From Prauserella salsuginis (GTDB taxonomy: Bacteria > Actinomycetota > Actinomycetes > Mycobacteriales > Pseudonocardiaceae): DNA of 64,000 bases. The DNA is taken from NCBI RefSeq assembly GCF_024648885.1, contig NZ_JANBBF010000010.1:248001-312000 (forward strand), written 5' to 3'. Under the pieces are notes generated by a model. It made no database searches. It saw only the letters and a list, made by a program, of their open reading frames with translations, and had not been told where the DNA came from. Positions 1 to 64,000 of this stretch are shown here, in pieces. How positions within the stretch are numbered: the stretch's first letter is position 1; the number at the start of each line of letters is the position of its first letter. The position numbers and the translations under genes are program-made.

Positions 1-1
1 C

Positions 2-1168
2 ATGACCACGCCCACCACGACGACCACGGCACCGACCGGATCGGGCGCCGCGCCCGCTGGCGCGGGTACGGCCGCCCGCCTACGCAACGGCGAACTACGC
101 CGCATGGTCGCCCAGCACCTGGCCCAAGACCCGGGCGCCGCGTTGACCCCCGGCCGGATCGCTGCCGAATTGGGCCGGTCATCCGGGGCGGTGGGCAACG
201 CGCTGGCCACCCTGGCCACACGCGGCCAAGCCCAACAAGTCGGCACCAACCCCGTGACCTACCAGGCCACCGACGCCACCCGCGACGCGGCAACCGCCGC
301 AGCCACTACGCGGCAAACCGCCGCACCCGCTGCCCGCCCCCAGCCCACGGGGGCCGCTGGGCCCGCGATCGTGACCGGCCCCGTTCGGCGGCCGAACGGG
401 CAGATGTACCACCCGCGCAAACTGTCGGGCCTGTCGGACGTGACCGCGTTGCGACGGCTACGCGAGGCAGGTGTGCCCGCCCTCATGTACGGACCGCCCG
501 GAACCGGGAAGACGTCGGTCGTGGAAGCCGCGTTCGACGACCTGATTACGGTGCCCGGCGACAGCGACACCGTGACCGACGACTTCGTCGGCTCCTACAC
601 CCAAACTCCCGACGGGCGCTACGAGTTCGCTTACGGCCCGTTGGTCACGGCCATGCGCGAAGGGCGCGCGTTGTTCATCGACGATGCGACGTTGATCCCA
701 CCCACCGTGTTGGCCGTGGTCTATCCCGCCATGGACGGGCGGCGCCAGATCATCCTGAAAACGCACAAGAACGAAGTGATCGACGCTGAGCCCGGGTTCT
801 ACGTCGTGGCCGGGCACAACCCGGGTGTGCACGGGGCCGTTCTCACCGACGCCCTGTCGTCCCGGTTCGCTGCCCAGATCCACGTTTCCACCGACTACGA
901 CCTCGCCGCGCAACTGAAGATCGACAACAAGGCGGTCCGGGTCGCGCGGAATCTGGCGGCGCGGCTCGAGAAGGGTGAGATCGGGTGGGCGCCGCAACTG
1001 CGGGAACTGATCGCGTTCAACCGGATCGCCGAGGTACTGGGCACCGCCGCCGCTGCCGGGAACCTGGTCGGCATCGCACCGGAAGCCGACCGCGATGTGG
1101 TCGCCGAGACCGTGCGCAACGTCTTCGGCGCCGATGTGGCCCCGCTGTCACTGGGACCGCAGTTCTGA
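2..1168 (+). CDS. MoxR-type AAA+ ATPase with N-terminal winged helix
   Basis: A 388-residue AAA+ ATPase of the MoxR/dynein-related (AAA_5) type. Visible are Walker A GPPGTGKT at residues 164-171, Walker B ALFIDD near 223-228 and a sensor-like GHNPG. Residues about 27-88 form a winged-helix-like domain (ELRRMVAQHL, ALTPGRIAAELGRSSGAVGNAL) closely resembling the C-terminal domain of the protein at 3863-4624. MoxR ATPases work with VWA-domain partners to remodel or metallate target proteins. The next gene, 34 bases downstream, encodes such a VWA protein, so the two are probably one complex. The start lies at base 2, so a longer start upstream of the window cannot be excluded. The target is unknown. 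Confidence 0.8.
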   Translation: MTTPTTTTTAPTGSGAAPAGAGTAARLRNGELRRMVAQHLAQDPGAALTPGRIAAELGRSSGAVGNALATLATRGQAQQVGTNPVTYQATDATRDAATAAATTRQTAAPAARPQPTGAAGPAIVTGPVRRPNGQMYHPRKLSGLSDVTALRRLREAGVPALMYGPPGTGKTSVVEAAFDDLITVPGDSDTVTDDFVGSYTQTPDGRYEFAYGPLVTAMREGRALFIDDATLIPPTVLAVVYPAMDGRRQIILKTHKNEVIDAEPGFYVVAGHNPGVHGAVLTDALSSRFAAQIHVSTDYDLAAQLKIDNKAVRVARNLAARLEKGEIGWAPQLRELIAFNRIAEVLGTAAAAGNLVGIAPEADRDVVAETVRNVFGADVAPLSLGPQF

Positions 1169-1202
1169 CCCCCACCCACTCCCAGAAAGGGGCACGCCCG
1201 CC

Positions 1203-2972
1203 ATGAGTACCCACATCGCCGCGCCCACCGCGCCACCGACTGCCGTGTTCCCCACCACGCCCGGATGGTTGACCCTGTCGGCCGCGTTCGGCGACGAGGT
1301 GCCCGCGATCGCCGACCGCGACGACCTCGTCGTGACCGTGGCGCCCGGGGCCGGACGCGGCGCCCCCGCCTGCTTCGTTCCGGACGTGGCGACGATCGAA
1401 GTCGACGGCTCGCACATCGACTCCCACGTCGACCCCGCCACCGTGGCCCCGCACCGCGTCGGTGACCGCAAGCGCTACGGGGTCGCCTGGGGACTACTCA
1501 CCCACGAGTGCGCACACGCCAAGCATTCCCAATGGCGTGCCCCCACCACCGCACCACCCGGAGCGCGGGCAGCGGCCGAACTGCTGGAAGAGTCCCGCAT
1601 CGAGGCCGCCCACCTGCGCAGACGCCCGGCCGACCGCTACTGGCTGCGGGCCAGTGCCACCAACCTCATCCTCGCCGACACCCACGCCACCGCAGGACAA
1701 GGTCCGGCCATGACCGCCGACGACGCCGCCCGCTGCGCGGCGCTGCTGCTGGCCCGAGTCGATGGCGGCGTGCTCACCACCACCGAAACCGCCCCGGTGG
1801 CCACCGTGATCGACAGCATCCTCGGCAGTACCACCCGCGAGGCCCTGCGTGAGATCTGGCAGCAGGCCCACACCACGGCCGACGACGACGCCGAGGCCAT
1901 GATCGAACTCGGCCGACGCTGGTGCGTAGCACTGGGCACCGACCCCCACCAACAACCGCCCACCCCCGGCACATCCACCCCCACGGCCGGGTCGGCCGAC
2001 AGCGGCGCCCAGCCCAGTGGCGCGCCCCCGTCGCCACTGACGGAAGCCGTGGCCGCGACAACCCAGGCCGTGCGCCGCGCCGTGGCCACCGCACCCGCGC
2101 CGAGTGATCCGGTCACCCGCAAGCTCGAGGCCCGTGCGGCCGACGACGAGGCCCGCGAGCGGGCCCGGTCCAGTGCCCGCGCCGTCTTCAACGGAGGTCG
2201 TTCCGCGCGGCGCCGGGGTGCCCCGCTACGTGGCACCCGCACGCCAACCCAGAGCGAACGGAACGCCGCACGACAGCTGGCCCGCGCCCTGACCACGGCC
2301 GGGACCCGCGAACGCACTCCGACCAAAACCCGCTCGACCGCGCCCCCGGGACGACTGAACATGCGCGGGGCCATGGCCGCCGACGCTCAACGTGCGGCCG
2401 GTGCGATCCCCACCGCCGAACCGTTCACCCGCACCACCCGTACCACAGTGCCCGCCCCGCCACTGCGTATCGGGATCGCATGCGACGTGTCCGGGTCCAT
2501 GGCCCCCTTCGCCGAGCCCACCGCGTCCGCCGCGTGGATCCTGGCCGAAGCCACCCGCCACACCACCGTCGCAGCCACGAGCGCGGCCGTGATCTTCGGA
2601 CACACCGTCCGCCCGGTCACCCACCCCGGCACCACACCGCCGCACGTCACCGAGTTCGGCACCGGCGACCGGGCCCACCAGATCGACACCGCGATCAGCG
2701 CCCTCGACGGTGCCCTCAACCTGGGCCGACCCGACGCCGCGCGCCTGCTGGTGATCATCTCCGATGGTCGCTTCGAAACAGCCACCAAAGCCCCCGCCCA
2801 GCGCGACCTCGACCGTCTCCGCGCCAACGGATGCGGCGTGCTGTGGCTCGAACCCCACACGGGCGGCAACGAGCCCATGCACGGCGCGACCGTGCACACC
2901 CTCACCGACCCGACCACCACCGCCCGCGCGATCGGCCGCGCCGCCACCGCAGCCCTGCACGCCGCCCACTAA
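1203..2972 (+). CDS. VWA-domain protein with N-terminal HExxH zincin-like motif
   Basis: 589 residues from an ATG behind an AGAAAGG ribosome site. Residues 101-105 are HECAH, matching the HExxH zinc-protease signature, followed by an E-rich helix (LLEESRIEAAHLRRR) like third-ligand helices. A charged, Pro/Ala-rich linker covers roughly 240-400. The C-terminus is a von Willebrand A domain with MIDAS motif DVSGS at 428-432 and a later SDGRF. MoxR/VWA pairs are well known; a metallopeptidase-like front end on the VWA partner is less usual. Proteolytic activity is inferred from the motif only. It directly follows the MoxR gene and is probably co-transcribed with it. Confidence 0.75.
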   Translation: MSTHIAAPTAPPTAVFPTTPGWLTLSAAFGDEVPAIADRDDLVVTVAPGAGRGAPACFVPDVATIEVDGSHIDSHVDPATVAPHRVGDRKRYGVAWGLLTHECAHAKHSQWRAPTTAPPGARAAAELLEESRIEAAHLRRRPADRYWLRASATNLILADTHATAGQGPAMTADDAARCAALLLARVDGGVLTTTETAPVATVIDSILGSTTREALREIWQQAHTTADDDAEAMIELGRRWCVALGTDPHQQPPTPGTSTPTAGSADSGAQPSGAPPSPLTEAVAATTQAVRRAVATAPAPSDPVTRKLEARAADDEARERARSSARAVFNGGRSARRRGAPLRGTRTPTQSERNAARQLARALTTAGTRERTPTKTRSTAPPGRLNMRGAMAADAQRAAGAIPTAEPFTRTTRTTVPAPPLRIGIACDVSGSMAPFAEPTASAAWILAEATRHTTVAATSAAVIFGHTVRPVTHPGTTPPHVTEFGTGDRAHQIDTAISALDGALNLGRPDAARLLVIISDGRFETATKAPAQRDLDRLRANGCGVLWLEPHTGGNEPMHGATVHTLTDPTTTARAIGRAATAALHAAH

Positions 2973-3073
2973 CCCTGCACGCGACGACCACGTAGCCGCC
3001 GCAGCGCGTGTGCGGCCCCGTGTCCCCACCGGCTGCGCCGCCCGACAAGTCACACCGGAAAGGACCCGCAGCC

Positions 3074-3397
3074 ATGATCGACCCACCCGCGCCCGCCTAC
3101 ATCACCCTCGACGACAACACCACCGGTACGCGGCAGCGCTACACCTACACCCGTATCGTGCGCAGCGGCGACCGCCGCATACGAGTACGCATCGAACGCG
3201 ACACCTACCGCGCCCAATCGAGCGCGACCGCCGAGGTTCTCTCCGAGCATCTGACCTGGACTCACCTCGTCTCGGAAGATCCGAGCAGCTGGCACCAGAC
3301 CACCCCACCCGGGCACTGGTCGGTGAACTGCTCCCACGAACTCGCCGACCTCGCTGAACGCCTCCTTATCCGCGCGACGACCGTGCTCAACGGCTAA
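3074..3397 (+). CDS. Hypothetical protein, 107 residues
   Basis: Unrecognised small protein. The ATG start follows a GAAAGGA ribosome site by a few bases, which favours it over an in-frame upstream start. The middle is rich in Arg, Tyr and Thr (TYTRIVRSGDRRIRVRIERDTY), suggesting a beta-rich, positively charged fold; the end has HELADLAERLL, a likely helix. No signal peptide or membrane segment is seen. It is collinear with the MoxR and VWA genes and may belong to the same transcript. No function is assigned. Confidence 0.55.
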   Translation: MIDPPAPAYITLDDNTTGTRQRYTYTRIVRSGDRRIRVRIERDTYRAQSSATAEVLSEHLTWTHLVSEDPSSWHQTTPPGHWSVNCSHELADLAERLLIRATTVLNG

Positions 3398-3402
3398 CCG
3401 CC

Positions 3403-3726
3403 ATGCGACCCCCCGCCTGCCACCACGACGCCGGACCAGCATCACCCGACCGAAGTCGGCGCCTTACCTGGGCTGTGGTGGCCGCAGTGCTCCCCGGCCC
3501 TTGGACCCCGGTGGTCGTGGCCGCCTACCTTCTGCGCCGCACCATCGAACGCATGGGGACACCGAGTCCCGCCCGCTGCCGGGTGGGCCCGCGCCGCACC
3601 ATGCCTGCTCGTGCAGCGATGCCAGGGAACGCAGCAACCCCTACAGATTGCGCCGGTGACGGCCCGCACCCACCACAAACCCCACCGTGGCGCATATGTC
3701 CACACGAGACACACGTTCGTTGTTGA
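3403..3726 (+). CDS. Possible small membrane protein
   Basis: 107 residues, starting five bases after the previous stop. One hydrophobic stretch (WAVVAAVLPGPWTPVVVAAYL, about residues 23-43) followed by RR could be a membrane anchor. The remainder is Pro/Arg/Cys rich and low in information. The ribosome site is weak, so the gene is doubtful; it may only be an open frame in high-GC DNA. Tight spacing to the gene upstream is the main argument for it. Confidence 0.3.
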   Translation: MRPPACHHDAGPASPDRSRRLTWAVVAAVLPGPWTPVVVAAYLLRRTIERMGTPSPARCRVGPRRTMPARAAMPGNAATPTDCAGDGPHPPQTPPWRICPHETHVRC

Positions 3727-3862
3727 CAGCGTTCTTGACATCAACGCCCGTATCGAGCGTCCATACACGTGTCGCCCACAACGCCGGATGCGCACCGGCG
3801 GGCACACACGCCCCGGCCGGGGCATGACCACCAATCCCAACAACCTACCCAGGGAGTTCGTC

Positions 3863-4624
3863 ATGTCCCACAACACAACCACCCCGCGGCACCTTCGGGT
3901 CGTCACCAACTCCGACCCCGACCCGGCCGCGCTCACCGCCGAAGACAAGGTCCGCGCCGCCTTGGCCGCGAATCCCGGCACCCGCACCGGCGCCCTGGCC
4001 AAGATCGCTGGAGTGGGCCGCTCGACTGCCGCGAAAATTCTCGTCGCTTGGGATCGCGACGGCACCGCCGTGCGCACCCCCGGTGACAGCCCCCAAAACC
4101 CCGACACCTGGACCCTGGCACCGGCGCCCGACGACAACACCCACGCCGCGCCGCCCGTGCCCGGTGACACGGCGAGCTCTGCGACGTCGACCGCTGGCGC
4201 CAGCGACGCGCCCGCTCACGTGTCCGGCCGTGACAACACCCCACGCGACGACGCGGACACCGGCGCTCCTGCGGCCGCGACATCCACACCGGTCGGTGCT
4301 GACGTCACCGGTTCGACCGACACCGCCACCCCGGCGAGCGGCGCCACCTCGGCCACGCCTGCCCCGTCAACCGCGCCCCGGCCGCGACTGGCCAAGGGCG
4401 GTCTGCGCGCGCTTGTCGCGGCCTACCTCGCGGACCACCCTGGCGAAAGTTTCGGACCCGCGCGCATCGGTACCGACCTCCAACGCTCCGGCGGTGCAGT
4501 CAACAACGCCCTCGAAAAACTCACTGCCGAGGGCTACGCCGTCAAAACCTGCCTCGCACCGAAACGCTTCGCCCTCAACCCCGGACACGTCGGGGAGCGA
4601 AGCGCCACCGAAGAGTCGGAGTGA
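3863..4624 (+). CDS. Double winged-helix DNA-binding protein
   Basis: 253 residues from an ATG behind AGGGAG. It has two winged-helix-like domains, at about 25-80 (EDKVRAALAANPG, GRSTAAKIL) and about 175-240 (GLRALVAAYLADHPG, SGGAVNNALEKL). They are joined by a low-complexity Thr/Ala/Pro/Asp linker of roughly 90 residues. The C-terminal domain closely matches the N-terminal domain of the MoxR protein at 2-1168, so the same DNA- or protein-binding module is used twice in this cluster. Likely a regulator or DNA-bridging factor of the element; the target is unknown. The 130 bases upstream hold two TTGACA hexamers (from 3724 and 3736) but no convincing spaced -10. Confidence 0.65.
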   Translation: MSHNTTTPRHLRVVTNSDPDPAALTAEDKVRAALAANPGTRTGALAKIAGVGRSTAAKILVAWDRDGTAVRTPGDSPQNPDTWTLAPAPDDNTHAAPPVPGDTASSATSTAGASDAPAHVSGRDNTPRDDADTGAPAAATSTPVGADVTGSTDTATPASGATSATPAPSTAPRPRLAKGGLRALVAAYLADHPGESFGPARIGTDLQRSGGAVNNALEKLTAEGYAVKTCLAPKRFALNPGHVGERSATEESE

Positions 4625-4753
4625 CCGGCGAGGTAGTCCGGCCCGCGGGGCGGGGCCCATGAATCCGGCGCGCATGCTCCGGTGACGAAGGTCGCCTCGT
4701 ACGCCAACCTTCGTCGTCTGTATCCGGTTGCGGAATGATGAGCTCGATCGGTC

Positions 4754-5743
4754 CTATGTGGTCGGTCGGGTCGCGCCTGCGTAGTCGTCGCTGGGGTAGC
4801 GGTAGTTGTCGATCGTTACGACTTCGCCGAAGTCGGGGGCGTGGATCATCTTGCCGTTGCCGATGTAGAGGCCGACGTGGTGAATGTGGGCTGGGGTGCC
4901 GTAGTGGACGAGGTCTCCGGGGTGGAGTGGTTGTCCGTCCGGGACGGGGGTGCCCGAGTGGTACTGGGTGTGGGCGGTGCGAGGGAGGTCGATGCCTGCC
5001 GCGCGGTAGGCGGCTTTGGTCAGGCCGGAGCAATCGAATCCGGAGTGGCCGCCGTCGGGGCCGTTCCCACCCCAGACGTAGGGAAGGCCGCGTTGTCCGC
5101 AGGCGTAGTTGATGGCGGTACGTGCGGCGGGGGTGGGAGCGTGGATGGTGGCGCAGTTGCCGGTGCCGGTCGTCGCGGAGTCAGGCTGACAGCGAACGTC
5201 GGTCAAGGCCGCGACGACGGTGCGTGCGGTGGGTTCGTGCTGGGCGTAGGCGTTGGGGAATCCGGAGCGTTGGACGGCTTGCGCGGCGTCGGTGATGCTC
5301 ATGTCCTGCCAGCCGGGGACGGCTTTCAGGTGCGTGTAGAACTGGGTGGCTGCGTAGCTGGGAGTGGTGATCTGCTGCCGGGTTCCCCAACCCATGGACG
5401 GGCGTTGTTGGAAGAGGCCGAGGCTGTCGCGGTCGCCGTAGTCGAGGTTGCGGAGGCGGGATTCCTGGAGCGCGGCGGCGATCGCGACTACCCAGCCTCG
5501 GAGCGGTACGCCCTGTTGTCGGCCGACCGCGACGATGGTGGCGGCATGGTCCATTTGCTCACCGCTCAACCCCGCAACCTGTTGGGCCGCTGTGGCGCCG
5601 GTGTGACAGCCCGCGGCGTCCGCAGTGGGCTCGGTGTTGCCGAGGGCGCCGACGATTCCACCCGTTGCGGCGCCGACGAGGGCGATCACGGCCACGACCA
5701 GTACCCCGCCGCTGGTGTCGAGTTTCGTCGCCATCATGGGCAT
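4754..5743 (-). CDS. VirB1-like peptidoglycan hydrolase, lysozyme-like plus NlpC/P60
   Basis: 329 residues with an N-terminal hydrophobic anchor or signal (VLVVAVIALVGAATGGIVGAL). A lytic-transglycosylase/lysozyme-like region follows (AALQESRLRN, SLGLFQQRPSMGWG, about 85-125). The C-terminal NlpC/P60 domain (about 205-325) has DCSGLTK with the catalytic Cys and HHVGLYIGNG with the catalytic His. Such two-domain hydrolases open the cell wall locally for conjugation channels, so it is the likely VirB1 counterpart of this system. It is the last gene of the minus-strand transfer cluster. The start has GAAGGGAG just upstream; ATG codons at residues 1, 3 and 4 are all possible. Confidence 0.85.
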   Translation of the reverse strand: MPMMATKLDTSGGVLVVAVIALVGAATGGIVGALGNTEPTADAAGCHTGATAAQQVAGLSGEQMDHAATIVAVGRQQGVPLRGWVVAIAAALQESRLRNLDYGDRDSLGLFQQRPSMGWGTRQQITTPSYAATQFYTHLKAVPGWQDMSITDAAQAVQRSGFPNAYAQHEPTARTVVAALTDVRCQPDSATTGTGNCATIHAPTPAARTAINYACGQRGLPYVWGGNGPDGGHSGFDCSGLTKAAYRAAGIDLPRTAHTQYHSGTPVPDGQPLHPGDLVHYGTPAHIHHVGLYIGNGKMIHAPDFGEVVTIDNYRYPSDDYAGATRPTT

Positions 5744-5770
5744 GCGCTCCCTTCGTGGCGTTTGTCGCGC

Positions 5771-6850
5771 TCAGCGGGGCTGGCGGTTGGGTGTGGCCGC
5801 CGGTGGTGTGGGGCGCGGTGGTGGCAGGCGGTAGGGCGAGGTCGTCTGGGGGTCGACGGCGTCGCCGGTGGTGTCGATGTCGGTGGTGGGTGGGGCGAGC
5901 GAGGGCCAGGCGTCGGGGAGGTCGGTGAGGGAGTAGCGGGGCCCCGAGCGGTGGGCACGGGCCGAGGTCAGGGGAAGCCAGACGTCCTGGGCGGGGCTGG
6001 GGTGCGGCGCAGCCGGGTCGAGCAGGTCGGCAGCGGCGGTGGCGACGGGCACGGCGGCGGGGTGGTCGAGTTCGGCGTGAATGCGGGCGAGCGCGGTGCG
6101 CACGCCGGCCTCGCGGCGCGTGCTGGGCAGCCACAGCAGCACGGGGGTCGCGATGCCGGTGGATTCGGCCAGGCGGGCGTAGCCGAGTAGTTTGCGTGCG
6201 ACTTTGGCCAGTGTTTCGGTGCCGGTGTCGAACTCGAGGAAGAACTCCACGTCGCTGGCGTGCCTGGTGGTGTGGGTGTGCCAGCGACCGTAGCCGTCGG
6301 GGATCACGAGGTCACCGAAATGGCGGGCGCACCGGGTTTCGGACCACCACGCCGTCAGCTCCATCCGCCCGCTGCCTGGACGGGTGTGGCGGGTGTGGGC
6401 GATCAGCGAGGTGAAGAAGTCGTTGATGCCCGTGGTGTGGGCGAGGCGTTGGTTGTGGGCGATGGCCATGGCCCGGTCGTGGCGGTAGCCGAGTTCGGTT
6501 GGCTCGAGGCCGTGTTCGGCGGCCAGAACTGCGGCTCCGGCGGGTCCGAGGACGTAGTGCATGGGGGCCGAGCCGCGTTGCCGGAAGGGCTGGAATCGGC
6601 TGACCGCGCGCCACAGGTACAGCTCGCGCAGGCGTTGTCGGGTGGCGCGGCCGGAGGGGAATGCGGCGTCCTGGATGTGGCTGCTGGTCAGTACCCGGTG
6701 CTCGTGCAGCATCGCCAGGATCCATTTGTCGCGGGCGGTCAGCCGCGTGGCGAGCATCGCGTGATGCTCGATCGAGCCGGCCGTCCGCGGGGCGCGACTC
6801 TGCGGGCGCGGGCTACGTAGCGCGTGTTGGCGGGTGGGCGTGGTGATCAC
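5771..6850 (-). CDS. Replication-relaxation family protein
   Basis: 359 residues with a GTG start chosen for the GGGAG seven bases upstream; the frame stays open farther upstream. After a basic leader, residues about 35-110 form a winged-helix region (LTARDKWILAMLHEHRVLTSS, RLRELYLW, GSAPMHYVLGPAG). A central region typical of the Replic_Relax family follows, with NDFF, AWWSE, DVEFFLEFDTGTE and KLLGYARL. The family accompanies actinobacterial plasmids and ICEs and is thought to act in DNA processing for replication or transfer; the biochemistry is poorly known. No conventional relaxase is visible in the window, so this is the best candidate for that role here. The C-terminus is Pro-rich and disordered. 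Confidence 0.75.
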   Translation of the reverse strand: MITTPTRQHALRSPRPQSRAPRTAGSIEHHAMLATRLTARDKWILAMLHEHRVLTSSHIQDAAFPSGRATRQRLRELYLWRAVSRFQPFRQRGSAPMHYVLGPAGAAVLAAEHGLEPTELGYRHDRAMAIAHNQRLAHTTGINDFFTSLIAHTRHTRPGSGRMELTAWWSETRCARHFGDLVIPDGYGRWHTHTTRHASDVEFFLEFDTGTETLAKVARKLLGYARLAESTGIATPVLLWLPSTRREAGVRTALARIHAELDHPAAVPVATAAADLLDPAAPHPSPAQDVWLPLTSARAHRSGPRYSLTDLPDAWPSLAPPTTDIDTTGDAVDPQTTSPYRLPPPRPTPPAATPNRQPR

Positions 6851-6970
6851 GACACGGCTCCCTTGCGTATCAACAGGGTGTGGATACCGGTGTGGGCAGA
6901 TGGCCCGAAGAGCCCCCGAAGGGTCCAGGCCGATCGGCAGATGGCGCACCACTGGTTGCAGCGGCCAGGC

Positions 6971-9529
6971 TTACGGCCTGGTGCGGCGGGGGTCGGGGGC
7001 CGGAGGGCGTTGCCCGCGCGCCGCCGGTTGCGAGGGCGCCGCGGGGGCTTTCGGCGGGGCTGCGGCTGTGTCGGAGCTGGGATCGGGTTCGGTGGGGTTG
7101 TGGGCACGGCGTTGGGCTCGGAGGGCGGCGCGGATCGCTCGTGCGCGTCCGGGGACGGGGTCAGGTAACGAGGTGGTGGCCATGGTGAACGGTTCGGTTT
7201 CTTCGCCGCCGACCACGAGACGGGTCGCGGTGCGATAGACGCCGAGGTGGGACAGGTCGTGGTCGCTCAGGCGCGGCGCGATGTGGCGCGCGAGTTCACG
7301 GGCATCTTCGGGGCTGGCGGAGAAGAAGATCTTGTTGCGCGCGTTGGTCGAGATGCCCTCTTTGAGCTCGCGGGGAAGTTGGCCGAGGTGTTGGTGGGCC
7401 AGGGTCATGCCGACGCGAAATCCGCGGGCTTCGGCGAGCATGTCTTCCAGCGGGTAGGGCAGGTTCAGGAAGTTGTGGCACTCGTCGACCACGAGTGAGG
7501 CATCGGGGCGGAGGCGCTGCGGTGTGTGGGCGCGGGCAGTGGTGGCTTGCCAGGCACGCGCCACCACCAGCGAGCCGACCAGTCGCGTGGTTTCCTCACC
7601 GAGCGATCCTTTGGGGATACGCACCAGGCAGATCCCGCCGTCGTCAAGCACGCTACTCATGTCTACTGTGGACCTTCCGCCGGCGATGGCTTCTCTGACG
7701 AACGGACGCAAGAGGAAGGCGCGCAGTTTGTTCATCAGCGGGGAGATCACCTGCGAGCGGGACGAATCGGTGAGGTCGTCGTACCACTGCCAGAACCCGG
7801 TCAGCACGGGATCGGCCAGGCCGCTGGTGATACGGGATCGGTAGGCCTCGCTCGCGAGTAGTTTCGGTAGGTCGGCCAGGGTGGGTACGCCTTCGGCTGC
7901 GCGGAGGGTCAGACAGGCGGCGCGCATCAGGTCATCGGTGCGCGGGCCCCAGAACGCCGAATACACCCGCCGAAACACCGATACGAGGTTGTCGACCTCG
8001 CGGTCGGTTTCGCCGCCTTCGAGGGGGTTGAGGATCGGTGGTCGGTGCCGTGAGTCGGCGTCGAAGAGCACCACGCGTGCGGCCGCGTCGAGAGGGATCC
8101 GGTTGAGGATGTCGGTGACCAGGTCACCCTTCGGATCGATGAGCACCACGCCCCGGCCGGTCTCAATGTCGTCGAGGATCATGTTGCCCAGCAGCGTCGA
8201 TTTGCCCGAGCCGGTGGCGCCGAGGACGTGCACATGGTGGCGGGCATCGGGCACGCGCAACCCCACGGCGCGGGCGTGACCGGTGTCGGAGTGTCCGAGT
8301 GGTTTGACCCCGGCGCCGGGTACGGCGACGCCGGGTGGCGGGGCGACGGCCTTGGCTCCGGCGCGTTCGATGCCGGGGATGTCGGCGTCGGCGGGCAGGT
8401 GGGCGAGTGCGGCCAGTTCGGGCACCGACAACAGGTCACCGGAACCCAGACGCCGCTGGGCCAACACGGCGGCGGCCGAGCGCAACCGGGTGCGGGTGTA
8501 GTGGTTGTGCTCGGTGTAGGCGGCGAACGCTGCGGCGAGGGCGTGCGCCCGTCCGCGCGCAGTCTGCTGCGCCTGACGGGCGAGGTCCCCGCCACCGTTG
8601 ACCTCGCCCGTCAGGTCGCTGATCACGGCGTAGCGGATGGTCGTCTCGTACTGCGGGCCACGGTGTTTGCCAACGATGGCCTTGTTCTGTGCGGAGTATT
8701 CGAGTGCGACTTGCGGGTCGGGGCTGATGCGCCGCGTATCGGGCGTGCGCCGTCGGCGGGTGGCGTTCGTACCGGGAGTGAGGGCGTCGAGGAGGGCCGA
8801 TCTGAACTGCCCGGAACGGCCGTGGTGCACCCGGCGCGCGGCGCGGCGGGCGCGGGCCACGCGGCTGCCCGTGACAGGTCGGGCGAGGATCTGCACGCAT
8901 GCCCGTTCACCCGGTCCGAGCCCGACGGGGGCGCCGAGGAGGCCGCGGATCGGGTCGGCCTCGAAATCGGTGCGGATCGGCAGGGCTTCGGACCGGGCCA
9001 GGCGCAGCGTGCCGGCCACGGTGATCCGGCGTCGGCCGGGTTCGAGTGCGGGAAACGGCGGAGTGGCCCGGTGGGTGCGTGTATGCGCGCCGGGCCATGC
9101 AGCCTCGATCGCCCGCTCGACCAGCGCGGGCGGGATGGTTCCGGCGACCCAGAATTGCACCGCCACCCCGTGTTCGGTGAAGACGTACTCCATCGCCAGA
9201 TGGGGTTGTCCGAACCAGAGCCGTCGCCACGTCGGGCGCAGCAGCCCGGCGAGGTTGGACCATAGCGCGGTGCCCCCGGCAGGATCGACGGTCGGTGGGG
9301 CGAGCACGGTGACGCACCGGGCATCGGTCTGCAGCCGCGCGCGCAGTCGCCCACGCCGCACCAGGGTCGCCGCTGTTGCCACGGATCCGGCCACCGCGAC
9401 GAACGCCGCGGCCACGAGGCCCCAGCTGCGGGCCCAGTCGCCGAGCGCGGCGAGCATGTCCAGCGCGGTGCCGCCGGGATCGCGCAGGTAATCACCCACC
9501 CAGCCACCGGTAGCGATCGACGAAGGCAT
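6971..9529 (-). CDS. VirD4/TraD-type conjugation coupling ATPase
   Basis: 852 residues with the start at an ATG preceded by AGAGGAG. A membrane segment (GLVAAAFVAVAGSVATAATLV, about 35-55) leads into an N-terminal domain. The motor domain has Walker A GATGSGKST near 435 and VVLIDPKGDL just after it, plus SLVVDECHNFL (Walker B) and an AHQHLGQLP motif near 680-730. The tail is Pro/Ala rich. Coupling proteins hand the relaxosome to the secretion channel and pump DNA. The gene is immediately downstream of the VirB4 gene on the same strand. The DNA-pump family with DPKGD is that of type IV secretion, not the FtsK-like TraB used by double-strand-transferring actinomycete elements. Confidence 0.88.
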   Translation of the reverse strand: MPSSIATGGWVGDYLRDPGGTALDMLAALGDWARSWGLVAAAFVAVAGSVATAATLVRRGRLRARLQTDARCVTVLAPPTVDPAGGTALWSNLAGLLRPTWRRLWFGQPHLAMEYVFTEHGVAVQFWVAGTIPPALVERAIEAAWPGAHTRTHRATPPFPALEPGRRRITVAGTLRLARSEALPIRTDFEADPIRGLLGAPVGLGPGERACVQILARPVTGSRVARARRAARRVHHGRSGQFRSALLDALTPGTNATRRRRTPDTRRISPDPQVALEYSAQNKAIVGKHRGPQYETTIRYAVISDLTGEVNGGGDLARQAQQTARGRAHALAAAFAAYTEHNHYTRTRLRSAAAVLAQRRLGSGDLLSVPELAALAHLPADADIPGIERAGAKAVAPPPGVAVPGAGVKPLGHSDTGHARAVGLRVPDARHHVHVLGATGSGKSTLLGNMILDDIETGRGVVLIDPKGDLVTDILNRIPLDAAARVVLFDADSRHRPPILNPLEGGETDREVDNLVSVFRRVYSAFWGPRTDDLMRAACLTLRAAEGVPTLADLPKLLASEAYRSRITSGLADPVLTGFWQWYDDLTDSSRSQVISPLMNKLRAFLLRPFVREAIAGGRSTVDMSSVLDDGGICLVRIPKGSLGEETTRLVGSLVVARAWQATTARAHTPQRLRPDASLVVDECHNFLNLPYPLEDMLAEARGFRVGMTLAHQHLGQLPRELKEGISTNARNKIFFSASPEDARELARHIAPRLSDHDLSHLGVYRTATRLVVGGEETEPFTMATTSLPDPVPGRARAIRAALRAQRRAHNPTEPDPSSDTAAAPPKAPAAPSQPAARGQRPPAPDPRRTRP

Positions 9530-9608
9530 GGCACAACTCCTCTGGTCAGAAAACAACGGGTGAACACGCACGCGCGGAGACCGCGCCGTTGCTGCTACGC
9601 AGTTGGTG

Positions 9609-11492
9609 TTAGCCAGGCTCGAGGTCGATGTAGGCGTCGGCCAGGCTCGGGTCGGTGGCGTCGTCGTGTGCGGCGAGGTGGGCGAGTTCGGCGGGGTCGG
9701 TGGTGATCAGGACGTTCTCGGTCGGGGAGGCCACAGTGTGGAAGGCGACTCGGTGGGTGCCGGAGCTGAGGAGTCCTTGGCCCTTTTCGGCTGAGAGGAG
9801 GAAGTGGCGTTCACCGGCCGACAGGTCGAAGGTCGTGGCGATCTCGTCGATGGCTTGCGGGGCTTGACGCAACAGCACCTGGGTGGCGGCGTTGGCCACG
9901 ATCGCCTTGCCGAGTTCGCTGCCCAGCACGTCCGCGGTGTCCTGGGTGGCGACGGTGAGCCCGGCCCAGTGTTTGCGCGCGGCTTTGGCCATGCGGAACA
10001 GGAACTGGGCACCTTCGGGCTGTTGCATCAGCTGCCAGGCCTCGTCGACCACGACGAGCCGGGGGCGCCGGTGAGTCGGGTTCGACACGCGCCGCCAGAT
10101 CGCATCCAGAGCCAGCAGCGTGCCCAAGGGGCGGACCTCGTCAGGTAGGTCGCGCAGGGAGAACACGACCAGATGCCCGTCCGGGGTGGTGGAGGTGGGC
10201 CCGTCGAGCAGGGCGCTGTAGGCCCCGTCGACCAGCGGGTGCAATCGGGCCGCCAGGTCGGCGGCGACGTGGTCGCCTTCCTCGCCCCGGGCGGCCAGGA
10301 CCGCGCGCAGATCACGCAGCAGTGGGGCGGGGCGGGTCCACGTGCGGGCCTCGTCGGTGATGCCGGCCTGGCGGTAGGTTTCGGCGATCGCGGTGTCGAG
10401 GACGGCCCGCTGCTCGGCGCTGGCTGCCGCGCCGAAGGCGACCGCGAGGACGGTGTGCAGAAACAGCGTCTGTCGCCGCAGCGCGTCGGCGGGCGCGGTG
10501 CGGCGCCCTCCCGTGCTGGTGTGGACCGGCAGGTCGAAGGGGTTCAGATGCACGCCCGCGGCGCCCAGATGCATGTAGGTACCGCCGATCTCGGCGGCGA
10601 GGCGGGCGTATTCGTCCTCGGGGTCGACGACGAAGGCTTGGACCCCTTCCGCCGCGGCGGGGTCGGCGGCCTCCGGGGTCAGGGTGCGGTAGAGCGAGCG
10701 CAGGGTCTCGAGCTTGACGAAGTACGACTTTCCTGCCCCTGAGCGTCCGAGAACGACGGTGTTGTAGTTGTCGCAGGCGAAGCGGTCCCAGTGCACCAGC
10801 CCGGCAGAGCCGACGTTGTACCCGTACAGCACACCGGTCGGTGTGGTGCTGGTCGGCTCGGTCGGCGGCAGATCCGGCGAGGTGAACGGAAACGCCGCCG
10901 CCACGGCGGCGGTGTCGAACGTGCGGGTCAACCCGAGCCCGTCGATCCCGACCGGCAGGGTGGTGACCCAGCCTTGCAATGCCCGGTAGGTGGCCGGTTT
11001 GGCATCCAGGAGCAACGAGGCACACAGCGAACGCAACGCGGCGACCTGGTCGGCCAGCGAGTCGGGGTCCGGGGCGTGCACCGTCAGATACAGCCCGAAC
11101 CGGAACAACCGCCCCTCACCGCGGGCGACGCGATGCGAGAGATCGGCGGCGTCTTCGGCCGCAGCATCGAGGTCGGGATCGTCGAGCCGGTCGTGCCGGG
11201 CGTTGTGACGGCGGGAGGATTCCAGTTTGGCCCGCTGCGTACGGAGCCGGGTGGCGGCGGTGGCCGGGTCGATCGGGGACAGGTGTACCGAGACATCCAA
11301 GCGTGCCGGGTAGGTCAGCAAGGGCGCGAGCCAGCCGGGATAGACCTCTTGTGGATACCCGGTGACTCCGAATGAGGCGACGTACTCGTTGCCCACTTCC
11401 AGATGGCGGGCGGCCACTGACAACGCGTCCGGAGTGAAGACACTGGCCGAGCCCGTCCGCGCAGGTCGGCGGCGATGTGGAGCGTGTGCCAT
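9609..11492 (-). CDS. VirB4/TraC-type conjugation ATPase
   Basis: 627 residues with an ATG behind GAAAGCAGG. The N-terminal half fits the VirB4 non-catalytic domain (ASFGVTGYPQEV, LSPIDPATAATRLRTQ). Walker A GRSGAGKSY is near residue 250, a FVVDPEDEYARLA segment follows, and Walker B RLVVVDEAWQLMQ is near 480 with the conserved ATQD downstream. VirB4 proteins energise pilus assembly and DNA transfer at the membrane. It overlaps nothing and starts only four bases after the stop of the PrgI-like gene, indicating one operon. Length is near the lower end for the family. Confidence 0.9.
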   Translation of the reverse strand: MAHAPHRRRPARTGSASVFTPDALSVAARHLEVGNEYVASFGVTGYPQEVYPGWLAPLLTYPARLDVSVHLSPIDPATAATRLRTQRAKLESSRRHNARHDRLDDPDLDAAAEDAADLSHRVARGEGRLFRFGLYLTVHAPDPDSLADQVAALRSLCASLLLDAKPATYRALQGWVTTLPVGIDGLGLTRTFDTAAVAAAFPFTSPDLPPTEPTSTTPTGVLYGYNVGSAGLVHWDRFACDNYNTVVLGRSGAGKSYFVKLETLRSLYRTLTPEAADPAAAEGVQAFVVDPEDEYARLAAEIGGTYMHLGAAGVHLNPFDLPVHTSTGGRRTAPADALRRQTLFLHTVLAVAFGAAASAEQRAVLDTAIAETYRQAGITDEARTWTRPAPLLRDLRAVLAARGEEGDHVAADLAARLHPLVDGAYSALLDGPTSTTPDGHLVVFSLRDLPDEVRPLGTLLALDAIWRRVSNPTHRRPRLVVVDEAWQLMQQPEGAQFLFRMAKAARKHWAGLTVATQDTADVLGSELGKAIVANAATQVLLRQAPQAIDEIATTFDLSAGERHFLLSAEKGQGLLSSGTHRVAFHTVASPTENVLITTDPAELAHLAAHDDATDPSLADAYIDLEPG

Positions 11493-11496
11493 GGCG

Positions 11497-12708
11497 TTAC
11501 CTGCTTTCGATCTCATCGTCGTAGTCCCAGTCCTGGTCCGGCTCCAACCACGGCCCCGTTGCCGTGGACTCCCGCGTCGCCGACGTCGTTGGCGCAGCCG
11601 TTCCTGGGCGGGCAGGTGGGTGATCCGGTTCGTGGTCCGAGCCGGCGTCGTAGAGGTCGGCGACGGTGGTGGTGGCAGTGACGATGTCGTCGGCGGCGGC
11701 CAGCTCGGCTGAGGCCGGTAGGAAGGTGTCGGGATTGCACGCCGCAGCCAGCACTCCGGTCGCGGCCGCCGCGTCCAACGGGCTCACCACGATCCCGGCG
11801 GTCGACAACAGGTCGCTGGCTTCGCCCAACCGACGGGCCAACCGTTGCTCGGCCGCCTGCCGCGCGCCGTCGACGTTGCCGGACTCCTCATCTCGGCGAC
11901 GCCGCCGCCATGGCCATCGGTCGGATGTCTCCGAGCTAGGCGCGGTAGGTAGTGGCTCGCGCAGCACGAGCAGTACCTGGCGGCGCAGCAGATCGGTTTG
12001 CATAGTCAGCTCGGCCAGGTAGTCGGCGTGATCGCGGGCGGCGGCTTCCAAGGCCGGGTGCGGCAGCCCACCGGCCCGCGCCCGCAGCTGATCGATCTGC
12101 CGGGTGAGGTCGAGCCGTTCTGCCCGCACGAGAATCTGGACCGGGGCCGACAGCGAATGCAGAAACCGCGCGAACGCGGCGACCAACGCATCTTGTTCGC
12201 CCGGAGTGCGCAGACTGAAATTCACCGTGGAACATGCAGCGATGAGCGCGAGTCCGTCACTGCCCAAATCAACGATCCCAGCCTGGCCACCGTGATCAGC
12301 GACGCCGGTGGCGGGAAGCTGCACGGGCACTGCAGACACCTCCTCGTGGACCCCGCCGCCGGTGTGCTGCGACGAGGCGTGGGCGGCCAACCACGGCGGG
12401 GCGGGCCGTACTCCTTCGGGGGCGGCCACGCGATGGCGCGGTGACAGGCGCCATCGCAGGGCGGCCAGCGCCAGCCGATCGAGGCTCACCCCGTCCCGCC
12501 GCCCCATGGCCAGCACCACGACGGCAACCGCGATCGGCACGGCGGCGACGAGGAACACGGCGAGCGGAACCACGGAGCGCACGGCCAGGTAGAGGCCATA
12601 CATCAGCAGGCCGGCGGTGCCGAGAATCGCTAGTTGTCGGGCCGACAGCGGTCCGAGGACCCGGTCGGGCCGGTCCACATCGGCGGGGACACGCACAGGA
12701 CTGGTCAT
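11497..12708 (-). CDS. PrgI/SCO-type inner-membrane transfer protein
   Basis: 403 residues. The N-terminus (MTSPVRVPADVDRPDRVLGPLSAR split by a hydrophobic hairpin at about 25-70) has the typical PrgI pattern: a short cytoplasmic lead, then two adjacent membrane helices. The family sits next to VirB4 in Gram-positive conjugation systems and is considered VirB3-like. A long cytoplasmic region follows, including an NFSLRTPGEQDAL stretch and a RRRRRDEE basic/acidic cluster. A longer in-frame upstream start exists, but the ATG used here avoids overlapping the TrbL gene, whose stop is 14 bases upstream. Confidence 0.75.
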   Translation of the reverse strand: MTSPVRVPADVDRPDRVLGPLSARQLAILGTAGLLMYGLYLAVRSVVPLAVFLVAAVPIAVAVVVLAMGRRDGVSLDRLALAALRWRLSPRHRVAAPEGVRPAPPWLAAHASSQHTGGGVHEEVSAVPVQLPATGVADHGGQAGIVDLGSDGLALIAACSTVNFSLRTPGEQDALVAAFARFLHSLSAPVQILVRAERLDLTRQIDQLRARAGGLPHPALEAAARDHADYLAELTMQTDLLRRQVLLVLREPLPTAPSSETSDRWPWRRRRRDEESGNVDGARQAAEQRLARRLGEASDLLSTAGIVVSPLDAAAATGVLAAACNPDTFLPASAELAAADDIVTATTTVADLYDAGSDHEPDHPPARPGTAAPTTSATRESTATGPWLEPDQDWDYDDEIESR

Positions 12709-12721
12709 GGTGGAAGGCACC

Positions 12722-14992
12722 TCACTTCGCAGGCTTGCCCCGCCTGCGTCGCGGCAGGTCCAAGGGCAAGGCCAGTTGACGAGCCCGCGGCGCAGGCCGC
12801 GGTGTGGACGGCGGTGTCGGCGCCGGGGACTGAGCGCCGGCCCGCGGCGCTGGCTGGCGCCGCACGCCCAGCGGCAACGGGTACTGGCCCGAGGCCAACG
12901 GGCGGTTACCGGTGTAGGCATCGCGAGTCGAGTGGGGCCGAAGTGGTCGGGCCGTGCGATTGATCTGCCCGGACGGTGTGATCAGCCCGGGCCCTCGTTG
13001 CCGGACCGGCGGGGTGTCGGCGGGCGCGGCTCTGCGTTCATCGGCCAGGGTGTGGCGCGTCGGTGCGGGCGGGGCCGGCTGGAGGTGGATGGGCAGCATC
13101 CCGGCTTGCGGGGCGATCAACGCGCCGGGCAGACGTGTGGGTGGGCGGGCGTTGCGGTTGATCCGCCCGTCCGGAGTCAGCAGGCCCGACTGCGGCACCG
13201 GTGGTGGCATGCTCGGGCGCCGTGTGGCGTGCTCGTCGGCCACCGTGCGGCGCGACGTCGCGTTGGGGGTTCGGCGGGTGGTGATCGGCAGACCGCGCTG
13301 CTCGGTCGGGAGAGCCCCGGGAAGTCCATCGGGTGGCAACGCCCGCGGATTCGGCCGCACGTCGTGCTGGCCTGCGGTGCCGGTCACCGACAGCAGCGAC
13401 AGCTGGCCCGGCCCCGGCCGCCGATCTCCCGGCTCGCCCGTGGCCGCGGCGGTATCGCCGAGTCGGGGGCTGCGGTGGGAGGAGGGGCGAGTGCGGCGCA
13501 GCCGCATCGGCAGCATGAACTGCCCCGAGCGCGTCGCCGTCGGATCACCGCCATCGGAGGCGCGGTCGGTGGTGTGTGCGCTCGGCCCGCGTCGCGACGA
13601 CCGTTTCCCGCCGAGTATCGATCCGGCGCCGCCGAGCAGGCCCATCGTCTTGTAGGCGATCGCCCCGCGTGCCAACGAGCCGACCATCGACCGTCCGCCG
13701 TTGGAGAGGGGACGCAGACACCAGAACGGGATCTTGATCAGCACCCACATCAGCGCCAGCGACACCAGGAGGTTCACCAGTCCGTCGGCAGTGGGCCCGA
13801 ACATCGACAGCCCGCCCGGGGTGAAAAACACCCGTAGCGCCACGACCATCGTCAGCGACTGGCCCACCTGGATGGCCAGCACGCCGCCGAACGCTTTCCA
13901 CCACGCGCGGGCGATACCTTCGGTGTGGGGCAGGGCGTGCCACATCAGCGCGAGCGGTGCCGCGGCGATCAGCAGGATCGTCAGCATCACCCGCACGATG
14001 AAGGTGATCAGCAGCACGATGACCATGACCGCCAGGGCCAGGCCGATGAACACGATCCACAGCCCGCCGCCGTTCAGTGCGCCGAGCACCATCGTGGTCA
14101 GCGCGGTGCTCCCGGTGTCGGCATTCACCCCTTCGCCGAGCACGGCCTGGGCGAGGGCGTTGGCGATCTGGATCGCCTTGGTCGCCAGAAACAGCGACAG
14201 CGTGCCCGCCAGAAACCCCGCCGCGATGCGAGGTGCGATCTCTTTGATCGAGTAGTGGGTCTGCAGCGACTGATAGCTCATCACCACCATGCCGGCGATG
14301 AGCACGAGCCCCACATAGGCCGACAGCAGGATGTGCCACGACTGGGTCCACAGCTGTCCGACACTCGGCAGGTCACTCGGCTCGGGTGTGGTCAGCAGGG
14401 TCTGGCCCAGCAAGTCGAGCAGCGGGTTCAGCGCCTCGGTCACCACGCCGCGGAACAGGCTGTCGATGCCGTCGGTGACACACGCAACCGGGTCGGTGAT
14501 CCCGCAGTCGCTGGCCTCCTCGTCGCCGTCCTCGTTCGAGTCGGGCGGCCTGTCGGACTGTCCCGGTTCCACCGGGGCGGGCTGGGGGATGCAATTCGGC
14601 CCGGTGCACGGCTCCGGCGTCGTTGAACCGTCCGGGTCGTCGGAACCGGTGGGCCCGTCGCATCCGGGGGCGAGCGAACCGGGAAAACACGACGGCGGCG
14701 GAGGTAGTTCCGTGACCGGCGGCAGGTGCGATTCCGGGGGCGGTGCGGTGCTGCTGGGCGCATCGGGCAGCGTGCACCGTGGATCAGTCGCCCCCGGCCG
14801 GCAGTCCGGCTCGTCGACCGGCGGTAGCGGGAACGGCGGCTCGGTCTGGGCCGGTGCCGCAACCGGTGCCGCCGACGGGGCGGGGGTGGCCGCGATCGAG
14901 GTCGCCGCTGTCGCGGCGAATGTGGCCAGCAGGGCCGCGGTCGCGGCGAGCGTGCCTGCCCACCGCCGCAACCGGGCGCTCGTGGGAGCCAT
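12722..14992 (-). CDS. TrbL/VirB6-like polytopic channel protein
   Basis: 756 residues. A signal peptide-like start (LAATAALLATFAATAATSIA) precedes a Pro/Cys-rich extracellular-type region (about 45-150). Five or six hydrophobic helices lie between about 220 and 440 (SAYVGLVLIAGMVVM, FIGLALAVMVIVLLITFIV, VNLLVSLALMWVL). The C-terminal 310 residues are predicted disordered, basic and Pro-rich, with two near-copies of a LLTPDGRINRNARP / LITPSGQINRTARP motif. VirB6/TrbL proteins form the inner-membrane channel core. Three bases separate it from the pilin gene upstream. The unusual part is the long cytoplasmic tail with the repeated motif. Confidence 0.8.
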   Translation of the reverse strand: MAPTSARLRRWAGTLAATAALLATFAATAATSIAATPAPSAAPVAAPAQTEPPFPLPPVDEPDCRPGATDPRCTLPDAPSSTAPPPESHLPPVTELPPPPSCFPGSLAPGCDGPTGSDDPDGSTTPEPCTGPNCIPQPAPVEPGQSDRPPDSNEDGDEEASDCGITDPVACVTDGIDSLFRGVVTEALNPLLDLLGQTLLTTPEPSDLPSVGQLWTQSWHILLSAYVGLVLIAGMVVMSYQSLQTHYSIKEIAPRIAAGFLAGTLSLFLATKAIQIANALAQAVLGEGVNADTGSTALTTMVLGALNGGGLWIVFIGLALAVMVIVLLITFIVRVMLTILLIAAAPLALMWHALPHTEGIARAWWKAFGGVLAIQVGQSLTMVVALRVFFTPGGLSMFGPTADGLVNLLVSLALMWVLIKIPFWCLRPLSNGGRSMVGSLARGAIAYKTMGLLGGAGSILGGKRSSRRGPSAHTTDRASDGGDPTATRSGQFMLPMRLRRTRPSSHRSPRLGDTAAATGEPGDRRPGPGQLSLLSVTGTAGQHDVRPNPRALPPDGLPGALPTEQRGLPITTRRTPNATSRRTVADEHATRRPSMPPPVPQSGLLTPDGRINRNARPPTRLPGALIAPQAGMLPIHLQPAPPAPTRHTLADERRAAPADTPPVRQRGPGLITPSGQINRTARPLRPHSTRDAYTGNRPLASGQYPLPLGVRRQPAPRAGAQSPAPTPPSTPRPAPRARQLALPLDLPRRRRGKPAK

Positions 14993-14995
14993 GGG

Positions 14996-15397
14996 CTACA
15001 CACCGCCCACGATGCCGGTCAGGATCTCGACGACCAGCGGGGCCAGTGCGGCCAGACCGAACCCGATACCGGCGGCCTTGAACGCCCCCTTGGCCTTCTC
15101 GACCTCCCCTGGGTCGCCGGAGGCCATCAGATAGCGCAGACCGCCGATGGTCAGGAACACCACCGCGACCGCCGCCAGGATCCCCATAATCCAGTCGCGG
15201 ATGTTGCTCAACACCTCATCGACCGTGCGCGCCAACGCGACCACCTGGCCGACGTCGGCCGTGGCCATTGCTGGCGTGCACACCAGCACGGTCAGTGCCA
15301 CCGCAGCGACTACCCCGCCCGCGCGGACCCGCGAAACGGCACCAGCAATTCGGCGATGACGAGTGCGGCGATGGGGGCGTGGGGGTGTCAGTCGCAT
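14996..15397 (-). CDS. VirB2/TrbC-like pilin subunit
   Basis: 133 residues. A basic N-terminus and signal-like helix (GGVVAAVALTVLVCTPAMATA, about 28-48) are followed by two hydrophobic helices (IMGILAAVAVVFLTIGGLRYLMASG and AAGIGFGLAALAPLVVEILTGIV) split by a charged loop GDPGEVEKAKGAFK. This two-helix hairpin is the VirB2/TrbC pilin architecture, and the FLTIGGLRYL block is typical of actinobacterial conjugation proteins. The gene lies between the sigma-like gene (overlap about ten bases) and the TrbL gene (three-base gap), consistent with one operon. Confidence 0.75.
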   Translation of the reverse strand: MRLTPPRPHRRTRHRRIAGAVSRVRAGGVVAAVALTVLVCTPAMATADVGQVVALARTVDEVLSNIRDWIMGILAAVAVVFLTIGGLRYLMASGDPGEVEKAKGAFKAAGIGFGLAALAPLVVEILTGIVGGV

Positions 15398-16425
15398 GAG
15401 CGGACCTCCCGACGAGTCGGCGCCGCCGGACCGGAACGGGCGGGACGGGCGCGAGAACTGGGTCGTGCGGGAGAAGGAGCCCCGCGTGAGGCAATACGGG
15501 ATTTGGCGGCGTTGGGCGACATCGGTTGCCGTGTTTTCTGCCCACGCCCGCGGCCACGTGCCGTCTCGGGTCGCCTGCCGCGGTCGCCTACGCGGTTCTT
15601 GTCGCGGCTCGTCCCCGCGGGAGTGGGATGTGGTTCGTGTGCGTTCGCATCGGTGTCGACCGGGCCGCCGGTCAGGTAGGTACGGAGGTGTGCTTCGGCG
15701 CGCTCCCGCGCTTTCGCCGTCGCCTTGTACGAACTGCCGCGCTCGGCGGCCGCCTCGGCCAGTGACGTGTCGCCGAGGCGCGTGACGGAGATCAGATCGG
15801 CTTCGGCCGTGGTGATCGCACCAGCGGCGACCGCGCGGGCCAACACCAGGTCGGGATGCCCCTCCGGTTGCGGCGTCGCGGCGGCCTCCGACACCCGTTC
15901 CCCGGCCGGTATCGGACTGCCGACGATCTCGTCCCGCGCCGCCAAGCCCGCGCGGTATGCCGCGTAATACAGGCGCGCCAGAATCGCCGGACGCGCCAGG
16001 TCGACGGTCGGCAGGGCGGCAAGGAAACCGGTCAAGACCGCGGCGTTGATGTCATGCGTGTCACCGGAAACTCGGCGAGTCACCAACGACGCGGCCCGCA
16101 GCACGCTCGGCAGCGCCAGCCCCACACACGCCACAGTCCACGTACCACCTTCGGCCCGGGACCGGGTGATGAGATAGGCCCACGCGCCGTCGCGCGTAAC
16201 CTGCGGGCAGCTGCGCGCCAACAGTCGCGTGCCCAGCTCATCCAACGGCACCGGACGTGGCGGCAAACCCGGGACGGCGCGTCCGTCCACGCTGACCGGA
16301 TCCGGGCCGGCAACCAACCAGGCGAACGCCGAACGCGCCATCGCGAACACGTCCGAGCCGGCGACGAAATCCGGCTTGCTAGTTACGTCATAGATGCGCG
16401 CACGGTCCTTCTTCCCACTGTTCAT
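15388..16425 (-). CDS. Unknown protein with sigma-region-4-like helix-turn-helix, first gene of transfer operon
   Basis: 345 residues from an ATG five bases after GGGGG. Residues up to about 190 are mostly helical (FAMARSAFAWLVAG, LLARSCPQVTRDGAWAYLITRSRAEG). At about 215-265 a segment ITTAEADLISVTRLGD-TSLAEAAAERGSSYKATAKARERAE has the look of a sigma-70 region 4 or LuxR-type helix-turn-helix. The last 80 residues are Arg/Pro-rich. It heads the minus-strand transfer cluster and overlaps the pilin gene by ten bases, so a role in regulating transfer genes is plausible. I do not recognise a named family. Confidence 0.6.
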   Translation of the reverse strand: MNSGKKDRARIYDVTSKPDFVAGSDVFAMARSAFAWLVAGPDPVSVDGRAVPGLPPRPVPLDELGTRLLARSCPQVTRDGAWAYLITRSRAEGGTWTVACVGLALPSVLRAASLVTRRVSGDTHDINAAVLTGFLAALPTVDLARPAILARLYYAAYRAGLAARDEIVGSPIPAGERVSEAAATPQPEGHPDLVLARAVAAGAITTAEADLISVTRLGDTSLAEAAAERGSSYKATAKARERAEAHLRTYLTGGPVDTDANAHEPHPTPAGTSRDKNRVGDRGRRPETARGRGRGQKTRQPMSPNAAKSRIASRGAPSPARPSSRARPARSGPAAPTRREVRSCD

Positions 16426-16976
16426 CACGACCCCCTTGCGAGTGCGGCTGAGTGAATTGCCATCAGCACGCCACACCGAGGGCCTCACACCCGTGTCGTC
16501 GCCGCCTCAACACCGCCTCACCAGCGCGACAACACCGCCTCACACCGCCCGACGACCACGGGACAGGCGGACCCCGCCGACCACGTGAATCACACTGCTG
16601 ACACGCCCCGCATCAACGCTGTGACCTGCTGACTCGCCGTTGGCGACGACGAGCGTGAATGCGGCTGCCGCAGCCACGAAAAGGGCCGGCGCCGTGCTGC
16701 CGAAAGCCGGGGAAATCACCTCTTCCAAGGTCTGTGCTGCGGCGCACCCGTGAGCCGAGGTGCAGGCACGTGCAGCAAGCGGGAGGGCAGCGGAACGGTT
16801 CGCTCCGCGCGCGGCGCGGCGGGTGCGCGGGACGGCGTCTCGGGCGGGTGTGGACGGCGCGTCATTTCACGCTGAGACGTGTCGCAAATCCGGGTCGTGA
16901 TGAGTATTGCCTGACGACAGCGCCCCAGCCGGTTCCGTTATCGCCAGCTCAGTCCGGCCCTCTGGGAGGAGCACTC
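16426..16976. promoter_or_regulatory. Divergent promoter region of the element
   Basis: 550 bases without a convincing gene, between the minus-strand transfer operon and the plus-strand methyltransferase-like genes. It should hold both promoters. A phased direct repeat (16508-16543) is its clearest structure. A 62-codon minus frame (16540-16728) with a hydrophobic stretch is open but has no support from spacing or ribosome site. An origin of transfer could lie here, but no nic consensus was recognised. Confidence 0.5.
16508..16543. repeat. Two 14-bp direct repeats at 22-bp spacing
   Basis: CAACACCGCCTCAC occurs at 16508-16521 and again at 16530-16543, exactly 22 bases apart, about two helical turns. 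A partial third copy (CACCGCC) follows. Phased repeats of this kind are typical of binding sites for a regulator, partition or relaxosome protein. The position in the divergent promoter region supports that; the binding protein is unknown. Confidence 0.55.
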
Positions 16977-18029
16977 ATGGCCCCATCCTCGTCGTCGCAC
17001 GCCGATGGTCACCGACGTCGCAACAATGCCCCCACCTCGTCGCGTTCGTCCCGTGTCGAGACACGCCCGGCATACCCAGGAGCCACCCCGCGTTCCCGCC
17101 CAAGCACACCCCGCAGCACCGCCGGCACGCGCCCGAAAACCCCGGCCGCGCCGCGCCAGCACACCACCGGTGCCCCGGCGACACCGACACCGGCCACCGT
17201 GTGGACCTGCGGACCCGAACCCGTCGATGCACGCGCGCCCTGGCCCACACCCATCGTGGAAACCCTCGTTGCCGCGTTCACCGACCCCGGCGCACACGTC
17301 ACGCTGCTCACCCCGGACCCGGTTGGCACCCGCACCGACGCCCCCTCCGCCGATGTGGGTGAGACCGACGGGCAACCGGAGTGCGGTGTGGTCGACGTGG
17401 TGCGCGCGTTGAACCGCAGCGCCGACGTCTCGACCCTCATCCCGCATGCGTCCAGCGAGTCGGGCGGCGCCCGTCCGTTCTGGGCGAGCCTGCCCACCAG
17501 CCACGCCAACCCCGCCGCAGCGCTGGCCGCTACCGCACCCACCCACGGCCTCACAGATTCCGGCGGTACGCGCCGTCCGGCCCGCGCCGACCTCGTCCTC
17601 GCCTCGCTGCCCGCCCACGCGACGGACACGCTGCCGCTGGACCGCATCGCCCATGCCACGGCCACGCAGCTACACGCCGGAGGAATTTTCGCCGTCTACA
17701 CCCACAGCGATACCCACCGCGGACGACTGGTCGACCCGACCGGGGACATCGTGGCGGCCTGTCAACACGCCGACCTGCTCTACCTCCAGCACATCGTCGC
17801 CCTCCACACCCCGATCCGCGCCGGCCATCTCCACTCCGACCCGAGCCCCGCCCACACCACCGAACACGACCGCGCCCGCCACCACTCCCACGCGCGCGGA
17901 CTGCCCGCGCCACACCTCCGCGTCCACAGCGACATCCTCGTGTTCGCGCAACCATCCGGAACAGACACCTCGTCGCCCGACACCGGCGCGACCGATCCCA
18001 CCACGGTCGCAAGCGGCGAAGGTTCGTGA
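16977..18029 (+). CDS. Methyltransferase-fold protein lacking a recognisable catalytic motif
   Basis: 350 residues from an ATG behind GGGAGGA. The first 75 residues are Ser/Thr/Pro/Arg-rich and disordered. From about 80 onward the order of elements (TVWTCGPEP, IVETLVAAFTDPGAHVTLLTPDP, ADLVLASLPAH, LHAGGIFAVYTHS) resembles a class I Rossmann methyltransferase. However, where a DNA methyltransferase would have NPPY or SPPY this protein has ASLP, so it may be inactive or act on another substrate. It is followed 71 bases later by an apparently active DNA methyltransferase. Inference: a non-catalytic partner of that enzyme. Confidence in the fold is moderate. Confidence 0.5.
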   Translation: MAPSSSSHADGHRRRNNAPTSSRSSRVETRPAYPGATPRSRPSTPRSTAGTRPKTPAAPRQHTTGAPATPTPATVWTCGPEPVDARAPWPTPIVETLVAAFTDPGAHVTLLTPDPVGTRTDAPSADVGETDGQPECGVVDVVRALNRSADVSTLIPHASSESGGARPFWASLPTSHANPAAALAATAPTHGLTDSGGTRRPARADLVLASLPAHATDTLPLDRIAHATATQLHAGGIFAVYTHSDTHRGRLVDPTGDIVAACQHADLLYLQHIVALHTPIRAGHLHSDPSPAHTTEHDRARHHSHARGLPAPHLRVHSDILVFAQPSGTDTSSPDTGATDPTTVASGEGS

Positions 18030-18100
18030 ACCGCGCCTGCGTCGCCGCCCTGAACTGGCTACCCACCCGTTGACCGGACCCGTGAAAGGTGCCTGCCGCC

Positions 18101-19126
18101 ATGACCCCACAGCCGCCGAACGAACGCGCCCAGACCAGCGATGCGCACACCGACGAGGCGACCATGCCGATCCCACGCACCCTCAACGACACGCTCGACG
18201 CCAACCCCGCCGACGACAATGCACCCGGCGCAGCTGAGCTGCCCGTGTCCGTGTGGACGACCGCGCAAACCTCGCCGGCGAACCAGCGGAAAGGCCGCTA
18301 CGTGGCCGGAACCACGGCACACCCTGCCAAGATGCTTCCCGCCGTCGCCGCCCACGCCATCGAGCACTACACCCGTCCGGGCGAGATCGTGTTCGACCCC
18401 ATGGCTGGAGCCGGCACCACCCTCGTCGAAGCCCTCCACGCCGGACGGCGCGCCCTCGCCGTCGAATACGAACCCCACTGGGCCGCCATCGCCCAAGCCA
18501 ACCTCGAACTCGCCCGCGAACGCGGACACAACGCCGACGCTCAGGTGGTACACGGCGACGCCCGTCAACTCCCGCACCTGCTGCCCGAGGAGTATCACGG
18601 GCAAGCTGCCCTCGTCGTCACCTCACCGCCCTACGGGCCCTCCACCCACGGCCGCGTCGCGACCGCGAGCACCGACTCGGCCGACGGAAAAGTCCACAAG
18701 TACTACCACCGCTACGGCAACACCCTCGACCGTGGAAACCTCGCCAACGTCGGACACCACCGACTCCTGTCCGGCTTCACACGCATCCTGGCCGGAGCCG
18801 CGACGATCCTGCGTCCAGGAGGGCACGTCGCCATCACCGTGCGCCCCTGGCGCGAGCATGCCGAACTGATCGACCTGCCGTCACAAATCATCGCCTGCGG
18901 ACACGCCGCCGGACTCGAACCCGTCGAACGGTGCGTCGCGCTCCTTGCCCGCGTCGCCAACGACACGCTCATCGCCCGGGGCAGCTTCTTCCAACGTGAC
19001 TTCATCCGCAAACAACGCGAACAGGGGTTGCCACTGCATCTGATTTCGCACGAGGACGTGATCGTCCTGGCCAAGCCCCCTCGTGCCCCGCAGCACGTCG
19101 CTCAACGAGGCGGGGCCGAAGAGTAG
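18101..19126 (+). CDS. DNA (N4-cytosine or N6-adenine) methyltransferase
   Basis: 341 residues; the ATG fits AAAGG eleven bases upstream better than the GTG that overlaps it. The SAM-binding motif is DPMAGAGTT (about 106-114) and the catalytic motif VTSPPYG (about 175-181) lies after it. That order is that of alpha/gamma-type or TRM11-like methyltransferases, not the beta class common in restriction systems. RPGGHVAITV is a typical late strand. No restriction endonuclease gene is adjacent, so it looks like an orphan methylase, probably protecting the element from host restriction or marking its DNA. A TRM11-like RNA methyltransferase is a less likely alternative. Confidence 0.75.
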   Translation: MTPQPPNERAQTSDAHTDEATMPIPRTLNDTLDANPADDNAPGAAELPVSVWTTAQTSPANQRKGRYVAGTTAHPAKMLPAVAAHAIEHYTRPGEIVFDPMAGAGTTLVEALHAGRRALAVEYEPHWAAIAQANLELARERGHNADAQVVHGDARQLPHLLPEEYHGQAALVVTSPPYGPSTHGRVATASTDSADGKVHKYYHRYGNTLDRGNLANVGHHRLLSGFTRILAGAATILRPGGHVAITVRPWREHAELIDLPSQIIACGHAAGLEPVERCVALLARVANDTLIARGSFFQRDFIRKQREQGLPLHLISHEDVIVLAKPPRAPQHVAQRGGAEE

Positions 19127-19486
19127 CGGACGGACGTCGTGAGCACCCTGGGTGCACTGCTGGGACTGCGGCTGGGGTACCCGCTACCGGTGTCCCGCTG
19201 CTGGCGCGCCGCGGCGACGCCCGCCATGACCGAGGAAGACGATCCCGGCGGATGCTCCCGGTCTCGTGCCGCAGCGGTCCTGCGGCCACGGTGTCGCTGC
19301 TGTAGGGGGCGACGTTCGCGTCTCGGGCTTGCTGTGGCCGGGCCTGACAGCGCCGCCGGGCACCGCTCCGGCATTTCCACGCCCAACAACTGCCGGATGC
19401 CCCTGCCGTGAGGGCCAGCACCCGCGCGCACGAGAACCCCATGCCTCCACCGAACCCTGACATCGCCTCGCTGCGAGGAGGTTGCT
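19127..19486. other. 360-bp gap between methylase and excisionase
   Basis: No credible gene is seen. A 90-codon plus frame (19139-19411) and longer minus frames are open, but their translations are Arg/Pro/Ala-rich without recognisable structure. The region should contain the promoter for the excisionase and integrase genes, with a ribosome site GAGGAGG just before 19487. Confidence 0.4.
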
Positions 19487-19762
19487 GTGCACGATTTCGA
19501 CCGTCTCCGCCCCGCCACACCTGACTCGACAACCACGGCCGCGTCGTCACCGGCGTGGTCCCGCGAACGACTCGCCGACCTCGGCGTGACCACCGACCTG
19601 ATGACCGCCGCCCGCATGCTCGGCATCGGCCGCACCACGGCCTACAAACTCGCCCGCGCCGGAACCTTCCCGGTGCCGGCGGTCCGTGTCGGCCGCAGCT
19701 ACCGCATCGCTGTCGCACCTCTGGTCGAGCTGCTCGGGCTGGATGAAGAGCCTCATGCCTGA
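19487..19762 (+). CDS. xis: Excisionase-type MerR/HTH_17 DNA-binding protein
   Basis: 91 residues preceded by a strong GAGGAGG. Residues 36-86 form a compact winged helix of the excisionase family: DLMTAARMLGIGRTTAYKLARAGTFPVPAVRVGRSYRI. Such proteins bend attachment-site DNA and tip the adjacent integrase toward excision. The integrase gene begins about 85 bases later on the same strand, the standard xis-int arrangement of actinomycete integrative elements. Confidence 0.85.
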   Translation: MHDFDRLRPATPDSTTTAASSPAWSRERLADLGVTTDLMTAARMLGIGRTTAYKLARAGTFPVPAVRVGRSYRIAVAPLVELLGLDEEPHA

Positions 19763-19846
19763 CGCTTGCCCTCTGCGGCTACTGGAGCGTCCATGGTTCC
19801 TGTCCGAACCCGACAGCCGCGGATTGCGGGAAAGGAAAGATCCCCG

Positions 19847-21313
19847 ATGGCATTCAAAGGCGCCACGTACAAGCGCTGCAGCTGCACCCAGCCCGGCACC
19901 AAGAAGCAACTCGGCTCCCAATGCCCCAAACTTAAACGCAGCAACGGAATGTGGAGCTCGAACCACGGAACTTGGTCGTATCAAGCCGAACTTCCCAAGA
20001 ATCACGACGGGACCCGCCGCACCCGCAGGCGGCACGGATTCGCCTCACAGACCGACGCGCAGGACCAGCTGGACAAGATCGCCGACCTGGTCGCAGTCGG
20101 TGAACGACGCGGCGACACCGCGCTCGCCGCCATCGGCGACCTCATCGACAACCGGCTGCGCACCGGAGAACCGTTCCCCACACCTGACGAGGTCGAGAAG
20201 CAGCTGGACGAGGGAAATGCCAGCCTCGGAGCCATGCCCACCGTCGGCGAATGGCTGACCAGCTGGATCACCACCCGCAAGAAGATCCGGGAAGGCACCC
20301 GGATCGCCTATCAGTTCCACATAACCAACTGGCTGACGCCGCACCTGGGCCACTATCGGCTCGACGTCCTCACCGTCGACCACATCTCCGGCATGTTCGA
20401 CGCGATGGCCGAACGCAACGACACCATCACCGCCGCCAACGACAGCGACGACCCCGAGGTCCGCAAGAGCGTGCACGGCCTGCGGATCATCAGCGCGGCC
20501 ACCATGCAGCGCTACCGCGCCACCCTGCGCGCCGCGCTCAACGCCGCCATCCGCGCCCAGAAGATCACCTTCAACCCGGCCGCCTACGTCGAGCTACCCT
20601 CCGGGCGCCGCCCGAAGGCTCTGTTGTGGACACCCGACCGGGTCGAACGCTGGCAGCGCACCGGACATAAGCCCTCGCGAGTCATGGTGTGGACACCCGA
20701 GCAGATCGGAAAATTCCTCGATCAGGCCGAAGGTCACCCCTACTATGCGCTGTTCCATCTCATCGCATACCGGGGTCTGCGGCGCGGTGAAGCCTGCGGC
20801 CTGCCATGGTGGAACGTCGACCTGGTCAGCCGGTCGATCACCATCTCCACCGCGATCGTACAACTCGGGTGGAGGGCCGAGTTCGGTGAACCCAAGAGCG
20901 AAGCCTCCGGCCGCATCGTCGCCCTCGACGAGGCCACCACCCTGGTGCTGCGGCGGCAGAAGAATCACCAGAACGAACAGCGCGTGGCAGCCGGGACCGA
21001 CTGGGTCGAACAAGAGCTGGTGTGCACCGAACGCGACGGTGGCCCTCTGCACCCGGCCAAGCTCACCGATGCCTTCCACGCCATCGCCGACGCCGCCGAG
21101 CTGCCGCCGGTCCGGTTGCATGACCTGCGCCACGGCGCCGCCACCCTCATGCTTGCCGCCGGAGCGGACCTGAAAGTCGTGCAGGAACTGCTCGGCCACT
21201 CCACCATCGCGGTCACCGCGGACACCTACGCCCACGTCCTGCCCGAACTGGCCCGCGAGACCGCCGAAGCCGCTGCATCCATCGTCCCGCGCAACCGTCC
21301 CACCGCCGCCTGA
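19847..21313 (+). CDS. int: Tyrosine-type site-specific integrase
   Basis: 488 residues from an ATG behind GGAAAGGAAAG. A Cys-containing N-terminal arm-binding part (YKRCSCTQPGTKKQ) is followed by a SAM-like core-binding domain (about 130-250, TVGEWLTSWITTRKKI). The catalytic domain has YRGLRRGEACGL with Arg near 309, LHDLRHG near 424-429, LGHSTIAVTADTYAH with the probable nucleophile Tyr near 461. All catalytic residues appear present. Length and domain order match integrases of actinomycete ICEs that use tRNA genes. Its att site is not immediately downstream; the nearest tRNA-like sequence is 10 kb away at 31591. Confidence 0.92.
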   Translation: MAFKGATYKRCSCTQPGTKKQLGSQCPKLKRSNGMWSSNHGTWSYQAELPKNHDGTRRTRRRHGFASQTDAQDQLDKIADLVAVGERRGDTALAAIGDLIDNRLRTGEPFPTPDEVEKQLDEGNASLGAMPTVGEWLTSWITTRKKIREGTRIAYQFHITNWLTPHLGHYRLDVLTVDHISGMFDAMAERNDTITAANDSDDPEVRKSVHGLRIISAATMQRYRATLRAALNAAIRAQKITFNPAAYVELPSGRRPKALLWTPDRVERWQRTGHKPSRVMVWTPEQIGKFLDQAEGHPYYALFHLIAYRGLRRGEACGLPWWNVDLVSRSITISTAIVQLGWRAEFGEPKSEASGRIVALDEATTLVLRRQKNHQNEQRVAAGTDWVEQELVCTERDGGPLHPAKLTDAFHAIADAAELPPVRLHDLRHGAATLMLAAGADLKVVQELLGHSTIAVTADTYAHVLPELARETAEAAASIVPRNRPTAA

Positions 21314-21403
21314 CCCACCACGGGCACAGTCGGGACAACCCGAAACGGGGAGAATGGGGCACGTCGATCCACAATGGATTGACGTGTTTCGTTCTTCTCT
21401 GTG

Positions 21404-22112
21404 CTATGTCATGAACGGCTTCGCTGGGTCGTCTTGCGCGACCGTGCGGCGGTTGGACCTATCGGGGAAATGCGTCGCGCGGTGGGCCCACGCCAGATGC
21501 AGCGCTGTGGGGGAACTCGGTGAGAGGTGCCCCTGCTCCCGAAGTTCGCGGCGTGTTTTCCTTGAACGGAGGCGGACCGAGACGGTGTCCTCGGAGTTCA
21601 TACTGGCGGCGCTGGCGAACATGGCGTCATAGAGGTCTGGCTCAATGACCGCGACGGTCAGGATGTCTCCGCGGAGGATCAGGGCGTCGAACGTGGCGAA
21701 GGGTTCGAGTTCGCGGTAGGCGATGGGTTCCCGTTGCCGTCGTGCCCGAGCAGTTCGTCGGCAAGTTCTCGTTCGATGTTGCGCTGTAGAGAAGTCTTTC
21801 GGCGACAGTGGCGGGCCGGACACTGGAGAGCTGGAAGGTCCCGGCGGGCATGAGGTGGGTCAAGCCCGCCGCCGTCGGCGACTCGTCCGCTGCCTCGCTG
21901 GTGGAGTGCCATGCTGGGGATACGCCGCCGCGCATGGTGAGGGTGCCGACGGGGCCCATGAGGGGACGGTGGGAGACAACGGAGGGGACTGCGAACAGCT
22001 TGCGGAAGGCCAGGTTCCGCCACCACCGTCTGGTGGTGATGACCTCGCCGTGTCGATCTCTGCTCGGGTAATGTACGGCGGTTTCGTATACGAGCGCCTC
22101 GTTGGTGGACAT
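21404..22112 (-). pseudogene. Frameshifted hypothetical gene
   Basis: On the minus strand a protein-like sequence can be followed through three frames. It starts MSTNEALVYE at 22112 and runs through VPSVVSHRPLMGPVGTLT and AAGLTHLMPAGTFQ to about 21790. It moves to a second frame (RNIERELADELLGHDGNG), then to a third from about 21745 (EPIAYRELEPFATFDALIL ... ILTVAVIEPDLYDAMF), ending at 21404. The pieces join smoothly if two single-base changes are assumed. It resembles the C-terminal half of actinobacterial regulator-like proteins I have seen beside HTH domains, but the family is not certain. The gene appears to be a decayed remnant between the integrase and the cargo genes; sequencing error is the alternative. 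Confidence 0.55.
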
Positions 22113-22454
22113 CGGGTCGGAAGCGCCCCTATGTCCGAAGCTCATCCGGATCGCGCGCGCCGACCAGTCCACCCCGATCAGCCGGAAGCAGAACCTATTA
22201 TCGAACAACCGCGCCGCAGGCCGTGCGGTGCTCGGTGGCGATTCGTTGCCGACCGCCGTCCGGTCGCTGGATCCCACCGAGGCCTGCGCCGAGCCTTCGG
22301 ATCATCATTGGAATGGGGGTCGCACGATTGGGTGCGGTGGATGTTTGTGCCCGTGCGTTTGCCGCTACGCTCCCGCCTGCATTCGTCGGTGATGGCGCTG
22401 GTTTCTGTCGGCGGCGGTGTTCGTCGTCGCCGCGCTTTCGTTGGGGGAATCAGG

Positions 22455-25400
22455 ATGGCCCAGGAGGTTCCGTCGTGGCTGCGCCGATGGATGGTGGGCG
22501 GCGGGGTGGGCACGCACGGGCTGCGAGAGGTTCTGCGTCGGTTGGAGGCTCAAGAGCTCACGCCGAAGGACATCCGTGCGCTTCTCTTGGTACGTCTGGA
22601 CGGGCCGGACGGGGACGGGATTCGGCAGCGTGTTCTGGAACATTTGCAGGCTCGACCGCACGTGGCTGTCAGCGTCCTGTCTGTGCATGCCCAAATGGCC
22701 GGGCTGCCTGTTCCGACAGTAGATCCTGAACCGATCAACGGTCGTGGCGGCCTCGCGTTCCGCGGACAGGCGGTTCTCGAACTTGAGGACGGGTCGATAT
22801 CCGGAGAGACGTGCGTGGCGACGTCGAAGTCCGCCGTCCGTCACGCGGCGAGTTTGAGTCTGCTGAACCGGTTGGTCGACGGCAGGCTGATCTTGAACGA
22901 AGACACAACCGTCGCTGGGGAAGGGATCCTGGAACCAGGGGAGCCCGTGGCGGCACCTGGTGGTGGGGAATCGTCATGCCACTGGTCGTCGATGACCCCG
23001 CATGAGTTCCTCGGCGCGCTGACTGAGTGCGCCCGCCTTCCCAACCCCGATCCGCAGTTGGTGGGCCACACGCTGCAGCGGGCCCGGGCGGGCCTGTTGG
23101 ACGACAAACAGCTGGCGGTGGTGTTGTTTCGGGCACGCTCGGCAGCATGGGACGAGGTTCGGCGTGAGGGAGTGCACGCGGCAACCCGGATCCCGGTGAT
23201 GCTGCCGTATGTGCTCAACCAGTACGCCGCGTTGACCGGGGTGTCGACCGGCCAGTACGGCGAGGGCATTGGGCCGGACGGTACGAAATGGGCTTCCTTC
23301 CGCATTATCGTCGACGGGCGAATGCGCACGTTCGGTCCGTGCTATGCACCGGGCAAGGCAGCACGACAGGCAGTGCGCCTGGAAGCCGTTTCTGAACTTG
23401 CAGGCCTGGATCCGTCCGCCGGGTGGCCGGACACTGCGGTCGGCGACAGCGAATGGCTGGCCGTAACGGGAGCTGCGACGGCCATCTCGGTGCTGGACGT
23501 CGCGAGGTCGCGGGGGTGGATCAGTTCTCCGCAGTGGCGCGACGGCAAGGCTACCGCCGGAATATCGCAAGCGTGGGTGTCCTGTCAGCACGACGGCGAC
23601 ACGGTCGGCGCGACGGCCAAAGGCGGAAACCGGAAGCAGGCCCGCCAAGCCGCGGCAGGAGCGCTTATCTTGCTCCTCAATGAGCGTGCCCGCCCCGCAA
23701 CCGCGGTCCCAGCGATTGCCGTTCCCTCTTCGAACAAGGGTACTGAACCCGTTGCGGAGCCGGACTCAACGAGCGTTTCACCGCTAGCAACCGTCCCGGC
23801 CGCGCCGGAGCCTCGCGCCCCGCAGCCCTCGTCCGAGTCCGCATCGTCGACCGAGCCGCCCTCGGCTCCCGAGCGACCAGCCGTTGTCGGCACCTCGGCA
23901 ACCCGGGACAGACTGCCGAGCCTTGACCGTGACACGCTCATGACCGAGCTCGACGACGGCGCGTACTTCGTCTTCGACACAACCGTTCCGACTGTGGAGG
24001 CGGGCCTGCTGTGCGCGTTGTCCGACCATGTCCAGGCTGCGCCGGAGACAACAGTGCGTCGCATCCTCGTCGGTCGGCAGGGCGAATCGTTCAGTTTTCG
24101 ATGCGGGCGGATCAGCACCGGTGACGCCATCGCGTTGCTGGCCGGACCAGCACGCGAGCGATGGCACGACTCTGCGCGCGTGTGGACGCGCGTCATTCAC
24201 CTGGCGTTGGACGCGATCGCGCGCCACGGGATCGCGCCGGCGTTGGCCGACACGAACCGGCGGGGGGCCCGCTATCCGACCTGGCGCGTCGGGGCGTTCG
24301 ATGCCGACCAGGCCGAACTGGTGAACCAGCTCGCCGGGCAACTCGAGGATTCGCCGTACATCCTCGGGGACTGGGCGCGCGGCGAGAACGTGCGGGAGTC
24401 GGTCGACCTGGTCCGGGCTGTGCGAGGCATGATCGACGCGGTCGCCGACTACCTGGTGAGTTCGTCCGGGCGTGGCCATCTGCACGGACCGGTCCCGTTC
24501 ACCGGTGCCGCCTACGTGTACGACGCGGACCGCATCAGCACCGTGCAGCGGTGGGTCGACGACGCGGCCGATTCCGACGACCTCGACTCCGAGGCGCCGT
24601 CGCTTCAGCTGACCGTCCTGCCGCCCCGTCCGGACACCGCTGTGCTGGAGGCGACCTTGCAGCTGTGTCGGGTCCCGGGCAGCGCCGACACTGCCGTTGA
24701 CGCCGATGAGGTGTGGTGGGACGGCACAGTTCTTGCCCGTTTCCCCAACGGTCCCGACTTGCGCGAGCGCGTGCGCAGACGTCTGCGGCTGGCAGGACGG
24801 ACGCTGCCGTCGCTGGAGGCGCTGGGCGCGGACCCGTATCCGGCACGCTGCTGGCTCAGCGCCGCAGACGCCGCCTTGTTGCGGGGCAGCGCGGCAGACA
24901 CCTTGACCGGCTTGGGGGTCGAGGTGGTCTGGGACAAGGACTGGGCCGACGCACTCTCCGTCGAAGCCGTCATTGAACCAGCGGAGTCGACCAGTCCGCT
25001 GACTGGGCGTCTCGGGTTGGGCGAGCTGTTCGACCGACGGTGGCGCATCACCGCCGATGGCCAGATCCTTAACCCCGCCGAGCTGGACCAGCTTCGCCGG
25101 GCCGAACTTCCGTGGATCATGCGGAGGAACCGCTGGGTCATGATCGATGACAAGACGCAGGAATGCCTGCGCCAGCCCAAAGCGACCACCATTCCCCGGG
25201 CGCAGGCTATGCTCGACGTGTTCGACGGCTGGGTGACGATCAACGGGCGAGCCTACGCGTGCACTCCCGCCGACGGGCTCGCAGCGCTCATCGGGGACCT
25301 GCGCTCCACCGACTACGCCGAGGCCGTCCGGCAGGTCAGCACGGAATGTTCGATGACCCTGATGCCGCACCAGGCTCGCGCCGTGGCCTGGATGCTCCGA

Positions 25401-26789
25401 ATGAGCCAGGCCGGTTTCGGATGTCTACTCGCCGACGACATGGGCCTGGGCAAGACTATCTCGGCGCTGGCGTTCCACCAGTCACCACGACGTACCGGCG
25501 CGAACCGGCCCACCCTGGTGATCTGTCCCAGCGGCAAGCTGATCGGCCAGTGGGAGCGCGACGCAGCCCGGTTCGCCGGACTGCCCGTCATCAGGTACTG
25601 GAAGCAGAAACGCTCCCTTGCCGGGCTGACCCCGGCCACGGTTGTGGTGACCACCTACCCGACTCTCCAAAGCAGCATCGACGAACTCAGCGCCGTCGAG
25701 TGGGGATTGGTGGTCGCGGACGAAGCCCAGCGGACCAAGAACGGCGCCACCGGCGCGGCCCGGTGGATCCGTGCGCTTCCCTCCGCCATGCGCGTCGCTC
25801 TGACCGGGACGCCCTATGAGAACCAGGCCGGCGAGCTCCGGACCATCCTGGATTGGTGCAACCCCGGGCTGTTCGGGACACCGGCCGAGTTCACCGCCCA
25901 GTTCGTGCGCCCGATCACCGATGCCGCCGATGAGCGCCAAGCGGCGTGGGCACATCAGCGGATCCAGCGAATCCTGCGTCCGTTCATCCTGCGCAGGCTC
26001 AAAGACGATCCGGCGCTCGGGATGAACCTGCCGGGAAAGCACGAGACCACACACCTCGTCCACCTCTCCGACCGCCAGCGAGGCATGCTCGAAGCGCTGA
26101 CTGCCGACGATGTCGAGCAGATCACACGCAACCCGAATAGTCCGGCTGTAGGCCAGCTCGCCAAGAAGGTGATCCACGACCAACGCAAGATCACCAACAG
26201 CCCAGCCCAATACGACGACCTGCCCGTGGAAGAACTGGGCCTGCCTCCGCACGAACTAGAGGACAGTACCCCGAAACTGACCGTCCTGCGCCGACTGGTC
26301 GAACGCCTGCGCGGCACCGGCGAGCGGGCCCTCGTGTTCACCCACTACGTCTACGCCGCGAAGATGGTGCACTACTTCCTGACCAGGCTGGGATACACGA
26401 GCTCGCTCTACATTGGCGACGTCGGCGAATCCGACCGCGAGGACCGTATCGAGGCCTTTACCTCCGGCGGCACTCAGATCTTGGTCGCGACCGTCACCAC
26501 CGGCGGCGTCGGCCTCGACCTGCACTGCGCCAACCACGTGATCCACTTCGAGCGGCACTGGAACCCCGCTGTCGAAGCACAGGCCACCGACCGGGCCTAC
26601 CGCATCGGCCAGACCCGAATCGTCAACGTCGACTACCTCGTGACTCGCAACAGCATCGAAGACCGGATCTCCGCACTGCTGGCCGCCAAACGCGACCTGA
26701 GTAATCTGTATCTGCCAGGCGGAGAATTCGACTTCACCAAGCTGACCGCCGCTGAACTCGTGCACCTCGTCAAACTCAGGACATCATGA
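22455..26789 (+). CDS. SNF2-family helicase with three tandem dsRBD-like domains
   Basis: 1444 residues. The ATG at 22455 follows GGGGGAATCAGG; the frame is open for another 730 bases upstream, but that part lacks structured protein and overlaps the decayed gene. Three segments match the double-stranded RNA-binding pattern of a first helix, three strands and a Lys/Ala-rich last helix: about 73-142 (ends TSKSAVRHAASLSLLNRL), 250-318 (ends GKAARQAVRLEAVSEL) and 341-415 (ends GNRKQARQAAAGALILLL). A linker and an unassigned region (about 480-850) follow. Then comes a DUF3670-like segment (GLGELFDRRWRITADGQI, WVMIDD) and an SNF2 motor: DDMGLGKT 994-1001, DEAQ 1089-1092, QATDRAYRIGQ 1376-1386. The fusion is unusual. 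The dsRBD assignment is from pattern only. Inferred role: nucleic-acid sensing and translocation, probably defence. Confidence 0.8.
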   Translation: MAQEVPSWLRRWMVGGGVGTHGLREVLRRLEAQELTPKDIRALLLVRLDGPDGDGIRQRVLEHLQARPHVAVSVLSVHAQMAGLPVPTVDPEPINGRGGLAFRGQAVLELEDGSISGETCVATSKSAVRHAASLSLLNRLVDGRLILNEDTTVAGEGILEPGEPVAAPGGGESSCHWSSMTPHEFLGALTECARLPNPDPQLVGHTLQRARAGLLDDKQLAVVLFRARSAAWDEVRREGVHAATRIPVMLPYVLNQYAALTGVSTGQYGEGIGPDGTKWASFRIIVDGRMRTFGPCYAPGKAARQAVRLEAVSELAGLDPSAGWPDTAVGDSEWLAVTGAATAISVLDVARSRGWISSPQWRDGKATAGISQAWVSCQHDGDTVGATAKGGNRKQARQAAAGALILLLNERARPATAVPAIAVPSSNKGTEPVAEPDSTSVSPLATVPAAPEPRAPQPSSESASSTEPPSAPERPAVVGTSATRDRLPSLDRDTLMTELDDGAYFVFDTTVPTVEAGLLCALSDHVQAAPETTVRRILVGRQGESFSFRCGRISTGDAIALLAGPARERWHDSARVWTRVIHLALDAIARHGIAPALADTNRRGARYPTWRVGAFDADQAELVNQLAGQLEDSPYILGDWARGENVRESVDLVRAVRGMIDAVADYLVSSSGRGHLHGPVPFTGAAYVYDADRISTVQRWVDDAADSDDLDSEAPSLQLTVLPPRPDTAVLEATLQLCRVPGSADTAVDADEVWWDGTVLARFPNGPDLRERVRRRLRLAGRTLPSLEALGADPYPARCWLSAADAALLRGSAADTLTGLGVEVVWDKDWADALSVEAVIEPAESTSPLTGRLGLGELFDRRWRITADGQILNPAELDQLRRAELPWIMRRNRWVMIDDKTQECLRQPKATTIPRAQAMLDVFDGWVTINGRAYACTPADGLAALIGDLRSTDYAEAVRQVSTECSMTLMPHQARAVAWMLRMSQAGFGCLLADDMGLGKTISALAFHQSPRRTGANRPTLVICPSGKLIGQWERDAARFAGLPVIRYWKQKRSLAGLTPATVVVTTYPTLQSSIDELSAVEWGLVVADEAQRTKNGATGAARWIRALPSAMRVALTGTPYENQAGELRTILDWCNPGLFGTPAEFTAQFVRPITDAADERQAAWAHQRIQRILRPFILRRLKDDPALGMNLPGKHETTHLVHLSDRQRGMLEALTADDVEQITRNPNSPAVGQLAKKVIHDQRKITNSPAQYDDLPVEELGLPPHELEDSTPKLTVLRRLVERLRGTGERALVFTHYVYAAKMVHYFLTRLGYTSSLYIGDVGESDREDRIEAFTSGGTQILVATVTTGGVGLDLHCANHVIHFERHWNPAVEAQATDRAYRIGQTRIVNVDYLVTRNSIEDRISALLAAKRDLSNLYLPGGEFDFTKLTAAELVHLVKLRTS

Positions 26790-27379
26790 CCGCCAGCGCA
26801 ACCGGCGGAGGCGAACGGATCCCCTTCGCCGACCGTGACTTACCCGAGACACCCGCGGGGATCCTCCCAGCCCAGGTTCTCGCTGAGATCGCAGCCGATG
26901 CCGCGCGCCGTGCCGCCGCATTGCTGGATGGACGCAACGCAGCTCTCCACGACGATGACGTCGTCGACCTGATCCGGCTGGTCCAGGTAACACAGTGCGA
27001 TGCCGCCACGGCAGCGGCAGCCGCCGAACGAGCAGGGCTGAGCAACGCTGCATTCAGCCGATTACGCGTGGCCTACACATTCGCAGGACTGGAGGGCGTC
27101 CACACCGCGCACCGTGCTCACGACCCGGACCCAGGCGTGATGTACGCGGCGATCGAAACCATCTGCAGCCACCACCACGTTCCCGAAGACGCGCTCACCG
27201 TAGATCAGAACCGCATCACCGTGTCCACACTCGGAATCCAGATCCGGCTCAGCATAGGCGCAACGTGGTTCCCGTATAGCTCATCCGGGCAAGGATGGGC
27301 ACCAGCGCGCGGACAGTCCTCCAGCCCGGCGGCCGCGTACAGTGCAGCCGTACAAGCCCGCCGGGCTCGCCATCGATAG
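26786..27379 (+). CDS. Unrecognised 197-residue protein coupled to the SNF2 gene
   Basis: The start ATG overlaps the SNF2 stop in an ATGA, a classic sign of translational coupling, so the two proteins are likely made in a fixed ratio and may form a complex. Residues 28-90 are helical and Ala-rich (AEIAADAARRAAALLDGRN, CDAATAAAAAERAGLSNAAFSRLRVAY), with a helix-turn-helix-like feel. The middle has ICSHHHVPED. The C-terminal part is Gly/Ser/Ala-rich. No catalytic motif, signal or membrane segment is visible. I do not recognise a family. A role as adaptor or regulator of the helicase is inference from coupling only. Confidence 0.7.
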   Translation: MTASATGGGERIPFADRDLPETPAGILPAQVLAEIAADAARRAAALLDGRNAALHDDDVVDLIRLVQVTQCDAATAAAAAERAGLSNAAFSRLRVAYTFAGLEGVHTAHRAHDPDPGVMYAAIETICSHHHVPEDALTVDQNRITVSTLGIQIRLSIGATWFPYSSSGQGWAPARGQSSSPAAAYSAAVQARRARHR

Positions 27380-27685
27380 GGCGGGAAGATGCCCACGGAC
27401 AGGCCGGTCCATGGCCGGTTCCACTGCGCACTTCGTCGCCACGAACAGCCCGCAGCTCCATAGACAGGTCCCTGCCGCGAGCGGTGCTTCCAGCGTTGGT
27501 GCTGGTCGTGAAGTTGGCTTGAACGGTGCCGAGGCCCACCCAGGCTGTAGCGCCTCGGGTCGTTATTTGCGACTTCTGTTGATCTCGTGGTGGCCCCGTT
27601 ACGCATTGGCCCGGTACCGGCTGTTTGGTCGGCCGGGAGCGCTATGGTCGAATACAGTGCTTGCTCACGGAGGGGAGGTGAGAAC
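27380..27685. other. Leader region of the ietAS-like pair
   Basis: About 300 bases without a supported gene between two cargo modules. A frame continuous with the ATPase gene is open from 27587, but the GTG at 27686 has the near-perfect ribosome site GGGGAGGTGAG. The region probably carries the promoter of the pair; no certain -10/-35 pair was recognised. Confidence 0.4.
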
Positions 27686-28669
27686 GTGGCCACGGCTGAC
27701 CAGGTAAAAGCCATGGTGAAGAGCCATGCGGAGGGAGACGACTCCCGCTTCTACTCCGTGGCCCTACAGGTCGCTGCAGGTGCGGCGCGGCAAGGACAGA
27801 ACCGGTTCGCCCAGGATCTGCGAGACCTTGTCGACACGCTGCAGACACAGCAAGGCCGCAACTCGACGGCGACGCGTCCGGTCCCGGTGGTCCAGCCGCG
27901 CGGCGAACTGGCACAGCTGCTGACGGTCACCTACCCGCAGAACCTCCTCGCCGACCTCGCGCTCGACGAGAGCGTTCGGCAACGCCTCGCACGCGTGTTG
28001 CAGGAACAACGACAAAGTGACCGGCTCCAGTCGCACGGCTTCGAACCTCTGCGGCAGTTGCTGCTCACCGGTCCCCCAGGCACCGGCAAGACCATGTCGG
28101 CACACGTACTGGCCGGCGAGCTGCGGCTTCCCCTTTTCATGATCCGACTCGACGGGCTCATTACCAAGTTCATGGGGGAGACGGCAGCGAAGCTGCGGCT
28201 GATCTTCGACGCGTTGTCGGAGACCCGCGGCGTCTACTTGTTCGACGAGGTCGACGCCCTTGCAGGTGACCGCACTGCTAGCAACGACGTCGGCGAGATT
28301 CGGCGGGTGCTGAACTCGTTCCTGCAGTTCCTCGAGATAGACAACTCGGACAGCCTGCTGGTGGCCACGACTAACCATCCGCAATTGCTAGACCGGGCGA
28401 TGTTCCGTCGGTTCGACGCGGTGATCGACTATCCGCTGCCCGCCGGTGAGGTCGTGCGTGACGTGATCCGGACCCGGTTGTCCAACGTTCCGACCGCTCG
28501 GCTGACCTGGTCGAAGGTAGACGCGGCTGCCGACGGTCTCAGCCACGGCGAGATCACCATCGCCGCGGATCTGGCGGCCAAGGAAGCGATCCTGGCTAGC
28601 GACGGCCGAGTCACCACGACCAGCCTCTGTGCGGCGCTGCAGGAGCGGCGCCAGCACATGCTCGACTGA
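27686..28669 (+). CDS. ietA: IetA-like AAA+ ATPase of an IetAS system
   Basis: 327 residues starting at a GTG after GGGGAGGTGAG. An N-terminal helical part (about 1-95) precedes a classic AAA module: Walker A GPPGTGKT near 129-136, Walker B YLFDEVDAL near 184-192, sensor ATTNHP and arginine-finger region DRAMFRRFD. It is followed 12 bases later by a subtilase gene. Established knowledge: an AAA ATPase (IetA) plus subtilisin-like protease (IetS) pair was first described as an incompatibility-exclusion, toxin-antitoxin-like locus on Agrobacterium plasmids. It was later reported as a phage-defence system. Gene order, sizes and motifs here fit. Whether it defends or stabilises this element is unknown. 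Confidence 0.85.
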   Translation: MATADQVKAMVKSHAEGDDSRFYSVALQVAAGAARQGQNRFAQDLRDLVDTLQTQQGRNSTATRPVPVVQPRGELAQLLTVTYPQNLLADLALDESVRQRLARVLQEQRQSDRLQSHGFEPLRQLLLTGPPGTGKTMSAHVLAGELRLPLFMIRLDGLITKFMGETAAKLRLIFDALSETRGVYLFDEVDALAGDRTASNDVGEIRRVLNSFLQFLEIDNSDSLLVATTNHPQLLDRAMFRRFDAVIDYPLPAGEVVRDVIRTRLSNVPTARLTWSKVDAAADGLSHGEITIAADLAAKEAILASDGRVTTTSLCAALQERRQHMLD

Positions 28670-28681
28670 TCCGCGGAAGCC

Positions 28682-31249
28682 ATGCCAGAACCTCGCGATC
28701 GTCCCCATCTGTTCATCCCGGTCTCAGCGCATGCCGCTGACTACTCACCCCCGCGGCGGGCGATCGGGGGGCAGGAAGTTCCCGTGCCAGCGGACCGGCG
28801 CCAACACGGCCAGCAGCTGCACGATGCCCTCCGCCAGGTCGACGCTGACGCGGAGGCACGACGGAGCCAGCGAGATGTGCAAGTCGAGGGTGCAGTCGAC
28901 GGCGTCTACGTCAGCTTCGAGAGTTTCCCCGGGGTGCACCTCGCGCTGGAGAGGCTCGACCCTCAGCAAGGCACCCTCCATCCGGAGCTGCGCGCGGTGC
29001 AGGAGGTCGACCTCGGCGACGGTGTCACCGTGGAACGAGCCACCGTGTTCGTGCCGCAGGGCAAGCTCACTCACTTCCTGGACCGGATCACACAATACGT
29101 CGAAACTGCAGACGCCGCGAGGCCCCGCAATCGGGAGCTCGTTGATCGTGTCCAGGCAGTGCGGGCGGCGTCGATCGAGGCGTTGTGGACCGATCCGCCG
29201 GCTGAGTTCCCGGAGCCGGGGCAGCTGTTCTGGTGGGAGGCGTGGCTGCGGTGGCGCGACGGGAACGAGGTGAGCCGGTTTCGTACGTTCGCCTCTGCCA
29301 CCGGACTGCGCACAGGTTCTCGTGGCCTTGGGTTCGGGGACCGCACGGTGCTGCTGGTCGAAGCGACCGTCGACCAGCTCGCCTCGGCCGTTGACGTTCT
29401 CGACGATCTAGCCGAGCTGCGCCGGCCGCACGATCCGACACAGTTCCTGGCGGAAACGGACGCGATCGAGCAGGCCGCCTGGATCGACGACCTCGCGGAC
29501 AGGCTCGAGCCCGCCGATCCCGAGGCGCCGACGGTCTGTGTTATCGACAGCGGCGTCTACCAGGAACACCCCCTGCTGCAGGCGTCCCTTCCCCGAGAGG
29601 ACTGCCACGCCGCAGACCCATCGTGGCCGGTGTACGACGACCGGGGACACGGCACCGAGATGGCCGGCCTCGCCCTATACGGCGACCTTGGCCAGGCCCT
29701 AGCCTCACCGCAGCTGCTGCGGCTACGCCATCGGCTGGAGTCGGTCAAGCTGCTCCCACCGCTGCCGCAGCAGAACGCCCCCGATCTCTACGGTGCGGTC
29801 ACCGCCGCCGGAACGAGTCGTGCTGAGGTCCAGGCGCCGGATCGCCGCAGGGTCTACTCGCTCGCCGTGACGGCACCCGTGGCGACATCGACGAACGGTG
29901 CGGCAGCTCCGGCTGCGTCCGGGCAGCCGTCGTCCTGGTCGGCCAGCCTCGATGCGCTCGCCGCCGGTCGCAGCGTCCTCGCCAACGAGGATGGGCTGGT
30001 TTTTCTCGACGACGCCGACCACGCCGCGAAACGGTTGTTCATCGTGTCGGCGGGCAACGTGCGGTCCTGGTACCCCGGTGACGAGCACCTCGACCGCAGC
30101 GACCTCGAACCGGTGGAAGACCCTGCCCAGGCGTGGAACGTTCTCACCATCGGTGCGTACACCGAAATGGACACCATGACCGGCGCCGCGGCCGACTTCG
30201 CCGGCTGGACACCCTGGGCGCCGCGTGGCGAGCTGTCACCGTTCAGCCGTACTTCGGTCGCCTTCAGTCGAGTCTGGCCGATCAAACCAGACGTCGTACT
30301 CGAAGGCGGCAACGTGGCCCGCTCACCGGACGGCACCACGTTCGACACCCCGGCGAACCTACAGCTCCTGACCACCAACGCACCCCTCGGAACCACGCGA
30401 CTGCTGACCACGATCCACGCGACCAGCGCCGCCACCTCTCAGGCCGCGGCGCTGTCAGCGTCGGTGATGGCCGAGTACCCGGCACTGTGGCCGGAGACCG
30501 TGCGGGCGCTGATTGTGCACTCCGCCGAATGGACTCCCGCGATGAAAGCCCGATTCCAAGCCGAAAAGAAGAAGGCGCCCCGCATCGCCCTCCGCCGCCG
30601 CTACGGCATGGGCGTTCCCGACCTCGCCCGGGCCACCCGGAGCGCCACCGACGCATTGACGCTCATCGCGCAGGACACCATCCGTCCCTTCGCCGAGGGC
30701 ACCATGCGCGAGATCCACTACCACGATCTGCCGTGGCCCACCGGCGTCCTCGCAGACCTCGGCGAAGCGCAGGTCCGCCTGCGGGTCACCCTGTCGTACT
30801 TCATCGAACCCAACCCTGGGCGGCGCGGCTGGCAGCGTCGCTATAGCTACGCGTCCCACGGTCTTCGCTTCGACCTGCGTAGGGCCACCGAGTCCAAGGC
30901 CGAGTTCCAGAAGCGGATCAACGCGAAAGCCCTGGCCGAAGATGAGCTGCGAGCCACGTCCAGCAACGACACTGGCGAGTGGTTCTTCGGCCCTGATCAC
31001 CAGCGCGCACCGGGGTCCCTGCACACGGACATCTGGTTCGGTAGCGCCGCCGACCTCGCCCAGCGCGGCGCACTGGCCGTGTTCCCGGTGACCGGCTGGT
31101 GGAAGGAGAATAAGGCACGCGACCGCAGCGATGCTGGTGCTCGCTACGCCATGATCCTCTCGATCGAAACGCCGGACCTCGACGCCGACGTCTGGACACC
31201 TGTTGCACAGCAGATCAACGTTCCGTTGACTGTCACCACGGCAACGTGA
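28682..31249 (+). CDS. ietS: IetS-like subtilisin-family serine protease (S8)
   Basis: 855 residues, start 12 bases after the ATPase stop. An N-terminal domain of about 280 residues without a signal peptide suggests a cytoplasmic protease. The S8 triad is readable: Asp289 in VIDSG, His323 in RGHGTEMAGL and Ser582 in HATSAAT. The usual GTS is ATS here, seen in other IetS-type proteases as far as I recall. The insertion between His and Ser is long, and a C-terminal domain of about 200 residues includes a beta-rich part (AQVRLRVTLSYFIEPNPG). The partner ATPase directly upstream probably controls or feeds the protease. The substrate is unknown. All catalytic residues are intact, so it should be active. 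Confidence 0.85.
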   Translation: MPEPRDRPHLFIPVSAHAADYSPPRRAIGGQEVPVPADRRQHGQQLHDALRQVDADAEARRSQRDVQVEGAVDGVYVSFESFPGVHLALERLDPQQGTLHPELRAVQEVDLGDGVTVERATVFVPQGKLTHFLDRITQYVETADAARPRNRELVDRVQAVRAASIEALWTDPPAEFPEPGQLFWWEAWLRWRDGNEVSRFRTFASATGLRTGSRGLGFGDRTVLLVEATVDQLASAVDVLDDLAELRRPHDPTQFLAETDAIEQAAWIDDLADRLEPADPEAPTVCVIDSGVYQEHPLLQASLPREDCHAADPSWPVYDDRGHGTEMAGLALYGDLGQALASPQLLRLRHRLESVKLLPPLPQQNAPDLYGAVTAAGTSRAEVQAPDRRRVYSLAVTAPVATSTNGAAAPAASGQPSSWSASLDALAAGRSVLANEDGLVFLDDADHAAKRLFIVSAGNVRSWYPGDEHLDRSDLEPVEDPAQAWNVLTIGAYTEMDTMTGAAADFAGWTPWAPRGELSPFSRTSVAFSRVWPIKPDVVLEGGNVARSPDGTTFDTPANLQLLTTNAPLGTTRLLTTIHATSAATSQAAALSASVMAEYPALWPETVRALIVHSAEWTPAMKARFQAEKKKAPRIALRRRYGMGVPDLARATRSATDALTLIAQDTIRPFAEGTMREIHYHDLPWPTGVLADLGEAQVRLRVTLSYFIEPNPGRRGWQRRYSYASHGLRFDLRRATESKAEFQKRINAKALAEDELRATSSNDTGEWFFGPDHQRAPGSLHTDIWFGSAADLAQRGALAVFPVTGWWKENKARDRSDAGARYAMILSIETPDLDADVWTPVAQQINVPLTVTTAT

Positions 31250-31550
31250 CTGCCGCCGTGGCTCCTAACGTCACAACTTGACCTATAGCGCCGCACCGGA
31301 CGGCGTCCCGACGGACGCATTGTCACACCGGAGGCGGCGCCAGTGACCGGCTCCGGCTGCCACGGATGAGCTTGCCCGTGACCCGGAAGCGACAGAACCA
31401 CAGGCCAGCGGCGGTCCGCGATGGGCGCCCGCAGGCCGTCGTATATGTCTCCGATTGGGCTCCGTTGCTCACAGAGCACCCGATACGTCGCGACACTGCC
31501 CGATATTGACGCCCGCGAAAAATGCGTCCTGACCTGCACAGATTAACCCT
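31250..31550. other. Element end between ietS and tRNA remnant
   Basis: 300 bases with no credible gene. Small minus frames are open but overlap the protease end or the tRNA. It is less GC-rich in places than its surroundings and presumably contains integrase arm-type sites next to the attachment site; none could be recognised by eye. Confidence 0.4.
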
Positions 31551-31631
31551 GGGCCGCGCCACGTGACACTCATCGACACCACAAACTCGGGGATTAAAAG
31601 TCCACTGCTCTGCCAATTGAGCTAACGGCCC
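31551..31631 (-). tRNA. tRNA-Lys (UUU), intact 5' part with non-canonical 3' half; probable attachment site
   Basis: Reading the minus strand from 31631: acceptor strand GGGCCGT, D arm GCTC-AATTGGCA-GAGC, anticodon stem-loop GTGGA-CTTTTAA-TCCCC (anticodon TTT), with one mismatch in the anticodon stem. After about 31591 the sequence stops matching a tRNA. There is no TTCGA-type T loop, the total would be 81 nt, and only GCGGCCC at 31551-31557 could still pair with the acceptor. The simplest reading is that the element recombined in the anticodon region and the 3' half here is element DNA. Another tRNA-Lys copy must then serve AAA codons. Functional status is doubtful. Confidence 0.6.
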
Positions 31632-31702
31632 TGCCGAGGGCCAGCTTAGCGGCCGCGCCCGGCGGCCCTGGAAGCGGTCCTGCGCGCGCCTAGGGTGGGT
31701 GC

Positions 31703-32125
31703 GTGGCCTGGTACTGGGAAGCTCTGATCGGCGTCGGCGCCGCCCTCGCGGTCGCCTGGGTGGCGCTGATCGTGGTGCTGGTGATCGTGCGGCCGCGCGG
31801 CGGGTTGCTGCGTGAGGCGCTGCGCCTGTTGCCGGACGTGCTGCGGCTCGTCCGCAGACTCGCCGCCGACCGCGACCTGCCTCGCGGCGTGCGCGTGCGG
31901 CTGTGGCTGTTGCTGGTCTACCTCGCCTTGCCGATCGACCTCGTGCCGGACTTCGTTCCCGTGCTGGGCTACGCCGACGACGCGATCGTCGTCACCGCCG
32001 TGCTGCGGTCCGTCGTACGTCGCGCCGGGATCGATGTCGCGCGTCGCCACTGGCCGGGCAGCGACGACGGGTTCGCCGCGCTCCGCCGCGTCGCCGGCCT
32101 CACGCCGGACGTGGGGCGTACATGA
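31703..32125 (+). CDS. DUF1232 (YkvA-type) membrane protein
   Basis: 140 residues, GTG start. An N-terminal membrane helix ([22 protein letters not shown]) is followed by a basic region. The DUF1232 core then shows [32 protein letters not shown], the diagnostic PIDLIPDF-type motif. Function of the family is unknown; it is common and usually small. Its last 26 bases overlap the convergent YnfA gene end. Confidence 0.8.
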
Positions 32126-32435
32126 TCACGGCCACGCCCAGTACACACAGCGCGGCGCCGATGTAGTCCCATCGGTCGGGCTGGAACTTGTCGACGATCA
32201 TGCCCCACGCCAGCGAACCCGCCACGAAGACACCGCCGTAGGCGGCCAGGATCCGACCGAAGTGCGGGTCCGGTTGCAGCGTCGCCACGAACCCGTACGC
32301 GCCCAGTGCGATCACGCCCGCCGCGATCCACAGCAGTCCACGGTGTTCCCGCACGCCCTGCCACACCAGCCACGCCCCGCCGATCTCCGCGAGCGCGGCC
32401 AACCCGAACAACAGCACCGAACGTAGGACCGTCAT
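32100..32435 (-). CDS. YnfA/UPF0060 family small membrane protein
   Basis: 111 residues with four hydrophobic helices; typical motifs are [26 protein letters not shown]-like [16 protein letters not shown] and [15 protein letters not shown]. The family resembles small multidrug-resistance transporters, but the function is unproven. The start ATG at 32435 gives the normal family length; the upstream extension (to 32699) is not supported. Convergent with, and overlapping, the DUF1232 gene. Confidence 0.88.
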
Positions 32436-32443
32436 GGCAGAGC

Positions 32444-32473
32444 ACCGTACGGAACCGCACCGTACGGAACCGC
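32444..32473. repeat. Perfect 15-bp tandem direct repeat
   Basis: ACCGTACGGAACCGC occurs twice back to back, each copy containing the palindrome CCGTACGG. It lies just upstream of the YnfA start and upstream of the FMN reductase gene. It could be a regulator site. The rest of this 287-bp gap contains GCAGAACACGG/CGCAACACGG copies of the dispersed repeat family seen elsewhere. Confidence 0.6.
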
Positions 32474-32722
32474 ACCAGATGGGGCGCGACGGCAGCCGCG
32501 CGACACGGTCCCCGGAATCCGCGACACGGCACCGCAGGCGTGGGAGTCCGGTGCCGGACGCAGAACACGGGGTGCTGGACGCAGAACACGCGGCCCGGAA
32601 GGCGCAACACGGCGCGTGCTGACAGTCGTCATACCGGTCGGTCGACTGATGCCGCACCGGGGCCTGCGTTCGTAGCGTCGACGGCAATCGACAACGCACC
32701 GATCGACGCGAGAGGAACCATC

Positions 32723-33337
32723 ATGACCAGCGCCAACGCAACGACCACGACCCACGGCGACGCCCAGGGCACCGGAGGGCCGCTGCGGCTCGCGGTGATC
32801 ATCGGCAGTACCCGCACCGGCCGGTTCGCGCCGGTACCGGCCGCCTGGTTCGCCGACGAGGTGCGCAAGCATCACGGGTTCGACGTCGACGTCGTCGACC
32901 TGGCGGGACTGGACGTGCCGGATTCGCTCGACGGATCCGCCGACACCGACGCGCTCGGCGAGCGCTTGGCCGCCGCCGACGCGTTCGTCGTCGTCACGCC
33001 CGAGTACAACCACAGCTACCCGGCGCCGCTCAAGGCCGCCATCGACTACTTCCACGCGGAGTGGCTCGCCAAGCCCGTCGGCTTCGTCACCTACGGCGGC
33101 ATGAGCGGTGGCCTACGCGCCGTCGAGCACCTGCGCGGCGTCTTCGCGGAACTGCACGCCGTCACCGTTCGCGACACCGTCAGCTTCTACAACTACCCGG
33201 ACCGCTTCGGCGACGACGGCATCCCGCACGACGCGGAGTCCGCGAGCCAGGCGGCCAAGGGCATGCTCGACCAGCTGTCGTGGTGGGGCAGGGCGTTGCA
33301 CGAGGCCCGTGCGGTGCGCCCGTACGGCAGCAACTGA
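32723..33337 (+). CDS. NAD(P)H-dependent FMN reductase
   Basis: 204 residues; ATG behind GAGAGGA. Flavodoxin-like fold of the SsuE/YieF type: LAVIIGSTRTGRFAPVPAAWF forms the phosphate-binding loop (about 17-37). DAFVVVTPEYNHSYPAPLKAAIDYF (about 86-110) is the characteristic PEYN motif, and GFVTYGG follows. It likely reduces FMN or quinones and other electrophiles in the cytoplasm. It stands alone, next to a divergent YnfA gene and upstream of a large regulator. The substrate cannot be told from sequence. Confidence 0.88.
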   Translation: MTSANATTTTHGDAQGTGGPLRLAVIIGSTRTGRFAPVPAAWFADEVRKHHGFDVDVVDLAGLDVPDSLDGSADTDALGERLAAADAFVVVTPEYNHSYPAPLKAAIDYFHAEWLAKPVGFVTYGGMSGGLRAVEHLRGVFAELHAVTVRDTVSFYNYPDRFGDDGIPHDAESASQAAKGMLDQLSWWGRALHEARAVRPYGSN

Positions 33338-33490
33338 TCACCGTGGCCGCCGCCCGCGAGGGCCGGGCGGCGGCCCCGGTGAACCACTGCGTGCGGGTCG
33401 TGGTCGAACCACCGGTTCCAGCAGTGGGATGACGATCTTCCACGAAAATCCGTTGACTTCGACCATACTCGAAGTTGCAGGCTTGTGACC

Positions 33491-36193
33491 ATGAGTTCTG
33501 CAGGGATCCACGGCCGTGACGACGAACTCGCCCGCATCGGCACGCTCGTCGACGAGGTGCGCGCCGGGGCGGGTCAGACGCTGGTGCTGCGCGGCGAGGC
33601 GGGGATCGGGAAGTCGACGTTGCTCGAGTTCGCCGCCGACACCGCCGACACTCGCGTCGCGGCCGACGAGGCGGGCACACCTGGTCCGGTCCACCCGGGC
33701 ACCGCGCAGTGCGGCCTGTTCGTGCTGCGCGGGGCCGGCGTCGCGGCGGAGTCGGCGATCCCGTTCGCGGGTCTGCACCTGCTGCTGCACCCGGTGGCCG
33801 GCTACGTCGACGGGCTCGCCGAACCGCACGCCGGCACGTTGCGCCGGGTGCTCGCGGGTGACGGGTCCGTCGACCGGTTCGCCGCGGGCGTGGCAGTGCT
33901 GGAACTACTGGGGATGTTGGCGCAGGACAGGCCGGTCCTGGTGCTCGCCGACGACGCGCACTGGCTCGACGCGGCGTCCGCCGACGCCCTGTCGTTCGCC
34001 GCGCGCAGGCTCTCGGGCAAGCGGGTAGGAGTGCTGTTGGCGGTCCGCGAACCGCTCGCGCCCGCGATGCCCACACCCGGCCTGCCCGAACTTCGACTGC
34101 CCGGTGTGGACGACGAGTCGGCGCGCCGGATTCTTGCCACGACCGAACTCCCTCGTCACCGTCGGGCTCGGGTCATCGCTGAGGCGGCAGGAAACCCGTT
34201 GGCATTGCTGGAATTCGGGTCGTCCGAACGAGACAGTCGGGGTGATCCGTTCGCCGACATGATCGCGGAGTTGCCGCCCGCCACGCGAACCGTGCTGCTG
34301 GTCGCGGCGGCGGACGGCACGTGTGACATCGGCACGATTCTCGCCGCGGCGAACGGTCTCGGGGCGTCGATCGAAGACCTTCGCGTCGCCGAGGACGCCG
34401 AGCTGGTGATGTTCACCGAGGGCTGCTTCGGGTTCCGGCATCCGCTCGTGGGCACCTCCGTGTACCGGGCGGCCACATTGGCCCGGCGGCTCGAAGCCCA
34501 TCGGGCACTGGCCGAGGTGCTCGGTGAGGACGCCGACGCCGACCGGCGCGCCCGTCACCTCGCCGCCGCCACGACCACGGCCGACGAGTCGGTCGCCGCG
34601 GCCCTCGAGGCCGGTATCGACCGTGCGCGCGTCCGCGGCGGCATGGCCGCGGTCGCCGACGACTACGAACGCGCCGCCCACCTGAGCCCGCAGCCGAGGG
34701 ACGAGGGGCTGCGGCTGACGTCCGCCGCCCGCGCGGCCGCCGACGCGGGGCAGCCCGAACGCGCCCGTGACCTGGCGGAACAAGCGGCGACGCTGCTTCC
34801 GGAGCCGGTGGACGCGACCTGGGCCGCGATCGTCAGGGCGACCCTCGCCGAGGACGACGGCCGCGTCGCCGAGGCGCATCACCTGCTCGTCACGACCGCC
34901 CGGCGGATCGCGGGCGAGGCTCCGGAACCGGCGGGCAAGCTGCTCTTCCTCGCGGTCGGTGCGGCGTGGCGGGGTGACGACCCGGCCCGCGGGGTCGAAG
35001 CCGCGGCGGTCGCCGACGAGCTGGCGCTTCCCGGCGCCACCCGGGTGCGGGCGCTGGCGACCGCCGCGAGCGCAGACGTCGCGGAAGCGGTCGCGGCGTT
35101 GCGCGAGCTCGTCGCCGCGGACTGCACGGAGCTGACGGCCTGCACCGACATCGCGTTGACGCTGCGTTCGGAGGTGCAGCGGTCGTGGTGGTCGCTGCTG
35201 CTCGGCGACCCCGACCGCGCCTACGCCAGGGCGACGGACACCGTGCGCGAGGCCAGGAGGCAGGCCGCCACCGGGGTGCTGCCCGCTGCGCTGGGCGTGC
35301 TCGCACAGGCGGAGCTGCAGCTCGGTGAACTCGACGCCGCGGCGAAGACGGCGGGCGAAGGACTCGAGGTCGCTACGTGCATCGGCCAGCGGCGCGGCGT
35401 CGCGACGCTGTCGGGAGTGCCCGCGCTCGTCGCCGCCGTGCGGGGCGATGCGGACGCCACGGCCTCGTACGCCGCTGACGCGGATCCGGCCTCCGCGGCG
35501 CACGCGCTGGCGCTGCTGGACCTCGGCGAGGGCCGGGCCGAGGCGGCGGTCGACCGGCTGGCCGCGGCGCACCGGCCGGGCCTGGCCGGCCTGGCGGCCG
35601 TGCCGGACCTCGTCGAAGCGGCGTCCCGCACCGATCGCCCGTCCGACGACGACTTCGCTTCGCAAGCGCTTGCCGACTTCGTGACCTGGGCGAACGTCGT
35701 GGACAGGCCCTCGGTGCGCGCCGTTGCCCTCCGCAGTCGAGGCCTGCTGGGCGACCCCGGCCTGCTGTCCACCGCACTCGGTCTGGCCGATCACGCGGAC
35801 GCCTGGCAACAGGCTCGCACCGAACTGGCCCACGGCGAATGGCTCCGCCGCGACCGCAACCCCGCCAAGGCCCGTCCTCACCTGCGAGCGGCGCTGACAG
35901 CGTTCGAACGGCTCCATGCACAGCCCTGGGCCGACCGTGCCCGCACCGAACTGCGCGCCGCGGGTGAGGGCCGCGACAGCCGCCCTGGCCGTGAGACCAC
36001 CGTCGACACCGACGGCCTCACCCCGCAAGAACTGCGCATCGTCCAACTGGCGGCCGACGGCCTCAGCAACCGCGACATCGGCAACCGTCTGTACCTGAGC
36101 CCGCGCACCGTCGGCTACCACCTGTACAAGGCGTATCCGAAGCTCGGCGTCTCCGGCAGGGGTGAGCTCGCGAAACTGGAGCTGATGGCTTGA
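33491..36193 (+). CDS. Large LuxR-family ATPase regulator (LAL/MalT-like)
   Basis: About 900 residues. The ATG is preferred for its spacing from GCAGG; a GTG two codons earlier is possible. The N-terminal NTPase region has Walker A GEAGIGKSTLL (about 36-46) and Walker B PVLVLADDAHWLD (about 147). A long TPR-like Ala/Arg/Leu helical region fills the middle. The C-terminal LuxR helix-turn-helix (LTPQELRIVQLAADGLSNRDIGNRLYLS, about 840-895) is complete. Such regulators activate target operons on sensing a ligand, often in secondary metabolism. The upstream reductase is a possible target, but nothing in the sequence proves it. Confidence 0.85.
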   Translation: MSSAGIHGRDDELARIGTLVDEVRAGAGQTLVLRGEAGIGKSTLLEFAADTADTRVAADEAGTPGPVHPGTAQCGLFVLRGAGVAAESAIPFAGLHLLLHPVAGYVDGLAEPHAGTLRRVLAGDGSVDRFAAGVAVLELLGMLAQDRPVLVLADDAHWLDAASADALSFAARRLSGKRVGVLLAVREPLAPAMPTPGLPELRLPGVDDESARRILATTELPRHRRARVIAEAAGNPLALLEFGSSERDSRGDPFADMIAELPPATRTVLLVAAADGTCDIGTILAAANGLGASIEDLRVAEDAELVMFTEGCFGFRHPLVGTSVYRAATLARRLEAHRALAEVLGEDADADRRARHLAAATTTADESVAAALEAGIDRARVRGGMAAVADDYERAAHLSPQPRDEGLRLTSAARAAADAGQPERARDLAEQAATLLPEPVDATWAAIVRATLAEDDGRVAEAHHLLVTTARRIAGEAPEPAGKLLFLAVGAAWRGDDPARGVEAAAVADELALPGATRVRALATAASADVAEAVAALRELVAADCTELTACTDIALTLRSEVQRSWWSLLLGDPDRAYARATDTVREARRQAATGVLPAALGVLAQAELQLGELDAAAKTAGEGLEVATCIGQRRGVATLSGVPALVAAVRGDADATASYAADADPASAAHALALLDLGEGRAEAAVDRLAAAHRPGLAGLAAVPDLVEAASRTDRPSDDDFASQALADFVTWANVVDRPSVRAVALRSRGLLGDPGLLSTALGLADHADAWQQARTELAHGEWLRRDRNPAKARPHLRAALTAFERLHAQPWADRARTELRAAGEGRDSRPGRETTVDTDGLTPQELRIVQLAADGLSNRDIGNRLYLSPRTVGYHLYKAYPKLGVSGRGELAKLELMA

Positions 36194-36223
36194 GCCGCCA
36201 CTCGTCGTGCCACACTGCACGCC

Positions 36224-37243
36224 GTGGAGTACCAACTGTCGGCAGAGCTCACCGCCCCGGAAGACGGCCCTGACCTGGACCCGCTCCAGCAGGTCGGCGT
36301 GGTGGCGCTGCTCGACACGCGGCTGTCCCGCCTGGCCGGGATCGAAGGGCCGGACGGTGTCGAGATCACGCCCGTCGAACACGCCGTGCACGCGCACCTC
36401 GGCGGGGCGAACGTCAGCTGGCTGCTCGACGCGCCCGCGCTCGTGTTCGCCGAGGACGCCACGCGTGCCGTGCTGGAGCAGCTCCTGGAAGAGACCGAAC
36501 TGCTCCGTGGCTGGCAGGTCAAGCACTGTGCCGTCACGGCCACGGATGACCAGCTCGAAAGCGCGCTCGCCGCGTCGGCCGAAACCGGCGACGACGGCGT
36601 CATCGAGATCGACCCGGCCGACCAGCTCGAACTCGCCGAGCGCAGGCAGCGGCTCCTCGACGCGTCCGAGTACCTGCGCGCGTTCGGCCTCGACGCGTTC
36701 GGTTTCACCGACGGCGGTGACGTCACCGAGCAGGAGGCCCGCTACGTCGCGGGCGCGGTGATGCACGGCGTCGAGATGGTCACCGACGAACTGTTCGGCG
36801 ACATCCAGCTGCTCGAGGACGAGGACGGCACCGCCGTCGACGTCGAGGCGCTCTGGGTGATGGACGAACTGCCCCAGCAGTACGCCGACCAGTACACCGC
36901 GCTGTTCGCCAAGCAGCTGCTCGTGACGACCGCGATCCTCGGCTACCGCCTCACCCAGGAGGAATGGACGGCCCCGCTGTGCCTGGCCGAGGCGCTCGCG
37001 CTGCACGTCGTCAAGTCGCGGGCCGAGCTGGAACTCGACCTCGCCGACGCCATGCCGGAGGAGCGCGCCGCGGAGATCTTCGCCCACTTCGACGACCACG
37101 CGTTCGCCGACGGGGCCCACGAGGAGCTCTACGACGTCTCCGACCTCGACGCCTTCGACTCCGACGTCATCACCTGGTTCCGCCCCGACCCGCGGTACAA
37201 CGACACCGCCGGCCTCCACCCGTACCTCACCGACGAGGACTGA
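36224..37243 (+). CDS. Hypothetical acidic protein
   Basis: 339 residues from a GTG 30 bases after the LuxR-type gene. Strongly acidic, with many Glu/Asp pairs, no signal peptide and no membrane helix. Several helical segments are visible (LEQLLEETELLRGWQ, ERRQRLLDASEYLRAFGLDAF, SRAELELDLADAMPEERAAEIFAHF). No catalytic motif is recognised. It ends just before an 18-bp-stem terminator, so it may share a transcript with the regulator upstream. No function assigned. Confidence 0.7.
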   Translation: MEYQLSAELTAPEDGPDLDPLQQVGVVALLDTRLSRLAGIEGPDGVEITPVEHAVHAHLGGANVSWLLDAPALVFAEDATRAVLEQLLEETELLRGWQVKHCAVTATDDQLESALAASAETGDDGVIEIDPADQLELAERRQRLLDASEYLRAFGLDAFGFTDGGDVTEQEARYVAGAVMHGVEMVTDELFGDIQLLEDEDGTAVDVEALWVMDELPQQYADQYTALFAKQLLVTTAILGYRLTQEEWTAPLCLAEALALHVVKSRAELELDLADAMPEERAAEIFAHFDDHAFADGAHEELYDVSDLDAFDSDVITWFRPDPRYNDTAGLHPYLTDED

Positions 37244-37257
37244 GCGCGCCGTTCGCG

Positions 37258-37308
37258 CCCCCAGGGGCACTTTGGTCGCACTCAATGCCACCAAAGTGCC
37301 CCTGGGGG
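37258..37308. terminator. Perfect 18-bp inverted repeat, bidirectional terminator
   Basis: CCCCCAGGGGCACTTTGG at 37258-37275 pairs perfectly with CCAAAGTGCCCCTGGGGG at 37291-37308 around a 15-base loop. It lies between convergent genes and lacks a long T run, as usual in actinomycetes. The stem-loop is stable on either strand, so it can stop transcription from both sides. Confidence 0.85.
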
Positions 37309-37324
37309 CACCGGCTCGCCGCGG

Positions 37325-38032
37325 TCACAGCTTCGTCGGGATGAAGAACCACAGGGTCGAGAACAGGCCGCCGACCAGGACGAGGGCCACGCCCATCAAT
37401 ACCGGCCCGTAGACCACCTTGGCGATCAGCCCGACGGTGAGCGTCACCGCGATGGCCAGGCACACCAGCCCCGCGATGACCAGGCGATTCCCGACGCGCA
37501 GGATCGCCTGCCTGCGTCCGGCGCGGAACAGCATGCGGTGCCAGGCCGCGGGCGCGGTCAGCATGGCCGTCGCCGCGGCCGCGAACAGCACCGTCACCAG
37601 GTGCAGGATCTTCTCGAATCCACTGGCCTCACGGAACTGCGCCGTGAACGCCACCGCGAGCAGGAAGCCGAACAGGATCTGCACCCCGGCCTGAGCCACC
37701 CGAAGCTCGCCGAGCAGCTCGTTCACGTTCCGCGTCAGCCGCTGGTGGTGCGGCTCCGCACCGGCGTCATGCTGCGCATCGGACCTGTGCTGTGTATCCG
37801 ACCTGTGCTGGGCATCGGGGCCGTGCTGCGCGCCGGGGTGCTGCGTCGCCGTGACGTAGTGCTGGGCGGCGGGAGGCTGTGCGGTGGTGTGGTGCTGTGC
37901 GGTGGTGTCGTGCTGCGCGCCGGGTTTCACCTGCGCGCCCGGGTTCTGCTGGGCAGCGGGGCCGTGTTCCACACCGGGGTCGTGCCCGGCGCCGGATCCG
38001 CCGCCGCGCGCGTCCGCTCCCGGGCCGTTCAC
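37325..38032 (-). CDS. DUF6328-like membrane protein with AQH-repeat N-terminus
   Basis: 235 residues. The C-terminal 140 residues (RNVNELLGELRVAQAGVQILFGFLLAVAFTAQF ...) have four hydrophobic helices, matching the DUF6328-type actinobacterial membrane protein. The first 85 residues are low complexity with many AQH/TQH units (TAQHHTTAQ, GAQHGPDAQHRSDTQH). A likely older start would lie near the RLTRNVNEL segment. The repeat DNA resembles the dispersed GTGCTGCGC-type repeats of this genome, so the extension may have arisen from intergenic repeat. It starts ten bases after the EamA gene stop and is probably co-transcribed with it. Confidence 0.65.
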   Translation of the reverse strand: MNGPGADARGGGSGAGHDPGVEHGPAAQQNPGAQVKPGAQHDTTAQHHTTAQPPAAQHYVTATQHPGAQHGPDAQHRSDTQHRSDAQHDAGAEPHHQRLTRNVNELLGELRVAQAGVQILFGFLLAVAFTAQFREASGFEKILHLVTVLFAAAATAMLTAPAAWHRMLFRAGRRQAILRVGNRLVIAGLVCLAIAVTLTVGLIAKVVYGPVLMGVALVLVGGLFSTLWFFIPTKL

Positions 38033-38042
38033 TCCGAGCCCC

Positions 38043-39017
38043 CTACTCCCGGCCGCCTGTCGATACGGGTTCGGGCGGGACGACCACCGGGCGCCGCTTG
38101 GCGGCCCGTTCGTGCCAGCCCAGCGCCGTCACTGCGGCGACCACCACGACGAGGCCGGCCCACTGCGTCGCGGTCATGGTCTCGTCCAAAAAGGACACGC
38201 CGATGACGACGGCCGTCGCCGGATAGGCGAGTTCGGCCAGCGTCGCACGCGCGGCCGGTGTCGCGCGCAGACCCGTGTAGTACAGGCTCAGCGCGAACAG
38301 GCCCGGAATCAGCGCGAGCAGTCCGAGCCCCACGGCGTTGTCCCAATCCACCGTGTACGGGTTCCCCTGTGCGGCGACGATAATCGCGGCGACCGGCAGT
38401 CCCACGGTGAACCGCAGGGTCGTGACGTCCCGTGACGGCAGGCTTGTCGACACCAGCCGTCCCAGCACCGTGCCCGCGGCCCACAGCGCCGCTGCGCCGA
38501 GCGCGAGCAGCGCCGCACGCAACGCGCTGAACTCGATGTCCAGCGGGTCGGCGAAAGCCAACAGCCACGCGCCCGCGATCGCGGGAACCGCGAACAGCGC
38601 GTAGCCGCTGCGCAGTCGTTCGCCCAGCACGGCCCACGCGGCCAGCACCGCGAACACCGGTTGCAGCTTCTGCAGCACCAGCGGCGTGATCGCATCGCCC
38701 GTCTGGAACGCCGCGGTGAACAGTGCCGTGGCCAGTGCGGAGGATCCGCCGCCGATGATCAGTACCGCCAGCCACACCCGCGGACCGCAGCGTGCCAGCG
38801 CTCGCACCGCACGCGGCACGAACGGCGACAGCACCGCGACGATGATCAGGTGCTCCCAGAACACGACCGTGCCGGACGGCAGGTCCGCCGCGAGCGGTAG
38901 CCGGAGGAGCCCGTCGGTGCCCCACAGTGCCGCCGCCACCGCCACGAGCCACGTCCGGTCCGTGGGGCGGCCGGCCGGACCGGCTGTGCCTGAGGTCGAT
39001 ACGTCCGCCGTAGTCAC
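38043..39017 (-). CDS. EamA/DMT-family transporter
   Basis: About 324 residues with ten hydrophobic helices in two EamA repeats (LVAVAAALWGTDGLLRLPLA; ALRAALLALGAAALWAAGTVLGRL). The motif LYYTGLRATPAARATLAELAYPATAVVIGVSFLDE is characteristic of drug/metabolite transporters. The GTG at 39017 (VTTADVSTS) seems a better start than the one at 39065. Exports or imports a small metabolite; substrate unknown. Confidence 0.85.
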   Translation of the reverse strand: MTTADVSTSGTAGPAGRPTDRTWLVAVAAALWGTDGLLRLPLAADLPSGTVVFWEHLIIVAVLSPFVPRAVRALARCGPRVWLAVLIIGGGSSALATALFTAAFQTGDAITPLVLQKLQPVFAVLAAWAVLGERLRSGYALFAVPAIAGAWLLAFADPLDIEFSALRAALLALGAAALWAAGTVLGRLVSTSLPSRDVTTLRFTVGLPVAAIIVAAQGNPYTVDWDNAVGLGLLALIPGLFALSLYYTGLRATPAARATLAELAYPATAVVIGVSFLDETMTATQWAGLVVVVAAVTALGWHERAAKRRPVVVPPEPVSTGGRE

Positions 39018-39132
39018 GCGTGCCAGATTACGGCCGGACGCCGATAACAAACGTGTCCGTGTCACGCAGTGAGATCGCCCGACCGTGTCAATCGACTTGT
39101 GGTCGATAGCGCGATGAGGTTAAGGACGAGCC

Positions 39133-39720
39133 ATGAAACGACTCCCCGTTACCCTTGCCCTGGCATCGGCCGTCGCTCTGGCGGGTGCCGGCACCGCTGC
39201 CGCTGCCCCGGCTGCCGCCGAGCCTGCGCAGTCCCGCTCCGCGGTGGCGTTCGCGCACGGCACGTTCGCCCCGTACGTCGACGGTGCCACGGCCGCGACG
39301 TACGACCTCGACAGCGTGCCGTCGGGTGCTCGCGCGTCGGTGTTCTCGCTATCGAACGGCGGTGTCGGCACCACCACGAAACTCGCAGTCTCCGGGCTGC
39401 AGCCGGACCGGCACTACGGCGCGCACGTTCACGACAACCCCTGCGGCCCGAGTGGCGACGACGCGGGCCCGCACTTCCAGTACGTGCAGGACCCGAACCA
39501 GCCGTCGACCGACCCCGAGTACGCCAACCCGGACAACGAGGTCTGGCTCGACTTCACGACCAATTCGCACGGCACGGGATTCGCGTCGTCGCATGTGGAC
39601 TGGTCGTACGGCGACCGCAGGCCGGCATCCGTGGTGATCCATGAGCACCACACGTCGACCGAACCCGGCGAGTCCGGCGACGCGGGGGCGCGGCTGGCCT
39701 GCATCAACGTCGACCTCTGA
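39133..39720 (+). CDS. sodC: Secreted Cu-Zn superoxide dismutase-like protein
   Basis: 195 residues; AAGGACGAG precedes the ATG. Residues 1-30 are a signal peptide (LALASAVALAGAGTAAAAPA). The mature part has GAHVHDNPCGPSGDDAGPHFQY, carrying His pairs as in copper sites, then WLDFTTNSHGTGFASSHVDW and VVIHEHHTS, with a late Cys that can pair with the first. These fit the SOD_Cu family of actinobacterial extracytoplasmic dismutases. It detoxifies superoxide outside the membrane. No lipobox is seen. Catalytic Arg placement was not verified. Confidence 0.82.
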   Translation: MKRLPVTLALASAVALAGAGTAAAAPAAAEPAQSRSAVAFAHGTFAPYVDGATAATYDLDSVPSGARASVFSLSNGGVGTTTKLAVSGLQPDRHYGAHVHDNPCGPSGDDAGPHFQYVQDPNQPSTDPEYANPDNEVWLDFTTNSHGTGFASSHVDWSYGDRRPASVVIHEHHTSTEPGESGDAGARLACINVDL

Positions 39721-39850
39721 CGCTCGCGCCGGCACCACCCGCCCACCCGCCGTGTTGCGCTCTCGCGCGTGTTCTGCACTCGTGACGCCGTGTCCTGCGC
39801 TCAGTACCGCGAGTGCTGCGCTCAGGACACGGCGGCGGCACGGTCGGCGC
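39721..39850. repeat. Intergenic cluster of GTGTTGCGCTC/TGTCCTGCGCTCAG repeats
   Basis: Four or five degenerate copies of a unit of about 20 bases are seen: CGTGTTGCGCTCTCG, CGTGTTCTGCACTCG, CGTGTCCTGCGCTCAG, GAGTGCTGCGCTCAGG followed by ACACGG. The same family recurs at 32540-32630, 52680-52790, 54410-54465 and 63469-63640. No coding potential is apparent. Confidence 0.6.
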
Positions 39851-40184
39851 TCACGGCGTCTCCTCACGCTCGTCGTAGGTGGCGCGGGCGGCGGCGATCG
39901 CGCCGGCGTGACGCTGTGCCCATGACGTCAGGTCGGCGAGTGTGTGGTGCAGCTCGCGCGCCATATCGGTGAGCGTGTACTCGACCTTCGGCGGCACCGT
40001 CGGATAGACGGTCCGCACGAGCAGGCCGTCACGTTCGAGGTTCGGTGAACCGCACCGGTCCCTGTGCCGCCGCGACGAGCACGCCGACGCTCCATTTGCC
40101 CGCGACGTGGTCGAGTACCTCGTTGGTCGGGCACGCGTGCTCGACGCTGCTGCGGACCGTGCCCGCCCGTTGCAGGTCGGGCGG
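39851..40184 (-). pseudogene. Broken HxlR-family regulator
   Basis: On the minus strand, one frame reads HACPTNEVLDHVAGKWSV then GVLVAAAQGPVRFTEP and ends in a stop. Another frame continues NLERDGLLVRTVYPTVPPKVEYTL, then ARELHHTLADLTSWAQRH and the stop at 39851. These are the two halves of an HxlR winged helix. About 20 residues that normally contain the recognition helix (ELRRRIDGISQRMLTQTL-type) are missing at the junction near 40045, with a frame change. There is also no start codon before an upstream stop at 40185. The gene is therefore inactive. Confidence 0.75.
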
Positions 40185-40323
40185 TTACGCGTGGCGTCGG
40201 CTACATCGGCCGAGGTCGCCGCTGCCCTCGTCGCAGGCGGCGACGGCCGATCTGGAGCGAAGGCCGACCCGGAGCGTCGACCGGCCGGCCGGGGTGGCAG
40301 GTGGTGACGGCTAACCTGGAGGC

Positions 40324-41463
40324 ATGACCGCCACCTTGACGACGCCTGCGTTGCAGGTCGGCCCGTACCGGGTCGACCCTCCCGTCGTGCTCGCTCCGAT
40401 GGCGGGCATCACCAACGTCGCGTTCCGGAAGCTGTGCCAGGAGTACGGCGCAGGACTGTACGTGTGCGAGATGATCACCGCTCGCGCCGTCGTCGAGCGT
40501 CACCCCGGAACGATGCACATGATGACCTTCGGCGAGCGCGAGTACCCGCGGTCGATGCAGCTCTACGGCGTGGACCCGGAGACGATGCGCGAAGCCGTCA
40601 AGATCATCGTCGGCGAAGGTCTCGCGGACCATATCGATCAGAACTACGGCTGCCCCGTGGCCAAGGTGACGCGGAAGGGCGGCGGTTCGGCGCTGCCGTA
40701 CAAGCGGAAGCTGTTCGGCAACATCGTGCGCGCCTCGGTGGAGGCCGCCGAGCCCGCCGGTGTGCCGGTGACGGTGAAGTTCCGCGTCGGCATCGACGAC
40801 GACCACCACACCTACCTCGACGCGGGCCGCATCGCCGAGGCCGAGGGAGCCGTTGCGGTGTCGCTGCACGCGCGCACCGCCGCGCAGCGCTACTCGGGCA
40901 AGGCCGACTGGTCGCACATCGCGCGGCTCAAGGAAACCGTGACCAGCATCCCGGTCCTCGGCAACGGCGACATCTTCACCGCGGGCGACGCCATGCGCAT
41001 GGTCGACGAGACCGGCTGCGACGGCGTGGTCGTCGGCAGGGGATGTCTCGGCAGGCCGTGGCTGTTCGGCGAGCTGGAGGCGGCGTTCCAGGGCAGGCCG
41101 GCGCCGGAGCCGCCGAACCTCGGCGAGGTTGCGCGTGTCCTGCGCAGGCACACCGAGCTGCTGATCGAGCACGACGGCCACGACAAGGCCATGCGCGACA
41201 TCCGCAAGCACATGGCCTGGTACTTCATGGGGTTCCCGGTCGGATCGGAGCTGCGGCGTTCGTTCGCCACGGTGTCGTCGCTGGAGCAGCTCGACGATCT
41301 GATCGGCAAGCTGGACCACGACGCGCCGTTCCCCGCGGACGCACTCGGCCCGCGCGGGCGGCAGGGGTCGCCCGGCAAGGTCACGTTGCCGCACGGCTGG
41401 CTCGACGACCCCGACGACCCGTGCGTGCCCGAGGGCGCCGACATGATGCATTCCGGCGGCTGA
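40324..41463 (+). CDS. dusB: tRNA-dihydrouridine synthase
   Basis: 379 residues. A DusB-type TIM barrel with FMN: APMAGITNVAFRKLC (about 22-36), the catalytic Cys in QNYGCPVAKVTRKGGG (about 104), HARTAAQRYSGKADW, VLGNGDIF and GCDGVVVGRGCLGRPWLF. It reduces specific uridines of tRNA using NADPH. Full length for the family, with a short C-terminal extension. Its neighbourhood (dusB, then LCP and phoU) matches mycobacterial gene order, with two genes inserted here. The start is the ATG at 40324; RBS is weak (CTGGAGG six bases upstream). Confidence 0.95.
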   Translation: MTATLTTPALQVGPYRVDPPVVLAPMAGITNVAFRKLCQEYGAGLYVCEMITARAVVERHPGTMHMMTFGEREYPRSMQLYGVDPETMREAVKIIVGEGLADHIDQNYGCPVAKVTRKGGGSALPYKRKLFGNIVRASVEAAEPAGVPVTVKFRVGIDDDHHTYLDAGRIAEAEGAVAVSLHARTAAQRYSGKADWSHIARLKETVTSIPVLGNGDIFTAGDAMRMVDETGCDGVVVGRGCLGRPWLFGELEAAFQGRPAPEPPNLGEVARVLRRHTELLIEHDGHDKAMRDIRKHMAWYFMGFPVGSELRRSFATVSSLEQLDDLIGKLDHDAPFPADALGPRGRQGSPGKVTLPHGWLDDPDDPCVPEGADMMHSGG

Positions 41464-41881
41464 CGACAGCGCTCCGACTGAGGGTGCTGCTCCGACTGAC
41501 AGCGCGCCGACAGCACCGCGAGGTACGGCTCCCGGAGTCGGTCCGTAGACCTGCCAGGATGCCGGGATGTCGACCTCTCGGGATGCCGACCTCCCGGGAT
41601 GCCGGAGTGTCGAGGCGCCGGGGTGTCGGAGTCCTCAACCCAGGAGGTGGGGCCGTCGCCCCATCGGGGTCGCAGGGATGTCGGGTCCGCTCGTGAGAGG
41701 AAGATTCCGGGCTCGCTCCCTCCCGTCAGCCTGACCACCAACCCACACGGGCACGCTGGCGCGTGGCTGTGTTCGATGCCCCGAAGGTGCCCTCGGGGGC
41801 GCTGAGCCGCGTGGGACAGCTGAATCGCTGCGGAAAAACAAGTGGAGTTCAGTCAGTGCATGAGGCGGTAGACTCCGCAGG
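41464..41881. other. 418-bp gap with degenerate tandem repeats and a small hairpin
   Basis: No credible gene. Between about 41555 and 41640, units of roughly 20-25 bases built on GGGATGCCG/GGGATGTCG followed by ACCTC recur four to five times in degenerate form. A short hairpin CCCCGA-AGGTGCCC-TCGGGG lies at 41779-41798. The last 60 bases must carry the promoter of the HxlR gene. Confidence 0.5.
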
Positions 41882-42526
41882 ATGGGAAAGCGGCAGTACG
41901 GACAGTTCTGCGGGCTCGTTCGCGCCGTTGAGCTGGTCGGGGAACGGTGGGCGCTGCTGATCGTGCGCGATCTGCTCGTCGCGCCGAAGCGCTACACGGA
42001 CCTGAAACGCGGCCTGCCGCGCATCCCTACGAACGTTCTCTCGGCGCGGCTGAAGGAACTCGAGACCGCCGGGATCGTCGAGCGCCGGCTGCGGCCGCGC
42101 CCCGACGGTTCCGTCGAGTACGCCCTCACCGAGTACGGCGCCGACCTCGAAGACGCCGTGCTCGCGTTCGGCCGGTGGGGCGCACGTGCGCTCGGCGAAC
42201 CCGGCCCCGACGAGATCATCACGTCGGACTCGCTGGTCATCGCGCTGCGGACGGCGTTCCTGCCCGAGGCGGCGGCGGAGGAGGCCGACGCGACCTACGA
42301 GATCCGTCTCGGTGACGTCGTCGTGCACGCCCGCGTCGACGGCGGTGAACTCGTCGCGGGGACCGGCGAGGCCGACGGTGCCGACCTGGTCATCGAAACC
42401 GGCCCTGCGTTCCGCGCACTGCTCGCCGGTGAGCTCGCGCCGGACGACGCGGTCGCCGACGGCAGCGTGGCGATCACCGGGCCGAAGGAGCTGCTGGCCG
42501 CGTTCACCCGGTCGTTCCGCATCTGA
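41882..42526 (+). CDS. HxlR-family transcriptional regulator with SCP2-like C-terminus
   Basis: 214 residues. The N-terminal HxlR winged helix covers 1-100 (YGQFCGLVRAVELVGERWALLIVRDLLV, KRYTDLKRGLPRIPTNVLSARLKEL, PDGSVEYALTEYG). The C-terminal half (YEIRLGDVVVHARVDGGELVAGTGEAD) is a beta/alpha lipid-carrier-like domain often fused to such regulators. The Cys near residue 10 is the typical HxlR redox-sensing position. The target is unknown; autoregulation or control of the GGDEF gene downstream is possible. Confidence 0.85.
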   Translation: MGKRQYGQFCGLVRAVELVGERWALLIVRDLLVAPKRYTDLKRGLPRIPTNVLSARLKELETAGIVERRLRPRPDGSVEYALTEYGADLEDAVLAFGRWGARALGEPGPDEIITSDSLVIALRTAFLPEAAAEEADATYEIRLGDVVVHARVDGGELVAGTGEADGADLVIETGPAFRALLAGELAPDDAVADGSVAITGPKELLAAFTRSFRI

Positions 42527-42698
42527 TCGCGCCCGTTTCGTCCGTTCCGTGGTCGGCGGCGGGTTCCGTCCGTGGCGGCGAGTGACGCCGCTCGTCCTGT
42601 CGAGCGATTTTCGCGTTCGGCGAGTCCCGGTGGCTCAAGCGGCGCCTCTCTCCTGTCGACATCCCTGTATGGGGTTCGACGCTGTTGGAGGTGACGCG

Positions 42699-43415
42699 GT
42701 GACACCCGCCGAACCCGTCCACGACGCCGCCGCGCTGGTCGACGCCCACGAATCGCTCGCCGACGCCTTCGCCGAGCAGGGCGACTGGCGCAGCGCGTAC
42801 GAGCACCTGCGTGCGGCGCTCGGCCACGCCCGGAACCTGCCCGTCGCGGCGCGTATCCCCGAGCAGTACCGCCGCGAGGTCGAGCAGTTGCGCCACGAGA
42901 GCCTGACCGACGCGCTCACCGGCGTGTACAACCGCCGCTATCTCGACCGCACCCTGCCGTGGCTCGAACCCGTCGCCGTGGCGCTGGTCGACCTCGACGA
43001 GTTCAAGGGTGTCAACGACCGGTTCGGGCACGAGGTGGGCGATCGGGTGCTTCGGCAGGTGGCGCGGATCCTCCGGCGGTCGCTGCCTCCCGGTGGATTC
43101 TGTGCGCGCTACGGCGGTGAGGAGTTCGTGTTGGTGGTGCCCGTGACGTCGCAGCCAACCGTCGCGGCGATCGTCGAGCGCGCGCGGATGCGGGTCGAAC
43201 AGTTCCCGTGGCGCACGGTCAGGCCGGAGCTGACGGTCACGATCAGTGCGGGCGTCTCACCCGCCGACGGCGACGCCGAGACCCGCCTACGCATTGCGGA
43301 CGAGCTGCTCTACCAGGCGAAACGAGAGGGCCGCAACTCGGTGGCGCTGGACCGCGGTGATGCGTCCCGCGTGACACGTACCCTCAGTACGCATTCCGCT
43401 CGACCGCATTCGTGA
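42699..43415 (+). CDS. GGDEF-domain diguanylate cyclase
   Basis: 238 residues from a GTG behind GGAGGTGA; longer starts are less well placed. The first 80 residues are helical TPR-like (HESLADAFAEQGDWRSAYEHLRAAL). The GGDEF domain follows with LTDALTGVYNRRYLD, ALVDLDEFKGVNDRFGHEVGD and GGEEF at 139-143. GGEEF is an active variant, so c-di-GMP synthesis is expected. An RxxD inhibitory site was not identified. No membrane segment, so it is cytoplasmic. Inserted between dusB and the LCP gene relative to mycobacterial order. Confidence 0.88.
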   Translation: MTPAEPVHDAAALVDAHESLADAFAEQGDWRSAYEHLRAALGHARNLPVAARIPEQYRREVEQLRHESLTDALTGVYNRRYLDRTLPWLEPVAVALVDLDEFKGVNDRFGHEVGDRVLRQVARILRRSLPPGGFCARYGGEEFVLVVPVTSQPTVAAIVERARMRVEQFPWRTVRPELTVTISAGVSPADGDAETRLRIADELLYQAKREGRNSVALDRGDASRVTRTLSTHSARPHS

Positions 43416-43617
43416 AGCCGCTCCAGCTACTTCCCGGTTGCGGGATCGGAGACGTCATGCACCGCAACTCTGTGTAAAAAGTTCGGGCCTTGGTGTCGTC
43501 ACGAAAGAGGGACGTCCGTACGATAGCGCACACTGCCGGAGAGCCGATCACGCCACGGTCGCGGACATGTCGCGAAAGCGGCATGTGACCAGGTGTTTCT
43601 GGGGAAGGAGTGGGCGC

Positions 43618-47448
<3,831 letters not shown>

Positions 47449-47516
47449 CCCGCCGGCGCGGCGGTGCGCGGGCGGCATCGAGCCGCCCGGGAGTTCTCAC
47501 CGAGCTGTCGGTCCGC

Positions 47517-47538
47517 GTTCACCGACGGTTCAGATCTG
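47517..47538 (+). promoter_or_regulatory. Candidate Pho box upstream of phoU
   Basis: Two adjacent 11-base units, GTTCACCGACG and GTTCAGATCTG, match the PhoP direct-repeat pattern of actinomycetes (GTTCACC-type units at 11-base spacing). They lie about 40 bases before the phoU start. Confidence 0.6.
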
Positions 47539-47578
47539 GATTCGGCGTTAGGCCATCGCGGGCCGTAGAGTCAGCCGT

Positions 47579-48241
47579 ATGCGGGACGCCTACAACCTCG
47601 AACTCGACAATCTCCGTGCTCAACTGGGTGACATGGTCCAGCTGGTGGCCGAAGCGATGGAGCTCGCGACGCGATCGCTGCTGCACCAGGACCTCGAAAC
47701 CGCCGAGCAGGTCATCAGCGACGACGTGAAGGTGGACGACGCCCGGTCGGCGGCCGAGGAGAAGGCCTACGGCCTGCTCGCGCTGCAGGCCCCGGTCGCG
47801 ACGGACCTGCGCATCGTCGTCGCGTCGCTGCACGCGGCGGAGAGCATTGAGCGGATGGGTGACCTGGCGCTGCACGTCGCGAAGGCCGCCAGGCGCAGGC
47901 ACCCGGAACCGGTGCTGCCGCCCGACGTGCGGCCCGCGTTCGAGCGGCTCGGCGACGTGGACGTCCGCCTGGCCCGCAAGCTCGAGCGGGTCGTGCGGGG
48001 CGACGACGCGGAGGCCGCCAAGAGCCTCGAGGACGACGACGACGAGGTGGACGAGATTCACCGCAACCTCTTCACCGTGATCATGGACCGGGACTGGCAG
48101 CACGGTGTGTCCCCCGCTGTGGATCTCACGTTGCTGAGCCGGTTCTACGAGCGTTACGCCGACCACGCGGTCTCCGTGGCGCGCCGGATGCTGTTCGTCG
48201 TCACGGGGCGTATGCCAAATCACAGTGCCAGCGACGTCTGA
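47579..48241 (+). CDS. phoU: PhoU phosphate-signalling protein
   Basis: 220 residues of two three-helix PhoU bundles: YNLELDNLRAQLGDMVQLVAEAMELATRSLL, then ALQAPVATDLRIVVASLHAAESIERMGDLALHVAK and the matching second repeat ending FYERYADHAVSVARRMLFV. The E-x-x-x-D metal-binding helices are present in both. PhoU couples the Pst transporter to the PhoR/PhoP two-component system and represses the regulon when phosphate is ample. It is followed by pstSCAB on the same strand, and a Pho box lies upstream. Orthologue of the mycobacterial PhoY proteins by context. Confidence 0.93.
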   Translation: MRDAYNLELDNLRAQLGDMVQLVAEAMELATRSLLHQDLETAEQVISDDVKVDDARSAAEEKAYGLLALQAPVATDLRIVVASLHAAESIERMGDLALHVAKAARRRHPEPVLPPDVRPAFERLGDVDVRLARKLERVVRGDDAEAAKSLEDDDDEVDEIHRNLFTVIMDRDWQHGVSPAVDLTLLSRFYERYADHAVSVARRMLFVVTGRMPNHSASDV

Positions 48242-48367
48242 TCGACTGGCCCTAATCCGCTCGGGCTACACGTTGGACACGTGCCGTATGACCTGCGCAT
48301 GTATTGCCGACAACAGTCAGTCACCCCTTGGTGATGTCGCTGTGACGTCGTCGGGACAACACGCCTC

Positions 48368-48389
48368 GTTCACCTTTCGTTCATTCGCT
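48368..48389 (+). promoter_or_regulatory. Candidate Pho box upstream of pstS
   Basis: GTTCACCTTTC (48368-48378) directly followed by GTTCATTCGCT (48379-48389), then a third imperfect unit TTCATGAAGCG. This closely fits PhoP-binding direct repeats known from Streptomyces. It is about 100 bases before the pstS start. Confidence 0.75.
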
Positions 48390-48490
48390 TCATGAAGCGG
48401 TGTCATGTCCCGCCCATAGCGTTCGACGCGGCACAAACCCCGAGCGGCGGCAGGAGCTCTGCCGCACCAGAACCCCGGAAGAGGTCAACT

Positions 48491-49579
48491 GTGAAGCGTT
48501 CCACCCTGGGCCGCGCCTTTGTTCTGCCGACGACGGCCGCGCTCGCGTTCGGTCTGGTCGCCTGCGGCTCCGCCAACGAGGAAGGGGCGGCGAGCGGCCC
48601 CACCATCAACGGTGCGGGTGCCAGTTCCCAGGAGGCGGCGCAGAGCGCGTGGCGTACCGGCTTCCTGGAGAGCAACGACGGAATGATCAACTACGACCCG
48701 GTCGGCTCGAGCGGTGGTCGGGAGCAGTTCACCAACGGCGGTGTGGACTTCGCAGGCTCCGACGCCTACCTCGACGACAAGGAGGTCAAGGCCGCGCAGG
48801 AGCGTTGCGGTGAGGGTGGCTTCGTCGAGGTTCCCGCCTACGTCTCCCCGGTCGCGCTGATCACCAACATCGAGGGTGTCGACAGCATCAAGCTGAAGCC
48901 GGAAACGATCGCCAAGATCTTCAACCAGAAGATCACCAAGTGGAACGACCCGGAGATCGCGGCCTCCAACGAGGGCGTCGACCTGCCGGACACCAGGATC
49001 GTCCCGGTGAACCGTGCCGACGGCTCCGGCACCACCGAGAACTTCGTCGAGTACCTCAAGGAAGCAGCGCCCGAGCAGTGGCCGCACGAGGTCAGCGACG
49101 AGTGGCCGGTGTCGGGTGGCGAGGCCGCGCAGGGCACCTCCGGTGTCGTCCAGGCCGTCAAGAACGGCAACGGCACCATCGGTTACGCCGACGCCAGCCA
49201 GGCCGGCGACCTGACGACCGTCGAGGTCGGTGTCGGTGACGAGTTCGTCAAGTACTCGCCGGAGGCCGCGGCCGCCGTGCTCGACGTCTCCGAGCGGGTC
49301 GAGGGCCGCGGCGAGAACAGCTTCGCCTTCGACCTGGCCCGCGACACCAAGGAGTCGGGCACTTACCCGATCGTGCTGGTCTCCTACGTCCTGGCCTGCA
49401 GCAACTACGACAATGCTGACAAGGCCACCATGGTCAAGGACTACCTGAACTACATGATCAGCGCCGAGGGCCAGAAGGCAGCCGAGGAGCAGGCGGGTTC
49501 CGCGCCGATCTCCGACGACCTGCGCTCGAAGGTGCAGCCGGCCGTCGAGTCCATCGGCTCGGCGAACTCCGGCAGCTGA
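48491..49579 (+). CDS. pstS: PstS phosphate-binding lipoprotein
   Basis: 362 residues from a GTG behind AAGAGG. Signal peptide with lipobox LVAC at about 22-25. The mature domain shows the phosphate-binding PstS pattern: INGAGASSQEAAQ, FAGSDAYL, VPAYVSPVALI, IFNQKITKWNDPEIA, VNRADGSGTTENF and QGTSGVVQAVKNGNGTIGY. It captures phosphate outside the membrane and delivers it to PstCA. First gene of pstSCAB; the Pho box upstream indicates phosphate-starvation induction. Confidence 0.95.
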   Translation: MKRSTLGRAFVLPTTAALAFGLVACGSANEEGAASGPTINGAGASSQEAAQSAWRTGFLESNDGMINYDPVGSSGGREQFTNGGVDFAGSDAYLDDKEVKAAQERCGEGGFVEVPAYVSPVALITNIEGVDSIKLKPETIAKIFNQKITKWNDPEIAASNEGVDLPDTRIVPVNRADGSGTTENFVEYLKEAAPEQWPHEVSDEWPVSGGEAAQGTSGVVQAVKNGNGTIGYADASQAGDLTTVEVGVGDEFVKYSPEAAAAVLDVSERVEGRGENSFAFDLARDTKESGTYPIVLVSYVLACSNYDNADKATMVKDYLNYMISAEGQKAAEEQAGSAPISDDLRSKVQPAVESIGSANSGS

Positions 49580-49760
49580 CACCCGTCGGCAATAGTCGCG
49601 AACGCGACAACGGGCGACCCCGAGTGGTGTCCCCGCACGGTCCGGGTGGTCTCCTCGACGATGAGGTGACCACCCGGACACACGCGTGTCAGGAGACTTG
49701 TTCGTGAGCCGGTTTGTGGCCCACCGCGGCGGCCGAACGCAAGAACGGAAGGAATAGAAC

Positions 49761-50711
49761 GTGGCTTCCAGTACCGAGGCCCCGCCCCGGAAGAACCGGG
49801 TGCCGCGACGCCCGGGCGATCGCATCTTCGCCGGTGTTTCGACCGGGTCCGGTGTGCTGATCCTCGTGGCGCTCGCGGGTGTCGCGGTCTTCCTGGTGAC
49901 GGAGGCCTGGCCGGCGCTCACGGCGCCCGCCGAGGACATCCCCGGTGGCCAGGGACTCGTCGTCTACATCTGGCCGCTGCTGTTCGGCACGCTGATCTCG
50001 GCGGTGCTCGCGCTGGTCATCGCCGTTCCGCTCGCGGTGGCGATCGCCCTGTTCATCACGTATTACGCACCGCGCAGCATCGCGAAGGCCCTTGGCTACA
50101 TCATCGACCTGCTCGCCGCGGTGCCGAGCATCATCTTCGGCCTCTGGGGCATGAACGTGCTCGCGCCCGTCACGGTCGACCCGGCGTCGTGGCTGTCCCA
50201 GCATCTCGGCTGGATCCCGTTCTTCGCGGGTCCGCCGTCGTCGACGGGCCGCACCATGCTGGTGGCGATCATCGTGCTCGCCGTGATGGTCCTGCCGATC
50301 ATCACCGCCGTCGTGCGCGAGGCGTTCACGCAGACCCCGCAGCTGCACCAGGAGGCCGCGCTCGCCATCGGCGCCACCCGGTGGGAGATGATCCGCATGG
50401 CCGCGCTGCCGTTCGGCCGCTCCAGCATCATCGGCGCCTCGATGCTCGGCCTCGGCCGCGCGCTCGGCGAGACGATGGCCGTCGCGATGGTGCTGTCGGC
50501 GTCCGCGGGTGGCATCACGTTCAACCTGATCAGCAGTGAGAACCCGCCGACCATCGCCGCGAACATCGCGCTGCAGTTCCCCGAGGCGACCGGCGTCGGT
50601 ATGCACACGCTGATCGCGTCCGGTCTCGTGCTGTTCGCCATCACGCTGGTCGTGAACATGATCGCCCGCGCGGTGATCAACCGGCGCAAAGACTTCGACG
50701 GAGCCAACTGA
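49761..50711 (+). CDS. pstC: PstC phosphate ABC permease
   Basis: 316 residues, GTG start behind GGAAGGAA. Six membrane helices, with the permease motif region EAALAIGATRWEMIRMAALPFGRSSIIGASMLGLGRALGETMAV (about 197-240), including the EAA loop that contacts PstB. PVPSIIFGLWG-like AAVPSIIFGLWGMNV is typical PstC. Stop overlaps the pstA start by one base. Confidence 0.95.
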   Translation: MASSTEAPPRKNRVPRRPGDRIFAGVSTGSGVLILVALAGVAVFLVTEAWPALTAPAEDIPGGQGLVVYIWPLLFGTLISAVLALVIAVPLAVAIALFITYYAPRSIAKALGYIIDLLAAVPSIIFGLWGMNVLAPVTVDPASWLSQHLGWIPFFAGPPSSTGRTMLVAIIVLAVMVLPIITAVVREAFTQTPQLHQEAALAIGATRWEMIRMAALPFGRSSIIGASMLGLGRALGETMAVAMVLSASAGGITFNLISSENPPTIAANIALQFPEATGVGMHTLIASGLVLFAITLVVNMIARAVINRRKDFDGAN

Positions 50712-51796
50712 TGTCCACCTCGCTCACGACTCCCGAACGGGACCCGGATCTGCACACGCCGCTCGGCGGGGTGTCGCTCACGGCCGGTCAGCTGCCGCGT
50801 GGCGCCGCGCCGGGCACGCTCGTCGCGGCCGCGGTGGCGGGCCTGCTGCTGTGGCTGCTGGCCGGCTGGGCCGTCGTGCCGTGCGCACTGCTCGCCGCGG
50901 CCTCCTACGTGGTGATCGTCTACACCTGGTCGCGCGCTGTCGAAGGGCCGCGCAAGGCCACCGACCGGTTCGTCACGGCGCTCGTCTCCGGCGCGTTCCT
51001 GCTGGCGTTGCTGCCACTCGTCTCGGTGATCGTCACCGTGGTGTCGCGGGGTGCGGCGCGGTTCGACGCCGAGTTCTTCACGAACTCGATGCTCGGCGTC
51101 ACCGGCGAAGGCGGCGGCATCTACCACGCGATGATGGGCACGCTGATCATCACGGGGCTCGCCACGCTGATCTCGGTGCCGATCGGCATGCTCACCGCGA
51201 TCTACCTCGTCGAGTACGGCCGCGGCAAGCTCGCCAAGGCCATCACGTTCTTCGTCGACGTCATGACCGGTATCCCGTCGATCGTCGCCGGTCTGTTCGC
51301 CTACGCGCTGTTCGTGATGATGTTCGGACCCGGCGTGCGGATGGGCTTGGCGGGTGCCGTCGCGCTCAGCGTGCTGATGATCCCGACCGTCGTGCGTTCC
51401 ACCGAGGAGATGCTCAAGCTCGTACCGAACGAGCTGCGCGAGGCCTCGTACGCGTTGGCGGTGCCCAAGTGGCGGACGATCCTGAAGGTCGTACTGCCGA
51501 CGGCACTGGCTGGTATCGCCACGGGCGTCACGCTCGCGATCGCCCGCGTGATCGGTGAAACCGCGCCACTGCTGGTGACCGCGGGCCTCACCGACGGCGA
51601 CAACTTCGATCCGACCGACGGACGTATGACGACCCTGTCGGTGTTCTCGTACTACGAGTATCAGAGCCCCGGTCTGTTCGCGGAGGCGTCGTTCGACCGT
51701 GCGTGGGGTGCGGCGCTGGTGCTGATGATCATCGTGATGCTGCTGAACCTCGTCGCCCGAGTCATCTCCAAGCTGTTCGCCCCGAAGACCCGCTGA
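50711..51796 (+). CDS. pstA: PstA phosphate ABC permease
   Basis: 361 residues. ATG overlaps the last base of the pstC stop, indicating translational coupling. It has about eight hydrophobic segments, with two extra at the N-terminus (VAAAVAGLLLWLLAGWAVVPCALLAAASYVV). The PstA motifs GIPSIVAGLFAY and EASYALAVPKWRTILKVVLPTALAGIATGVTLAIARVIGETAPL are complete. It pairs with PstC to form the phosphate channel. Confidence 0.94.
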   Translation: MSTSLTTPERDPDLHTPLGGVSLTAGQLPRGAAPGTLVAAAVAGLLLWLLAGWAVVPCALLAAASYVVIVYTWSRAVEGPRKATDRFVTALVSGAFLLALLPLVSVIVTVVSRGAARFDAEFFTNSMLGVTGEGGGIYHAMMGTLIITGLATLISVPIGMLTAIYLVEYGRGKLAKAITFFVDVMTGIPSIVAGLFAYALFVMMFGPGVRMGLAGAVALSVLMIPTVVRSTEEMLKLVPNELREASYALAVPKWRTILKVVLPTALAGIATGVTLAIARVIGETAPLLVTAGLTDGDNFDPTDGRMTTLSVFSYYEYQSPGLFAEASFDRAWGAALVLMIIVMLLNLVARVISKLFAPKTR

Positions 51797-51822
51797 CGGC
51801 CCGGAAAGAGTAGGAAGTAACT

Positions 51823-52602
51823 GTGGCTAAGCGCATCGAGGTCAAGGACCTCGACATCTACTACGACAAGTTCCTCGCGGTGCAGGGCGTGTCGATGACG
51901 ATCCAGCCGCGGTCGGTCACGGCGCTGATCGGGCCGTCGGGCTGCGGCAAGTCGACGTTCCTGCGCACGCTCAACCGGATGCACGAGCTCGTGCCGAACG
52001 CGCGCGTCGAGGGCTCGGTCGTCATGGACGACGACGACCTGTACGGGCCCAACGTCGACCCGGTGAACGTGCGTCGGCAGATCGGCATGGTGTTCCAGCG
52101 CGCGAATCCGTTCCCCACGATGTCCATCTACGACAACGTGGCTGCGGGCCTCAAGCTGAACAACAAGCGGCTGAAGAAGTCCGACATGGACGATCTCGTG
52201 GAGCGGTCGCTGAAGTCGGCCAACCTGTGGGAAGAGGTCAAGGACCGCCTGCACAAGCCGGGTTCCGGGCTGTCGGGTGGGCAGCAGCAGCGGCTGTGCA
52301 TCGCGCGAGCCATCGCCGTGCAGCCCGAGGTGCTGTTGATGGACGAGCCGTGCTCGGCGCTCGACCCCATCTCCACGCAGGCCATCGAGGACCTGATGCT
52401 GGAGCTCAAGGCGAACTACACGATCGTCATCGTCACGCACAACATGCAGCAGGCCGCGCGCGTGTCCGACACCACCGGGTTCTTCAACCTGCAGGGCGTC
52501 GGCAAGCCCGGTGAGCTCGTGGAGATCGACGAGACGACGAGGATCTTCTCGACGCCGTCGCAGAAGGCCACCGAGGACTACATCTCGGGTCGCTTCGGCT
52601 GA
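51823..52602 (+). CDS. pstB: PstB phosphate ABC ATPase
   Basis: 259 residues from a GTG. Walker [10 protein letters not shown] (about 38-46), signature [14 protein letters not shown] (about 148-161), Walker [13 protein letters not shown] and [12 protein letters not shown] complete a standard PstB. It drives phosphate import with PstCA. The mycobacterial counterpart PhoT lies at the same place in the conserved locus. It is the last gene of the pst operon. Confidence 0.96.
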
Positions 52603-52679
52603 GCCGCCGCCCCGGCTGCCCGGCTTCCCGCCGCCCGCCGTAAACAGTCGAGCACGCACTTCTGCGAGACCGCGCCTCG

Positions 52680-52790
52680 GTGCATGTCCTGTACTCAGGA
52701 CGCCGTGTTGCGGGTTCCAGGGGCCGTGTTGCGCTTTCCGGGGCCCGTGTTGCGGGTCCCGGGGCTCGTGTGTTGCGCCCACCGTCGTCC
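52680..52790. repeat. Intergenic CGTGTTGCG repeat cluster
   Basis: Between pstB and the convergent TetR gene, four copies of a 20-24-base unit run CCGTGTTGCGGGTTCCAGGG, CCGTGTTGCGCTTTCCGGGG, CCGTGTTGCGGGTCCCGGGG and CGTGTGTTGCGCCC, after a TGTCCTGTACTCAGGACG copy. Same family as the clusters at 39721 and 63469. No gene is visible in the remaining gap. Confidence 0.7.
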
Positions 52791-52859
52791 GGTCGCACCC
52801 CTCATCGACGAGTTGCGCGCAGCTGTGTCCATGGGGCCGGGCTGCGGTGCCGGGCGCTG

Positions 52860-53450
52860 TTAGGCAGGGGCGAAAGCTCGGAGCGTCGCGTCGACGAGCG
52901 CGTCGGCGAAGGTGGCGTCGAGACCACCGGACCGGAGCAGCCAACGTTGAGTGAGCGGTGCGTAGAGCATGTCGAGCAGCAGGTCGAGGTCGGCGTCCCC
53001 GGCGAGCTGGCCTGCCTGCTGCGCGCTCCGCAGTCGCCGCAGTTTCGCCGCGCGAACGGGTGCGTCCATCTGCTCCCGGTAGGCCGTCGCGAGCTGCGGA
53101 TCGTTCATGATCTCGGTGTGCAGTGCGCGAATGGGCGCTTGGAAGTCGTCGTCGGCGAACTCCTCGACCGTCGCCCGTAGGAGCGATTTGAGGTCCGTTC
53201 GGATGTCGCCGGTGTCGGGCAGTTCGATGTCGCCGGCGCTGTCCTGACTCAGGGCGAGCAGTGAGTCGAACACCACCGCCCCCTTCGACGGCCACCAGCG
53301 GTAGATCGTTTGCTTGCCGACTCCCGCTCGCGCCGCGATCCCCTCGATCGACAACTTTCCGTACCCGACTTCGGCGATGAGTTCCCTGGTCGCGGCGAGG
53401 ATCGCCTGACGAGAACGTTCACTGCGACGGGGTCCCGACTCCGGTGCCAT
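52860..53450 (-). CDS. TetR-family repressor
   Basis: 196 residues from the ATG at 53450. The N-terminal TetR helix-turn-helix is complete: RQAILAATRELIAEVGYGKLSIEGIAARAGVGKQTIYRWWPSKGAVV (about 13-60). The ligand domain (TetR_C type, LPDTGDIRTDLKSLLRATVEEFADDD) follows. The gene is divergent from an SDR oxidoreductase, and two palindromic sites in the shared 122-bp region are the likely operators, so it probably represses both genes. Confidence 0.92.
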   Translation of the reverse strand: MAPESGPRRSERSRQAILAATRELIAEVGYGKLSIEGIAARAGVGKQTIYRWWPSKGAVVFDSLLALSQDSAGDIELPDTGDIRTDLKSLLRATVEEFADDDFQAPIRALHTEIMNDPQLATAYREQMDAPVRAAKLRRLRSAQQAGQLAGDADLDLLLDMLYAPLTQRWLLRSGGLDATFADALVDATLRAFAPA

Positions 53451-53469
53451 GGCGACATCGTACGGCGAA

Positions 53470-53488
53470 ACGAGACGGTCCGTCTTGA
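53470..53488. promoter_or_regulatory. TetR operator site 1
   Basis: ACGAGACGGTCCGTCTTGA, an inverted repeat (GAGACGG/CCGTCTT) closely matching site 2, 20 bases upstream of the TetR start. Confidence 0.7.
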
Positions 53489-53524
53489 CAGCGAATGGCC
53501 GGAGGGCGGACTCTGGGTGCCATA

Positions 53525-53543
53525 ACGAGACGGACCGTCTCGT
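53525..53543. promoter_or_regulatory. TetR operator site 2
   Basis: ACGAGACGGACCGTCTCGT is a perfect 9-bp inverted repeat around one central base, followed by extra GTCTCGTC copies. It lies about 30 bases before the SDR start, where a bound repressor would block the promoter. Confidence 0.8.
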
Positions 53544-53572
53544 CTCGTCTTGTCTCGTCATCGGAGGTAGGC

Positions 53573-54388
53573 ATGTCCCGAAATTGGTTCATCACCGGTG
53601 CGTCCCGCGGACTCGGCCGGGCGTTCGCGGAGGCGGCGTTGGCGGCGGGAGATCGAGTGGTGGGCGTGGCTCGCGACGTCACTCCGTTGGCCGAGCTCGT
53701 CGCCCGAGCTGACGGCGCGTTGGCGACGTTCTCACTCGACGTGTCCGACCGGGCGGCGGTCCTGACCGGTGTGCGCAAAGCCTTCGACGAGTTCGACGGC
53801 ATCGACGTGGTCGTCAACAACGCGGGCGGCGCGCTGCTCGGAATGGTCGAGGAGGTCACCGAGCAGCAGGTGCGAGAGCATTTCGACACGAACCTGTTCG
53901 GGGCGTTGTGGGTGTGCCAAGCGGTCGTCCCACTGTTGCGGGAGCAGGGCTCCGGTCACATCCTGCAGATCGCGACGATGCCGGGGGCCGGCGGCGGGTT
54001 CGCGTCGACGGGTCTCTACGGCGCGGGTAAGGCTGCGCTCGAGACGATCAGCGGCGCGCTCGCCATGGAGGTCGAACCGTTCGGGATCTCCGTCACGACC
54101 GTGCATCCCGGCGGATACGACACCGACCTGTTCGGCCGCGGGCTGACGACGACCGCCCCGAATCCGGCGTACGCGCCGCTGCGTGAACGCCTCGACGCGA
54201 TGTTCGGCGAGGCCGAGGATTTCGATCCGGCGCGGGCGGCCGAGGTGCTGCTGAAGATCGTCGACCTCGACGAGCCGCCGCGGCGCATCATCCTCGGAGG
54301 TGCGGCCTACGACATGTCGATGGACATGTTCCGCGCGAGGACTGCCGAGTTCGCGAAGTGGGAGGCGTTGAGCAGGCAGGGTGATTGA
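53573..54388 (+). CDS. Short-chain dehydrogenase/reductase
   Basis: 271 residues; ATG behind GGAGG. Classical SDR: the cofactor loop is ITGASRGLGRAFAE (about 7-20), NNAGG is near 84-88, and the active-site YGAGKAALE has Tyr near 149 and Lys four later. The catalytic Ser appears to be replaced in the ATMPGAGGG segment (ATM where many have ISS), worth checking. Regulated by the divergent TetR repressor. The substrate is unknown. Confidence 0.88.
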   Translation: MSRNWFITGASRGLGRAFAEAALAAGDRVVGVARDVTPLAELVARADGALATFSLDVSDRAAVLTGVRKAFDEFDGIDVVVNNAGGALLGMVEEVTEQQVREHFDTNLFGALWVCQAVVPLLREQGSGHILQIATMPGAGGGFASTGLYGAGKAALETISGALAMEVEPFGISVTTVHPGGYDTDLFGRGLTTTAPNPAYAPLRERLDAMFGEAEDFDPARAAEVLLKIVDLDEPPRRIILGGAAYDMSMDMFRARTAEFAKWEALSRQGD

Positions 54389-54466
54389 CAGGGAGTCCGG
54401 CGTGCAGATGCGCGCACGAACGCAACACGGGCCCTGGGGAACGCAACACGGCGGGTGCCGCCTGCG

Positions 54467-55249
54467 TCAGGTGCGGAGGAAACGTACGTGGGGGTGGCCT
54501 TCGGGGCTGCTCGTGACCTCGGCCTTGACGTTGTAGACCTGCAGGATCAGTTCCTCGGTCAGCACGTCCGCGGGGTTGCCCGTCGCGACGACGACGCCGT
54601 GATCGAGTAGGACGATCTCGTCGCAGTACATCGCGGCGAGGTTCAGGTCGTGCAGGGCGATCACGGACGTCACGGGCAGCGAGGCGAGCAGGTCGAGGAG
54701 TTCGAACTGGTGCTGCACGTCGAGGTGGTTGGTCGGCTCGTCGAGGAGCAGTTCCCGCGGGCGCTGGGCGAGTGCGCGGGCGATCTGCACCCGCTGGCGT
54801 TCGCCGCCGGAGAGGGTCTGCCACCGTTGCGCGGCCTTCGCCGTCATGCCGGTCTGTTCCAGCGCCTCGTGGACGGCCGCATCGTCGTCGGACGACGCCG
54901 CGAGCCACGCGCGCCGATGTGGCACCCGCCCGAGTCCGACGACGTCGCGCACCGTGAGCGGGATCTGCGTGTCGGAATGCTGTTCGACGACGGCGACCCG
55001 TTGCGCCAGCGTCCTTCTGGGCACGTCGGTCAACTCGCGACCGTCCACAGTGACCAGACCAGCCGACGGTTTCAGCACTCCGGCCAGCACCCGCAGCAAC
55101 GTCGATTTGCCCGACCCGTTCGGCCCGAGGATGCCCACCGTCGAACCGTCGGCCGGGGCGACGCTCACGCCGTCGAGCACGAGCCCGCCGCCGAGCGACC
55201 GCGACACCCGCTCCGCGGCGAGGCCCACGTCGACAGGGTGATCCGTCAT
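54467..55249 (-). CDS. btuD: Cobalamin ABC transporter ATPase
   Basis: 260 residues from the ATG at 55249. FecE/BtuD-type ATPase: Walker A GPNGSGKSTLL (about 38-48), Q-loop region EQHSDTQ, signature LSGGERQRVQIARAL (about 140) and Walker B LLLDEPTNHLD. The third gene of the minus-strand transporter operon that begins behind a cobalamin riboswitch, hence cobalamin rather than ferric siderophore is the probable substrate. 55 bases separate it from the permease gene. Confidence 0.85.
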   Translation of the reverse strand: MTDHPVDVGLAAERVSRSLGGGLVLDGVSVAPADGSTVGILGPNGSGKSTLLRVLAGVLKPSAGLVTVDGRELTDVPRRTLAQRVAVVEQHSDTQIPLTVRDVVGLGRVPHRRAWLAASSDDDAAVHEALEQTGMTAKAAQRWQTLSGGERQRVQIARALAQRPRELLLDEPTNHLDVQHQFELLDLLASLPVTSVIALHDLNLAAMYCDEIVLLDHGVVVATGNPADVLTEELILQVYNVKAEVTSSPEGHPHVRFLRT

Positions 55250-55304
55250 CGCGCTCCCCGGGAACCCGTCGCGGCCCGAGTCGTCGCCGCGTATCGCCGG
55301 TCCG

Positions 55305-56378
55305 TCATTGCGCACCTCGCGAGCGGTAGAGGATCAGCACGAACGCCGGTACGCCGATCAGCGCCGTGACGACCCCGACCGGCACCTCCTGCGGTTCCAG
55401 CACGGTCCTCGCGACGGTATCGACCCACACCAGCAGCACCGCCCCCGCCAGCGCGCTCACCGGCAGCAGCCGTGCGTGCCCGGGGCCGGTGACCAGCCGC
55501 GCGGCATGGGGCAGCACGAGGCCGACGAACCCGATCGCCCCGACGGAGCTGACGAGCACGGCCGTGAGCAACGCCGTCACCGACATCAGCACCACGCGGG
55601 TGCGCCCGACCGCGACGCCCAGCGTGGACGCCGCGTCCTCACCGAACGCGAACGCGTCCAGCGACCGCGCGTACCCGCCGCACACCAGGAGCGTTCCGGC
55701 GAGCACCACGGCGCAGGTCAGCACCTCGGACCAGCCCGCGTTCGCCAGCGACCCGAGGAGCCAGAACAGCACGCCGCGGGTGGTCTCGGCGTCGGCGGAG
55801 GTCAGCACGATGAACGACGTCAGTGCCGACAGCAGCTGCATCACCGCCACGCCGGAGAGCACAACGCGGTCCGTCGTGCCGCCGAGGGTGTGGCTGAGGG
55901 TCAACACCAGCGCGAACGAGGCCACCGCGCCGAGGAACGCCCCGCCGGACATGGACAGCACGCCACCGCTCACGCCGAGCACGACGACGAGCACCGCACC
56001 CGTCGATGCGCCCGACGACACCCCGAGCACGAACGGGTCGGCGAGCGGGTTGCGCAGCAGCGACTGCATCACGACACCGCACACCGCGAGGCCGGCGCCG
56101 CACACGGCGGCCAGCAACGTGCGCGGCAGGCGCAGGTCCCAGATGATGCCGTCGCGCAGCACCGACAGGGTCGGCTCGGCGAGTCCGACGCGGGACAGCA
56201 GTGTCGCCCAGACGTCGCTGACGCCGATGTCGGCCGGTCCGATCGTGACGGCCACTCCGATCGAGGCGAACAGCACGAGGCAGCCGCCGAGAAGCAGCAG
56301 CGGCAGTCGCGACCGCTCCCTCGGCGGGGCTTTCGCCGCCGGAGCGGAGGTCACGCGACCCGTCGTCACGGTGATCAC
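55305..56378 (-). CDS. btuC: Cobalamin ABC transporter permease (FecCD/BtuC family)
   Basis: 357 residues from a GTG overlapping the upstream gene stop by four bases. About nine to ten hydrophobic helices; the family motifs RLPRTLLAAVCGAGLAVCGVVMQSLLRNPLADPFVLGVSSGAS and GAIGFVGLVLPHAARL are clear. It acts as a homodimer in the membrane with BtuD. Assigned to cobalamin by the riboswitch. Confidence 0.87.
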   Translation of the reverse strand: MITVTTGRVTSAPAAKAPPRERSRLPLLLLGGCLVLFASIGVAVTIGPADIGVSDVWATLLSRVGLAEPTLSVLRDGIIWDLRLPRTLLAAVCGAGLAVCGVVMQSLLRNPLADPFVLGVSSGASTGAVLVVVLGVSGGVLSMSGGAFLGAVASFALVLTLSHTLGGTTDRVVLSGVAVMQLLSALTSFIVLTSADAETTRGVLFWLLGSLANAGWSEVLTCAVVLAGTLLVCGGYARSLDAFAFGEDAASTLGVAVGRTRVVLMSVTALLTAVLVSSVGAIGFVGLVLPHAARLVTGPGHARLLPVSALAGAVLLVWVDTVARTVLEPQEVPVGVVTALIGVPAFVLILYRSRGAQ

Positions 56379-57418
56379 CGTGCCAGTCCGAACTCACGGA
56401 GCTTGGTCGCGAGTTTCGCGGCGCCGTCGACGGTGCGGATCGTCGGGTTCAGCGCCTGGCCGGGGAGCCGCACGTAGCGTTTCCGCTTGACCGCGGTCAT
56501 GTCCTGCGTGACCGGGTGGGATTCGAGGAAGTCGATTTTGGACTCGGCCGATTCCGCGGTCTGCTCGCGCCGGGTCAGATCGCCGAGCACGATGACGTCG
56601 GGGTCGCGTTCGGCGACGTTCTCCCAGCCCGACTGCGGCCACTCGGCGTGGGTGTCGTCGAACGCGTTGTCGGCGCCGACTGCACGGGTCATGATGCCCG
56701 GTGCACCGCAGCATCCGGCGAGGTACGGCGAGTCGGAGTTGGCGAACCAGTACAGCACCGACGTTCCGGACGCGTCGACGTCGAGGCCGTCGAGCCGTCG
56801 CTGCAGCCCGTCGATCAGCTGCTGCCCGCGCTGCTCGACGTCGAAGATCCGCGCCAGGTCGCGGATCTCGCCGTACAGCACGTCCATGGTGAGCGGTTTC
56901 GACCGGCTGCCGTCGCCGGAGCCGCTGTTGTCCTTCGCGGCGCAGTCGGTCGGCGAGAGGTACGTCGGCACTCCCAGCTCTTCGAACTGGTCGCGCGTGG
57001 CGACGCCGCCCTTGCCGAGCGTCGCGGCGAACGATCCGCTGACGAAGTCGGGCTCGGCGTCGAGCACCGATTCGAACGACGGCATGTTGTCGGCCAGCCG
57101 GGGAATGCCGTCGGCGGCCTGTTTCAACTCGGGCAGTACCGGATCGGTCCACATCGAGGTGCCGACGATGCGGTCCTCGAGGCCGAGGGAGAGCAGGATC
57201 TCGGTGCTCGCCTGGTTGAGGGATACGACGCGCTGCGGCGGTTCGTGCACCTCGGTGGTGCGTCCGCAGTTGTCGATCGTGCGCGGGAAGCCGGGCGCGG
57301 CCTGCTCTCGCCCGCCCGCGGGTCCGCCGCAGGCTGCGAGGCCCACGGTGAGGCAGGTCGACAGCAGCAGCGCCGCGGAGGTGCGGGCGGGGCGTGATCG
57401 TCGCGGGAAGATCGGCAC
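56375..57418 (-). CDS. btuF: Cobalamin-binding lipoprotein (BtuF-type)
   Basis: 347 residues from a GTG behind AAGGGA; an upstream in-frame ATG is less well placed. Lipoprotein signal with lipobox LAAC near residue 29. Periplasmic-binding fold of the FecB/BtuF type: RVVSLNQASTEILLSLGLEDRIVGTS, NMPSFESVLDAEPDFV, EIRDLARIFDVEQRGQQLIDGL and PDVIVLGDL. It is the first gene after the riboswitch. Confidence 0.85.
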   Translation of the reverse strand: MPIFPRRSRPARTSAALLLSTCLTVGLAACGGPAGGREQAAPGFPRTIDNCGRTTEVHEPPQRVVSLNQASTEILLSLGLEDRIVGTSMWTDPVLPELKQAADGIPRLADNMPSFESVLDAEPDFVSGSFAATLGKGGVATRDQFEELGVPTYLSPTDCAAKDNSGSGDGSRSKPLTMDVLYGEIRDLARIFDVEQRGQQLIDGLQRRLDGLDVDASGTSVLYWFANSDSPYLAGCCGAPGIMTRAVGADNAFDDTHAEWPQSGWENVAERDPDVIVLGDLTRREQTAESAESKIDFLESHPVTQDMTAVKRKRYVRLPGQALNPTIRTVDGAAKLATKLREFGLAR

Positions 57419-57484
57419 AGCGTTCCCTTGATGTCGAGGGCCCATGCGCGGAGCCCGCAGTCGGACCGGTTACCGGCTCGCCGG

Positions 57485-57695
57485 AGCCGGGGCCAGCAGG
57501 TCTTCGGACTCGGGGTCGTCCGGCCGGAACGCCTTCCCGCCGCCCGCACGGGCCGTTGAGGCGCGTGCCAGGCTGCAGTGGCGTGTGTTCCGGCCGTCAC
57601 CCTCACCGCTGCGCGTCAGCTCCGGATTCGCACCGGATTCCCTGACTCACGTCACCCGTGAGTGCGGCTGGCCTCTCGCGACGCTACCACCGGGT
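57485..57695 (-). promoter_or_regulatory. Cobalamin riboswitch
   Basis: On the minus strand, in order: GGGAATCCGGTGCGAATCCGG (57624-57644 area), AGCTGACGCGCAGCGGTGA, GCCACTG (57576-57582) and the B12-box-like GAGTCCGAAGACCTGCTGGCC (57491-57511), ending about 70 bases before btuF. This order and the conserved blocks are those of the adenosylcobalamin riboswitch. It should turn off btuFCD expression when cobalamin is bound. Confidence 0.93.
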
Positions 57696-57725
57696 GGCGC
57701 GGGGCAGGCCGTCACGTGCGCACCC

Positions 57726-58640
57726 TCACCCCGGGTCGGCAGTCGCGTACTGAACGTCCACTTCGTACGGTGTGAACCCCAGCCTGCGGTAGACCGCCAC
57801 CGCGGGCGCGTTGTCGCCCTCGACGTAGAGGATCACCTGGCTCAGACCACGTTCGGCCAGGTGGTGCAGGCCCGCGACGGTCAGTGCGCGACCGAGACCG
57901 CCGCCCTGCGTGTCCGGGTCGACGCCGACGACGTACACCTCGCCGGCCGCCTTGCCGCCGAACTTCGCCGGGTTCGGCGGGTGGACCTTCGTCCAGTGGA
58001 AGCCGATCACGGTGCCCGCCCGTTCGGCGAGGAAGAACCCGTCGGCGTCGAACCAGTCCTCACGCTCGGTCGCGGCCAGGTCGTCGACCGTCAGCGCGCC
58101 CTGCTCCGGGTGCCAGTCGAACGCGCGGGCGTTGACGTCGATGACGGCCTGCTCGTCGGAGCCCGGCCGGAACGTGCGGAGGGTGACTCCCTCCGGAGGG
58201 GTCGGTTCGGGCCAGTCGGCGCCCGCCGTGTCGACGTGCATGATCAGCAGTTCGCGGCTGCGCAGCAGGCTGTGGTGTTGGGCGAGCCTGGCGGCGCCGG
58301 GCTGGTCGCCGTGCGCCCACACCCGGAGGTTCCGCGGGTACTCCGCCAGCAGCGCCTCGGTCAGTGCGGCGCCGTGGCCGCGGCGGCGGTGCTCGGGGTG
58401 TACGACGAGCTCGGCGACCTGTCTGCCGAAGGCGTCGCCCGACACGTCGACGTGGGCGACGCCGACGAGGTCACCGGCCACGGTGCCCAGTAGATATCGG
58501 CCGCCGGAGAATTCGCCGGGCAGCGGACCGTCCGGGTCGACCTCGGGTTTGCCGTCGACGCCGCGCGCCGCCGTCAGCAGCGTGCGCACCGCGGCGGTGC
58601 GTTCGTCGTCCAGGTTCTCGGCCCAGTGCAGCTCCAGCAT
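57726..58640 (-). CDS. mshD: Mycothiol synthase (MshD acetyltransferase)
   Basis: 304 residues with two GNAT domains: the first has VAELVVHPEHRRRGHGAALTEALL (about 75-98), the second GEVYVVGVDPDTQGGGLGRALTVAGLHHLAERG (about 235-267), each with the R/Q-x-x-G-x-G/A acetyl-CoA loop. MshD acetylates Cys-GlcN-Ins to finish mycothiol, the actinobacterial thiol. It stands next to glnR as in Mycobacterium, but without pstB beside it here because btuFCD and the TetR pair intervene. Full length. Confidence 0.95.
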   Translation of the reverse strand: MLELHWAENLDDERTAAVRTLLTAARGVDGKPEVDPDGPLPGEFSGGRYLLGTVAGDLVGVAHVDVSGDAFGRQVAELVVHPEHRRRGHGAALTEALLAEYPRNLRVWAHGDQPGAARLAQHHSLLRSRELLIMHVDTAGADWPEPTPPEGVTLRTFRPGSDEQAVIDVNARAFDWHPEQGALTVDDLAATEREDWFDADGFFLAERAGTVIGFHWTKVHPPNPAKFGGKAAGEVYVVGVDPDTQGGGLGRALTVAGLHHLAERGLSQVILYVEGDNAPAVAVYRRLGFTPYEVDVQYATADPG

Positions 58641-58770
58641 GTCCGACAGGCTAGCCGGGCGGGCGCTGCCCGTGCCCCGATCGTCCGGCCCGTGGGACCG
58701 CGGCGCGTCGCCGGAGCCTGCCGCGTCGCTCGCCGGGCCGTGGAAGCCGGGATCGTGGACGCCGGGGCCG

Positions 58771-59541
58771 TCAGCGTCCGGAGTACTCGGCGGGGGCGGG
58801 TCCTGCCATGGGCCCTGTGGAGTGCCCCCCGCCGGGGTTACCCCCTTTTACCGGACCCGTTGACTTGGCGGGACGCTCGAACTTGTAGCCGACGTTGCGC
58901 ACGGTGCCGATCATCTGCTCGTGCTCGGGGCCGAGCTTCGCGCGCAGTCGCCGCACGTGGACGTCCACGGTGCGGGTACCGCCGAAGAAGTCGTACCCCC
59001 ACACCTCCTGCAGCAGCTGGGCACGCGTGAACACGCGGCCCGCGTGCTGGGCGAGGTACTTGAGCAGCTCGAACTCCTTGTAGGTGAGTTCGAGGGTGCG
59101 CTTGCGCAGCCGGGCGGTGTAGGTGGCCTCGTCGATCACCAGGTCGCCCACGCGCAGTTCGGCGTCGACCTGAGGGGCACCACCGTCGCGCGTCGTGGCC
59201 AGGCGCAGGCGGGCGTCGACCTCGGCGGGACCCGCGGTCGGCAGCAGGATGTCGTCGGTGCGCCACTCCGAGTTGACGGCGACGAGGCCGCCCTCGCCGA
59301 CGACCGCGATGACCGGTGTCGTCGCCTCCTCGTCGCCTGCGCCCTTGAGCAGGCGGCTCAGGCTCTTGGCCGATGCGAGATCCGAGCGTGCGTCCAGCAG
59401 GATCACGTCGCGGTGACCTGCGTCCAGCAATGCGGTGACCTCGGGTGCGCGCACGCGTACGGTGTGCGGAAGCAGGTCGAGGGCGGGCAGCACCGAGGTG
59501 GCGTCGGATTCCGCAGTCAATACCAGCAGGTCCAGGCTCAT
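58771..59541 (-). CDS. glnR: GlnR-type nitrogen response regulator
   Basis: About 256 residues; ATG at 59541 is eight bases from GAGG, better than the GTG two codons before. The N-terminal receiver-like domain ([23 protein letters not shown]) carries an Asp in the usual place. The C-terminal winged helix ([53 protein letters not shown]) is OmpR-type. GlnR proteins work without a kinase, through the dimer. They control nitrogen assimilation genes. A Gly/Pro tail follows the domain. Divergent from lmeA over a 280-bp region with tandem repeats. Confidence 0.88.
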
Positions 59542-59633
59542 GGCCACCGCCTCACAGTGTTTTGAGCGCCTCGGGTCGGGCTCGGGCTGGTTGTCAGTGA
59601 CAATAGCGCCGACGCCCCGCGGGTGTCTGCAAT

Positions 59634-59710
59634 CGTGAAACGGGCATCACAAATCGTGGAACGAGCAGCACGTGGGACGGTCATCACCACGTGGAACAGT
59701 CATCACACAG
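59634..59710. repeat. Four degenerate direct repeats in the glnR-lmeA intergenic region
   Basis: Units based on CGTGGAACGGGCATCAC recur at 59634, 59655, 59671 and 59690: CGTGAAACGGGCATCAC, CGTGGAACGAGCAGCA, CGTGGGACGGTCATCACC, CGTGGAACAGTCATCAC. Spacing is 16 to 21 bases. They may bind a regulator of glnR or lmeA. Confidence 0.6.
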
Positions 59711-59825
59711 TGTCGTGCTTACGATTTCGCTGTCCGCCCCGATCACATTGTGTATGCCGGAGGTGTCGGCCGCTGCCGTTTCCAGTGTCCGACACAACCA
59801 GCCAGACGCCGATTGAGAGCCGCTT

Positions 59826-60788
59826 GTGAGTGACACCGTGTCCACCCCATCGAAGCCGTCCTCGCCACGTTCGGGGCGCCGCGTGCGCAGGATCGTGACG
59901 GTCGTGCTCGTGGTGGTGGCCGTGCTGGTCGGTGTCGATTTCGCCGGTGCGGCCTTCGCCGAGCACACGGTGTCGCAGAAGGCTCGCCAGCAGCTGGGCC
60001 TCGACAGCGATCCCGAGGTGGGCATCGGCGGGTTCCCGTTCCTCACGCAGGCGATCTCCGGCGAGTACGGCCACATCACCGTCGAGGCGAAGTCGGTGCC
60101 GGTCCAGGACGTGCTGCGCGACGTGGACATCAAGGCCGAGCTGTACGACGTCGACGCCCCGCTGTCGGACCTGACGCAGGGCAACGTCGACAACGTCACG
60201 ATCGACCGGGTCGAGGGCGAGGTCACGCTCAAGGCCAGCGACATCAACCGGGTCAGCCCGCTGGACAACATCGAGGACCTGCAGATCGCCGCGTCCAGCG
60301 AGTCCTACGTGCGCAACGGCGAGGGTTCCGGTGAGCAGGCCACCGACCCCGACGACAGCGCGAACACCGGTGGCGACGCCGACAACGCCCCCGCCGACGG
60401 GTCCGGCGAAGGGGAAGGCTCCGACGGTGACGCCGCGAACGGGCAGAACGGTGACGACAACGACGACGGCTCCGCGGGGATCCGACTGTCGGGCAAGGTG
60501 CGGGTCGCGGGTGTCGAGCAGGAGATCTTCGCGTTCGCGATCATCGAGCTCGACGGCTCCAACGTGAAGATCACGCCGCACCGGTTGCAGTTCGGGAATG
60601 ACCAGGAAACGACCGTTGTTCCCCAGGCGGTGCAGCAGCAGTTGCTGCCGAGCTTCGAGGCCGACATCAACACCGGCGACCTGCCGTTCACCGTGACGCC
60701 CACCGCCGTGGCGGCATCGCCGGACGGCATCACCGTGCGCGGCGAGGCGAAGGATGTCAGGTTCACCGGCGGGGACGCTTCCCGCTGA
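59826..60788 (+). CDS. lmeA: LmeA-type phospholipid-binding protein (DUF2993)
   Basis: 320 residues from a GTG. A membrane anchor/signal (IVTVVLVVVAVLVGVDFAGAAFA, about 21-43) precedes a DUF2993 domain (EVGIGGFPFLTQAISGEYGHITVEA, VTIDRVEGEVTL). Near residues 165-215 there is a low-complexity Asp/Gly/Asn insert that interrupts the domain. In mycobacteria, LmeA binds anionic phospholipids and supports mannan elongation; the same neighbourhood supports this name here. The insert is unusual. Confidence 0.83.
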   Translation: MSDTVSTPSKPSSPRSGRRVRRIVTVVLVVVAVLVGVDFAGAAFAEHTVSQKARQQLGLDSDPEVGIGGFPFLTQAISGEYGHITVEAKSVPVQDVLRDVDIKAELYDVDAPLSDLTQGNVDNVTIDRVEGEVTLKASDINRVSPLDNIEDLQIAASSESYVRNGEGSGEQATDPDDSANTGGDADNAPADGSGEGEGSDGDAANGQNGDDNDDGSAGIRLSGKVRVAGVEQEIFAFAIIELDGSNVKITPHRLQFGNDQETTVVPQAVQQQLLPSFEADINTGDLPFTVTPTAVAASPDGITVRGEAKDVRFTGGDASR

Positions 60789-60840
60789 CGGGTCTCTCCG
60801 GCGGCGCTGCGGCCGGTAGTGGGTACGACGGGAGGAACGG

Positions 60841-61392
60841 ATGACGGGATTGATCGTCGCCGGCGTGACGATCGTCGCCGCGGTCGTCGTCGGCCTGGTC
60901 GTGCGTTCCCGCAATGGGCGGATCCGCACCTCCGGCGACGGCGGGACCGTGACGTCCGCCGCCCCGGGCGGGCGCGCGCAGGACGGAGTCGCGCCGGACG
61001 GAGTGTCGGCCGACGGAGCCGCGCTGGCCGGGCTGCCCGCCGATGTGCGGGACGCGCTCACCGGCGAGCCCGCGGACGTGACGCTGGTGCAGCTCTCGAC
61101 GACCTTCTGCGCCCCGTGCAGGCAGGCGCGGGCACTGCTCACGCACGTCGCGGAACGCACCGACGGCCTGCGCCACGTCGACCTCGACGTCACCGACAAG
61201 CCCGGCATCGCCCGCGACCTGGGCGTGCTGCGCACGCCGACCACGATCGCCTACGCCCGATCGGGTGTGGAATTACTGCGTGTGTCCGGTGTGCCGAAGC
61301 AGGAGGAACTGCTCGCTGCACTGGAACCGCGACTGTCGGGTGCCCGACGGCCCATCGCGGAGCGCCCCGAAGGCGGCCGTCCCACAGAATGA
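60841..61392 (+). CDS. thiX: Membrane-anchored thioredoxin-like protein (ThiX-like)
   Basis: 183 residues. A membrane helix (LIVAGVTIVAAVVVGLVV, about 4-21) is followed by a linker and a thioredoxin domain with QLSTTFCAPCRQARALL, giving the CAPC active site at about 90-93, then RTPTTIAYARSG containing the cis-Pro. Likely a thiol-disulfide enzyme outside the membrane. Neighbours (lmeA, cysA-type, sseC) match mycobacterial thiX order. Confidence 0.83.
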   Translation: MTGLIVAGVTIVAAVVVGLVVRSRNGRIRTSGDGGTVTSAAPGGRAQDGVAPDGVSADGAALAGLPADVRDALTGEPADVTLVQLSTTFCAPCRQARALLTHVAERTDGLRHVDLDVTDKPGIARDLGVLRTPTTIAYARSGVELLRVSGVPKQEELLAALEPRLSGARRPIAERPEGGRPTE

Positions 61393-61613
61393 ACACGGTT
61401 CCCGCTCCTGGGAAGCCTGAGTAGGCTTGCCGCCGTGGACAGGCCGGATTCTCACCTCCTCGCGCTGGGTGTCGAACTCACCCAGCGGCGCGCGGTTGAC
61501 TTCTGCCGCGTGCGTAGCAGCCTGTGTACGTCGGCTCACGCACCGAGTCGGCAGTGCGCGCGCAGCTCGAGTCGCTGACTCCGCCGCAGGAGGCAGCCAG
61601 TCCAGGAGGTGTC

Positions 61614-62051
61614 ATGTCCACCCAGCCAGCGGTCGACCCGCGTGGTCCCCGGTTCGCCGCGATCGTCACCACGGTCGTGCTGGTGGTGGTGCTCGCAACC
61701 GACTGGTGGCCACTGCTGGCTGCGCAGACGGTGGTCTTCGCGATCGGCGCGTTCGTCGGGCTCAGGCCTGCGCCGTACTCGGTGCTGTACCGGCTGCTGG
61801 TCGCGCCGCGACTGCAGCCGACCGGCGAGCGTGAGGACGCGGCGCCGCTGCGGTTCGCCCAGGCGGTGGGGTTCGCGTTCGCGCTGGTGGGAACCATCGG
61901 GTATGCCTTTGGCGTGACCGCGGTCGGCATCGTCGCCACGGCGCTGGCCCTGTTCGCGGCATTCCTCAACGCTGCGTTCGGCTTCTGCCTCGGTTGCGAG
62001 ATGTACCTGCTGCTGCAGCGCCTCTCGCCGCGTGCGGGGAGTGCCTCGTGA
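61614..62051 (+). CDS. DUF4395 membrane protein
   Basis: 145 residues; ATG behind AGGAGGT. Four hydrophobic segments, with PRGPRFAAIVTTVVLVVVLATDWWPLL and the conserved FAAFLNAAFGFCLGCEMYLL, with a CxxC motif as in DUF4395 proteins. Usually found beside thioredoxin and sulfurtransferase genes; likely a quinone- or thiol-linked membrane partner, as inference. Confidence 0.82.
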   Translation: MSTQPAVDPRGPRFAAIVTTVVLVVVLATDWWPLLAAQTVVFAIGAFVGLRPAPYSVLYRLLVAPRLQPTGEREDAAPLRFAQAVGFAFALVGTIGYAFGVTAVGIVATALALFAAFLNAAFGFCLGCEMYLLLQRLSPRAGSAS

Positions 62052-62166
62052 CAGGTGCCCGCCGCACCGCCCGGTCCGCCACACCGCGGGCAGCAACACC
62101 GACATCAGCAACACCGACAGTCGCATTCGCATCCGAACACGAGTAACAGAAAGTGAGTTCCGCTCC

Positions 62167-63012
62167 ATGAGCCGTGAAGACGTCCTGGTCACTACGCAGT
62201 GGGCCGAGGAGAACCTGAACACCCCGGGTGTCGTGTTCGCCGAGGTCGATGAAGACACGACCGCGTACGAAGGCGGTCACATCCCGGGCGCCGTCCGGAT
62301 CGACTGGAAGACCGAACTGCAGGACCAGGTGCGCCGCGACTTCGTCGACAAGGCGGGCTTCGAGAAGCTGCTGTCGGCCAAGGGAATCAGCAACGACGAC
62401 CTCGTGATCCTGTACGGCGGCAACAACAACTGGTTCGCCGCGTACGCCTACTGGTACTTCAAGCTCTACGGCCACGACAAGGTCAAGCTGCTCGACGGCG
62501 GCCGCAAGAAGTGGGAGCTCGACGGCCGCGACCTGGTCAAGGAGGTTCCGGACCGGCCCGCCACGGACTACAAGGCGTCCGACCAGGACCTGTCGCTGCG
62601 CGCCTTCCGCGACGAGGTCGTCGACGCGATCAGCACCAAGAACCTCGTCGACGTGCGTTCGCCCGACGAGTTCTCCGGCAAGCTGCTCGCCCCGGCGCAC
62701 CTGCCGCAGGAGTCGGCGCAGCGTGCGGGGCACATCCCGTCGGCGCTGAACGTGCCGTGGGCGCAGACTGCCAACGAGGACGGCACCTTCAAGACCGCCG
62801 ATGAGCTCAAGGAGCTCTACGAGGAGGCGGGCCTGGACACCTCCAAGGCGACGATCGCCTACTGCCGCATCGGCGAGCGCTCCAGCCACACGTGGTTCGC
62901 GCTGCACGAGCTGATGGGCCTGAAGGACGTCAAGAACTACGACGGTTCGTGGACCGAGTACGGCTCGCTGGTCGGCGTGCCGGTCGAGACCGGTTCGAAC
63001 GGAGGAAAGTGA
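62167..63012 (+). CDS. Thiosulfate sulfurtransferase (rhodanese, CysA/SseA type)
   Basis: 281 residues. Two rhodanese domains: the first has YEGGHIPGAVRIDWKTELQD (about 36-55), the second NLVDVRSPDEFSG and the active loop YCRIGERSSHTWF with catalytic Cys near 233. It transfers sulfur from thiosulfate to thiol acceptors. It ends one base before sseC, so the two are co-translated. Orthologous to mycobacterial CysA2/CysA3 by context. Confidence 0.92.
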   Translation: MSREDVLVTTQWAEENLNTPGVVFAEVDEDTTAYEGGHIPGAVRIDWKTELQDQVRRDFVDKAGFEKLLSAKGISNDDLVILYGGNNNWFAAYAYWYFKLYGHDKVKLLDGGRKKWELDGRDLVKEVPDRPATDYKASDQDLSLRAFRDEVVDAISTKNLVDVRSPDEFSGKLLAPAHLPQESAQRAGHIPSALNVPWAQTANEDGTFKTADELKELYEEAGLDTSKATIAYCRIGERSSHTWFALHELMGLKDVKNYDGSWTEYGSLVGVPVETGSNGGK

Positions 63013-63013
63013 C

Positions 63014-63319
63014 ATGACGGACGGATGCGGAGCTCCCGAGCAGACGGCGGTCGTCACCGGTGAGGACACCGGTGACCAGGTCGTTGTCGCGGGCAAGGTG
63101 ACCGGCGGCGAGGGTGCGCTCGGCGGCGCCTACGTGCGGCTGCTCAACGCCGACGGCGAGTTCGCGGGTGAGGTGCAGGCCTCCCCCGAGGGCGACTTCC
63201 GGTTCTACGCCGCGCCGGGCGAGTGGAAGGTGCGCGCGCTGCACCGCAGCGGCAACGGCGAGGCCACTGTCGACGCCGCGGGCCCCGGCCTGCACCAGGT
63301 GACGATCGCGGTCGCCTGA
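63014..63319 (+). CDS. sseC: SseC-like protein (DUF1416)
   Basis: 101 residues, start one base after the sulfurtransferase stop. Short immunoglobulin-like beta domain of the DUF1416 family: GGAYVRLLNADGEFAGEVQASPEGDFRFYAAPGEWKVRALH. The partner role with the sulfurtransferase is inferred from conserved pairing in mycobacteria; the biochemical activity is unknown. Confidence 0.88.
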   Translation: MTDGCGAPEQTAVVTGEDTGDQVVVAGKVTGGEGALGGAYVRLLNADGEFAGEVQASPEGDFRFYAAPGEWKVRALHRSGNGEATVDAAGPGLHQVTIAVA

Positions 63320-63660
63320 GCCGAACCGGGCACAGCCCCACCGGGCGCCGCCCGAACCGGGCACCGCCCGAACCGGGCACAGTCCCACCAGGGAAAACTC
63401 TACGGGTGTGGGCAGCCCTGAAGACGAGGAAGAGCCCCGCGGACCGGCCGGTCCGCGGGGCTCTTCCATGCGCATGTCCTGCACTCAGCACCGCGTGTCC
63501 TGCACTCAGCACCGCATGTCCTGCACTCAAGTCCGCGTTCCGGCGCTCAGCCATGCGTGTCCTGTGCCCGCCCGTCGCCCGCGACCGCCCCCCAATGGCG
63601 CACTGACACGCGGCGGCGCTCTCGCGTGCTCTGCACTCCTGTTGCAGATTTCTGGGCCGT
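63320..63660. repeat. Repeat-rich gap after sseC
   Basis: 340 bases with no supported gene. Near-identical CCGAACCGGGCACMGCC units run from 63321 to 63390. After the palindrome, three copies of CATGTCCTGCACTCA/CGTGTCCTGCACTCAGCACCG lie at 63472-63530 with shorter relatives to 63640. These belong to the dispersed TGTCCTGCACTCAG family of this region. Confidence 0.6.
63428..63467. terminator. Perfect 40-base palindrome terminator
   Basis: GGAAGAGCCCCGCGGACCGG followed directly by its exact reverse complement through 63467. A 20-bp stem without loop on paper; a very strong stem-loop between sseC and the convergent gene. Confidence 0.85.
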
Positions 63661-63661
63661 G

Positions 63662-63702
63662 TTGTCCCCAAGGTTGTGGATAACGGGCGGAGCTGTGGAC
63701 AA
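63662..63702. other. Cluster of DnaA-box-like 9-mers
   Basis: TTGTCCCCA at 63662-63670 (one mismatch), TGTGGATAA at 63675-63683 (exact TTATCCACA reversed) and TGTGGACAA at 63694-63702 (exact TTGTCCACA reversed, the actinobacterial consensus). Two exact boxes and a near box within 41 bases is more than expected by chance. No dnaA or dnaN gene adjoins, so this is not obviously the origin. Confidence 0.6.
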
Positions 63703-63720
63703 GTTGCCCCGGAGGCACGG

Positions 63721-64000
63721 TCACGGACACCTGCGCCCGAGCAGTTGCAGCAACCGTTTCGGCAGCGACACCGGAGCGCTGACCAGATTCATCGGCGCGA
63801 ACGCGGGCGACACGAAGAACGCCTGCAGCATCTCCGTCGAGAAATCCGGAGCCTGATCGCGGAACCGGCGAGCCGAAGCGACCATGACTGTCCTTTCTCG
63901 ACGTCGCGCACCCAGGAAGTGCGCGCCGTCGAACAGGGACATCAGCAGTGCGTCAGGGTTGTTGAAGCGGAACATCGGTGCGGCGATCTGGGGTGTGCGC
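63721..64000 (-). CDS. C-terminal end of an unrecognised protein, truncated by the window
   Basis: The frame is open from 63721 back to the window edge, so the start is probably outside; an internal ATG at 63975 would give 84 residues. Visible segments are MFRFNNPDALLMSLFDGAHFLGARRRERTVMVASARRF and APDFSTEMLQAFFVSPAFAPMNLVSAPV. No family is recognised. It converges on the sseC operon, with the palindrome terminator between. Confidence 0.45.
   Translation of the reverse strand, partial: RTPQIAAPMFRFNNPDALLMSLFDGAHFLGARRRERTVMVASARRFRDQAPDFSTEMLQAFFVSPAFAPMNLVSAPVSLPKRLLQLLGRRCP

Follow-up and report, generated by a model that had tools for sequence, protein, structure and literature searches.

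Two adjacent genes on a mobile element of the high-GC actinobacterium Prauserella salsuginis, one encoding a large SNF2 helicase (P0001) and the other a protein of 197 aa (P0002), raise the question of which gene family they belong to and what they might do for the element. The pair was analysed within a window of 64,000 nt (contig NZ_JANBBF010000010.1 of assembly GCF_024648885.1, positions 248,001–312,000 of the forward strand), and its features are collected in Table 1. The pair is a mobile-element version of an actinobacterial SNF2/SWIM gene pair, in which an array of predicted double-stranded RNA-binding domains (dsRBDs) has been added to the helicase and the partner has been reduced to its C-terminal half.

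Table 1. Features of the pair and its surroundings in the window (H, helix; E, strand; residue numbers refer to P0001)
Feature	Position	Strand	Basis
dsRBD-array SNF2 helicase P0001	22455..26789	+	1444 aa ORF
dsRBD 1 (~residues 68–142), predicted	22656..22880	+	AlphaFold H68–81, E92–96, E99–110, E113–122, H125–142; profiles
dsRBD 2 (~residues 249–315), predicted, weakest by sequence	23199..23399	+	AlphaFold H249–261, E267–272, E278–286, E289–298, H302–315; profiles
dsRBD 3 (~residues 343–412), predicted, strongest by sequence	23481..23690	+	AlphaFold H343–352, E360–363, E370–379, E382–390, H393–412; profiles
SCO1167/SCO6262 SNF2-collinear region (residues 551–1442; DUF3670 and both helicase lobes)	24105..26780	+	NF058637, Pfam
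Partner P0002, 197 aa; SWIM zinc-finger partner family, C-terminal half only, SWIM finger absent	26786..27379	+	
Tyrosine integrase, presumably the element's	19766..21313	+	Pfam Phage_integrase 4e-23
IetA-like AAA ATPase, neighbour outside the pair	27587..28669	+	PADLOC IetA 1.1e-70; Pfam AAA
IetS-like subtilase, neighbour outside the pair	28682..31249	+	PADLOC IetS 5.9e-38; Pfam Peptidase_S8
Element right end, 5' half of split host tRNA-Lys(TTT) gene	31584..31631	-	

The helicase and its motor

When comparing P0001 with its homologues, three BLAST alignments were found to start at residue 1, with a Met at this position in each homologue. The motor motifs are intact (DDMGLGKT with Lys1000, DEAQ 1089, LTGTP 1116 and RAYRIGQ 1380) and Pfam identifies DUF3670 (796–901), SNF2-rel_dom (972–1250) and Helicase_C (1274–1385), in agreement with the intact SNF2 motor and DUF3670-like lead described in a first-pass annotation of this DNA. 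The same annotation had left a region of 370 residues unassigned, but this is mostly family sequence, NF058637 aligning over nearly the whole model (positions 57–932 of 932) with residues 551–1442. The score of 568 bits does not reach the curated equivalog cut-off of 1200 and P0001 is therefore a relative, not an equivalog, of this family.

The best solved relative of the motor by sequence is 1z63 (1.6e-75), which has the SNF2 motor in common with P0001; the main text of the SNF2-motor paper used for comparison mentions neither dsRBD nor double-stranded RNA. In the motor tree the motor of the window's group is found on a long branch and its function may therefore have shifted; this tree covers the last ~290 residues only, its branches are long, and it does not decide whether the helicases with an array form a single group. 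The trees used 28 of 29 genome loci, leaving out L030 (no SWIM motif seen), and the vietnamensis partner was kept out of the partner tree.

The N-terminal dsRBD array

Three dsRBD-like domains had been proposed for the N-terminal part of P0001, and AlphaFold (pLDDT 78, three-sequence alignment) predicts the alpha-beta-beta-beta-alpha fold in each of the three segments. A Foldseek search gave TRBP, Loqs-PB, R2D2, DRB4 and NF90 entries as the top seven matches, with some non-dsRBD proteins from rank 18 onward. The profile of segment 3 (A5), built without RNB proteins, matches 42 distinct PDB sequences (E up to 1; best 3e-8), and the names among the listed matches are all ones we take to be dsRBD proteins. 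For segment 1 the profile A6, whose members include an RNB protein and the second-domain segment of one relative, gave nine PDB matches, the best being Loquacious at 1e-4, confined to its C-terminal part. By itself the profile of segment 2 is weak (best match Loquacious at 0.087, an SDR dehydrogenase ranking second of 10), but by hhalign this segment matches segment 1 at 1.7e-14.

Pfam dsrm on P0001 alone is sub-threshold (E 0.11, 13.6 bits against a gathering score of 23 bits, residues 376–404 in domain 3), and a dsrm search of the whole genome found one other place only, the P0001 gene not being among the matches. When the N-terminal modules of the array proteins are searched, dsrm matches 11 out of 13 (E up to 1; best 5e-11). 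The sub-threshold result for the single protein is not read as absence since the profiles of relatives and the predicted fold disagree with it, and P0001 carries three dsRBD folds as predicted by AlphaFold and these profiles, the second being weak by sequence.

The partner gene

The partner gene overlaps the end of the helicase gene as ATGA, as had been described (partner ATG at 26786, helicase stop at 26789). Its product had been called an unknown protein; by sequence it represents the C-terminal half of a SWIM zinc-finger protein whose gene directly follows those of SCO1167/SCO6262-type helicases. Of the 298 genomes of the order, 33 match the partner profile A2, that of the window among them. 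A further 29 loci were inspected; in 28 of these the matching ORF contains a SWIM motif, and an SNF2 motif VI lies upstream of it in the same orientation. The partners from plasmids and from genomes align collinearly across 377 columns (E 1e-48), and Pfam SWIM is found above cut-off in all three genome partners tested but in none of the seven plasmid partners. In the window partner, Cys is present at positions 71 and 127 only and the C-x-C-x(n)-C-x-H finger is absent. The seemingly unknown protein can thus be named a SWIM partner without its finger, in which the C-terminal domain would be the part that stays with the motor.

The fold of the partner is poorly predicted (pLDDT 62, two sequences) and gave no PDB match at E ≤ 0.001. 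Several weak matches were rejected as outweighed by the SWIM-family alignment: methylglyoxal synthase (E 0.003) and IS481 transposase (0.075) in NCBIfam and Mg_chelatase_C (0.013) in Pfam, all sub-cut-off, and 'Effector 4TM' in PADLOC (E 0.013).

The mobile element

The proposed location on a mobile element was borne out at the right end, which splits a tRNA-Lys gene: in three relatives of the genus the similarity to the window starts at 31584, within the tRNA-Lys(TTT) gene, and in the relative L054 this gene is whole according to ARAGORN. The left end is placed by one 48-base match only, and synteny does not confirm the left flank since the 1.5 kb beside the L054 tRNA matches the window genome in the tRNA pieces only. 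The ietAS-like module reported to adjoin the pair was recovered by PADLOC directly downstream (Table 1).

Distribution of the array, the pair and the fusions

Array-SNF2 proteins were found on plasmids of Streptomycetaceae and in genomes of the window's family, with one to four recognisable dsRBD copies. The dsRBDs are present in P0001 and 11 relatives (split genes counted once); ten of these twelve helicases were found by the array search and only ITFR21 and Embleya through the partner. The E-values of the array profiles come from a small sequence set in which most array proteins also built the profiles; matches independent of profile building are Embleya (1.4e-8) and two RNB proteins against A5 (best 5e-15).

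In all ten array-SNF2 loci with readable downstream DNA (the window, L017, L019/L052, L006, L007, L011, L012, L013, L015 and L016) the partner lies next to the helicase; one of these loci, L015, was found through the partner. The count omits Embleya L010, in which the annotation has the partner begin 726 bp downstream, as well as L018/L051, where the contig ends inside the helicase gene. The first-pass annotation had named two outcomes that would speak against its proposal, no dsRBD fold in the three segments and no conserved association with the partner among homologues; neither was encountered, since the fold is predicted and the association is conserved.

A profile comparison found no dsRBD in any of 12 helicases from partner-matching genomes (12 of the 33), which lie on contigs of 49,909 to 8,010,145 bases. 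Plasmid location does not imply the array, since a 2.35-Mb Streptomyces replicon carries the pair with a SWIM partner but without dsRBDs. Among plasmid records the N-terminal module matched 12, of which eight were examined (H5, H6, H7, H9, H10, H11, H12 and H16), and the partner matched four; of the three examined (H1, H3 and H4) two have dsRBDs, and the third is the 2.35-Mb replicon with its SWIM partner. On five of the 12 records the array is annotated together with RNB, and two of these five were examined. In the L008 RNB protein Pfam finds RNB at 7e-53 and dsrm at 1.7e-8, dsrm in the array reaching 35.3 bits and thereby exceeding the gathering score of 23. A search of the class gave matches in five of 394 genomes, the window's own over the whole model and the four others in the last dsRBD only.

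Proposed function and alternatives

The best explanation as a whole, still tentative and somewhat short of an even chance, is that the array binds RNA and tethers a DNA-translocating SNF2 motor, with the partner as adaptor, and that the element uses this in conflict or in its own transcription. The array would bind structured or double-stranded RNA, for instance transcripts that are antisense or that fold while nascent, or sites of RNA-DNA hybrids, and once bound would tether the motor to the transcribed region. Motors of the 1z63 type presumably translocate on double-stranded DNA, a substrate that its family suggests for P0001 as well, and the tethered motor could displace bound protein or transcription complexes. 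The conserved C-terminal domain of the partner may act as adaptor of the motor. In the window's lineage the array would take over the target recognition otherwise given by the SWIM finger, a substitution that is not general since the C-x-C...C-x-H motif is retained in six of the seven array-adjacent partners on plasmids. The most likely use of the pair would be against other mobile DNA or in managing the element's own transcription.

An RNA role of the array is supported by the same array being joined to RNB exoribonucleases on Streptomyces plasmids, fusions that may be a degradative counterpart with the same RNA-recognition module. Through the pair, recognition of RNA may, putatively, be coupled to defence or to the remodelling of DNA. 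A bolder form, speculative and on balance improbable, is an RNA-guided or RNA-triggered remodeller: the array would recognise dsRNA that mobile DNA gives rise to, be it through convergent or antisense transcription or in the form of phage dsRNA or R-loops, and would direct the SNF2 translocase with its adaptor to silence or clear that DNA, in a modular family that swaps SNF2 or RNB effectors.

The pair might instead be an RNA-sensing defence against phages or plasmids, in which the dsRBDs detect dsRNA or R-loops of the invader and the motor and partner block or dismantle its DNA or transcription. An anti-phage role is possible, IetAS lying directly downstream and the motor region scoring high with the ZorD, DpdE and DrmD models; among plasmid-locus neighbours the PD-Lambda-3_B model is matched by two of 50 proteins, and a TIGR02391 gene is annotated near the pair at two loci. 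Defence as the full account is nevertheless rather doubtful: the likeness of the motor to ZorD is generic, IetAS is found next to the pair in the window only, and PADLOC recorded few families near the plasmid loci (seven at E up to 1e-5, none of them in more than two proteins, with 50 of 73 neighbours from seven loci scanned). Furthermore, neither protein has a nuclease or other effector domain above cut-off in Pfam and NCBIfam, the partner having only the weak 'Effector 4TM' match.

Slightly more doubtful is a pure housekeeping function without any role in defence. The pair would then tune how the element is transcribed, replicated or transferred, for instance by clearing away nucleoid proteins or RNA polymerase. 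The carriers are conjugative-type elements and large plasmids: the window itself contains genes of the TraG-P-loop and TrwB-like kinds as well as a TrbL match below threshold, and at the G027 locus Lsr2 and a gene resembling TrwB/TraG lie upstream; few of the sampled genomes carry the pair, however, and its neighbourhood varies from plasmid to plasmid.

A GPxH loop and a basic second helix are typical of dsRBDs that contact dsRNA, and dsRBD folds can also serve as protein-protein modules. That the domains are dimerisation or other protein-protein modules that do not bind RNA is unlikely. The GPxH loop is missing in domains 1 and 3 of the window and reads GPDG in domain 2, so affinity for dsRNA may be weak or lost, and the second domain is weak by sequence; yet basic residues are retained at the start of the second helix in all three (K125/R129, K301/R304 and R393/K394/R397), dsrm matches 11 of the 13 modules, and fusions of the module to an RNA exonuclease domain exist as well. 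Decay of the locus, with the partner as a remnant of a SWIM gene, is very improbable, for although the finger is gone, the vietnamensis partner instead lacks the C-terminal domain and the L013 and L016 plasmids have the helicase split across two overlapping ORFs, the short partner is kept in two other genomes (70% and 47% identity, with ATGA-type overlaps) and the helicase motifs are intact.

Comparison with known systems and databases

The SCO1167/SCO6262 helicase and its SWIM protein share with the pair the collinear helicase region (551–1442), the C-terminal half of the partner and the adjacent downstream order, but lack a dsRBD array (0 of 12 genome helicases), which is N-terminal in the window, and have the SWIM finger that the window partner has lost. 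The dsRBD-RNB proteins of Streptomyces plasmids have the same helical-plus-dsRBD array (profiles A4 and A5); there RNB replaces the SNF2 motor and the array is C-terminal instead of N-terminal. ZorD of Zorya and DpdE of Dpd have the SNF2 motor in common with P0001, to which dsRBDs are added. Membership of ZorD, DpdE or DrmD was dropped as the match is confined to the motor (892–1438 in the hits shown), and PADLOC on the pair and the two Iet genes gave no ZorA or ZorB among the families shown.

To our knowledge tandem dsRBD arrays of the TRBP/Loquacious type are mainly a eukaryotic theme. On bacterial mobile elements such an array, as predicted, is here fused to a Swi2/Snf2 motor, and the same array is also found fused to an RNA exonuclease; if it binds RNA, bacteria would have the recognition of RNA tied directly to the remodelling of DNA, a link that can be tested with two genes.

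HelZ (Rv2101 and relatives), likewise an actinobacterial SNF2 helicase tied to a zinc finger, is listed as a zinc-finger-bearing Snf2/Rad54 helicase in a section that mentions no dsRBD (PMC2587704). HelZ and the SCO1167/SCO6262-type helicases are probably the same family. Bacterial dsRBDs are also found in HEPN-RNase III-dsRBD proteins, where they are proposed to act on dsRNA; this fusion, as described in the part consulted, is without SNF2, and HEPN-SNF2 fusions are described separately (PMC3710099).

No paper on a dsRBD-SNF2 fusion was found in the open-access literature searched, and within the searches made, the dsRBD array on the N-terminus of an SCO1167/SCO6262-type SNF2 protein is new. 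Neither the dsRBD module nor the partner, used as queries, matched any of 50,697 phage records, and a scan of viral contigs found no relative. A scan of genome contigs found two relatives, corresponding to the G011 and G125 genomes. The first of these records is titled Melainabacteria, a doubtful label, as the genome search places that genome in the window's family.

Gene pair and dsRBD array

Alignments of the helicase to three homologues open at window residue 1, with Met in each. The partner gene begins inside the helicase stop (see the table) and the two genes after the pair are IetA-like and IetS-like, in agreement with the overlap and the ietAS-like neighbour reported in the first-pass annotation.

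The same annotation proposed three dsRBD-like domains. In the window protein alone the dsrm (Pfam PF00035) trace is weak (E 0.11) and the gene is absent from the matches of a whole-genome dsrm search, but 11 of 13 aligned N-terminal modules of homologues match dsrm (best 5e-11), which settles the dsRBD identity where the window protein alone scarcely does. When searching with profiles of the single segments, solved dsRBDs were retrieved by segment 3 (best 3e-8) and segment 1 (1e-4); segment 2, the weakest by sequence, gave 0.087 alone and matches segment 1 at 1.7e-14. An AlphaFold model from three sequences (pLDDT 78) predicts the alpha-beta-beta-beta-alpha fold in all three segments, as proposed, with a few extra helices ahead of dsRBD 1 and of dsRBD 2, and the top seven Foldseek matches are TRBP, Loqs-PB, R2D2, DRB4 and NF90 entries. 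Basic residues are kept where the second helix begins, yet the GPxH loop is lost or altered, making RNA contact by these domains uncertain from the residues present.

SNF2 motor

The motor motifs are intact, including Lys1000 in Walker A, as first read. Residues 551-1442 align to positions 57-932 of the 932-residue SCO1167/SCO6262 family model (568 bits, cut-off 1200), and BLAST matches to 12 relatives in other genomes open at window residues 496 to 813. The middle region, earlier described as unassigned, is thus accounted for mostly by the N-terminal portion usual in this family.

Partner protein

Seven relatives of the partner, of 306-434 aa, are found on Streptomycetaceae plasmids, each directly after an array-SNF2 gene. 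In six of them the C-terminal half aligns with the window partner, the S. vietnamensis protein ending early there, and 6/7 contain a C-x-C...C-x-H motif in the N-terminal half; the Pfam SWIM cut-off was reached by none of the seven. Across the order, the profile of the C-terminal half matches 33 of 298 genomes, including the window's own. At 28 of 29 further loci the matching ORF contains a SWIM motif and SNF2 motif VI lies upstream on the same strand; at the remaining one (L030) no SWIM motif was found in the ORF. Pfam SWIM passes in all three proteins tested from these loci, and plasmid and genome partners are collinear (E 1e-48). The window partner, previously left without a family, is by profile and collinearity recognisable as the C-terminal half of a SWIM partner, and since its only Cys residues are at 71 and 127 it has no SWIM finger. 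This short form is present in two other genomes (70% and 47% identity) and therefore has the appearance of a stable variant, not of a disrupted gene.

Distribution

Within the family the N-terminal module occurs in 4 of 200 genomes (one is the window's own), and in 5 of 394 at class level, four of these matching in the last dsRBD only. Twelve plasmid records contain it, five of them annotated as RNB ribonucleases. Phage records matched neither module nor partner, and a scan of viral contigs revealed no relative. The partner association is conserved: at all ten array-SNF2 loci where the DNA downstream could be read, the partner is adjacent (one locus was located through its partner). Recognisable dsRBD copies range from one (Embleya) to four (S. 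vietnamensis) per array. Partners of array helicases cluster in the partner tree (98/97), a single long-branched row from a genome falling among them; in the helicase tree the grouping is unclear.

The array is present in only a subset of SNF2/SWIM pairs. No dsRBD was found in the 12 genome helicases searched, nor in a pair on a 2.35-Mb Streptomyces replicon, identified by partner search. Plasmid location alone hence does not bring the array, and both forms travel on large plasmids.

On two Streptomyces plasmids an RNB exoribonuclease domain (by Pfam in L008, by annotation in L014) is joined to the same helical-dsRBD array. Another actinobacterial dsRBD protein (L071, L073) has, by eye, a Cys-rich and a helix-turn-helix-like part, followed by a C-terminal dsRBD (dsrm 3.7e-6 in L071).

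Coordinates of features in the window, in contig C3 of its genome and at other loci
Feature	Location	Strand	Remark
dsRBD-array SNF2 helicase	22455-26789		1444 residues
Partner gene	26786-27379		start inside helicase stop as ATGA
Lsr2 and TrwB/TraG-like gene	L017:15413-15808 and 16696-18675	minus	
Interrupted tRNA gene	L064:1506-1800; C3 about 172241-172535	minus	inside inferred element
Type I restriction-modification-like genes	C3 173108-179020 (L066/L067)		
SNF2/SWIM pair, array-free	L009:4192-8330		
RNB-dsRBD array proteins	L008:6933-8759; L014:6837-9278		
Other dsRBD protein	L071:196-1791; L073:784-1824		
NYN-domain gene	L052:11963-12967	minus	

Possible function

SNF2 ATPases associated with SWIM in mobile systems are described in published text (PMC5512222), and no dsRBD-SNF2 fusion was found in the open-access texts searched, some represented by passages; within that literature the pair itself is thus known and the dsRBD array on its SNF2 protein is the new feature. 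Domain composition, the pairing and the restriction of the array to a subset of these pairs are shown by computation. In the proposed mechanism the array would bind RNA, the motor, judging from its family (best solved relative 1z63), would translocate on dsDNA, the partner would serve it as adaptor, and the pair might be used in conflict or element regulation. As a whole this best explanation is tentative, with somewhat less than an even chance, and the array-free pair on the large replicon made it slightly less certain. Anti-phage defence is a reasonable rival, although a PADLOC scan of 50 of the 73 neighbours at seven plasmid loci turned up no more than seven families, none of them in more than two proteins. 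Because the motif is retained in six of the seven plasmid partners, replacement of the SWIM finger by the array could hold in the window's lineage only.

Mobile element

Similarity to three genus relatives starts at window position 31584, within a tRNA-Lys(TTT) gene; one of them (L054) has this gene uninterrupted. A 48-base match to the tRNA-Lys 3' half and core lies at contig position 159317 and marks the putative left end, so the element may span about 120 kb; synteny did not confirm the left flank. Within the window the element includes an integrase, genes of the TraG P-loop and TrwB-like kinds, and a TrbL match below threshold. In genome G027, which has the closest relative of this pair, Lsr2 and a TrwB/TraG-like coupling gene lie upstream, suggesting an integrative conjugative element at that locus as well.

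A tRNA gene inside the inferred element has 219 bp of inserted sequence in its anticodon loop; with CAGG taken as the end of the insert, its exons read as tRNA-Lys(UUU), although ARAGORN calls it Arg. A narrow Rfam search gave Intron_gpI at 20.8 bits (E 0.003), under the cut-off of 50, and a wider one did not find it. The insert matches 1274 plasmid records, with ~73% likeness over 79% of its length among the 20 matches listed. Since insertion apparently splits the host tRNA-Lys(TTT), the element may bring its own replacement copy with an intron.

Also within the inferred element, type I restriction-modification-like genes, HsdM-like with a large neighbour, were recognised by eye. An NYN-domain gene with an OST-HTH/LOTUS domain lies close to the pair in Crossiella.
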